Shown here in pieces: positions 1 through 34,623 of a DNA stretch of 34,623 nucleotides. Within the stretch, counting starts at the first letter, position 1, and each line of letters opens with the position of its first letter. The stretch is from the IMG/VR virus record IMGVR_UViG_3300043464_000171, positions 1 through 34,623 of that record; one strand, given 5' to 3'. The notes below the pieces were generated by a model, which worked only from the letters and a program-made list of their open reading frames with translations, was not told where the DNA came from and did not search any database. A program made the position numbers and the translations under genes. The stretch comes from a virus.

Positions 1-376
1 TATTTAATTCATTAAACCAAGAGTTGTCGGTTGTGCCAGCAACAGTTGTAAATCCATCGCTGTTAAATGCAGAGATATATCCGCTTACTGGATTTGTAGT
101 TTCTGCATCCGTAGTATTTGACTGCAGTCTTTTACCAGTTCCTCTGTTTGCATCATATAGTTGATGTGAGTATGCTTGGTTTCGAGCTTTTGTCCAAACG
201 AAATCAGGCTGAAATCCAAGTCCAGTAAATGTTCTGCCACTAGATGTAGATGTGCCAGTCCAAGTCAGAATATCAAAATACTTATTCGCTGTTGTCGATG
301 CAGTAGCACCAATCGTAGGAGTCGGTAAGTTAAATGTGTTGAGTGCTTTGAATCCTGTTGGTGGGGTGTAGGCGAA
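1..376. repeat. near-identical direct repeat, copy 1 (copy 2 at 33954-34329)
   Basis: Base 1 aligns to 33954 without gaps over about 376 bases. The first 121 bases are identical, 1-287 differ at about five places, and differences cluster at 288-376. Identity rises toward the left edge, so the repeat very likely continues beyond the window. It encodes the shared adhesin module. Confidence 0.95.
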
Positions 377-1615
377 TGGGCGCTGGCCAAAATTTACATC
401 TCCACTTGCTTGATAAGATGCAAAAGCAATATCAATATTGTCTGTTGCAGAAATAGAAGTTGTGGCTACAAGAGAGTTATTTCGATATGTTTTTACTTCA
501 TTATTAACTCGGTCAATAGTTAATGCTAAAACTTCACCACTTGTAGTAGTAGTATAAATATTTGCTATATCTGCTATGTTTGCAGTCAAAGACATACTGG
601 GGGTGCATAGCCCCAAATAACTAACATTATTAGAAGTCCAGTTTTGTGTCGATGTAAACTCAACATAATATTTACCGCCTATTGGCGGCTGAACAGTTGC
701 TCTTGAATTAACCCATGATGCACTTGCTTGAGCAATTCTTAAATTTGCATTAGTAATTGACAAACCACCATTTTTTAATGGGTTTACAACAGCATAATTC
801 GCCGCACTCTCACTTGTCAGAGTCGGCACATCTGTCATGCTGTCATAGGTCGATCCGCTAGTAACAGATATGTTATTCGGAGTCCAGTTGTTGCCGTTGC
901 CTGAGTAGTCCTTGCCAATAGTGGCCGCTGTGTTGTTGCTGTTGTCAGAGAAGTTTAGGTAGAAACCGTTAGTGCCATAGGCGCCAGAATACTTCTTAGG
1001 TTTCCATACTCCAGTCTGAGCATCAGTCTCACCGAATGAGGATGGGGTCAGGGCTTGACCATCAATGAAGTTTACTTCTGCTAGGTAGCCGTCAAAATAG
1101 TTTGATGTCAATCTGCTGATATAATTGACAGAACCATTTGCATTCAAAATAGATGATGCGTTTTGAGAAATAGGGCCAAAATGATAAGTTACTGTAGCCC
1201 TAACACCGTTTACCCAAATCTGCGTTCTATCTGTTGATGTAGCGTTTGCGCTATCCCAGACCAAAACAATGTGATACCAAGCAGAAGGGTCACGATAAAT
1301 TGCATTTGTGGTTGCTCTTACTTGATATCCGCCTGAATATTGGTCAAATGTTAAATAATCCACAGAGCCAGCAGAGCCGTTCACAAATCCAAAATTTACA
1401 AATGTTGTATATGAATCTGGAGTTGCGCTAAAAATATAGTTTGTTGCTCCGCCAATGTTTCCTCTTTTTACCCAACCAGACCAAGTAAATTTTTTAGTAT
1501 CTGTAGGGGTTGTAAATGTCCTGTTTAAATAAGCAGAAGCACTAGACCGAAAGCGCAAGGATCGGCTGATCGTATAAGCATCATCCCCAGTCAGCAGTAG
1601 ATTATGACTAAGCAT
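1..1615 (-). CDS. LamG-domain tail adhesin, 3' end cut by left edge
   Basis: This is an open minus-strand frame from an ATG at 1615 to the window edge (538 codons, no stop), so the C-terminus is missing. The ATG follows the stop of the upstream tail fibre gene directly (TAA then ATG). Residues about 20-200 look like a LamG/concanavalin-like fold, with the typical segments FTWSGWVKRG, WYHIVLVWD, QIWVNGV and FDGYLAEVNFIDGQ. A SPRY-like beta region follows, and from about residue 410 there is a module with GFQPDFVWTKARN and HQLYDANRGTGKRLQSN that recurs in phage surface proteins (I recall it as DUF7483). The last ~125 codons are nearly identical to part of the gene at 33226-34623. It is likely a glycan-binding appendage protein on the virion tail. 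The module assignments are from recognised patterns; the receptor role is inferred. Confidence 0.85.
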   Translation of the reverse strand, partial: MLSHNLLLTGDDAYTISRSLRFRSSASAYLNRTFTTPTDTKKFTWSGWVKRGNIGGATNYIFSATPDSYTTFVNFGFVNGSAGSVDYLTFDQYSGGYQVRATTNAIYRDPSAWYHIVLVWDSANATSTDRTQIWVNGVRATVTYHFGPISQNASSILNANGSVNYISRLTSNYFDGYLAEVNFIDGQALTPSSFGETDAQTGVWKPKKYSGAYGTNGFYLNFSDNSNNTAATIGKDYSGNGNNWTPNNISVTSGSTYDSMTDVPTLTSESAANYAVVNPLKNGGLSITNANLRIAQASASWVNSRATVQPPIGGKYYVEFTSTQNWTSNNVSYLGLCTPSMSLTANIADIANIYTTTTSGEVLALTIDRVNNEVKTYRNNSLVATTSISATDNIDIAFASYQASGDVNFGQRPFAYTPPTGFKALNTFNLPTPTIGATASTTANKYFDILTWTGTSTSSGRTFTGLGFQPDFVWTKARNQAYSHQLYDANRGTGKRLQSNTTDAETTNPVSGYISAFNSDGFTTVAGTTDNSWFNELN

Positions 1616-3262
1616 TTATTTCACATCCGCAATTAAACGAGCTGTGATGCGGCTGGCTGATTCTACATAGTAGGCTAATACATCAACCGCATTAGCAGTA
1701 GTTGTCAGAGTTGGAGCTGTACCACCAGGAAACTTAAAGTTTGATCCATAGGATAAAGTGCGGCTACCAGTACCATCTTGAGTAATTACAATCACACCTG
1801 ACTGACCAGCGGTGAGATTGGTTGGGTTAGCCAGGGTGCGATTGCCACCCAAAGTTACAGAGAAGTTGTTTGCGTTATTCATGTTTGGCGTGATAGTCGC
1901 GCCATCAGTCAAGGCTGTAATCGTGCCACGCTGCGCTACAGAAAAAGACTGGTTTGTGTCGGTGCGTGCAACTAAGTTACCAACAGTTAGCGTTGGATCT
2001 CCACTGACACCATCACCATTGGTAACTGTGATGACATTTGTTGTGCCAATAATAGTCCTTGCCGCAGCAGTCGAGCTGCTTGTCCTTGCAACAAAACCAT
2101 TAGTGCTTAATCCAGAAATGGCTTGCAACTCTGCGTCATAGGCTTGGACATTCGTGCCAATTGCAACACCAAGATTGGTGCGAGCTGTAGATGTGTTGGT
2201 TAAGTCAGATAAATTGTTTGCTTTAGCTAAGTAATCTGTACCAGAAACATAGGCAGCTACCCATACAGATCCTGTGTACACCTTCATTGCACCAGATACA
2301 GAATTAAAGTACAAGGATCCAGCTACTAGAGCATTGCCATCATTATCCAATGTTGGATCGCTAGTCTTGCTACCAAGATACCTATCATCAAAATTATCGT
2401 ATGCTGTTAGCGTTGCATCACGAGCTGCCTCTGCTGCGGTCTGGGCATTGCCAGCAGAAACCGCAGATGCCGCCGCATTAGTAGCGCTTGTGCTTGCGGA
2501 GCTTGCGCTATTAGATGCATTAGTCGCGCTTGTGGCTGCGTTGCTTGCAGAAGTGCTGGCAGAACTAGCAGAACTGGACGCGTTGCTTGCGCTAGTCGAT
2601 GCTGAACTAGCCGAATTGCTTGCGTTAGTTGCTTGGGTTGATGCAGTCGATGCAGACGATGATGCTGACGATGCGCTTGATGATGCAGCACTAGCAGACG
2701 AACTTGCAGAGCTTGCGCTTGATGCGGCAGCAGATGCAGACGCGGCAGCATTAGTAGCATATGTTTGAGCATTAGAAATATCGCCAGCAGCAAACGATGC
2801 AATTGGATCTCCAGTTGTCGCATCAAATGACAACACTTTTCCAGCGCGAGATGCTTTGGCTGGTAATGTCATGTTAATGTCAGTTGGGTCAACTACTGGA
2901 GCTTTAAGACCGCGCTCTGCTGTTTCTGCTACTTGCTGAATAAAGATTGTTTGAGCATCCAATTCATCATTTAATGTATTGGCAAAGAAGTCTCCACCAG
3001 TGGTAAAGTCAGTAATGCGCTGTATAGTTTTTGCGCCAACGATTGTAATGTTTCCAGTGCCAGCAGTTACAAGGGTGACAGATCCTGTACCATTAGCATT
3101 AATAGTTACAGAATAATCTGTTGTCAGGGTAAGCAGTGTGCTGCCTCGATATACAGCAATATCGCTTGAAGTTAATATTTCAAAGGTGAAAGCATACGGC
3201 CCGACACCAGTGTTGGTGTAGACAACTCTTCGTGGTACATTAGATATTGCGTAATCGGCCAT
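1616..3262 (-). CDS. T7-type tail fibre protein with Ser/Ala-rich shaft
   Basis: This 548-residue protein begins with the T7 tail-fibre attachment domain (about residues 1-140): the PYAFTFEILTSSDIAVYRG region, beta strands, then DFFANTLNDELDAQTIFIQQ, which resembles the gp17 N-terminus that binds the tail tube. Residues about 168-284 are a low-complexity run of Ser, Ala, Asn and Thr (NASNSASSAST-like units), probably an extended trimeric coiled-coil shaft. The C-terminal ~120 residues (LTDGATITPNMNNANNF, LGGNRTLANPTNL) form a beta-rich tip seen in many phage fibres. The ATG at 3262 has an AAAGGAG site upstream. It sits after the ejection proteins and just before the LamG adhesin, as expected for the tail tip module. 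Confidence 0.9.
   Translation of the reverse strand: MADYAISNVPRRVVYTNTGVGPYAFTFEILTSSDIAVYRGSTLLTLTTDYSVTINANGTGSVTLVTAGTGNITIVGAKTIQRITDFTTGGDFFANTLNDELDAQTIFIQQVAETAERGLKAPVVDPTDINMTLPAKASRAGKVLSFDATTGDPIASFAAGDISNAQTYATNAAASASAAASSASSASSSASAASSSASSASSSASTASTQATNASNSASSASTSASNASSSASSASTSASNAATSATNASNSASSASTSATNAAASAVSAGNAQTAAEAARDATLTAYDNFDDRYLGSKTSDPTLDNDGNALVAGSLYFNSVSGAMKVYTGSVWVAAYVSGTDYLAKANNLSDLTNTSTARTNLGVAIGTNVQAYDAELQAISGLSTNGFVARTSSSTAAARTIIGTTNVITVTNGDGVSGDPTLTVGNLVARTDTNQSFSVAQRGTITALTDGATITPNMNNANNFSVTLGGNRTLANPTNLTAGQSGVIVITQDGTGSRTLSYGSNFKFPGGTAPTLTTTANAVDVLAYYVESASRITARLIADVK
2410..2760 (-). repeat. Ser/Ala-coding degenerate repeat in the fibre gene
   Basis: About 117 codons use mainly Ala, Ser, Asn and Thr in units such as NASNSASSASTSA. 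At DNA level GCTTGCGC, GATGCA and TAGTCG motifs recur without exact register. The number of units may vary between relatives. It forms the shaft of the tail fibre. Confidence 0.8.
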
Positions 3263-3294
3263 GATTCATAAGCTCCTTTTGGGTATTGTATTAT

Positions 3295-6200
3295 TTATTC
3301 CACAATTTCTCTAGGTTTCTTGAGGTAATTGCTCTTTGCCAGCTCTTCATTCAAGATGATCTGATTTGATACTTCTGGGTATTTCATCCTAAAAGCATCA
3401 GATTTGTAAGCGGCGGTTTTAAAGTCAGACATGGTTCTGCTTAAATCTGACAACACCCCAGCATAAGCCATGCGTTGCATTTGGGCTGCGTTGTCAATAT
3501 CGGTTAAAACAGATGCCACTTCCAGCTTAAATGTTTTGCCATTGATCGTGACCTTATTCATGATGTCCAATAGATCCGAATACTCAGCATCGTTTAGCTT
3601 AATGTTGTTAACAACTCGGTCTGGTTTATTTAAAGCATTTTTACCAGTTGCCTTTGAAATATCAAGCAAAGTCTTTTCTATGTTGTCAAGATCGTCCTCT
3701 TTGCGGTAGAAAGGTGCCACCCAATACAATGGCCCAATTTCCCCAACTTGAACCTCTTCACCCCATATGTTTCGCGTTGGGGCTTGTGACTCGCTAAGGA
3801 TTGGTGTTTTTGACAACCAGTTTCTGAACATAAAGTCAAACTCTCTGTGGCCATGTGGCAGCCCTGGGTCTGGGGTTACATTCCTCTTGGTGGGATCAAG
3901 GGTTGTTTCAATTTGACGAATCAAAGAACCAGCTGGCGTTGGGATTGGGATCACACCGCCTGGGAAGTTCTGGGATATACCACCAAAAAATTTATTAGCA
4001 GACGCTGACGCTCTTTCGCCAGTTGGGTCTCGTTTAATTTCTTCAATAAGGCTGACAAAGTTAGACATGCCAGACATAAATGGTAGTTCGCTAATGTACT
4101 TAAATGGCAACAGTGCAGAATAAAGCAGCAGATCTGTCCACTCGCTGTCCTCTTCTTTTCCATAGACAGAGCCAATCTCAGCAAGGGTTGCGGCCATTGC
4201 AATCAAACCACCAAATGGCTCTAGTCCAGCATAACTGATTCGCTTGTCACCAACCTTTATAGAGAAAGGCTGCCAGCCAGTTGTTTCTCTTAAAAACTCT
4301 CTGCGCTTTGGATCGGTTGGGCCAGCACCGCTAATCGTGCCATCAAGCGCCATGTTGTACATCAAGCCCATAAACGATGAGCCCATTGCTATTTTACCCA
4401 TGGCCATCTGACGGCGCGCACCGCCAGCTGCCAGTTCATCCCTGACATCTTTCATTAATGGGGCAAATGGAGTTCTCTTAAATAACTCGACTTCCATATT
4501 AACGATGGTTTTAACGAATGGAATTAAAACAGTTCCAACAGGCAAAACATCGTTTAATTTATTTCTGGCCTCTAGCGCAAAGTTACCAAAGCTGCCCATG
4601 TCAGATTGCAATGTGGCGTTTTTAACAGCGTCATCAACCTTTTTCAAAATTGCCTGGTCTGGGTTAATGATTTGCATAACCATGCCATCGATGGCAGTTT
4701 TCTCATCCACCCCATTCTCAATGGCCATAAGCGCCTGGCGAGCTGCCAGTCGGCGGGTTTCCATTTGAGCGACAACAGCCTTGCTTACCTCGTCACCAGC
4801 CATCATTGCCCTAAACGGTAGGCGTATAGCCTTTCCAATGTAGTCAACCGCCTGGGCTACAGGGCTTTCTGGGTTTTGAAACAGGCGAGACGATAACGCT
4901 GGTGTAGGCGTTTTATCAATGTCTTTGCCAGCATATACTGGGGCATCCTCAACAAACGCCTTTAAACCCGATTTTAAGCCGTTTGGGAGGGCATAAAAGA
5001 AGTTGGCCATCTCTATGACGGCCTCGCTTATATACAGCTTGTCAGACGATTGTGAGCCAAACATTTTTGTTACTGGGATGTCTATCGCTTTGCCAATGGT
5101 TGCCCCAAATGTTGTGTCCAAAGATCTGCCAATGGACATAATCATATTGGCGTATAGGTTTCGCTCAATAGTGGCTGGGCTATACATAATCGATGAGACA
5201 TACATCTCTTTCCAGATGTCTTTAAGGTTTTCTGTGGTGCTGCCAGCCATCTGCACAAAGCGGCCTTTTTCTTCAATGCTAAGTTTTTCATACGCCATGG
5301 CCAGCTGCTTTAGTGTTGCTCTGCCGCCACTTTCGTTTAATAGGGTTGTTATTGCTGTTGGATCGCTAACCCCAACCGTACCATCAACTGGCAGCCTAAA
5401 CGAGCGCAGCGCCCTGGCCGCCTCGGTTTGAGCTGCTTTTAACTTCATCTGAATTGCTGAGTGGGTGGACAGATGGTTTCTGAACTCAAGCAATAAAGCG
5501 TCATCCTCTTTGTTTGGCCCAAGGTTTTTAATTTGGTTTGCCAAATCGTCTAAACGCTTTGATGACTTAACCAGCAAATGACGCGCTGCAACAAGCTGTT
5601 CTGCATTAAATGTTTGACCTACATTTGCCTGTAGTATTTCTGGCAGAATATTAATTCTTGTGGCCAGATCATTGACAACATCGTCTGACAGAACGCCGCG
5701 TTTTGCAACATCAATTTCAGATGCGTACATTCTGCTAACTTGATCGATTGCCCGATCAATGTCAGTAGAATCTTGAATATAGTTAAAGTTAAAATCAATG
5801 CCAACGGCTGGCACTTCTTTGCCATTAATAAAAGTATCTACTTCGTCCATTGTTGCCGTTTTAATAACCAGGCTATTGTCTGGCATAACGGTGGCTGGAG
5901 CGCCTAAATCGCCATCTGCTTTAACGGTAATTGGCGCTTCTGTAACTGGGGCTGGCTCAACAGGAGCTGGCTCAAGTATCTCTTTTTTTTGATCTCTTTT
6001 TTTGGTCTGCTGAAATACACCAGGTTGTTTAATTGTTTCTGTTTTTGTGGCAGACTTGACAACCTCTTCCCTAGCTTTTTCTGCTACCTTTGTGTCAACT
6101 TCTTTTGCAAGCTCTTCTGTTTTCTTAAATGTTTTTTTAATAATCTGGCCAGCGGTGCCAAGCAAACTAGCAACTTGTACTGGTTCTGGCAATGGCTCCT

Positions 6201-6300
6201 GATCGGCGGCCGTATTAAAGACATTTGTAATATCAACATTGGGCTGCTCAACATCTGGCAGAATACTATTTAATCGTTGGCTAATTGGTTCGATCGCCAT
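3295..6300 (-). CDS. large internal virion/ejection protein (gp16-position)
   Basis: At 1001 residues this is the largest gene of the window. It sits where T7-like phages encode the large ejected protein gp16. The N-terminus (about 1-150) is Pro/Glu/Lys-rich and probably disordered. Helical regions follow, including a stretch near residues 215-300 (ILPEILQANVGQTFNAEQ, ARHLLVKSSKRLDDL) of the kind found in phage polyvalent and ejection proteins. Hydrophobic stretches in the middle (around SSFMGLMYNMALDG and EPFGGLIAMAATL) could insert in the host envelope. I see no lytic transglycosylase motif, unlike T7 gp16. Start ATG 6300 overlaps the upstream stop as TAATG. The virion role comes from position and size. 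Confidence 0.8.
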   Translation of the reverse strand: MAIEPISQRLNSILPDVEQPNVDITNVFNTAADQEPLPEPVQVASLLGTAGQIIKKTFKKTEELAKEVDTKVAEKAREEVVKSATKTETIKQPGVFQQTKKRDQKKEILEPAPVEPAPVTEAPITVKADGDLGAPATVMPDNSLVIKTATMDEVDTFINGKEVPAVGIDFNFNYIQDSTDIDRAIDQVSRMYASEIDVAKRGVLSDDVVNDLATRINILPEILQANVGQTFNAEQLVAARHLLVKSSKRLDDLANQIKNLGPNKEDDALLLEFRNHLSTHSAIQMKLKAAQTEAARALRSFRLPVDGTVGVSDPTAITTLLNESGGRATLKQLAMAYEKLSIEEKGRFVQMAGSTTENLKDIWKEMYVSSIMYSPATIERNLYANMIMSIGRSLDTTFGATIGKAIDIPVTKMFGSQSSDKLYISEAVIEMANFFYALPNGLKSGLKAFVEDAPVYAGKDIDKTPTPALSSRLFQNPESPVAQAVDYIGKAIRLPFRAMMAGDEVSKAVVAQMETRRLAARQALMAIENGVDEKTAIDGMVMQIINPDQAILKKVDDAVKNATLQSDMGSFGNFALEARNKLNDVLPVGTVLIPFVKTIVNMEVELFKRTPFAPLMKDVRDELAAGGARRQMAMGKIAMGSSFMGLMYNMALDGTISGAGPTDPKRREFLRETTGWQPFSIKVGDKRISYAGLEPFGGLIAMAATLAEIGSVYGKEEDSEWTDLLLYSALLPFKYISELPFMSGMSNFVSLIEEIKRDPTGERASASANKFFGGISQNFPGGVIPIPTPAGSLIRQIETTLDPTKRNVTPDPGLPHGHREFDFMFRNWLSKTPILSESQAPTRNIWGEEVQVGEIGPLYWVAPFYRKEDDLDNIEKTLLDISKATGKNALNKPDRVVNNIKLNDAEYSDLLDIMNKVTINGKTFKLEVASVLTDIDNAAQMQRMAYAGVLSDLSRTMSDFKTAAYKSDAFRMKYPEVSNQIILNEELAKSNYLKKPREIVE

Positions 6301-8141
6301 TATTCTGCTCCCTCAGTTGGCTGTTTGTTTAAGGCCTTTTCTGCCGATGCTTGTTGTCGGCTAAGTCTTAGTTTGTCTAAGCGCTTGGCATTTGATTCGA
6401 GGAGTTTGCTTTGAGAACTTCCAAGAGCCTTGCTTGCTTCGCTGCTAGATCTGGGTTTTTGGACTCCTGGCCCAGCATTATCTGTTGCAGTAGCTGTACG
6501 GAGTCTATCGAGCTGGTCTTTGTATCCAGCTTGTTCGAGGATTGGGGCATATCTTTCATCATAAAATAGTGTCCTAAAGTCAGGGGTTGATGCTATCAAA
6601 TCATCGGTAATTGCATTCTCTTTAATTAATTGTAACGCAGACCTGGTTTCATTAGCATCGCTGGCCTTTTCGTATAATGTCTTAGCCCACGACCAAATGG
6701 TTTCTTGAACCTCTGCTGGAGTCCAGGTTTCGCCAGTTAACTTTGTCAGGTATGCAGCGGTATCCCTTACCCTGGCGTTCATTGCCAAATAGCCTGGCCC
6801 TTTGCCAGCGTCTGTCTTGGTTAAGCTGCCGCTAAATATTGTTTGATCTACTAAAGAGAATGATGCCATCCATGCATCATTGGTAACTTGCTCAACATTA
6901 CCCTGTAGGTTTTTCATAAATGAATCAACTTTAGGGCCAGACAATACTAGGGTTGATGGATCCTCGGAAGTAAGCGCTCTAACAGAGTTATTTTTCCATG
7001 CGTCAAGTACAGACTCTTCGCCTTTGCTGCCCTGAACACTTTGACCCATGACCGCAATAATTGACTCTCTATCTTGTGGCCGTCCAGCAGCTGTCCAGTT
7101 TTTCCATATTTGCAATGCGTTATATAGGTTTGACTCAACGCTTGTTTGTGGACTGGTGGCAGAAAGCAATGCTGCAAACCTTGGCGCGTCTTGTCCAAAC
7201 ACCTCAATGATCGCTTTTGCAGATCCTTCGTACCAACCCTTCTTGGCAATGCCGCCAACTGCCGCAGCTGCAAATTCTTTTGTAGTTGGTAGTGTTGTCA
7301 GTATGTCTACCATTTTGATAGCTGTATCTGTGCGTAACTTTCCTTGCTCTTCGGGAGTCAGGTTTTTAATTGCTTTTTGCAGTACGGCTGCTTTATCGCC
7401 AGGTATTTTTAATTCTTTATCTCCAACTTTTACTGGCATTAATAAAGCATCTCCAAGATCACCAACTGGTTGAATGCTTAAACCAATTGGCATACCCTTG
7501 GTGGCCTGTACGGCTCCCTTAATTACTTTTGGTGCGTCCAATAATCCTGGGGCTGGTAAAAACTGGCCAATGCTTTGAGCAACATCAGCTGTTTTTTGAC
7601 GCTCTTGTGCATTTGGTGCGCCAGCTGGAACAACTGGTGGCATGGCCTTGCTTTGCAAAACTTCTTCAGATGTTGGGAATACGCGCTTGCCTAAAACGGC
7701 GTCAGCGCCCTCTTGGTTAATCATGTCAACTATTGAGCGTATATCTCCAGGCAAACCAATTGCGGCCCCTGTCGCGCCCCTTAAAGCGCCAGCAAGCATA
7801 TCCAATAAAGCAACTGCTGGCCTATCTAATCCACCAGCCTTAGCAGATTGCTCTTTAGTAATTCCAGCTCTACCAACCCTGATTCCAGTTTGTGGCACAT
7901 CGGATGTTACTGGCCCAGAGGCAAGCAATGTTGGCTCTGTTATTTCTTCTGTTTGGCCAATTGGCATTAAAGATCCATTGCTTGTTTTTGCGTATGCGCC
8001 AAGCACACCATTGTCATCTTCTGTTACAACAAAGTTGTCATCGCCAGCTTGCGCTCTTTCAACCATTCCTTGTTTAATGGCTGGATCGCTTAATAAATCA
8101 TCATGCAAATAAATATCGTCAACGGTATTGTATTTAAACAT
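6300..8141 (-). CDS. ejection-block protein with a polyvalent-protein-like, glycosylase-like domain
   Basis: This protein has 613 residues. The N-terminal ~200 are polar with a Gly/Ala-rich hydrophobic patch (LLDMLAGALRGATGAAIGLPGDI). Residues about 300-490 contain WYEGSAKAIIEVFGQDAPRFA, LLSATSPQTSVESNLYNAL, a GPKVDSFMKNLQG segment and VTNDAWMASF. I recognise this pattern from helical domains of phage polyvalent proteins that resemble DNA-glycosylase HhH folds (I recall DUF7178). The C-terminus is Ser/Lys-rich. It lies between two probable ejection proteins and is coupled to the next gene by TAATG, so it is probably packaged and injected. A catalytic activity on DNA is possible but not shown here. 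Confidence 0.75.
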   Translation of the reverse strand: MFKYNTVDDIYLHDDLLSDPAIKQGMVERAQAGDDNFVVTEDDNGVLGAYAKTSNGSLMPIGQTEEITEPTLLASGPVTSDVPQTGIRVGRAGITKEQSAKAGGLDRPAVALLDMLAGALRGATGAAIGLPGDIRSIVDMINQEGADAVLGKRVFPTSEEVLQSKAMPPVVPAGAPNAQERQKTADVAQSIGQFLPAPGLLDAPKVIKGAVQATKGMPIGLSIQPVGDLGDALLMPVKVGDKELKIPGDKAAVLQKAIKNLTPEEQGKLRTDTAIKMVDILTTLPTTKEFAAAAVGGIAKKGWYEGSAKAIIEVFGQDAPRFAALLSATSPQTSVESNLYNALQIWKNWTAAGRPQDRESIIAVMGQSVQGSKGEESVLDAWKNNSVRALTSEDPSTLVLSGPKVDSFMKNLQGNVEQVTNDAWMASFSLVDQTIFSGSLTKTDAGKGPGYLAMNARVRDTAAYLTKLTGETWTPAEVQETIWSWAKTLYEKASDANETRSALQLIKENAITDDLIASTPDFRTLFYDERYAPILEQAGYKDQLDRLRTATATDNAGPGVQKPRSSSEASKALGSSQSKLLESNAKRLDKLRLSRQQASAEKALNKQPTEGAE

Positions 8142-8144
8142 TTA

Positions 8145-9917
8145 TCACTCTCCAGCTTTTGCTTTTTGTTGGTTTGCACGATATTCATTAATTGCATTTT
8201 TTGCTGCTGCAATATCTTGCGGCTTACGCTTTGGATTGGCAGATGCTGTTTTTAATGCTTGCTCTGTTGCTGCCACATTATTTAAATCAACCCCAGTAAG
8301 TTCTGGCACAAGCATAACGGCAGTGTTCTGGTTTGTATTAGACATCCTGGTAAATATTGGAGCCATGTCTTTTGACAACCCTTTGGACAGCTCGGAGCCT
8401 TTTGCTCGTATTTCAGCAGCTGTTGGGAAAACGCCTTTATCATTTGGCGTTGCAGCAAACAATCTTAAATCCATTGCTGCTTTATTTCTGGCCATGACGG
8501 CAGCTGACCTTGCCTCGGCAGTTGGCAGTTCTGGCGGTAAGTTAGCCTGTTGAATGCCAACGGCTAGATTAATCTGTTTTTCGCCATATTCAATATCATC
8601 ATTTGGTTTTGCAATATCCATGGCCAATGCTTTGATTGTGCCTTTGGTTAGCTTGCCTCTGTTTTTTAATAGCTCTTCTACAGTCAATTGACCTCTTGCT
8701 GATTTTGATGTCAGCGTATACAAAGTCATCGTATCGTCTGTAGATGCTCCAGCTGCATCACTAATAATAAATTCTTTAATTGACCTTAATTTTGCTGGGT
8801 CAATAGGCATGTTTTTTAACTTGCCAAATAACTCATTTGATCTACCAGGATCGGCAGTTGTCATTATCTCGCGAATGATTGGCAAAGCATTTAATTCTGC
8901 TTGCGTAAACTCTGCGTCTATGCCTTTCTTAATGTTGTCGCTATAAGACTTCATTTGGTCAAATACCTGGTTTCTAAATGGCAGCGGTGCAATCTCCCAC
9001 ATTTCTGTAAACTTGCCACCGTTGTTTGCTTTTAGCTTTCCAAGTTTTTCTGTTATGTTTTGCCCAAACTCATCAGACAAAAAGTATTGAGCCATTACAT
9101 TTGCTTTTGTGTCTGTAATGTTTTTAATCATTTCTGTTGTGGCTGCCGTTGCGCCTTGTACGCCAACTAATGAATTTGCAGACTGAGCAAAACTTTCAAA
9201 AAACTTATTGATGCGGTAATCTTTTGGAATTGGCAAATTATTTGTCGGGTCAATTGGATCATCGCCAGACATGACCAACTCAATCATTTTTAAAGTGTTG
9301 TCTTTAAGAATGTTTAGTTTATATGCGTTTGCAGCAATTCTTCTTTTGCCTTCAAGTTTTGCTGTTTCGTCAATAACCTTGTTTCCCATAGTGGCCACAG
9401 ACGCTCTATATTTAAACGAGCTTTCTGGATCAACTTGGGCTAATGCAGAACCAATGCCATCTGTAAGCGATTTAACTTTTGAGCGCACAGCTTCAAAATC
9501 AAGCTCGCCGCTTTCTGCTTTTTTATAAATGTCTAATAATTGTGTGCTGGCCTCTACTTCTGCATGGGCTGACAACTCAAATGCTCTTACTTTTCGTACA
9601 GCAGAATCAAAAACATTTATTGGCGATCCGAGTGATACTGTACTCATATCGCCTTTTGCCATTGCCTCTAACTGCTCTTTTGTCAATGGGTTTTCTGCTG
9701 CAAACTGCAAACCAGCTCTGGCGCTTATTTGCTCGCCCTCTCTAAAAATCAATGCGCTCATGCGATCAAGTTTTTGAGCAACAGTACCTTGGTACTTTGC
9801 TTGGGCAACTAAAGCAATTTCTGGTGTTATTTGTGGAAAGACAACATTAGGCGTTGCTGCGCTTGGCGCACCGCCAACTCCAACTCTGCCAGTTTCTGTT
9901 CTAATTAATTCAGCCAT
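8145..9917 (-). CDS. internal virion protein (gp15-position)
   Basis: This 590-residue, mostly helical protein without obvious membrane segments sits in the T7 gp15 position between the smaller gp14-like protein and the large ejection proteins. The sequence is rich in Ala, Lys and Glu with long predicted helices. It has no enzymatic motif I can name. Start ATG 9917 is preceded by AAGG about 7 bases upstream. The next gene starts 4 bases after its stop. By analogy with T7-like phages it would form part of the internal core and be ejected to build a channel across the host envelope. That is inferred from order and size. Confidence 0.78.
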   Translation of the reverse strand: MAELIRTETGRVGVGGAPSAATPNVVFPQITPEIALVAQAKYQGTVAQKLDRMSALIFREGEQISARAGLQFAAENPLTKEQLEAMAKGDMSTVSLGSPINVFDSAVRKVRAFELSAHAEVEASTQLLDIYKKAESGELDFEAVRSKVKSLTDGIGSALAQVDPESSFKYRASVATMGNKVIDETAKLEGKRRIAANAYKLNILKDNTLKMIELVMSGDDPIDPTNNLPIPKDYRINKFFESFAQSANSLVGVQGATAATTEMIKNITDTKANVMAQYFLSDEFGQNITEKLGKLKANNGGKFTEMWEIAPLPFRNQVFDQMKSYSDNIKKGIDAEFTQAELNALPIIREIMTTADPGRSNELFGKLKNMPIDPAKLRSIKEFIISDAAGASTDDTMTLYTLTSKSARGQLTVEELLKNRGKLTKGTIKALAMDIAKPNDDIEYGEKQINLAVGIQQANLPPELPTAEARSAAVMARNKAAMDLRLFAATPNDKGVFPTAAEIRAKGSELSKGLSKDMAPIFTRMSNTNQNTAVMLVPELTGVDLNNVAATEQALKTASANPKRKPQDIAAAKNAINEYRANQQKAKAGE

Positions 9918-9929
9918 GATCTAACCTTA

Positions 9930-10610
9930 TTATGAGAATATGTCTTTGGTTTTTTGGATAACGCCAGAAGTTGGGAATGCTTTAGCAAACCCAATGCCGC
10001 CTTCAATAAGTTGTGCTGTGGCCAAAATTCCACCAGACTGAGCTGCGTATCTTCCAGTAGTTAGCAAAGATCTAGCGTTAGCTATTGACGCTTCGCGTTC
10101 ATAGTTTGATTGATCGTATCCAGCTTTAAGAATATTGGTTGCATCTTCCATACCAAAGACGCGAGCCACCATAGCGTTCAAATCTACAATGCCAACATCC
10201 TGATACACATTACGCACATTGGTTGCTTGGATATTAAATGATGATCCACCACTTACTCCATTTGCAGCTGCTCTTGCCCTTGCTGTTGCGTTTGCCTTAG
10301 ACAAAGAGCGCAACAATGTGTTTGCTTGGATTTTGTAATTAATGGCCTCTAGCTCTGTTTGGAATATTTTGCGCTCGTAATTTAATTCAGCATACTCAAC
10401 AGCTTTATCAGCGCGCAACCCAGCAAGTCTTAAATTTTCTGTAGCTTGTGCTGCGTAACCAGCTTGCTGCAAATAACCTTGTGCCTTGGATGCGTATGCA
10501 GATCCAATCGATGCGAATAAGCCAGCGCCAGCCAGAGCGCCAGCACTAATCATTGATGATCCAGACTGTGTTGGCTGTGGCGCGTTAACTGCGTTTTCCC
10601 TGGATGCCAT
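9930..10610 (-). CDS. small internal virion protein (gp14-like)
   Basis: This 226-residue protein has a Gly/Ala-rich hydrophobic segment near the N-terminus (SAGALAGAGLFASIGSAYASK, about residues 22-42) and then long amphipathic helices (about 55-115). A Gly/Ser-rich break follows with ANGVSGGSSFNIQA. This pattern (hydrophobic N-terminus, AxxNGVxGGS, helical rest) is common in gp14-type ejection proteins of podophages. It directly follows tail tubular protein B, as in T7. In T7-like phages gp14 inserts in the outer membrane, and the hydrophobic segment here fits that role. Confidence 0.8.
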   Translation of the reverse strand: MASRENAVNAPQPTQSGSSMISAGALAGAGLFASIGSAYASKAQGYLQQAGYAAQATENLRLAGLRADKAVEYAELNYERKIFQTELEAINYKIQANTLLRSLSKANATARARAAANGVSGGSSFNIQATNVRNVYQDVGIVDLNAMVARVFGMEDATNILKAGYDQSNYEREASIANARSLLTTGRYAAQSGGILATAQLIEGGIGFAKAFPTSGVIQKTKDIFS

Positions 10611-10612
10611 AA

Positions 10613-12601
10613 TTATGTTCCCTGATTAATTGCAACTTTAAATTCAATTCCAAGCAATGTCATCTTTAGCGGCAATGTTTGCGTAACTTCAATTGATGCA
10701 TCTCTTGTATATCCGCGCACGCCGTCTAAACGCTTAACGCCAGTAAACTCAGCAATTGGCCTATCAAGCAATGGATTGTCAAAGTTTTGGAATGGCACTG
10801 GTTGATTATTAATACTTAAATGTTGCGTATTGTTAACAATAGCGTTAACTTGAACAACGCGTTTTTTGAATGCAATTCTTGCGCCAGATTGCAATTTAAC
10901 CTCAACTGGCATTGTTTTTACATATGGTGTAAACGGTAAACCAACCTCATATTTAGTTGTTGATGCTCGATCAAATGTAACAGAGCCGCCGCCAGAAACA
11001 GTCTCATTAGACTGTGGCACACCATCTGTAATTACATTTAATGATTTGCCAATGTGTGGCAGACTGCTGGCAGATGCCGCAGCTCCACCAACAAAAGCGC
11101 AATCTGTAAAATAATCACGCCCAAACAATTCTAAAAAGTACCGAGTTGTGCCGTTAAATGTTCGTCTGACAACAGCATAAATATCAGTGACATCACAGCC
11201 AACATCTAAATATAATCCATCGGTTGTAAATTCTGACGGCGCTACAACTTGCTGTGAACGCAAAATTGAAAAGCATGCAATTGTTCCATCTGTAGAATTG
11301 ACAATTAATAGCAAATCTCCTTCGTCAGTTTCTGTAGATCGGCGCAATGCCATGCGTGTTGGCCCTTTTAATAAATGGCCAGCAAGCAAAGAAATACGCT
11401 GGGTAACATAAGTTAATTGAGCGTCTGAGAACAAGAACTCATTAAGAGCTTTTCCCTGGCGCTGCACAAATAGCGTGCCAGTTTCTAATGATTCAACCCT
11501 GGTGCCAGGTTTCATGCCGTTACGGCTAATAGCTTTAAAAATAAGCGTGGCTGGCGTAATTGGATCTGTTCCTGTTTGTGGCACATAAAACTCACCACCA
11601 GTTGAGAACACTTGCAGATCTCGCGAACTAACCATGTCAACAATTGTGTTTAACTGGTTGGTGTCAAGCGTTGCCTCAATTGCGTCATCGTCCAAAGATT
11701 CTGTGGCCTGGAAGTCAAAGAAGATTCCAACCCTAGACCCCCAGATTGTAGATGGGCGCGACTTTGATCCACCAAAAAACAGACGGCCTTCATGGAATGT
11801 TACGGTACGCGGCCATCCTTTTGTTGAACTCCACACTGGCTCATATCCAGACTCATAATCCCAAGATCCGTTTGCAATTGCGCTAGTGTTAAAAAATGGA
11901 TATTCAGTAACAGCGTCAACTACAGTGCCGCTAATATAGGCCACAATCTTTGCTCTACCCTGTGGGGATGCATTAACATACTGGCCAACGCTGGCAGCTG
12001 TAAAGACGCTAGACGATGCCGTTAGTCTGACATTACCACTAACCCTGTCTGGCGTTAATGTACCAGCTGGATTGGTTACGCTTAATGTAAACGCATAATT
12101 TGGAATTGCATCAAATGTAATTGTGGTAACTGTCCATGTTGCGTCTGTTGCACCGCGAACAATCTTAATTGGCTGCAAATCGGGGTGAACAATAATCAGC
12201 GTATCGGCAGATTGAGTCCAGCAGATATTGGGCAGCATAGCGCCAGTAATTGCTGAAACGGTCAAATAGTTATTGCCAGATCCATTGATATTTGCAATTG
12301 TTGCACCGTCTTTAATTACATACATGCGGCCAGCAACAAAGCAAAGCATATAGCTGTCATCAACAGAAAACTGAAATGGCACCAGGCGCACGCCGTTGGC
12401 AACGCTTGGGGTGCTGGAATTTGGCAACTCAAGAATATGCTTGCTACCAAATCTGCGGCGCAGACCGCCCTGTGGCTGGATAATTACATTGGTTGCTTTA
12501 GCTAACGCGTTTCCATATTGATTTAAATCAACTCTGGCGCGGAGCAATGGATCAAGCTCACCAGTAGAAAAGTTAGTCTGAAAGTCAATAAAGCGTGGCA
12601 T
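10613..12601 (-). CDS. tail tubular protein B (nozzle, gp12-like)
   Basis: At 662 residues it is somewhat shorter than T7 gp12. The N-terminus is diagnostic of this family: FQTNFSTGELDPLLRARVDL, then NVIIQPQGGLRRRFGSKHI, followed by a repeated beta-rich body. It forms the nozzle of the short tail below the tail tubular A ring and holds the fibres. Start ATG 12601 overlaps the stop of tail tubular A as TAATG, so the two are translationally coupled. It is followed 2 bases later by the gp14-like gene. Confidence 0.93.
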   Translation of the reverse strand: MPRFIDFQTNFSTGELDPLLRARVDLNQYGNALAKATNVIIQPQGGLRRRFGSKHILELPNSSTPSVANGVRLVPFQFSVDDSYMLCFVAGRMYVIKDGATIANINGSGNNYLTVSAITGAMLPNICWTQSADTLIIVHPDLQPIKIVRGATDATWTVTTITFDAIPNYAFTLSVTNPAGTLTPDRVSGNVRLTASSSVFTAASVGQYVNASPQGRAKIVAYISGTVVDAVTEYPFFNTSAIANGSWDYESGYEPVWSSTKGWPRTVTFHEGRLFFGGSKSRPSTIWGSRVGIFFDFQATESLDDDAIEATLDTNQLNTIVDMVSSRDLQVFSTGGEFYVPQTGTDPITPATLIFKAISRNGMKPGTRVESLETGTLFVQRQGKALNEFLFSDAQLTYVTQRISLLAGHLLKGPTRMALRRSTETDEGDLLLIVNSTDGTIACFSILRSQQVVAPSEFTTDGLYLDVGCDVTDIYAVVRRTFNGTTRYFLELFGRDYFTDCAFVGGAAASASSLPHIGKSLNVITDGVPQSNETVSGGGSVTFDRASTTKYEVGLPFTPYVKTMPVEVKLQSGARIAFKKRVVQVNAIVNNTQHLSINNQPVPFQNFDNPLLDRPIAEFTGVKRLDGVRGYTRDASIEVTQTLPLKMTLLGIEFKVAINQGT

Positions 12602-13215
12602 TAAAACCTCGCTGCTACTAAAGCGTAATCCTCAATAACTTGAGGTGGCTGCCCTTGGCCGTCAATGTTTGTGGCAACTCTAAAATAGCCGCCGCGGTTG
12701 TTTTCAGATGGGCCGCCAATTGCTACATTTTGCCAATATTGTGTTTTTGTTTCTTGCTCTGTAATTGGATAAGCAAGATGCCAAGCCATCATATATTTAA
12801 GCAGTTGAATAAAATAATGAGGCATTGCAAATTCTGGTGTTTGATATGGGTAATCAATATAAACTTCTTCGTAATTTGTATTGATTTTATCGCCTTCAAT
12901 TTCCCATTCTTTTACTGGGCGCGCATACAAATTATTTGTTTCAAATAAAGCTCTGGGATTGCCAATACGATCGCCTGGCAATTGATATTGGTATTTCCAT
13001 TCATTTGTTGGAGTTGTCACTAAACGAGCAAGTTTAACTTTCTTGTAGGCAAAGCTCCATGGGTACATCATTAATAAACTATCGCGTACATCTGGGTATA
13101 AACGATCACAAGAGTTGGCCTCGTCTGTGCCGTCATTAAATGACGAAATGGGCTTCGCGCCCAATAAAATTAAAGCATCAGAACAAATTGATACTGCGGT
13201 ATCACCAGCTGCCAT
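12601..13215 (-). CDS. tail tubular protein A (gatekeeper/adaptor, gp11-like)
   Basis: This 204-residue protein matches the usual length of the gp11 family. Recognisable features are the N-terminal helix (AVSICSDALILLGAKPISSF), the RDSLLMMYPWSFAYKKVKLARL segment, and the YQYQLPGDRIGNPRAL stretch typical of T7-like adaptor proteins. It forms a dodecameric ring under the portal and closes the channel after packaging. It is the first gene after the hairpin terminator at 13237-13268, so it may be transcribed at a lower level than the coat gene. Confidence 0.93.
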   Translation of the reverse strand: MAAGDTAVSICSDALILLGAKPISSFNDGTDEANSCDRLYPDVRDSLLMMYPWSFAYKKVKLARLVTTPTNEWKYQYQLPGDRIGNPRALFETNNLYARPVKEWEIEGDKINTNYEEVYIDYPYQTPEFAMPHYFIQLLKYMMAWHLAYPITEQETKTQYWQNVAIGGPSENNRGGYFRVATNIDGQGQPPQVIEDYALVAARF

Positions 13216-13236
13216 ACTAACCCCTTATGTAAGAAA

Positions 13237-13268
13237 GGGCTACCACCGAGAATTCCCAGTAGCAGCCC
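13237..13268 (-). terminator. long hairpin between small head gene and tail tubular A
   Basis: The 32 bases fold back completely around a central GAATTC. On the minus strand the arms begin GGGCTGCTAC and end GTGGTAGCCC, pairing with several G-T wobbles, and TTTCTT follows. It fits an intrinsic terminator for the late operon just after the head genes, where T7 has its T-phi after gene 10. The plus-strand reading also ends in a T-containing stretch (CTTGTTT), so weak bidirectional activity is possible. Confidence 0.75.
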
Positions 13269-13285
13269 CTTGTTTACTACATTGC

Positions 13286-13564
13286 TTAATCGCCGTCAGT
13301 ATTAGCCAGCGTTGTACCATCGTTCACATCGACAACACCAGAGGCGTTGCTTAAAACATAAACGAGAGTTGCAACTGCGGTACCACCAGTAGAAGTTACG
13401 CAATAAACCAAATCGCCAACACTGAGAGTGTTAGCTAGGCTATTGAAATAACCACTGGTATTTACATCAGCAATCGTATCAGTCGTTTTGTATGCATAAA
13501 TGCTAGGAGCTTGACCACTCTTAGCAGCACATACGGTTACAAAACCAGTTGCGGAAAATGCCAT
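13286..13564 (-). CDS. small head protein, possible decoration protein
   Basis: This 92-residue protein (MAFSATGFVTVCAAKSGQAP...) is rich in Ala, Thr, Val and Gly and is probably beta-structured. It lies 16 bases downstream of the major capsid gene with a strong TAAAGGAG site. Short proteins of this type after the coat gene of podophages are often head decoration or stabilisation proteins. I recognise the sequence style from related podophages but not a named family. The virion role is inferred from position; it could also be a non-structural protein. Confidence 0.7.
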   Translation of the reverse strand: MAFSATGFVTVCAAKSGQAPSIYAYKTTDTIADVNTSGYFNSLANTLSVGDLVYCVTSTGGTAVATLVYVLSNASGVVDVNDGTTLANTDGD

Positions 13565-13580
13565 TTTATTTCTCCTTTAA

Positions 13581-14426
13581 TTAAGCGCCGTTTTCATCGC
13601 AAGTGATTTTGACGATACCTTCGTCATCAATTGCAACTGCACCAGCTGAGAACATAGAGGCCACCAAGAAAGAAGTTTTCTCAGGGATGTAGTTGATTTC
13701 GGTCTTAGGTGCAATACCTTCGGCCATTCCAACTGCATCGCGGTGGAACGCATAGGCGGTACGATCGCCAGAGGAGAGTGGCAAGCCACCTTCGCTACGG
13801 TCACCCAACACATGGAAAGTGAATCCCAAGAATGTGTTGATTTCGCCTTGTACCAATGCCTTAACGGTATTGAAATCAGACGAGGTAACCTTGGTTTCGC
13901 CAAGCATACCAGCCAAGTTGTTAGCGTGGATGATGATGTGGCGGTTGTCAGCTGGCACATTGCCCGCGTCCAAGGCCTTCTTAGCTGCAATCAACTTGTC
14001 CAAATTCATGTTGGTATTTGCACCACCAACAGACGCGGCAACTGTATTGCTTGTGCTAGATGCGTTTAGAGCGTCAAGAATCAACTGGTCTTGGCGGCGG
14101 CCGATAGCGTTGGCAACAACTTTAACCAACTCAGCACGCTCATCAAAGTTAACCTTGGCTTGCATAAAGATGTCACTGTACTCAGCAGCGATGTAGTCGC
14201 TGAGGGTTGCAGTAACTTGACCATAGGTTACATTGAGTGGGGTTACATCGGACTGGGGAATGCGAACTTGTGCAACACCCTTACCAATTTTTGGGAACTT
14301 ATAAGTAGAACCTTCTACACCCGAACGAACGCGGACAGCGGGGCGTAACTGGGCAGAACCCTGATATGCCTGTTTAACTTCCGCATCGAATAGGGTTACA
14401 AAGGCAGTAGATAAATTAATAGCCAT
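13581..14426 (-). CDS. major capsid protein (HK97-fold type)
   Basis: This 281-residue protein is encoded immediately after the scaffold gene. It contains typical coat features: an N-terminal FVTLFDAEVKQAYQGSAQLRP segment, the charged loop VRVRSGVEGSTYKFPKIGKG, a long spine-like helix around RAELVKVVANAIGRRQDQLI, and a C-terminal ...EKTSFLVASMFSAGAVAIDDEGIVKI strand region. No protease or delta domain is visible. It has its own leader and a promoter candidate (14573-14612), separated from the scaffold gene by a terminator. The Shine-Dalgarno site is GAAAGGAAGC before ATG 14426. Confidence 0.93.
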   Translation of the reverse strand: MAINLSTAFVTLFDAEVKQAYQGSAQLRPAVRVRSGVEGSTYKFPKIGKGVAQVRIPQSDVTPLNVTYGQVTATLSDYIAAEYSDIFMQAKVNFDERAELVKVVANAIGRRQDQLILDALNASSTSNTVAASVGGANTNMNLDKLIAAKKALDAGNVPADNRHIIIHANNLAGMLGETKVTSSDFNTVKALVQGEINTFLGFTFHVLGDRSEGGLPLSSGDRTAYAFHRDAVGMAEGIAPKTEINYIPEKTSFLVASMFSAGAVAIDDEGIVKITCDENGA

Positions 14427-14572
14427 TTTGCTTCCTTTCGAAAAAGTTAAAAAAATTAATATTCGCTGTCGGTGAGCCTCGGATGAGGGCCTTTGCTTAC
14501 AGTAGGTTGTCAGCCAGTAGTTGTCACTACTATTAAAGGGTCACCAAACAAAAGTGATATGCCTTGTCACTT
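14427..14572 (-). promoter_or_regulatory. structured 5' leader of the capsid mRNA
   Basis: About 150 untranslated bases precede the capsid gene. They include two clean inverted repeats: AGTAGT-TGTC-ACTACT (14516-14531) and AAGTGA-N9-TCACTT (14552-14572). A smaller CCTC/GAGG hairpin lies near 14477-14488. A long folded leader could stabilise the most abundant late mRNA or set its translation. I see no reading frame with a ribosome site in it. Confidence 0.5.
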
Positions 14573-14612
14573 ATTGTATTGTGTTTTGTACAAAATGCAA
14601 ATGGGTTGTCAA
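14573..14612 (-). promoter_or_regulatory. candidate sigma70-type promoter for the capsid gene
   Basis: On the minus strand a perfect TTGACA (14612-14607) starts inside the T-run of the preceding terminator and is followed after 16 bases by TACAAA (14590-14585). An alternative pair nearby is TTGCAT with TACAAT (14578-14573) at 16 bases. The region contains the perfect palindrome TTTTGTACAAAA (14584-14595), a possible operator. Confidence 0.55.
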
Positions 14613-14638
14613 AAAAAAGACCCGCGCTTGGCGGGTCT
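14611..14638 (-). terminator. intrinsic terminator between scaffold and capsid genes
   Basis: On the minus strand an 8-bp perfect stem (AGACCCGC with GCGGGTCT, loop of 5) is followed directly by 8 T residues. It lies 40 bases after the scaffold stop. This is a textbook rho-independent terminator that would stop transcripts from the terminase/portal/scaffold segment before the coat gene. Confidence 0.9.
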
Positions 14639-14678
14639 GTAAACTCACCTAGTAGTTGGTGAGGAGATCACTAATCTG

Positions 14679-15470
14679 TTAGCTGTATCGTTGATTAAAC
14701 AAGCGCTCAACTTTTTGACGATACGCTGGGTCTGTTTTGTATTTTGGATCACCAACCATTTGCTGCAACTCTAGGTCAGTTGGCATTCCATCAATAGGCG
14801 TTGATTCAATTGGAATGTTGCCCTCATAAGCAGACCGAATCTTTTGTAGAGCTTTTAAACCACGAGCTGTACCGCCCATAATTTTAAACTCTTCAAAGTC
14901 CTCTGGTGACCACACGCCTTTGTTAACCAAACCTCTAGCCCAATTAACCATACCGTTAATTTGAGCATCGGCATTGGGGCCAAGAGCTTTACGCTCTGCG
15001 GCAGCGTCTATCTCAGGCTGGTTGCCCATTGCGTCCATGGCCATATTGGTTAGCGTGCCAGCTAGTTCGTCAAATGCTGCCTGGCTGACACCATTTTTTG
15101 CTGCCCAGTCTTTAAATACTGGAACCATTGGCAGTTCTTCTGCTTTTTCACCAAACGCAGACAAATCGTATTTACCCTCTGGAGGTGCCTTGTGGGCTCC
15201 TTTTGATACGATTTTACGCATGTCTTTCCAGCTTTTAGCCATGCCCTCTAGGTCAGGTTCGTTTTTATCCTTATCCCAAAAGTTTTCTGGCCACCAGTCT
15301 GGCTTATCAATTGCCTCATCTTCAGGTATTGATTCAGCTGCGCGGTGTTCAATTTCGGTTTTTTCTGGAGCTTGAGAATCGACTTGGCTATCATCTTGTG
15401 CTTGCACACCGTCAAGTAAGCCAACTGATTCGCTGGGCTCGACATTTGCTGCTTCGTTGTTGTCGCTCAT
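14679..15470 (-). CDS. capsid assembly scaffolding protein
   Basis: This 263-residue, strongly acidic protein has a disordered N-terminus rich in Asp, Glu, Ser and Gln. It then has DKPDWWPENFWDKDKNEPDLEG and AKSWKDMRKIVSKGAHKAPPEGKYDL, the signature of T7-like scaffold proteins. Its central and C-terminal parts are helical and the end is basic (YRQKVERLFNQRYS), as expected for contact with coat subunits. It lies between portal-side genes and the coat gene. The start overlaps the upstream stop by 4 bases (ATGA). Confidence 0.9.
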   Translation of the reverse strand: MSDNNEAANVEPSESVGLLDGVQAQDDSQVDSQAPEKTEIEHRAAESIPEDEAIDKPDWWPENFWDKDKNEPDLEGMAKSWKDMRKIVSKGAHKAPPEGKYDLSAFGEKAEELPMVPVFKDWAAKNGVSQAAFDELAGTLTNMAMDAMGNQPEIDAAAERKALGPNADAQINGMVNWARGLVNKGVWSPEDFEEFKIMGGTARGLKALQKIRSAYEGNIPIESTPIDGMPTDLELQQMVGDPKYKTDPAYRQKVERLFNQRYS

Positions 15471-15721
15471 AGATTCCTTGCTCTATTAATTCGGGCTTCG
15501 ATCTCTTTAACAAGAGAGCATCTACCCTCTAAAAAATAGCCATAGCTCGGATCCGAGCCTGGCCCCCAACAAGGTTGCTCAATCGTTTGCTCGCGCATCC
15601 ATTTGAGTAACCGTTGCCCATCCTCTGTGCCAAACACACGCAGACACAGCTTATCTTGATCGCTACCTTTTTGCGGCTCCAGTGTTTGTTGCATGGCCTC
15701 AATATCATCCCAACCAGCCAT
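15467..15721 (-). CDS. Bbp19-like small phage protein
   Basis: This 84-residue protein contains RVFGTEDGQRLLKWMREQT near residues 28-46 and a Trp/Pro/Gly-rich segment, ending in a helix (CSLVKEIEARINRARNL). The F-T-x-(D/E)-G-x-x-(L/V)-L pattern resembles the Bbp19-type domain of Bordetella phage BPP-1 and relatives, which is usually encoded between portal and coat genes as here. Its molecular role is unknown. It is coupled to both neighbours (TAATG at the start, ATGA at the end). Confidence 0.75.
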   Translation of the reverse strand: MAGWDDIEAMQQTLEPQKGSDQDKLCLRVFGTEDGQRLLKWMREQTIEQPCWGPGSDPSYGYFLEGRCSLVKEIEARINRARNL

Positions 15722-16050
15722 TATTTCTCCTTAGTTATTAGAATCTCGTCAACCTTTTCTGGGTCTGTTTCGTTTGTTACATGTAAGCAATACCAAATCA
15801 CATCTGTGATTGCATCAATTTTATGAGACGAGTTTGCCTTGATCTCAATGCAAGCTGGGCCAGTATATTCCTTTATTTGGCCATCAATTGTTAATAACGC
15901 TTTGCCAGACGCAAGAATGGATAAATGAGAGTAATTATGGGTATGTTTACTGACAACATACCCCGCTGGTATTTTGGATTCTTTGGCGTATATACCAGCT
16001 GCAAAATGATGCCCAATTACTGGGTCAACTGCACATGGTAGACAGCTCAT
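15721..16050 (-). CDS. cupin-fold protein in the head operon
   Basis: This 109-residue protein carries a cupin signature: G30, then H36-T-H38, H42 in place of the usual Glu, glycine about 7 residues later (ASGKALLTIDG), and a second-motif His at about 76 (NSSHKI). A single small cupin barrel with three or four His ligands would bind a divalent metal. It sits between portal and the Bbp19-like gene, coupled at both ends by TAATG overlaps. Whether it is an enzyme, a sensor or a structural protein cannot be told from sequence. Confidence 0.75.
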   Translation of the reverse strand: MSCLPCAVDPVIGHHFAAGIYAKESKIPAGYVVSKHTHNYSHLSILASGKALLTIDGQIKEYTGPACIEIKANSSHKIDAITDVIWYCLHVTNETDPEKVDEILITKEK

Positions 16051-17684
16051 TAAACCATACCCGCCTCAGCACCAATTTGCTGATTTTGCATTACTGCCTC
16101 AGTTTGCCCAGCCATTGACAACATCATTTGCTCTTGCTGTTGCAGCTGTTTCTGCTGCTCCATTAAGAAACCACGCTCGGCAGCGGTATTGCGTATTGCA
16201 CTTGGCACGCCCAGCTTGTCTCCTAACAGATCAATTAAATCCCCAGTCTTAACCGCAAGCAAGCCTTCTGCGCCAAGGGTTTGAGTAATCTGCATAAACT
16301 GCATGATGTTATTGATCTCTTCCATGTTTTGCGCCATGGCCAATGGAGCAACTGGCGCAACCTTGACCTCAAGCCCATTAACCTGGAGTGGTAGATCAAT
16401 CAAACCGCGCTCATCCATAACGCTCAAAATACGAGCAACCAATGGAACCATGGTCTCATTAATCAAGCGGCCAAATGCAGATCCAAGGTTTTGAGCCAAT
16501 TCCTTCATGCGCTCGACAACTTCTGTTGCAGAACGAGCAGACATGTTGTCAGGAGGCAAGCTCTCATCTAGCAATGTGCGCTTAATATTGGCACGCAAGT
16601 CCTGGATAACAATCTGAGATACATTGAAATCCCCAGAACGAGCCAACGGCTTTAGCGATTCGCCTTGTGGGCCTCCATTGCGCGCTACTGGAATAATCGC
16701 ACCTGGTACTAATTTGACCGTCTGGGGATTCAGTACGCCATCATCAGCTGCTGTATATACACCAGAGATAGCCAATGACGCGTTTTTAAGAACAAGCTCA
16801 AGCGTCTTGTTTAAAGTCTTAATGTCTGGCAATGCGGTCAGCAATGGGCCGCGTCCATAGATCTCGCCAGCAATCTTAGAATAACGCGATATTACCCATG
16901 GAGAGCTGTTCATACGGCGATAAACAATCTCCTCTTTGGAGACTTTATCAATCACATGGTAGCACCAGTCACCGCGATCTGTGTCATAAACTGTGGCCTC
17001 TAAAAGCTCAATCTCATCGGTTGGCTTTGCCTCAATGCGCTGCTGCACAACGGTAGAAAATTCTGCATCTTTCCATTGTTGTTTGACGGCCTCTGCTTTC
17101 ATACGCATACGGCGATATATCTTGTCAACCTGACCGTTTGCGCCTTCTTCATACGAAATCAAAAACATTGGTACAGGAATAAAGTTGATTGGCTGGACAT
17201 CATCGCCAGCCAAAATTAACATCCCAGCAGTACCAACTGCAAGATCAAGCAAAAATTCACCGACTGCAATGTCAAAATTAGACTGCTTAATAACGGTAAA
17301 CATCTTTTCCAAGTACATATCAAGCACAAGCTGGGCTTGCTCTCTGCGCTCTTTTGGAATATCTGGGCCAGGCTCTAAACGACACCATTTGCGCTGTGGC
17401 GGGAATATCCCAGACTGCAAACGATTGGCAAAGCGCTGAGTAGAATTAATTGCTGTAGAGTCAAATACTCTTGACATCTTTTTAGCACCCTGAGATTGGC
17501 CTTCCCAATAGCCATATAGTTGGCGTTGTGGCAAAGCAAACTCATAGGCATCGCGATATAAAGACTCAAACTCGTCTTTCTTGCGCTGCGCCACTTCGGC
17601 ACGCTTGATAATATCCTCAACCTTTAAACGGTTGCCTTGATATTTTTGCTTTTTGCCTTCTTTCATTTCGTACATTTGATCCAT
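16050..17684 (-). CDS. portal protein (head-tail connector, T7 gp8 type)
   Basis: This protein has 544 residues from the ATG at 17684, which I prefer over the ATG at 17705 because AGGA lies 6 bases upstream of it and it clears the previous stop. Family features include FESLYRDAYEFALPQRQLY, FANRLQSGIFPPQRKW, SPWVISRYSKIAGEIYGRGP, and LLDESLPPDNMSARSATEV followed by the long helix KELAQNLGSAFGRLINE. The C-terminus is Gln/Met-rich. It forms the dodecameric portal ring through which DNA is packaged by the terminase encoded upstream. Confidence 0.95.
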   Translation of the reverse strand: MDQMYEMKEGKKQKYQGNRLKVEDIIKRAEVAQRKKDEFESLYRDAYEFALPQRQLYGYWEGQSQGAKKMSRVFDSTAINSTQRFANRLQSGIFPPQRKWCRLEPGPDIPKERREQAQLVLDMYLEKMFTVIKQSNFDIAVGEFLLDLAVGTAGMLILAGDDVQPINFIPVPMFLISYEEGANGQVDKIYRRMRMKAEAVKQQWKDAEFSTVVQQRIEAKPTDEIELLEATVYDTDRGDWCYHVIDKVSKEEIVYRRMNSSPWVISRYSKIAGEIYGRGPLLTALPDIKTLNKTLELVLKNASLAISGVYTAADDGVLNPQTVKLVPGAIIPVARNGGPQGESLKPLARSGDFNVSQIVIQDLRANIKRTLLDESLPPDNMSARSATEVVERMKELAQNLGSAFGRLINETMVPLVARILSVMDERGLIDLPLQVNGLEVKVAPVAPLAMAQNMEEINNIMQFMQITQTLGAEGLLAVKTGDLIDLLGDKLGVPSAIRNTAAERGFLMEQQKQLQQQEQMMLSMAGQTEAVMQNQQIGAEAGMV

Positions 17685-17692
17685 AATTTTTC

Positions 17693-18277
17693 CTATTCGT
17701 ACCATTCAATCATTACATGGGCCATATGTGCCTGACCGCTTCTGTTTGTTAATCTAAATAAATAAGTAGTTAAAGGCGATAAAACATACTGAAACGAAAA
17801 CGCAGAAGATCCTGTTGCCTGACCACCAGACCCTCCAGAGAGAAATTCACCAGTTATTGGCGTTCCAGTAGTGGTAACTGTTGGATTAATTAATATTGCG
17901 CTTGAACTTGTGTTTGCCGATGGTCTGTATCGGTTGATGGCTGTAAATGATGTGCCACCAGTTACGGTTGCATTTTCATAAATAGTAAATTCTGCATCGC
18001 CACCACATTTAACATCAAACACTAAATGTGGATATTTGCCTGTAGCCCAAGCAATAGCAATATCAATAGACGCATCGTCAGCCAATTGATTTGCATCACC
18101 GTTTAAAAAATATGCGTAAAACGCTCTGCCCTCATGCAATCTAAGATGGTTTACATCAGCAATTGGAAACGGTTTGTCTGAGCTTGTTAAATAAGATTGG
18201 TTGTCTTTATCTATCCAGGCTGGAGAGAAATTTTGACAATCTGTACCTTGAGATTCGCGGTCAACTGGCCAGGCCAT
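17693..18277 (-). CDS. conserved beta-rich phage protein, unknown function
   Basis: This 194-residue protein (MAWPVDRESQGTDCQNF...) has a C-terminal half rich in beta-forming residues, with DVKCGGDAEFTIYENATVT, FTAINRYRPSAN and TTYLFRLTNRSGQ. I recognise it as a protein conserved in podophages just upstream of the portal gene, but I know no established function. The beta-sandwich appearance would fit a head-surface or fibre-like virion protein. The stop (TAG, 17693-17695) is 8 bases before the preferred portal start. Confidence 0.75.
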   Translation of the reverse strand: MAWPVDRESQGTDCQNFSPAWIDKDNQSYLTSSDKPFPIADVNHLRLHEGRAFYAYFLNGDANQLADDASIDIAIAWATGKYPHLVFDVKCGGDAEFTIYENATVTGGTSFTAINRYRPSANTSSSAILINPTVTTTGTPITGEFLSGGSGGQATGSSAFSFQYVLSPLTTYLFRLTNRSGQAHMAHVMIEWYE

Positions 18278-18279
18278 TA

Positions 18280-18606
18280 TTAATCCTTCTGCATTTTGTA
18301 ACGCTCAAGCATTGATCTGCCTTTGGCTGCAAGTCGAGCTGTTGCAGCAGAAGTTGTCGGTACTGGTTCGCCCCATGCCTTAGCAGCAAGAGCCAAACGA
18401 GTTGGTTCTCCGTTTTCTTTTTTTAACGGCCCAGATGGATTGGTATAAAAACGAGTTAGAAAAGATCCTTTGCGGCGCATCTTTTCTGGTGTGTCAGCGG
18501 CACCCTTAACGCCAGGCTTTAGATCTGCGCCTTCCTTGCGTTTAAAGTATTCTCGGCCATATGCTGTTAAGCCGCCCTCTGGATCGCGAATTTTTTTATC
18601 GCTCAT
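18280..18606 (-). CDS. small basic protein, DUF6321-like
   Basis: This 108-residue, Lys/Arg/Gly-rich protein has the pattern IRDPEGGLTAYGREYFKRKEGADLKPGV, MRRKGSFLTRFYTNP, and PTRLALAAKAWGEPVPTT, ending in ARLAAKGRSMLERYK. I recall this as the DUF6321 family, which is common in podophage late operons near DUF6496 genes. No function is known. The charge suggests it binds nucleic acid or the acidic head interior. Confidence 0.75.
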   Translation of the reverse strand: MSDKKIRDPEGGLTAYGREYFKRKEGADLKPGVKGAADTPEKMRRKGSFLTRFYTNPSGPLKKENGEPTRLALAAKAWGEPVPTTSAATARLAAKGRSMLERYKMQKD

Positions 18607-18758
18607 TTTTGGGCTGCTCGCATATTGTCAACCAGGTTTGGATATGGGCGGCCAGCTTTCTTTGCCATTGCTTTAGCTGCTTTCTTTTGCATTGCTGTCA
18701 ATGACTTTGATTTGCCCAACTCCTTTGGACGATCTTTTTCCCAAACTTCTTTAGTCAT
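18603..18758 (-). CDS. 51-residue basic protein, paralogue of the next upstream gene
   Basis: I take the ATG at 18758 (MTKEVWEKDRPKEL...), which overlaps the upstream stop as ATGACTAA; a longer version from 18824 would overlap that gene heavily. The core SLTAMQKKAAKAMAKKAGRPYPN matches LSAFQMKVARMLAKKNGRSKPN of the gene before it, so the two look like a tandem duplication. It is rich in Lys and Ala and helical. The function is unknown. Confidence 0.7.
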   Translation of the reverse strand: MTKEVWEKDRPKELGKSKSLTAMQKKAAKAMAKKAGRPYPNLVDNMRAAQK

Positions 18759-18942
18759 CAGATTCCTCTTCCTCAAGATATTTTGCTTTTTCAATATCCA
18801 TTTCGTTTGGTTTAGATCTGCCATTTTTTTTGGCCAGCATTCTAGCTACTTTCATTTGAAAAGCGCTTAATTGCTTTGGTTTGCCCATTGGCATATCTTC
18901 TTCTTTTTCATGCTCTTTAGAGATTTCAATTTCTATTTTCAT
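18751..18942 (-). CDS. 63-residue charged protein, tandem paralogue
   Basis: It begins with an acidic, Glu/Lys-alternating N-terminus (MKIEIEISKEHEKEED). A Lys-rich core (KQLSAFQMKVARMLAKKNGR) is similar to the following 51-residue protein, and the tail is acidic (EEEESDD). The ATG overlaps the stop of the preceding DUF6496-like gene (ATGA). An inner start (MPMGKPKQ...) is possible. The function is unknown. Confidence 0.65.
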   Translation of the reverse strand: MKIEIEISKEHEKEEDMPMGKPKQLSAFQMKVARMLAKKNGRSKPNEMDIEKAKYLEEEESDD

Positions 18943-19088
18943 TTTTTGGATGCTCCAGCCTCGCTCATGGCAATGGCCACAGCTTGTTTTTGTGATTTAA
19001 CAACTGGGCCACCTTTGCCAGAATGCAGCTTTCCAGCTTTATATTCGCGCATTACTTTTGCAACCTTCTTTTTCATCTTTGGTTCCAT
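18939..19088 (-). CDS. DUF6496-like 49-residue protein
   Basis: A short minus-strand frame starts at ATG 19088. The sequence contains KVMREYKAGKLHSGKGGPVV and KSQKQAVAIAMSEAGASKK, which matches the compact pattern (K-x-LHSG-x-GG-xVKS-xKQAxAIAxSEA) that I recall as DUF6496. It is widely found in phages and some bacteria without known function. The stop overlaps the next start (ATGA), and it follows 2 bases after the upstream stop, so it is a proper operon member. Confidence 0.75.
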   Translation of the reverse strand: MEPKMKKKVAKVMREYKAGKLHSGKGGPVVKSQKQAVAIAMSEAGASKK

Positions 19089-19090
19089 GT

Positions 19091-19780
19091 TTACCCCTGT
19101 TGTGCAATGGATGTGCCAGCAGACAACATTGGTCTTTGTTGGCCACGCTGTACTGCGCGTAAACGAGCTTTGTTTCTCTCGGCAACTTCACGCTCTGTGT
19201 AATCCTTTTCTCTAGCAAGAGCAGCTTTTTCAGCAGAAATATCAATTGCAGCTGGAGCTGTAGGCGCTTGCTCTTCAAATTTCTCTGTAAATGCACCAGG
19301 ATTTTTCACGCCCTTAGTGACAATCATTCCAACATTGCCAGAAGTTGGTTGCCATTCGTAACCTTCTTTCAATTGGAATCTATTCATCTGACCAATATTG
19401 ATGGCAGCCTCGCCTGGAGCTGGCCCTGGGCCATAATTTTTACCACCGTAATCTACATAATTCCTATTGAAATAATACCCAGCGCCCCACCCAGATCCTT
19501 TTTCAATATTTGTTGCAACGGTTCTTAATGGAGCGTCCTGATAGGCTTTTAACTTTGCCTGGTAATCCGTTAATCTTTGCTGATATGCGGTAGCTCTTTT
19601 CTGATATGGCTCATATAACGCGGTATATTTATCCATCTCAGTTTTAAACGCGGCCTCTTTCTGGCCAATGGCAGCTGTATACCCTTCGGCTGCGCGCTGA
19701 TATTCAGACTGTAAACGAGTTATATCCGCTGTACGGCGAGCAACCCGCTGTTTTTCTGCATAAGATAATCGTCTTGCCAT
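19091..19780 (-). CDS. coiled-coil hypothetical protein of the late operon
   Basis: This 229-residue protein has an N-terminal ~95 residues that form a long Gln/Ala/Tyr-rich heptad pattern (RLQSEYQRAAEGYTAAIGQK, KRATAYQQRLTDYQAKLKAY). A Gly/Tyr/Asn-rich middle (GAGYYFNRNYVDYGGKNYGPG) follows, and then a second charged helix (SAEKAALAREKDYTEREVAE). I do not recognise a family with function. Its position between terminase and portal, and its similarity in style to its neighbour at 19789, suggest a minor virion protein. Confidence 0.7.
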   Translation of the reverse strand: MARRLSYAEKQRVARRTADITRLQSEYQRAAEGYTAAIGQKEAAFKTEMDKYTALYEPYQKRATAYQQRLTDYQAKLKAYQDAPLRTVATNIEKGSGWGAGYYFNRNYVDYGGKNYGPGPAPGEAAINIGQMNRFQLKEGYEWQPTSGNVGMIVTKGVKNPGAFTEKFEEQAPTAPAAIDISAEKAALAREKDYTEREVAERNKARLRAVQRGQQRPMLSAGTSIAQQG

Positions 19781-19788
19781 GTCAGCTC

Positions 19789-20196
19789 CTAATACGCTGT
19801 TCCAGCGCCTAGCATGCTCATATCACCACCAAGGCCAAGCTCTGGGTTTAATCTTGATGTTGACAACAGAGATCTGCCACCGCCGCGGCGTAAAGATTGC
19901 ATGCGAGCTGCCTCTTGTTCACCAAGTCTGCGGCGTTCTGCGTCTAATGTATCTGCTGCTGATTTAGCCTCTGCCTCTAAGCGTGCTTTCTCTTCAGCAT
20001 TCTTAGCAATATCTGTTGCCAAGCGTTGTCTAGCAACATCAGCTTGGGCTTGTTGAGCTTTGATTTGCGCGTCCATTTGTTGGGCGGCGATAGCATTTTG
20101 ACGGCTGGCCTCTTCACGCGCCTGATTAGCCGCGCTGCGTTGTTGTTGTGCTGTGTAGTACGATGCTCCTAATACGGCTAATGCAATAAATGGCAT
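19789..20196 (-). CDS. coiled-coil protein with hydrophobic N-terminus
   Basis: This 135-residue protein starts with a short hydrophobic segment (MPFIALAVLGASYYTAQ) that could be a membrane anchor or signal-like helix. A long uninterrupted Ala/Gln/Glu/Arg helix follows (about residues 17-100), then a Gly/Ser/Leu tail (RRGGGRSLLSTSRLNPELGLGG). It has a good AAAGGAGG site. It follows the terminase gene. The arrangement resembles small internal virion proteins of podophages; the function is not known. Confidence 0.7.
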   Translation of the reverse strand: MPFIALAVLGASYYTAQQQRSAANQAREEASRQNAIAAQQMDAQIKAQQAQADVARQRLATDIAKNAEEKARLEAEAKSAADTLDAERRRLGEQEAARMQSLRRGGGRSLLSTSRLNPELGLGGDMSMLGAGTAY

Positions 20197-20266
20197 GATT
20201 GCCCTCCTTTAATAACATATACCACCAATTGTATTAGTTATTTTGTGACTTGCAATAGACTGTATA

Positions 20267-21823
20267 TCAGTGTGAAAACACATCAAACTCATTATTGGCT
20301 ACAGTTTGGACAACAACTGTACCAGTGTTAAGATTATTCTTTGTCATTCGTTTGTGTTCGCCACCGCCAAGCAAAAGATAACCAAAAGCATCGCCCACAT
20401 GTGAGTGTTCGTTTTTATTTGGCGCATCTCTAAACCGTTCTTGCCCAGATCCGACAGACACACGCTTGAAGTGGTAGCCACCAGACAAAGATTTGCGAAT
20501 CATCTTGCAGCTCGTTGACACCATTAGCCCTGGCTTACCGTTAATCAGGCGCTGCATGGGCGCGGCACCAGCCTCTCGGCGTACCTTAAAGTCGTTTGAT
20601 GGGGTTGGCTGGGCGCGTAATCCAAGAGTCCGCAAATAATCAAATGCGGTTACCTCATAAATCGCATCTCTGGCCATACCAGCTGGATCGCCCCACAGGA
20701 ATACTTGCGCTTTAGGGTATTTCGCGTTGAGGTCTGCCAACAACATGGTGCCAAATCGCTCAAGACCCATGTCAAAGGTGACAATCTCATCCAAAATGAC
20801 CCATCGTCCATTGGGATAACGCTGGCCAACCACAGCTGCTGGGGTTAAACCAAAGTCAAGGCCAACTTGAATTGGTACATTGAGGTCATAAGTTACTTCG
20901 CCAGACATAATGTTGTCATCGTACTCAGGCCAAACTGGTCTACCTTCTTGCACATAGGTGTATTTGCCCTCGGCATAGCACCGAATCCAGTCTAAATTTT
21001 TACCCAGGAGCATTTGTTGGTAATAACCGCCAGGCAAATTGTGTGTATTTTCTGCCTCTGGGTTTAACTTCCACCATTTTCCAGCTGAGAATATGCAATC
21101 GTTGGCCTCTGGGTTTTCTGGCAAATCATCTTTACCAACCTCAACCACGCCTCCAGGTTGTTTAAAAAACTTCCAGGCGTATGGCCCAGTCATTTTTTCT
21201 TTCTCGGCCATGCGATGCCACCAATGGTCATCGTCCATTGGGTTGGTGTCCATCCAAATGCCATGCCATGTTGGGCCACCATCGCGCTTTGTTGGGTATC
21301 GGCCAACGCGGTGTGTAAGGCCATCGATTACAGCCTTTGGTAATTCACGCGCCTCGTTAACCCATGCGCCAGTAAGCTCAAGCGACAACAGCTTACGCAC
21401 ATCTTTTGGTTGATCTAAGGCAAGAAAAATGACTTCGCAATCAATGCCAGCAGCTCCATCCCTACTGGGCAGCCTGATATGGTGCGTGATTGGTGGAGTC
21501 CACAGCATTGGCCCAAAGGTGGCCTCTGGAAAAAGGTCTTGCCAGGTCTTAATTGTGGTAGTCTTTAATTCTGGATAGCTATTGCGTACAATGACAAAAC
21601 GGCTATATCGGACACCATCGATAGGGGATGGCTTTTGCTGTACGGCTCGTATCATTACTTCAGCAGCGCAAGCGTATGACTTGCCAGACCCCACAGGCCC
21701 CATCATTCCACGCACAAAAGCGTTAGATGTTAGAAATTTATAGACAGCTGGGCTTTTAGAAAAATCTAAATTTAACCCTGTATTTGGAATTGTTTTTGAG
21801 CTTGCTTCTTTTGTTTTACTCAC
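20267..21823 (-). CDS. terL: terminase large subunit
   Basis: This 518-residue protein has the ATPase Walker A GPVGSGKS at 42-49. The Walker B-like strand with catalytic Glu is at about 152-160 (GAWVNEARE), and the nuclease domain begins with GLDFGL (Asp323), with further acidic residues at WGDPAG and EHSHVGDAFGYL. It powers DNA translocation into the prohead through the portal and cuts the concatemer. The start is GTG at 21823, with AAGGAG four bases upstream. It is the first gene of the late operon, and its small-subunit partner appears to be elsewhere (23899-24330). Confidence 0.96.
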   Translation of the reverse strand: MSKTKEASSKTIPNTGLNLDFSKSPAVYKFLTSNAFVRGMMGPVGSGKSYACAAEVMIRAVQQKPSPIDGVRYSRFVIVRNSYPELKTTTIKTWQDLFPEATFGPMLWTPPITHHIRLPSRDGAAGIDCEVIFLALDQPKDVRKLLSLELTGAWVNEARELPKAVIDGLTHRVGRYPTKRDGGPTWHGIWMDTNPMDDDHWWHRMAEKEKMTGPYAWKFFKQPGGVVEVGKDDLPENPEANDCIFSAGKWWKLNPEAENTHNLPGGYYQQMLLGKNLDWIRCYAEGKYTYVQEGRPVWPEYDDNIMSGEVTYDLNVPIQVGLDFGLTPAAVVGQRYPNGRWVILDEIVTFDMGLERFGTMLLADLNAKYPKAQVFLWGDPAGMARDAIYEVTAFDYLRTLGLRAQPTPSNDFKVRREAGAAPMQRLINGKPGLMVSTSCKMIRKSLSGGYHFKRVSVGSGQERFRDAPNKNEHSHVGDAFGYLLLGGGEHKRMTKNNLNTGTVVVQTVANNEFDVFSH

Positions 21824-21842
21824 ACAGCTCCTTTTGCGTATT

Positions 21843-21890
21843 TTGTATTTTCACATTTTTATTGTATAACAATGACTTATGTATAGACAA
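21843..21890. promoter_or_regulatory. divergent promoters of terL and the phosphoesterase gene
   Basis: This is the 81-base divergent gap. For the minus strand (late operon) TTGTCT (21890-21885) and TACAAT (21866-21861) are spaced by 18. For the plus strand TTGTAT (21843-21848) and TATAAC (21865-21870) are spaced by 16. The -10 elements overlap, so the two promoters should compete. Assignment is by consensus only. Confidence 0.5.
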
Positions 21891-21904
21891 ACATAAGGCG
21901 CACC

Positions 21905-23014
21905 ATGGGAATGAATCCAATATCGGATGAGCAGTGTATTGAGGTTGTCAACGCATTTCGTAAACATATCCAGCTTAAAGATGCCGCAAACTCCCTCGGC
22001 TTACACATCAACACCTTTCGCAATCGACTCAGCCAGGCGGTAAAAAAAGGATACATTAGCGAGCAAGAGCGCTATCGCAACTCACTCCATGTCAAAGGCT
22101 TAACTCCTGAGACCAATACCATCACAATCCACCCCATGCTTGAAACCCAAGTTTTACCAGATGAGGACATTGATGTCGAGGATTTGGTAGAGCATCGCAT
22201 CAAGCAATACGAGAAAAAGTATCAGGCAAACGAGGCTAGGCGTTGCATCAAAATTAAGGTTAAGACCAAAGGGCCAGTAGGAATATTCTGGTTTGGCGAT
22301 CCGCATGTGGATGACGATGGTACTGACCTTGCTGCATTGCGTGACCACACCGAGATTTGCCGCACCACAGAGGCCATGTTTGCGGCCAATGTGGGCGATA
22401 CTACAAACAACTGGGTAGGGCGCCTGGCTAGGCTCTACGCCCAGCAAGGCACTACCGCTAAACAGGCATGGATGTTGGCCGAGTGGTTTGTTAAGCGTTG
22501 CCCATGGCTCGTAATGATTGGTGGTAATCATGACCTATGGAGTGGAGCTGGTGACCCATTGAACTGGATTGCGCGAGGCCAGACCTATATTCACTCAGCC
22601 AGTGAGGCTAGGTTTGCCCTTGTGTTTCCCAATGGGCGCGAGGTAATCGTCAACTCTCGACATGACTTCTCAGGCAACAGCCAGTGGAACCCATCTCATG
22701 GCGTAATGAAAGCAGTACAGCTCGGATCGCGTGACCACATCTCAATCGCTGGCCATAAGCATGTCTCAGGATATGGCGTAATCAAGGATTCTGGCACTGG
22801 CCGCATCTGCCATGCCATCCAAGTTGGCTCTTACAAGATGATGGATCGCTTTGCCCAGGAGAAAGGCTTTAGAGACCAGATGATCGCGCCCTGTGCGCTG
22901 ACCATCATTGACCCTGAGTTGCCTGACACCAATCCAGATATGATTAAAGTATTCTGGAATCCAGAAGAGGGTAGAGATTATTTGAATTACAAGCGTTCAA
23001 AACTAGAGGAATGA
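21905..23014 (+). CDS. calcineurin-like metallophosphoesterase with N-terminal HTH
   Basis: This 369-residue protein has at residues about 10-50 a helix-turn-helix-like segment (LKDAANSLGLHINTFRNRLSQ). The catalytic domain shows all metal-binding motifs in order: GDPH 131-134, GD 164-165 (VGDTTNNW), GNHD 207-210, a His at 253 (SRHDF) and GHKH 283-286. Such enzymes hydrolyse phosphodiesters, for example nucleotides or DNA ends. Fusion to a DNA-binding region suggests a nucleic acid substrate. AAGG lies 6 bases before ATG 21905. It overlaps the SprT-like gene by ATGA, and both are divergent from terL. Confidence 0.88.
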   Translation: MGMNPISDEQCIEVVNAFRKHIQLKDAANSLGLHINTFRNRLSQAVKKGYISEQERYRNSLHVKGLTPETNTITIHPMLETQVLPDEDIDVEDLVEHRIKQYEKKYQANEARRCIKIKVKTKGPVGIFWFGDPHVDDDGTDLAALRDHTEICRTTEAMFAANVGDTTNNWVGRLARLYAQQGTTAKQAWMLAEWFVKRCPWLVMIGGNHDLWSGAGDPLNWIARGQTYIHSASEARFALVFPNGREVIVNSRHDFSGNSQWNPSHGVMKAVQLGSRDHISIAGHKHVSGYGVIKDSGTGRICHAIQVGSYKMMDRFAQEKGFRDQMIAPCALTIIDPELPDTNPDMIKVFWNPEEGRDYLNYKRSKLEE

Positions 23015-23364
23015 CATTAACGCCTGATATTGTCCGAAATCTGTATGCAACGCTCTACTGTTGCAAGCCATTTGCCAACTGGACTATGCCTCTGCCAGAA
23101 GAAATCGACTTTCAGATTACCCATGATCCAGAGGTGATGGGTACTTATCTCTACGATACTGGCGGGGATTACGAACACACCATTACCATCTCAGCGGCCA
23201 GGTGCGGGTTCTTTGATACAGTTGTCAGAACCCTTGCCCATGAGTGTGTTCACATGAGCTTTTATCGCAGAAAAGGGGATAAATGGCTACACCATGGCAA
23301 GGAGTTTCGCTCCCGCTGTTACCGCGTGGGCCAAGAGCTTGGATTTGATCCTTTGGAGCTTTAA
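23011..23364 (+). CDS. SprT-like zinc metalloprotease
   Basis: This 117-residue protein has the zinc-protease motif HECVH at 77-81 (TLAHECVHMSFYRR) and a downstream His-containing segment HHGKEFRSRC that supplies the third ligand, as in SprT/Spartan-type proteins. It is a minimal domain without a C-terminal zinc ribbon. SprT relatives degrade proteins bound or crosslinked to DNA in eukaryotes; phage roles are not established. Its start overlaps the phosphoesterase stop (ATGA), so the two are co-expressed and perhaps act together. Confidence 0.85.
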   Translation: MTLTPDIVRNLYATLYCCKPFANWTMPLPEEIDFQITHDPEVMGTYLYDTGGDYEHTITISAARCGFFDTVVRTLAHECVHMSFYRRKGDKWLHHGKEFRSRCYRVGQELGFDPLEL

Positions 23365-23399
23365 GTTATACAAAAGTTATATTTAATGACTCATAAGTT

Positions 23400-23422
23400 T
23401 TACATTAACCGCTTTTATGTAA
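23400..23422. terminator. weak bidirectional hairpin at convergent gene ends
   Basis: TTACAT and ATGTAA form a 6-bp inverted repeat with an 11-base AT-rich loop in the gap between the SprT-like gene (ends 23364) and the 27-residue minus gene (ends 23436). It could be a weak terminator for either strand. No long T-run follows. Confidence 0.3.
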
Positions 23423-23435
23423 CAAATATGAATCA

Positions 23436-23519
23436 TTAGTCTTTATAGGTTAACCAGACAGCAAAGACTACCAAACCCATTATCAACACCCCAAAGAGCA
23501 TTGCCTCATTGTTACTCAT
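23436..23519 (-). CDS. 27-residue single-span membrane peptide
   Basis: A very short frame from ATG 23519: MSNNEAMLFG, then a hydrophobic stretch VLIMGLVVFAVWL, then TYKD and stop. The start overlaps the stop of the upstream gene as TGATG, which indicates translational coupling and supports a real gene. One transmembrane helix would take up nearly the whole peptide. It is the last gene of the early minus operon. The function is unknown. Confidence 0.6.
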   Translation of the reverse strand: MSNNEAMLFGVLIMGLVVFAVWLTYKD

Positions 23520-23734
23520 CAGTCACCCGCCCATCGCACGCCAGATCGACCCATGCGGGCGTTATACAACGCCTCATCCCGATTAGCCGCATCGAGGTAG
23601 TCTTTCAAGGTCTGTTGCAAGATACGCTCTTGTGCCTTGCATTTGTGGATTGCATCAATCTCTAGGGTTTGATTGCAGTATTCGCAAGTATGCCGTTTTG
23701 CGTTTTCCAAATCATCACTGGTGTATGTTGTCAT
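23519..23734 (-). CDS. small protein with zinc-binding-like Cys/His pattern
   Basis: This 71-residue protein contains RHTCEYCNQTLEIDAIHKC, that is Cys-x2-Cys and then His-x-Cys about 10 residues later, a plausible zinc knuckle. A helical C-terminal half follows (LQQTLKDYLDAANRDEAL). The start overlaps the upstream gene by about 20 bases. No family is recognised. A DNA- or protein-binding role is possible. Confidence 0.65.
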   Translation of the reverse strand: MTTYTSDDLENAKRHTCEYCNQTLEIDAIHKCKAQERILQQTLKDYLDAANRDEALYNARMGRSGVRWAGD

Positions 23735-23906
23735 GTTTTTTAGCCTCGTTAATAATTTTATGGATTACAAAGTTTTCTTCTTTTTCGCGAATTAGCGCTC
23801 GCCATAAACCCCAAATCTTGAAAGCAAACAAAATCGCAAACAAAGTCCACCACTCCGATCCAGCGCCACCCTCATACAGCAGATACGCCACCAATAACTC
23901 AATCAT
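23715..23906 (-). CDS. 63-residue membrane protein
   Basis: I prefer ATG 23906 (MIELLVAYLLYEGG...), which overlaps the upstream stop as ATGATTGA; an earlier start at 23963 would lie far inside that gene. The sequence has hydrophobic stretches ELLVAYLLY and WWTLFAILFAFKIWGLWRAL separated by Gly-rich residues, then a charged helical tail (IREKEENFVIHK). One or two membrane helices are likely. The function is unknown. Confidence 0.6.
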   Translation of the reverse strand: MIELLVAYLLYEGGAGSEWWTLFAILFAFKIWGLWRALIREKEENFVIHKIINEAKKHDNIHQ

Positions 23907-24330
23907 GCTTTTCCTCCTTTGATTCGACATCCTCGATTTCTGGGGCTTTAATGTTGATTCCAATCACTGACGGTTTGGAGCTGTCATCCTCTGGGCCATC
24001 TAGCAATCCAGACGCTTTGGCCAGCAAGCGCAGCACGCCAACCTTGTCGTACAGCTCCAGCTCCAGCTCGCCATTTTTGTTGACCTTGATCGATTTGATG
24101 GCTTGCAAGGCATGGTCTGGAATCTGGGAACTAGGCTTGATCTTGACTTGCCCCTCATCATCCCAGCTCATGATGTCAGTCAGCTTTGTATTGGCCATGC
24201 AAAGCAGCGTATAGGCCACCGCCTCGCGGTTCTCCATGATCGTGGCAGAGCGCTCTAGCCTACGCTGAATGGATCGCACACCACCCCAGTTTTTAACGCT
24301 GGGCATTTGCCTGGAAAGTTTACTGGCCAT
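23899..24330 (-). CDS. terS: probable terminase small subunit-like protein
   Basis: This 143-residue protein has a central and C-terminal region LTDIMSWDDEGQVKIKPSSQ, IPDHALQAIKSIKVNKNGEL and LELYDKVGVLRLLAKASGLL. It closely follows the pattern of the second half of small terminase subunits, with Asp-x-x-Gly-x-x, 'aIksik', a beta hairpin, and a DK-x-x-xL-x-xL-x-x-x-xGL helix. The N-terminal part is basic and helical and could bind DNA. It would recognise phage DNA for packaging. It is separated from terL by 2 kb and lies in the early operon, which is unusual. The start overlaps the upstream stop (TGATG). Confidence 0.65.
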   Translation of the reverse strand: MASKLSRQMPSVKNWGGVRSIQRRLERSATIMENREAVAYTLLCMANTKLTDIMSWDDEGQVKIKPSSQIPDHALQAIKSIKVNKNGELELELYDKVGVLRLLAKASGLLDGPEDDSSKPSVIGINIKAPEIEDVESKEEKHD

Positions 24331-24593
24331 CAGAACGGCACATCCGAATCGGTGCTGGGCTGGTGAATCGGCGCACTCGCACGCTCTGGGGTATACGCAT
24401 GCCCATTCTTGGGGTTACCAATCTTGCCAGACAAGTAGGCCTTGCCATTGCTGCTAACCTTGTTCCAGGCATCAAAGTAATGCTCGGTACCGTTACTGAG
24501 CTTAATCGTACCCTTCCAGTCTGGATGCGTATCTTTCTCTTTCTTATCGTTTGGCCACAGTGAAAAGTAACCAGGTTTTTGTTCGTATGCCAT
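24330..24593 (-). CDS. SSB-like small protein with acidic C-terminal tip
   Basis: This 87-residue protein contains KKEKDTHPDWKGTIKLSNGT, EHYFDAWNKVSSNGKAYLSG and KIGNP, a compact beta pattern of the OB-like kind also seen in DUF736-like proteins. It ends in STDSDVPF, which resembles the conserved acidic-aromatic tip (DDDIPF) of bacterial single-stranded DNA-binding proteins that recruits partners. It may therefore bind ssDNA during phage replication or recombination. The fold assignment is inference. Confidence 0.6.
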   Translation of the reverse strand: MAYEQKPGYFSLWPNDKKEKDTHPDWKGTIKLSNGTEHYFDAWNKVSSNGKAYLSGKIGNPKNGHAYTPERASAPIHQPSTDSDVPF

Positions 24594-24607
24594 TACTTCA
24601 TTCTCCT

Positions 24608-24784
24608 TTAGGGTGCGAAATTAGATTCATTAATTGCCTCGACAACATCTGCTGTGTCAGCCAGTTTATTGCTTTCAATAATCATGGCCTGAGCAATGGC
24701 GTGGATTGTAAATCCTTGACGCAACAGGCTCAGGGTACAGCTATGCAGCTCTCTACGCAACTTCTCTTTGACATCTGGATCCAT
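24608..24784 (-). CDS. 58-residue helical hypothetical protein
   Basis: The frame starts at ATG 24784 with an excellent AAAAGGAG site: MDPDVKEKLRRELHSCTLSLLRQGFTIHAIAQAMIIESNKL..., stop at 24608. It is predicted to be all-helical and slightly acidic, with no family recognised. It sits between the G-rich intergenic stretch and the SSB-like gene in the early operon. The strong ribosome site and codon pattern support it. Confidence 0.65.
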   Translation of the reverse strand: MDPDVKEKLRRELHSCTLSLLRQGFTIHAIAQAMIIESNKLADTADVVEAINESNFAP

Positions 24785-25019
24785 GGAAATCTCCTTTTAA
24801 AAAAAGTGGGGAAAAATTGAGGGGGACACCCCACGCGATAGCCCAAGGGTGGGGGGGCAAGGGGGTCTGTTTGCGAAACCGACAGCCCCCATCTAACGCA
24901 CCAGACTCGCACCATCTGCTGGCCTGGTGATTTTGTACAGAACCCATACGCTCGTATGAGTTTTGTACAGAACTCTTTAAACGCTCTGTATTCGATTTGT
25001 AGTGTGTCTGGCTACCCAT
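24753..25019 (-). CDS. uncertain 88-residue frame over the repeat/G-rich region
   Basis: The ATG at 25019 has AAGGA five bases upstream, and the first ~40 codons look plausible (MGSQTHYKSNTERLKSS, SVQN twice). The second half crosses a C-rich tract on the coding strand and reads as Pro/Phe/Gly-rich peptide unlike its neighbours, then overlaps the next gene. A 7-codon frame with a better site (AGGAG, ATG at 25035, MGKDKHG) overlaps its start. It may be a real small gene, a decayed one or non-coding. I favour partly non-coding. Confidence 0.35.
   Translation of the reverse strand: MGSQTHYKSNTERLKSSVQNSYERMGSVQNHQASRWCESGALDGGCRFRKQTPLPPHPWAIAWGVPLNFSPLFLKGDFHGSRCQREVA
24847..24865 (+). other. 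G-quadruplex motif
   Basis: GGGTGGGGGGGCAAGGGGG on the plus strand gives four G-triplets with loops of 1, 1 and 3. Further G/C runs (GGGGGACACCCC near 24821) flank it. It is exceptional in this AT-leaning genome and lies downstream of the initiator-like gene, between it and the SSB-like gene. Confidence 0.6.
24931..24975. repeat. iteron-like direct repeats flanking a palindrome
   Basis: TTTTGTACAGAAC occurs at 24931-24943 and 24961-24973, exactly 30 bp apart. Between them lies CATACG-CT-CGTATG (24945-24958), a 6-bp inverted repeat with a 2-base gap. Three-helical-turn spacing with a central palindrome resembles an operator or iteron site. It is 92 bp past the end of the initiator-like gene. 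Confidence 0.6.
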
Positions 25020-25066
25020 GCTTATCCTTACCCATGATCTCGTCTCCTAGATGCCTCTAATCATGT

Positions 25067-26098
25067 TTAAACGGTATGCAATACCTTCAGAAGAGTGTCT
25101 CTGAAGTATCCGATGCGATGAGGTGGGTCTCGCCTCTGGTTTGCAAAGGTCTGAACTGTGTCAGTGACCACATCTGTCCACAGCTGCTCAGTCAGACCAG
25201 CATCAACCAACTCTTCCATCACTTTCAAATCTTGTTCATTCATCGTTCGTTCAACTTTACATGTTGACCAAACTAATTCTTTATAAACTTTTATTAATTT
25301 ATTACTTAACTGTTTATTAACTTCTTTACTAGTTACTAACCTATTTGTTAAAAACTGTGTTCTGTCTACACCGATGTTGACAATGGAGTCAACCTGGGTG
25401 TTGACAATGTGAGCAGTGGAATTGGAGTTATCCACAGAGTTATCCACAGGTTTGGATGACTTATCCACAGCCTTTTTTCTCCTTGTTACACGCTCTTGTT
25501 GGGCGCGAATGACATCCTTAGTCTGCTTAACTGCCAGGGTGTCAGTCTCCTTTGGAGTGGTATCAATCTTCATTACATCGGGTCTGGTCATGCTCTTCAT
25601 TGCCTCCTTGTATTGCTGGTTTAACTGTTGTCGGGTTGCCTCATCCATTTCTTTTTTCTCCTGTCTGACCATGTGAGGCGGCCTGGTGTCCTCAATCGCA
25701 CTGGTGATCGACACTGCATCCTCGGCGCTCAATGTCTTATCAAACACCACTCGGATGGTGTCAGCTCTTTGGCCTCTAAATCCTTTCTTCATTACCTCGA
25801 TATGGCCACGCTCTTTAAGCAGCAGAATCTGACGATTGACTGCTTGCTTGCTGACCTTCAGATCAGCTGCCAGTTTGCGTTGTCCAACCCAAGTAATGCC
25901 AGCTCGGTTGCAGTACGCGCAAAGCATCCCTAAGACGCGTATAGAGCTGTGTGTCAGCTCTTTGTCCTGGATCGCAGCCAACGGTATCACGCAGAACTTT
26001 CTTAGGTCTGGTGGCGCGTCTTTCTGGATTAGTTTTGGCTTACGCTTTGGCAGCGTAAAAGGCACAATGTTGTCGATTGGTTTCAATAGCGCGCTCAT
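25067..26098 (-). CDS. winged-helix replication initiator-like protein
   Basis: This 343-residue protein has at residues about 45-120 a winged helix (LTHSSIRVLGMLCAYCNRAG, VGQRKLAADLKVSKQAVNRQ, ILLLKERGHIEVMKKGFRG), as in phage O/RepA-type initiators and helix-turn-helix regulators of plasmids. The middle (about 130-230) is charged and disordered and includes VD/VN-containing tetrapeptide repeats encoded by the candidate origin. The C-terminal helices end HRIGYFRDTLLKVLHTV. There is no helicase or primase motif. It would bind its own gene's repeats and load the host replisome. A transcription regulator is the alternative. Confidence 0.7.
   Translation of the reverse strand: MSALLKPIDNIVPFTLPKRKPKLIQKDAPPDLRKFCVIPLAAIQDKELTHSSIRVLGMLCAYCNRAGITWVGQRKLAADLKVSKQAVNRQILLLKERGHIEVMKKGFRGQRADTIRVVFDKTLSAEDAVSITSAIEDTRPPHMVRQEKKEMDEATRQQLNQQYKEAMKSMTRPDVMKIDTTPKETDTLAVKQTKDVIRAQQERVTRRKKAVDKSSKPVDNSVDNSNSTAHIVNTQVDSIVNIGVDRTQFLTNRLVTSKEVNKQLSNKLIKVYKELVWSTCKVERTMNEQDLKVMEELVDAGLTEQLWTDVVTDTVQTFANQRRDPPHRIGYFRDTLLKVLHTV
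25262..25470. other. candidate replication origin inside the initiator gene
   Basis: Three perfect DnaA boxes TTATCCACA lie at 25428-25436, 25440-25448 and 25461-25469. Beside them are GTTGAC (25376), GTCAAC (25388) and GTTGAC (25400) elements on a 12-bp period, with TGTTGACAATG repeated at 25375 and 25399. Then comes a stretch of almost only A and T (about 25270-25370, with TTTATTAA motifs). Boxes, repeats and an unwinding element inside the initiator gene mirror lambda ori in gene O. Confidence 0.65.
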
Positions 26099-26099
26099 G

Positions 26100-26288
26100 T
26101 CAGTCTGGCAAGATGTCTCGTTGCTTTACTCTGGCGTTGATGAGCTTGCGAGCTTTGGTCAATGCCTTGCGCTCTACTTGGAGCACAGCGGCCTTGCTTA
26201 CACCCAATTTGTCTGCCACCTCCTGAGCTGTCATTACGGTCATCTCTTTCTTTACTTTGTCTTTGTAATGCTGTGGTAATTTCTTCAC
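26100..26288 (-). CDS. small HTH protein resembling sigma70 region 4
   Basis: This 62-residue protein starts at GTG 26288, overlapping the upstream stop (GTGA). Residues about 19-50 read MTAQEVADKLGVSKAAVLQV, ERKALTKARKLI, which follows the region-4 pattern of sigma factors (sxxEVAxxLGVSxxxVxQxExxALxKxRK) that contacts the -35 element. There is no region 2, so it is not a complete sigma factor. It could redirect host RNA polymerase or repress phage promoters. It precedes the initiator gene by one base. Confidence 0.7.
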   Translation of the reverse strand: MKKLPQHYKDKVKKEMTVMTAQEVADKLGVSKAAVLQVERKALTKARKLINARVKQRDILPD

Positions 26289-26428
26289 TTAACTGCCATC
26301 CATAGTCCGATATTGCTAAACGCATACCCGCTATATACGACTGCCATAGAGGTATTCCCTTTTGTTCCCTGTTCAATGGCCACATAGCCATAGATCAAGC
26401 CTGTCAAAATAATCAACCAACTGCTCAT
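26285..26428 (-). CDS. 47-residue membrane protein
   Basis: The frame from ATG 26428 reads MSSWLIILTGLIYGYVAIEQ, GTKGNTSMAVVYSGYAFSNI, GLWMAVK, stop at 26285. There are two hydrophobic segments (residues 4-17 and about 28-45), so one or two membrane spans. It overlaps the upstream stop (ATGA) and the next start (GTGA), the same tight coupling as its neighbours, which argues that it is translated. The function is unknown. Confidence 0.65.
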   Translation of the reverse strand: MSSWLIILTGLIYGYVAIEQGTKGNTSMAVVYSGYAFSNIGLWMAVK

Positions 26429-26652
26429 TTGTTCTCCTGTTTGTAGTTCCATATCCGCAGCATCTCTGCGTACAGCTGGTCATATCCCTTTTGGCCACGC
26501 TCTTTGTAAACCTCTGCCAGATACTTCTGCCTGGTGTTTTTAGTCCGATAGCGTTTAAAAACCCACATCGCCTCGGTGTAGCAGCGGTACTCCTCGCTGT
26601 ATGTGTTCACCACGCGGCCATCAATCAAAGTGACATCACTCCCTCTTATCAA
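26425..26652 (-). CDS. 75-residue hypothetical protein, TTG start
   Basis: The protein (MIRGSDVTLIDGRVVNTYSE, EYRCYTEAMWVFKRYRTKNT, RQKYLAEVYKERGQKGYDQL...) is basic and helical with many Tyr and Arg residues. The only reasonable start is TTG 26652, with a strong GGGAGGAG site a few bases upstream, inside the end of the nuclease gene. No family with function is recognised. It is probably a nucleic-acid-associated early protein. Confidence 0.65.
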   Translation of the reverse strand: MIRGSDVTLIDGRVVNTYSEEYRCYTEAMWVFKRYRTKNTRQKYLAEVYKERGQKGYDQLYAEMLRIWNYKQENK

Positions 26653-26968
26653 CCATCTCCTCCCTTGCTAATTTGATAAAGTCCTCCACTCTCAGTACGA
26701 CACGCCAGGGCTTGCCATTGCGCCTAAAGGCCACAACTGGGATCTCACCAACCTTGGCAGCTGCCTCCACTTGCAAGCACCAGGGTTCGATCTTGAGAGT
26801 CTCTTGGCGCTTTACTTCAATCCGAAATGGTGGCAGCGTGATGTCATCCTCGCCGTCTCTGGCCTGTCCAAGATTGCGCTTTACATCCATGCCCAATGCA
26901 TCGGACAGAATTTGACACAGCTCTCGCTCACCAGCTGCGCCTTTGGCTCGTTTCCCGCGGCCGTTCAT
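26636..26968 (-). CDS. PD-(D/E)XK nuclease, Holliday-junction-resolvase-like
   Basis: This 110-residue protein shows G-x-x-GERELCQIL (helix with Glu), then QARDGEDDITLPPFRIEVKR, giving the Asp ... Glu-Val-Lys core of PD-(D/E)XK enzymes. A strand follows (EIPVVAFRRNGKPWRVVL). The size and pattern fit small phage resolvases or VRR-NUC-like endonucleases that cut branched DNA during recombination or before packaging. It lies directly after the RHH regulator (ATGA overlap) in the early operon, and its presence is consistent with the YqaJ/RecT pair. Confidence 0.8.
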   Translation of the reverse strand: MNGRGKRAKGAAGERELCQILSDALGMDVKRNLGQARDGEDDITLPPFRIEVKRQETLKIEPWCLQVEAAAKVGEIPVVAFRRNGKPWRVVLRVEDFIKLAREEMVDKRE

Positions 26969-27144
26969 TTGCTGCCCAGGAATCGGTTTAAACGCTCGGA
27001 TACTGGCGCGTATCGTGGTGCCAGATGCTCTTTAATCGACTCCTCAACCAGAGATGACAGGGTTCTGCGTTGATCGTGCGCCGCACGCTCTAGCAAAGAC
27101 CTGGTTTCTGGCCGCAGCCGAATCATTGTAGGTTTAGTTTCCAT
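26965..27144 (-). CDS. ribbon-helix-helix DNA-binding protein
   Basis: This 59-residue protein begins METKPTMIRLRPETRSLLER, followed by AAHDQRRTLSSLVEESIKEH. That is a beta strand with alternating basic residues and then two helices, the Arc/CopG pattern. The tail LAPRYAPVSERLNRFLGSK is basic. It is the first gene of the minus early operon and stands next to the divergent control region at 27145-27320, so autoregulation is likely. CopG-type proteins also control plasmid copy number, and relatives serve as antitoxins; no toxin is visible next to it. Confidence 0.8.
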   Translation of the reverse strand: METKPTMIRLRPETRSLLERAAHDQRRTLSSLVEESIKEHLAPRYAPVSERLNRFLGSK

Positions 27145-27200
27145 GTAATCCTTTGTATATCACCACGCAACTTTAATGCGTAAGGCCTTGATTAACAATT

Positions 27201-27265
27201 GTTGTCAGTATTAGGGTAAATCCTAGTATGGATATATTAAATATTTCTTGACATGCCCTGACAAC
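27201..27265. promoter_or_regulatory. divergent early control region with inverted repeat
   Basis: GTTGTCAG (27201-27208) and CTGACAAC (27258-27265) form a perfect 8-bp inverted repeat around AT-rich DNA. On the minus strand TTGTCA (27264-27259) and TTTAAT (27241-27236) are spaced by 17, a good sigma70 promoter for the RHH operon. On the plus strand TTGACA (27248-27253) lacks a clear -10. RHH protein or the recombinase could bind the repeat. Confidence 0.55.
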
Positions 27266-27320
27266 ATCGTCACCATAGCAACTGTAGTAATTATTTAACC
27301 ACCCAGAAAGAGGAGTTAAC

Positions 27321-27977
27321 ATGTACATAGCCTACTACCGCGTATCAACAGATCGTCAAGGCCAGTCAGGCCTTGGCCTTGAGGCACAACAAGCAGCTGT
27401 CAAGCAGTACGCTGACAGCATTGTCCACAGTTTTACCGAGATCGAGTCTGGCAAAGACAACAACCGCCCACAGTTGGCAGCTGCAATTGCTATGTGTAAA
27501 TCTACTGGCGCAGCTCTGCTAATTGCCAAGATCGATCGTCTCTCACGCCAGGCAGCATTCTTGTTGACTTTGCGCGACTCTGGCGTGCAGATCGTGGCCG
27601 CTGACATGCCACACGCTGGCACCCTGGAGTTTGGCATTCGCGCTGTGGTTGCACAACATGAGCGTGAAGAGATCAGCAAACGCACTAAAGCGGCCTTGGC
27701 TGCTGCCAAAGCTCGCGGCACTGTCTTGGGTAGTCCTAACCCAGAAAAAGGCTCTAAGGCTGGTTTAAAGGCCATCAATGACCGTTGTGATGCTTATGTC
27801 AAGAAAGTCGCACCGATCTTGCAAGATATTGTCAGCCTGGTTGGCACTAACTTGCGCCACATTGCAGCAGAGCTGGAGTTTCGGGGCGTTAAAACGGCCA
27901 GGGGCAATACATCCTGGTACCCAAGCCAAGTATCTAACCTCATCAACAGATTGGAGAGACAACATGAAAGCATTTAA
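27321..27977 (+). CDS. small serine recombinase (resolvase/invertase family)
   Basis: This 218-residue protein has the catalytic domain at residues 1-135: YYRVSTDRQ with nucleophile Ser9 and Arg7, then AKIDRLSR with conserved Asp/Arg, and a long E-helix (GIRAVVAQHEREEISKRTKAA). After AAKARG a C-terminal DNA-binding region follows (LRHIAAELEFRGVKTARG, WYPSQVSNLI). The size is that of resolvases/invertases, without the long C-terminal region of large phage serine integrases. It could resolve multimers, invert DNA or integrate. AGGAG lies 5 bases before ATG 27321. Confidence 0.92.
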   Translation: MYIAYYRVSTDRQGQSGLGLEAQQAAVKQYADSIVHSFTEIESGKDNNRPQLAAAIAMCKSTGAALLIAKIDRLSRQAAFLLTLRDSGVQIVAADMPHAGTLEFGIRAVVAQHEREEISKRTKAALAAAKARGTVLGSPNPEKGSKAGLKAINDRCDAYVKKVAPILQDIVSLVGTNLRHIAAELEFRGVKTARGNTSWYPSQVSNLINRLERQHESI

Positions 27978-28095
27978 CAAACACAATCAATCGTACAAAG
28001 AGCTGTACAAGTACGAGCAAAAAGAAACCGTACTAGATAGGGTCATCGCCACAGTTTCCCTACTGGCCTTCATTCTCATTGTGGCACTTTCATAA
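27964..28095 (+). CDS. 43-residue membrane protein
   Basis: The frame from ATG 27964 gives MKAFNKHNQSYKELYKYEQK, a polar N-terminus, then ETVLDRVIATVSLLAFILIV, a C-terminal membrane helix, and ends ALS. It overlaps the end of the recombinase gene by 14 bases, with GGAGAGAC upstream as ribosome site. A tail-anchored small protein of unknown role. Early small membrane proteins of phages can act in superinfection exclusion, but nothing here proves that. Confidence 0.65.
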   Translation: MKAFNKHNQSYKELYKYEQKETVLDRVIATVSLLAFILIVALS

Positions 28096-28105
28096 GGAGC
28101 TTAAA

Positions 28106-28288
28106 TTGATTAATCGAGATCTTTACCAGGCATATATCCCAGCAGTAAAAACCAATGTTTTAGAAACATTCAAAAAGCATGGTTGGGAGCCACCGTCAGA
28201 CCAGCAGTGCATGCAAGAGAAGTGGGCAACATATCGCAACCTAGCAGCAATTAACGAGGAGATCGCAAATGAACCAAATAATTATTGA
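28106..28288 (+). CDS. 60-residue hypothetical protein, TTG start
   Basis: I chose TTG 28106 because AAGGAG (28094-28099) lies 6 bases before it; an upstream TTG at 28079 lacks such a site. The product (MINRDLYQAYIPAVKTNVLE, TFKKHGWEPPSDQQCMQEKW...) is helical with a central Gly/Pro turn. No family is recognised. The end overlaps the next gene by 20 bases. Confidence 0.6.
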   Translation: MINRDLYQAYIPAVKTNVLETFKKHGWEPPSDQQCMQEKWATYRNLAAINEEIANEPNNY

Positions 28289-28619
28289 TTTCACCAAAGA
28301 ATACCCGCCGCATCAGCGGCATTCAAAGACCAGCAGAGCGTCAGCTGCCAAGTCAGCGCCCCAGTTTTCGGATCGTTTGATTGAAATGCTCAAGTTTTTT
28401 GAGACCTATGTTGAGCGTGGCCTGACTGACCAGGAGGGTCAAGACATCCTCATGATGTCTGGCGATAGTTACAGGCCTATTCGTGTGATCCTGGCCAAGC
28501 ATAACCTGGTAGCAGACACAGGCATGACCAGAAAAACACAAACAGGCAGATCTGCCACAGTCTGGCGCATCACAGGCAATGGCATTCTGGCCATCAGAAA
28601 GGCGAGCAATGGTCAGTAA
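28269..28619 (+). CDS. winged-helix DNA-binding protein
   Basis: This 116-residue protein has a basic N-terminus, then FFETYVERGLTDQEGQDILM, MSGDSYRPIRVILAKHNLVA, DTGMTRKTQTGRSATVWRIT. This is a winged-helix pattern (helix-turn-helix then a beta wing with R-K-T-x-x-G-R-S-A) that I have seen in small phage proteins near replication or recombination genes. It overlaps the YqaJ gene by 11 bases. It could regulate the recombination operon or assist at the origin. Confidence 0.65.
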   Translation: MNQIIIDFTKEYPPHQRHSKTSRASAAKSAPQFSDRLIEMLKFFETYVERGLTDQEGQDILMMSGDSYRPIRVILAKHNLVADTGMTRKTQTGRSATVWRITGNGILAIRKASNGQ

Positions 28620-29571
28620 AGTTACTCCAGACACCATGTTGTCTGCATCGCGGCTGCCAGCTGTGATGGGTATGTCAAAGTACCAGACCGCAAACGATGA
28701 GTTGAAATACTCTATCAATGCGCTGCAAGGTGGCCAACGCGAGGACATCACAAACGAGGCCATGAGCTGGGGAAATACGATGGAGCCCTACATCTTGCAA
28801 GAGACAGCCAAGCGTTTGGAGTTGGCAGACCTGGTTACTGAATACCCAGAGCCAAAGTTTCATGATGTGTTGCCATTGTGTTGCAGTCTGGATGGCACTG
28901 GCATGGGCATTGGCCAGGTTGTTACAACGCAGCCAGAAAAGGGTATTTATGTAGTTGGCCAGGACAGCATTGTGCTTGACGGCATGGGCGTGCTAGAGGC
29001 CAAGCTCACATCTGGCAAACCAGAAGATATGCCGCCGCTTTGGCGTGGCCCCATCCAGCTCCAGGCTCAGATGGATATAGTTAAAGCCAAGTGGGGTTGT
29101 GTAGCAACGCTATACGGTGGCACTGAGCTGCGGATCTTTTTGTTTGCACCACATGAGGACACGCTTGACGCGATAGACAGAGCATGTACTGTCTTTCAAA
29201 AAAAGCTGGACTTCTGGAAAGAGACTGGCGGCATTGACTACTATCCCCCACAAGATAGCGATGATGCCAATAACATCTGGCCAAAAGCACTGGAAGAGAT
29301 GGAGCCTGTACCGCTAGGCCATCAGGCATCAATTCTGGCAGAAACTATTCTGCGCTCTAAGGAGGAGATTAAGTTTCATGAGCGTCAAATCAACACCACA
29401 GAAACAGAGTTAAAGGAGTTGATGAAAGACAACGGTATAGCGCAAGCTGGTGACTACATTATCAAATGGGGTATGCGCTCGTACCGCGCCCAGCCCGAAA
29501 AAATTGTTCCAGCAAAAGAGGCCTATGTCATTCGCCAATCTAATTTATCAATTAAAAAAAGGACACCATGA
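28609..29571 (+). CDS. YqaJ-type viral exonuclease
   Basis: This protein has 320 residues from ATG 28609. An upstream in-frame start at 28579 lies deep in the previous gene. The N-terminus SASRLPAVMGMSKYQTANDE carries the S-R-x-P-x-x-x-G-x-S motif of YqaJ nucleases. EAMSWGNTMEPYILQE supplies a Gly/Glu motif, and VLEAKLTS with IQLQAQMDI gives the E-x-K catalytic core and Gln-rich helix. The C-terminal ~90 residues form a coiled-coil segment. It degrades one strand of dsDNA ends for annealing by the RecT-type partner encoded just downstream. Confidence 0.92.
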   Translation: MVSKVTPDTMLSASRLPAVMGMSKYQTANDELKYSINALQGGQREDITNEAMSWGNTMEPYILQETAKRLELADLVTEYPEPKFHDVLPLCCSLDGTGMGIGQVVTTQPEKGIYVVGQDSIVLDGMGVLEAKLTSGKPEDMPPLWRGPIQLQAQMDIVKAKWGCVATLYGGTELRIFLFAPHEDTLDAIDRACTVFQKKLDFWKETGGIDYYPPQDSDDANNIWPKALEEMEPVPLGHQASILAETILRSKEEIKFHERQINTTETELKELMKDNGIAQAGDYIIKWGMRSYRAQPEKIVPAKEAYVIRQSNLSIKKRTP

Positions 29572-29756
29572 TGCAAGAACCGTCAGAGGCGTTGACAGCT
29601 GCTTACTCAAGAGCTGTAGAGGTAATGGGCAAGGCATTGCCAAGAAATAAAGAAGTGTATGCAGAAGAGCTGGTGCAGTCTGTTGTTGCGCTGGTATTAC
29701 AAACATTTAAAGAGTATTTAGAAAAGGAATTTAAAGATGAATTTAACAAACACTAA
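29568..29756 (+). CDS. 62-residue helical protein between YqaJ and RecT
   Basis: MMQEPSEALTAAYSRAVEVM, GKALPRNKEVYAEELVQSVV, ALVLQTFKEYLEKEFKDEFN, KH. It is fully helical and acidic-amphipathic, with starts at 29568 or 29571. It overlaps the YqaJ stop (ATGA) and the start of the RecT-like gene by 20 bases, so it is translated together with the pair. It could be an accessory factor of the recombination system. No family is recognised. Confidence 0.65.
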   Translation: MMQEPSEALTAAYSRAVEVMGKALPRNKEVYAEELVQSVVALVLQTFKEYLEKEFKDEFNKH

Positions 29757-30747
29757 TCAACAAGGATTTGCACCAGTTACATTGGACGAGGCCATGCGTT
29801 TTAGTGACATGTTGGCCAAGTCAAGCATGGTGCCCAAGGCCTACCAGGGCAAGCCAGAGGATGTACTTGTGGCCGTACAGTGGGGCAAAGAGTTGGGTCT
29901 TGCGCCACTCCAGGCATTGCAAAACATTGCGTGCATCAACGGCAAGCCGAGCGTGTACGGCGATGCTGCCATGGCATTGGTGCAGAACTCACCAGTGTGC
30001 GAGGGTATTGAAGAGCGTATTGATGGAGAGGGTACGCCAAATCCTGTGGCCGTATGTGTTGCCAGACGCAAAGGCAGACAGCCAGTGACTGCGACATTTT
30101 CTGTAGAGGATGCCAAGCGAGCTGGTCTGTGGGGTAAGCAAGGGCCATGGCAAGCGTACCCAAAGCGCATGCTGCAAATGCGCGCCAGAGGGTTTGCCTT
30201 GCGTGATGCGTTTCCAGATGTGCTGAAAGGACTTATCACCGCAGAAGAGGCGGCAGACTATCCTAGCGATGTATCTACAAAGGCTATACATCGCAATCCA
30301 TTGGATGCTCTGGCCGCGCCCAAGCCAGCTCCAATCGTTGTGCCAGAGATCACCTCTGAGCCAGCCATAATCCATGCGATTATGGAACACGATCAAGAGA
30401 TGGATGATATTAATAAGCAGTTGCAAGATGCTACCGAACCAGATGTGGTGGTTGATGTCATACCTGAAGAGCAAAAGCCAATATCGTCAGAGAGCTGGAC
30501 TCTGTTTGTGCCAGGCAAAGATAAGCAAACCTTTAATAATTATGAGGAATGGTCAGAGGCATATGAGTCATTGGCAGACAAAGTGGCCAAAGCAAAACTA
30601 AGTGCCAAAGACAAAACACAAAAGCTCAAAGCGTTACGCGATGACAACATGATTACTTTGGAGCGTATTGGAGCGCTAGAGAGGGTGCATCACACAGCTG
30701 CACACAGCAAAAGACTTTCATCATTGACTGAAAAGGAGGCAGCATGA
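29737..30747 (+). CDS. recT: RecT-family single-strand annealing protein
   Basis: This protein has 336 residues. The first ~180 show the pattern of this branch of the RecT family: AYQGKPEDVLVAVQWGKELG, LAPLQALQNIACINGKPSVY, GDAAMALV and WQAYPKRMLQMRARGFALRD, the last being the conserved region seen in many phage RecT proteins. The C-terminal part is charged and linker-like (PEEQKPISSES, LSAKDKTQKLKALRDD). It anneals ssDNA produced by the YqaJ exonuclease, allowing recombination, concatemer formation and exchange between repeats such as those in the tail genes. Confidence 0.88.
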   Translation: MNLTNTNQQGFAPVTLDEAMRFSDMLAKSSMVPKAYQGKPEDVLVAVQWGKELGLAPLQALQNIACINGKPSVYGDAAMALVQNSPVCEGIEERIDGEGTPNPVAVCVARRKGRQPVTATFSVEDAKRAGLWGKQGPWQAYPKRMLQMRARGFALRDAFPDVLKGLITAEEAADYPSDVSTKAIHRNPLDALAAPKPAPIVVPEITSEPAIIHAIMEHDQEMDDINKQLQDATEPDVVVDVIPEEQKPISSESWTLFVPGKDKQTFNNYEEWSEAYESLADKVAKAKLSAKDKTQKLKALRDDNMITLERIGALERVHHTAAHSKRLSSLTEKEAA

Positions 30748-30962
30748 TCGAGCCGATTCCATTTGCTGGCATTGTTAAGGTGCCAACTGAAAGACAAACT
30801 CAGGTTGCAGAGTACATCATTAAATTTAACCAAGAGAATGGTAGAGGGCCAAGCACCAGAGAGGTGGCCAAACATCTTGGCTGCTCTCAGAATAATGCCT
30901 GGCGTTTAATGCGAGCTGTACTTAAGAAAGGTACAGAGCCATCTCATCCTTGCGCCTCTTAA
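30744..30962 (+). CDS. LexA-like winged-helix regulator, DNA-binding domain only
   Basis: At 72 residues it contains TERQTQVAEYIIKFNQENGR, GPSTREVAKHLGCSQNNAWR, LMRAVLKKG, the LexA N-terminal wHTH arrangement (T-x-R-Q-x-x-V-x-x-x-I...GxxPTxxEIAxxLG). There is no peptidase domain, so it is not a self-cleaving repressor. It overlaps the RecT stop (ATGA), and its 3' end overlaps the convergent lysozyme gene by 41 bases. It may regulate early or lysis transcription. Confidence 0.75.
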   Translation: MIEPIPFAGIVKVPTERQTQVAEYIIKFNQENGRGPSTREVAKHLGCSQNNAWRLMRAVLKKGTEPSHPCAS

Positions 30963-31398
30963 CAAGGCCAGGCAGCTCTTTACCACCAGCTTTAGTCCAC
31001 ATCAGGAAAGACTCAGCCGCGGCATCGTATTCGCCGCGGTTGTGTTTCATTCTGATTGTGGATCGCTGAAGATTACCTAGCCCAACATTGAACGCAAAGC
31101 TGACGAGTGCGCCAAAGCGACCAGGACTAAGGCCATCAGGACATAGTCTGCGTACACCGCTTTCAAACCTTGCCAAATCCTGAGCAAGAATTTCATCCAC
31201 TTCCCCCATCGTTAATGTTCGATTCCAGCCGTCTGGGATTGGCAACGCTTTGCGCTCTGCCAGTGGTACCTTGGCGTGGTTTGGATCAATTACATGACCA
31301 ACACCAACAGTCCACAAAAGAGCTGGACATTGGTATGGCTTTTGTCTCACACCCTCATGGTGTTTGATCATCTCAATAACGCGGTGATCCAGACTCAT
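30922..31398 (-). CDS. endolysin, GH24 phage lysozyme
   Basis: This 158-residue protein has the catalytic triad in the Glu-8-Cys-5-Thr form: Glu15 (HHEGVRQ), Cys24 and Thr30 (LLWTVGVGH), the variant known from endolysins of phages such as P21. ALVSFAFNVGLGNL further on matches the family. It cleaves the glycan strands of peptidoglycan at lysis. No signal-anchor is visible, so it should need the holin. The start overlaps the holin-like gene by 4 bases (ATGA). It is the last gene of the late transcript. Confidence 0.92.
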   Translation of the reverse strand: MSLDHRVIEMIKHHEGVRQKPYQCPALLWTVGVGHVIDPNHAKVPLAERKALPIPDGWNRTLTMGEVDEILAQDLARFESGVRRLCPDGLSPGRFGALVSFAFNVGLGNLQRSTIRMKHNRGEYDAAAESFLMWTKAGGKELPGLVKRRKDEMALYLS

Positions 31399-31880
31399 TT
31401 TTTAGCAAATGCTTGGGTACCAAACCAGAACGCAATAATTGAGGCAAGGATCTGCATCTCGTCTGCATCAAAAATCATTGTGACCGACTCAGCAAACGCA
31501 GCGCCAGTTGACCAAGCCCACCAGATCGATGCGATGTCAACCACAATAAGCAATAATACAAATAAATAAGTAACCATTGGACGCACCGATGCGCGTAAGT
31601 TAATTACCCATTGGCTCGCGCCCTGTCCGATTGCTATGTCATGAGCATACAAAGCCTCACGCTCTTGCACCGCAGTTGTCATGGCAATTTGATCTGTTCT
31701 GATTTCTTCAATCCTGGCTTGTGCAGCATACCCACGCTCTAGCATTTGCAGCTCACGCTCAGTCTGCATACGAGCAAGCTCAAGCTCATGTGATTTGTCT
31801 GATTTATCTTGGAAAAAATCTAGGAGCTTTGGTAGGCCACCCATTAAAAACGACAACGCGGTTGAAATTAAGGTCAACAT
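31395..31880 (-). CDS. holin-like protein (GTA-type three-span family)
   Basis: At 161 residues it starts with a hydrophobic helix (LTLISTALSFLMGGLPKLLDF). A charged coiled-coil stretch follows (HELELARMQTERELQMLERG), then two membrane spans (VRPMVTYLFVLLLIVVDIAS and MQILASIIAFWFGTQAFAKK). This order fits the three-transmembrane holin family found in gene transfer agents and podophages. Coupled to the lysozyme, it would control release of the endolysin. Confidence 0.82.
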   Translation of the reverse strand: MLTLISTALSFLMGGLPKLLDFFQDKSDKSHELELARMQTERELQMLERGYAAQARIEEIRTDQIAMTTAVQEREALYAHDIAIGQGASQWVINLRASVRPMVTYLFVLLLIVVDIASIWWAWSTGAAFAESVTMIFDADEMQILASIIAFWFGTQAFAKK

Positions 31881-32326
31881 TATTTACTCCCCCATACAAT
31901 AAAATAAGCAATCCATGCGGCAACTGCAAAGCACCAGAACTGAGCCCACTTTGCCTTGGCCAGATCAGAATCAAACTGTTTCTTAAATTCTTTCTCTTGT
32001 TTTTCTAGCCTGGCTTTTAACTCTTCAACTTCAGCCCAACGCTTGCCATATTTCTTTAAAAACTCTGCTCTTAATCTTGCTTCTTCTCTGCGTACAGACT
32101 CTTCATGTTCCCATTGAATCAACACACGCTTTAAAAATAATTCCTTGCGTACCTCATTCTCGCGCAACTCTCTGCGTCTATCGATGTTACGCTGTACTGC
32201 TAAATCAGATGCCTCTTTCTGGGTGTCAGCAATGCTTTTAGAAAGCTCTTTGCTTACCTCTCTGCTGGCATTTAAAGAGCTGCTAACACCCTTTGCGCCC
32301 TCTAGGAATCCGAACTGATCTGACAC
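31880..32326 (-). CDS. coiled-coil protein with C-terminal membrane span (spanin- or lysis-associated)
   Basis: This 148-residue protein is strongly charged and helical over residues 15-120 (KELSKSIADTQKEASDLAVQ, RREEARLRAEFLKKYGKRWA, EELKARLEKQEKEFKKQ). It ends in one membrane helix (FWCFAVAAWIAYFIVWGSK), a tail-anchored layout. It is coupled to the holin gene by TAATG. Spanin-like function is conceivable, but a classic Rz has its membrane helix at the N-terminus, so the role is open. Confidence 0.65.
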   Translation of the reverse strand: MSDQFGFLEGAKGVSSSLNASREVSKELSKSIADTQKEASDLAVQRNIDRRRELRENEVRKELFLKRVLIQWEHEESVRREEARLRAEFLKKYGKRWAEVEELKARLEKQEKEFKKQFDSDLAKAKWAQFWCFAVAAWIAYFIVWGSK

Positions 32327-32327
32327 A

Positions 32328-32513
32328 TTAGGAGCCGATCTTAATGTGACCCATGCCAGCCAAGAATGTAACTAGGCCGACTGCTCCTACTCCAACAATC
32401 CAAAAGAATTTAGTGACAACAGACTTACCGATATTGGTATATACCTTTTCAATGACACGCTCGGTCACCTTCTCAACAATCTCTTCAATCTCTTTTTCGG
32501 TAAGCTGTGTCAT
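32328..32513 (-). CDS. 61-residue membrane protein of the lysis region
   Basis: From ATG 32513 (a GTG at 32522 is an alternative) the sequence is MTQLTEKEIEEIVEKVTERV, an acidic amphipathic helix. The segment FFWIVGVGAVGLVTFLAGM is a single membrane span with Gly spacing, and the end is HIKIGS. Similar small proteins occur beside holins in podophages. It may modulate lysis or be a pinholin-like protein; neither is proven. Confidence 0.65.
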   Translation of the reverse strand: MTQLTEKEIEEIVEKVTERVIEKVYTNIGKSVVTKFFWIVGVGAVGLVTFLAGMGHIKIGS

Positions 32514-32518
32514 GGCAA

Positions 32519-32668
32519 TCACGCTTTCTTTCGTACGGTTTTGCGTACTACTTTCTTGGCAGCTTTGCGAGCTGGCTTATTAACAACTGGTTTCTCAATT
32601 GGAAACTCAAGAGTTGCCCTTGGTATAAAACCAAATCGGTCTAGGATCCATGTAAAGATAAAGTTCAT
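32519..32668 (-). CDS. 49-residue basic protein
   Basis: The frame from ATG 32668 reads MNFIFTWILDRFGFIPRATL, EFPIEKPVVNKPARKAAKKV, VRKTVRKKA, stop at 32519. A short hydrophobic N-terminus is followed by a Lys/Arg/Ala-rich tail of the kind that binds nucleic acid or acidic lipids. It lies directly between the fibre-associated gene (start of that gene's stop at 32669) and the membrane protein at 32328-32513. The function is unknown. Confidence 0.6.
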   Translation of the reverse strand: MNFIFTWILDRFGFIPRATLEFPIEKPVVNKPARKAAKKVVRKTVRKKA

Positions 32669-33223
32669 TTATGCCTCATTAGGAAATGATAAATCTAACG
32701 CAATTAATTGCTCTACAGCTGTAACAGCAGAGATAGCTGCCTCCAACTCGGTAGTTTTGGCTACTACACTTGCACGATATGTAGCAACATTACTAGGAAT
32801 ATTTATATCACGCTCCACTTTGCGGATCACCATCCAGTCTGTGTTTGACAACATTAAGCCAGCAGTATGCTTGACCTGGGCGATAAACTGAGACTTGAGT
32901 CCTTTGGTAACTAGGCGCTCAGTCGAGTCCACCATGACTGGGTTGCCCTCTGCATCCGTAGATAGGACTTGCACATATAGAGGATTGCCGTCTTTATCTA
33001 ACTCCTCTCTGTCCTCCAGGGCTTTCGGATTATTGATGTTCCCATCCCAATAGAATCTGTCGTCAGCTCTGACTGGATCAGGCACCTCAGTAATTCCAAG
33101 ACGCTCCTTGTCCTCGGCAGTTGCCAGGCGTAGCCAGTTGGCTGGATATTGGATGGCCTCATCTCCCTCGCCAACAGTGAATGGCGTATCGAGTGGCAGT
33201 GGTTTGTTGTCAAGTAAAAACAT
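32669..33223 (-). CDS. fibre-associated/tail assembly-like protein
   Basis: This 184-residue protein has the N-terminal LDNKPLPLDTPFTVGEGDEA, IQYPANWLRLATAEDKERLG, ITEVP, typical of small proteins (DUF4376-like) encoded next to tail fibres, where some act as fibre assembly chaperones. The C-terminal half contains VKHTAGLMLSNTDWMVIRKV followed by a helix, a pattern I recognise from many phage fibre-adjacent genes. It follows the adhesin gene by 2 bases. The function is inferred from context. Confidence 0.72.
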   Translation of the reverse strand: MFLLDNKPLPLDTPFTVGEGDEAIQYPANWLRLATAEDKERLGITEVPDPVRADDRFYWDGNINNPKALEDREELDKDGNPLYVQVLSTDAEGNPVMVDSTERLVTKGLKSQFIAQVKHTAGLMLSNTDWMVIRKVERDINIPSNVATYRASVVAKTTELEAAISAVTAVEQLIALDLSFPNEA

Positions 33224-33225
33224 AA

Positions 33226-34623
33226 TTACCTCGCTAGTGAATACTTAAATGGTGATTCGGCAAATGCGGCATAGATGTATGTGCCAGAACTAAGATTTGC
33301 TACTGTTGAACTTCGTATTTTGAAACCGTTGGATAAAATATCAAATAATCTAGATGTATCTTCTGCATCTGATAAATCTGTATATAAACCTTTTATTGCC
33401 AAATTGTATGTATCTCTAACAGTATCTAAGATATTCCATGAACCCGTTGAATCTGACCGTTTGATAAGCAAATACCTAGGTCTAAACCCAGTGAACACAA
33501 ACGGCCCATCCGTAGAGCCGTTGCCTGTGTATGAGCCAAAGCGAGAATAGCCAGCTACCTCGGCAAAGCAGTAGGCTACATAATTTGTGCTTGCATATAA
33601 ATTTGTTCCAACAGTAAACAATGTGCTGGTTGGGCTTGTATTATTCCAAAATGCAGAGCTTGTTACTGTTGCAGATGTTGAATTTAAATACAAAGCACCA
33701 GTGTTACCAATAGAACTGTGGTATGTATTCCAGTTAATAGCTCCTGATGGTGCTGTTCTATTTTTAACGATAATCATGGATGGAGTTACACCAAGACCAT
33801 GACCTACTGTTCCTGTTGAGTATCCACCAGGTGTTGAGAATGTTGCAATACTAAATCCAGCGCTTGTATTAGCACTTACTGTGGAGGTGATAGAGCCTGA
33901 TGTGTTGGATGATGTAGAGTTACCAGCTCTCCAATTCCAAGCGACATGGGTTGTATTTAATTCATTAAACCAAGAGTTGTCGGTTGTGCCAGCAACAGTT
34001 GTAAATCCATCGCTGTTAAATGCAGAGATATATCCGCTTACTGGATTTGTAGTTTCTGCATCCGTAGTATTTGATTGCAGTCTTTTACCAGTTCCTCTGT
34101 TTGCATCATATAGTTGATGTGAGTATGCTTGGTTTCGAGCTTTTGTCCAAACAAAATCAGGTTGAAATCCAAGCCCAGTAAATGTTCTGCCACTAGATGT
34201 AGATGTGCCAGTCCAAGTCAGAATGTCAAAATACTTATTCGCCTGTGTTGTCGCAGTAGCACCAATCGTAGGAGTAGGTAAGTTAAATGTGTTTAGTGCG
34301 ACAAATCCTGTTGGGGGTGTGTAGGTGAATCCACTACCAGCACCAAAGTTTGCATTAATAGTTCCTGTTGTTGCTCCGCTTGTTTGTGAAAATACTGGCA
34401 AATAAACACCAGTTAATCCAGTTGATGCAGTTCCTTGACTTACATTGTTTTTATAGAATGTAATTGTGCCGCCATCCATATCCAAAGCTACACCAATAAC
34501 ATCATTAGTTGTATAGCTTGAACCATAAGAACTAGCAGAACCATTAATGTGTTTATTGCCGTCTGATTGGTAAATTACATAAGTTCCTGAGTTCCAATTT
34601 ACTGGATTAAATCTTGATGAATC
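33226..34623 (-). CDS. SPRY-containing tail adhesin, 5' end cut by right edge
   Basis: The open minus frame runs from the edge (GAT at 34623) to the stop at 33226, 465 codons with no start seen; a TTG at 34485 is in-frame but not convincing. The first ~90 codons form a SPRY/B30.2-like part (YVIYQSDGNK, SYTTNDVIGVALDMDGGTIT, FYKNNVSQG). The shared module with GFQPDFVWTKARN follows, then THVAWNWRAG and repeated beta segments (GLGVTPSMIIVKNRT, GFRPRYLLIKRSD), ending in FAESPFKYSLAR. It is a likely receptor-binding protein and a paralogue of the gene at 1-1615. Confidence 0.85.
   Translation of the reverse strand, partial: DSSRFNPVNWNSGTYVIYQSDGNKHINGSASSYGSSYTTNDVIGVALDMDGGTITFYKNNVSQGTASTGLTGVYLPVFSQTSGATTGTINANFGAGSGFTYTPPTGFVALNTFNLPTPTIGATATTQANKYFDILTWTGTSTSSGRTFTGLGFQPDFVWTKARNQAYSHQLYDANRGTGKRLQSNTTDAETTNPVSGYISAFNSDGFTTVAGTTDNSWFNELNTTHVAWNWRAGNSTSSNTSGSITSTVSANTSAGFSIATFSTPGGYSTGTVGHGLGVTPSMIIVKNRTAPSGAINWNTYHSSIGNTGALYLNSTSATVTSSAFWNNTSPTSTLFTVGTNLYASTNYVAYCFAEVAGYSRFGSYTGNGSTDGPFVFTGFRPRYLLIKRSDSTGSWNILDTVRDTYNLAIKGLYTDLSDAEDTSRLFDILSNGFKIRSSTVANLSSGTYIYAAFAESPFKYSLAR
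33954..34329. repeat. near-identical direct repeat, copy 2
   Basis: This is the partner of 1-376, in the same orientation and reading frame, inside the second adhesin gene. The substitutions are mostly synonymous in the left part. In the full genome the two copies probably lie within one or two kilobases of each other, across the missing segment. Confidence 0.95.

Follow-up and report, generated by a model that had tools for sequence, protein, structure and literature searches.

A putative replication origin with iterons and DnaA boxes inside the initiator gene of a podovirus-type phage

The initiator gene and its surroundings

The window, i.e. the whole stretch of DNA analysed here, is a virus record of 34,623 bases (IMGVR_UViG_3300043464_000171, positions 1 to 34,623). 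It contains podovirus-type structural genes (head-tail connector, tail, and internal virion proteins), which fit the earlier assignment of this DNA to a podophage. The window also encodes RecE- and RecT-like genes, and genes for RusA and a single-strand DNA-binding protein are found close to the replication initiator gene, rep (the latter, a neighbour of rep at 24330..24593 on the minus strand, matches phrog_18154 with E 9e-8). A scan of 30 window proteins turned up no polymerase, helicase or primase. The isolated OM43 phage MEP301 reportedly has no DNA polymerase either and relies on its host to replicate (PMC8024684). Amid the early genes of the window is one for a short serine recombinase of 218 aa with a resolvase/invertase domain (27321-27977); MEP301 also has a resolvase-domain protein, and the phage of the window is apparently non-integrating.

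The rep ORF (25067..26098, minus strand) encodes a protein of 343 aa with a match to HTH_36 (E 6e-7) and a mean AlphaFold pLDDT of 82.5; the protein consists of a winged-helix N-terminal domain, a long linker, and a small helical C-terminal domain. The winged-helix DNA-binding domain covers residues 47-122 (25733..25960, minus strand), with HTH_36 at residues 47-100 and matches at the level of structure. HTH_36 (PF13730) scores 29.6 bits in the window protein, above the gathering cut-off of 25, and is matched at E below 1 in all 66 relatives scanned. PHROG profiles for replication initiation or O-like proteins match the window protein and 64-66 of these 66 relatives, weakly and consistently (E 1e-4 to 1e-10 for the 'O-like' profiles). 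Only HTH_36 passes the Pfam cut-off, and Phage_rep_O (PF04492) does not; the initiator would work like lambda O, though it is not classed as Phage_rep_O. RepA_N (PF06970) is absent from the Pfam matches listed for the window protein and its relatives, and the structural similarity of the winged helix to the RepA_N initiators 4pql, 4pt7 and 5kbj (Z 7.3-8.2, 87 residues aligned) is tied with that to unrelated winged helices.

The recognition helix in the predicted structure comprises residues 84-96 (25811..25849, minus strand), of which residues 84, 88 and 89 track the iteron core (see below). A linker predicted to be disordered follows at residues 219-255 (25334..25444, minus strand; pLDDT under 50 at residues 219-221, 223-248 and 250-255 of the AlphaFold model), and the iterons and the closest DnaA box sites lie in its coding DNA. 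The C-terminal domain (residues 258-342; 25073..25327, minus strand) is made up of four helices and reaches a pLDDT of 91 when predicted alone. Since fold searches gave no confident match for this domain (weak AAA+ lid-like matches, Z at most 6.1), its role is given here as a presumption, namely that it contacts the host replisome.

A small ORF (26095-26391) overlaps the start of rep and looks like a short helix-turn-helix protein; it has no Pfam or PHROG matches, and a counterpart is found at the same place in the relative L002 (4793-4999). Directly downstream of rep, TTTTGTACAGAAC and CGTTCGTATG-like repeats are found in the window (24925-24990) and in L002 (about 6065-6140), possibly as an operator or promoter element.

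DnaA boxes, iterons and AT-rich DNA within rep

Three exact copies of the DnaA box TTATCCACA were found by motif scan on the plus strand, at 25428-25436, 25440-25448 and 25461-25469. They span 42 bp, with start-to-start steps of 12 and 21, just as an earlier note on this DNA had described them; the note had seen no further box, and a count of both strands found no other TTATNCACA in the 34.6 kb. The number of boxes in the window is by itself unremarkable (1.9 expected), and their evidential weight comes from clustering and family conservation, not from number. TTATCCACA is the perfect DnaA-box consensus, which may differ from the preference of the phage's own host.

Next to the boxes are iteron cores on the 12-bp period that had been noticed before: GTTGAC at 25400..25405, GTCAAC (inverted relative to its neighbours) at 25388..25393, and GTTGAC at 25376..25381, all given for the plus strand. 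A possible degenerate iteron, GTCTAC (25364..25369, plus strand; repeat family D3, from reading the sequence), keeps the same 12-bp phase, and a distal GTTGAC core (25263..25268, plus strand) lies on the far side of an AT-rich stretch, where many relatives have a distal copy too. Four GTYRAC sites within 150 bp have p = 0.004 under random placement.

The AT-rich stretch (25270..25353), a probable unwinding element according to nearest-neighbour stability, is found at the same place in relatives. The earlier description of about 100 bp of nearly pure AT was right about the stretch and overstated its purity, as the 50 bp from 25270 onward have 12% GC and positions 25272-25355 are 82% AT. In the duplex-stability check this DNA ranked first as the least stable 50-, 80- and 100-bp segment of the window; the GC-skew check along the window gave no clear turning point or origin signal at the locus. 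Boxes, repeats and AT-rich DNA all fall within the winged-helix initiator ORF (25067-26098, minus strand), largely in the predicted disordered linker, so that this part of the earlier reading stands, and the translation gives the tetrapeptides it had listed (VDKS, VDNS, VDNS, VNTQ and VDSI). According to the structure model, the putative origin sits where the gene encodes the disordered linker and the first part of the C-terminal domain.

Conservation in related initiator genes

Relatives were collected by alignment-based scans, which yielded 317 initiator genes, or 85 after dereplication; the motif search on them used a looser pattern, as a stricter one missed some genes. In the annotated collections, MEP301 was the sole phage relative, and the plasmid collection contained none. 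MEP301 is the closest isolated relative (38% identity) and has a short protein without the linker and without boxes. The genome contigs searched gave a single weak match, in a Chloroflexi MAG contig, and therefore no evidence for a prophage form.

The layout seen in the window recurs across this family. The locus-wide stability minimum (50 bp) lies inside the initiator gene in 80 of the 85 loci (interquartile offsets 715-748). Genes carry on average 5.4 copies of the iteron core, with three or more copies in 82/85, and neighbouring copies are mostly 10-12 bp apart and occur in both orientations. As judged from these alignments, a putative origin embedded in the initiator gene is conserved across relatives. 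Two close relatives (52% identity) keep one box and the 12-bp-spaced GTCAAC repeats, and in both of them the repeats sit in another codon frame (HSQLHSQP vs IVNTQVDS in the window); here the amino acids appear to have changed while the DNA motif stayed.

Perfect boxes number 40 and are found in 36 of the 85 dereplicated genes; with the pattern TTRTCCACA there are 61 boxes in 52 genes. The remaining 33/85 initiator genes have no TTATCCACA or TTGTCCACA box, therefore boxes are common and not obligatory, and DnaA may be dispensable or may act through weaker sites. The initiator iterons would be the near-universal element of the family, and the DnaA boxes a frequent second component (52/85). All 40 perfect boxes fall at gene offset nt 593-725. 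Boxes are rare elsewhere, as the earlier note had implied (5 in the 487 kb that flank the relatives' genes, and none in the window outside the cluster of three).

To obtain a null expectation, synonymous codons were shuffled or resampled with the protein fixed (200 trials per method). This gave about 3-4 perfect boxes (highest trial: 9) as compared to the 40 observed, a roughly 13-fold excess over synonymous shuffles, which supports the earlier suggestion that the linker is shaped by constraint at the DNA level. The earlier note had also considered that relatives might keep the tetrapeptides with codons that destroy the boxes. This is not the rule: of the 97 instances of VD[NK] in the linker, 38 are encoded as a perfect box, vs 1 of 32 in the control ORFs (other ORFs on these contigs).

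Selection on the peptide linker (VDN-type repeats), and not on the DNA, could be invoked for the repeats, given that 38 of the 40 boxes are in one reading frame, giving VDN or VDK. However, the other box frames give a stop codon or Trp-Ile, so this frame bias would need no peptide function, and the excess of boxes over synonymous shuffles is measured with the peptide held constant. Moreover, 38 boxes are oriented like those of the window and 2 are opposite; the latter, in two dereplicated relatives, encode V-I-H, i.e. different residues, and the peptides encoded by the iterons are wholly different (VNTQ, HSQP, HRQP, IGHS) with a constant DNA layout. A peptide-driven origin of the repeats was rejected on the synonymous-codon null and the VD[NK] codon usage, and we consider this explanation extremely improbable.

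Within a putative origin the boxes may be secondary, with the initiator opening the DNA alone like lambda O and DnaA only modulating; boxes are absent in those 33/85 relatives while iterons are nearly universal, and lambda O has no box within one mismatch. Where boxes are present, however, they are under strong codon-level constraint, they match the consensus perfectly, and 7 of the 9 pairs of neighbouring boxes keep a 12-bp step. We regard a secondary role as rather unlikely.

Coupling of the recognition helix and the iteron type

Four types of iteron core are found among the 85 genes (ACAACC, GCAACC, GTCAAC and GGACAC), and the type goes with a few residues of the recognition helix. The helix follows the pattern [ST]-X1-Q-x-[VI]-X2-X3-[QH], X1, X2 and X3 standing for residues 84, 88 and 89 in the window protein. 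Gln at X1 is found with ACAACC in 38 of 38 genes, Arg mostly with GCAACC, and Lys mostly with GTCAAC, and Arg combined with Asn at X3 is found with GGACAC; this rule fits 78/85 genes. In an unbiased scan of 297 alignment columns, residues 84 and 88 had the highest mutual information with iteron type outside the linker that codes for the putative origin. A given iteron core falls in different codon frames depending on the relative. As the GTTGAC repeats covary with the recognition helix, they are the likely binding sites of the initiator.

A tree that leaves out the helix columns has at least 16 changes of iteron type, a number of independent switches that is approximate because the tree has few columns and many weak forks. 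A tree-based sign test gave 3 to 0 on starred branches, with too few well-supported switches for significance, so disjoint-pair counts with controls were used. Of the 11 non-overlapping pairs with unlike iteron types, 8 have a helix difference too, either at X1 or in Asn at X3 (in two of the three exceptions the iteron type was tied or nearly tied), and same-type control pairs differ in the helix in 1.4 of 25. Some close pairs show dips of identity at the helix codons and at the iterons, with the ~250 bp between them more alike: this intervening DNA is 82-98% identical in L010/L045 and 83-95% identical in L075/L067, and the pair L320/L147 is a weaker case (60-82%). Such paired dips in the alignments are the pattern expected if the helix reads the iterons.

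A proposed origin and its relation to known systems

Taken together, the comparison of relatives points to DNA-level constraint on the boxes, a conserved layout, a conserved stability minimum, and coupling of helix and iterons. They support the reading of the earlier note, in which the initiator gene contains a replication origin with DnaA boxes. We think it very probable, from sequence comparison, that the locus is a phage replication origin inside the initiator gene, with Rep and DnaA sites, onto which the host replisome is loaded. The hallmarks of an iteron-type theta origin are present (phased repeats, adjoining DnaA boxes, and an AT-rich element), the DnaA-box hallmark being found in the window and not in every relative. 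In the proposed mechanism, the winged-helix domain would bind the 12-bp-spaced GTTGAC iterons through its recognition helix, and host DnaA would bind the adjoining TTATCCACA boxes. Rep and DnaA would then jointly open the adjacent AT-rich stretch, where melting would come first, followed by loading of the host helicase and polymerase, which is proposed because neither of these enzymes nor a primase was seen among the phage proteins scanned; the C-terminal domain would probably make the contact with the host replisome. Binding, opening and helicase loading are inferred here from the anatomy of the locus and from the systems described in PMC4980987 and PMC7466680.

Bound by Rep and DnaA, the segment could instead serve the control of expression, through autoregulation of rep or as a DnaA-controlled roadblock. 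DnaA and plasmid initiators are known transcription regulators that act from such sites, and the sites here are inside a gene. They are, however, ~600 bp into that gene, together with the strongest melting site of the locus in 80/85 relatives. Their layout is also that of the iteron origins of RK2, P1, F and pSC101 (PMC4980987) and, minus the boxes, that of lambda ori in gene O (PMC7466680), and we consider control of expression in place of an origin improbable.

Lambda ori in gene O had been named as the precedent, and the precedent holds: the origin is in the middle of the initiator gene, with iterons and AT-rich DNA. In lambdoid phages (lambda and Stx phages), ori lies within gene O, with initiator-bound iterons and an adjacent AT-rich region, and extra iterons show up as extra residues of O (PMC7466680). 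The lambda record annotates iterons within gene O, and the window shares this placement in the initiator gene. The lambda iterons are 18-bp sites at steps of about 20-24 bp, whereas the window family has short cores mostly 10-12 bp apart, and the window gene has three perfect boxes, unlike lambda O. In addition, the N-terminal domain of the window protein matches HTH_36 and not Phage_rep_O, and no separate P-like loader was seen.

The origins P1 oriR, F, RK2 and pSC101 lie outside the initiator coding sequence. They have the same components as the window, which has all of them inside the coding sequence. In these iteron plasmid origins, DnaA boxes, iterons and AT-rich DNA are found side by side (PMC4980987). 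The winged-helix N-terminus of RepA_N initiators (pSK41) binds Rep boxes located in the middle of the gene, where the linker is encoded, and their C-terminal domain contacts the host (PMC5703833); the Rep boxes are placed like the iterons of the window, which is from a phage, whereas RepA_N initiators are from plasmids. The chimeric initiator of pPR9 joins a PF13730 (HTH_36) domain and origin to a RepA_N-type C-terminal domain, the N-terminal domain having been exchanged together with the origin (PMC5703833), and HTH_36 is the N-terminal family of the window protein as well. DnaA boxes were not found in staphylococcal plasmids (PMC5703833). In the RepA/ori system of Vibrio cholerae PLE, the DNA-binding domain varies together with the iterons, and several swaps have taken place, probably driven by a phage nuclease that attacks the origin (PMC8263062). 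These swaps involve whole domains, and the PLE origin occupies a noncoding region of its own, whereas in the window family the covariation can be traced to a few helix residues within one gene.

An origin in the initiator gene, covariation of DNA-binding domain and iterons, and boxes beside iterons are thus each known separately. What appears to be new is their combination in one coding sequence, along with covariation from residue to base across a large natural family. The literature search gave no account of DnaA boxes within the initiator gene of a phage; it covered subscription journals thinly and is not proof of novelty.

Embedded boxes beyond this family

With a DNA-only scan of viral sequences for two boxes 12 bp apart (TTATCCACA-NNN-TTATCCACA), we found at least 120 viral stretches (L342-L461), and most of those listed are outside long ORFs; this suggests further phage origins or DnaA-binding elements. 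Three cases lie in initiator-type genes, each with two or three boxes spaced 12 bp apart and, after these, repeats of its own and AT-rich DNA: L355 has three boxes in a Phage_rep_O gene, then GGTAAC...GTTACC repeats and AT-rich DNA, and L375 and L362 have paired boxes in HTH_36-type genes (L362 being below the Pfam cut-off). Judging by these sequences, embedded boxes next to iteron-like repeats do not seem confined to the family of the window.

Origins of uncultured phages are hardly ever mapped, and here the sequence would not only place one but also name the likely binding proteins and predict the residue that reads each iteron. The family amounts to a natural experiment, in which an initiator and all copies of its site would change specificity together inside one ORF. 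More broadly, these genes may represent a widespread uncultured lineage whose replication specificity is held in one gene and repeatedly reprogrammed, with helix residues setting the iteron, the copies switching together, and embedded boxes as a general device, a picture for and against which we find the balance about equal. If it is true, Gln/Arg/Lys at residue 84, Ala/Ser, Thr or Asn/Ser at residue 88, and Lys/Arg or Asn at residue 89 would pick among the four iterons, and about five iteron copies in the linker of the same gene would switch in concert, perhaps avoiding cross-replication or origin-targeting by competing phages and parasites. In that case, boxes embedded in initiator genes would be a device used generally by phages dependent on the host replisome, a reading based on their presence also in a Phage_rep_O gene and in other HTH_36-type genes. 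The findings also suggest that host DnaA may be enlisted directly by phages that lack a helicase or polymerase of their own.

Some of the at least 120 paired-box stretches encode recurrent short peptides (e.g. SYPQTYPQ). The putative origin DNA of the window also has a weak match to non-coding DNA in large Klebsiella phages of the Demerecviridae (L463, AmPh_EK80, 5891-5943), a match that is likely caused by the TTATCCACA repeats there.
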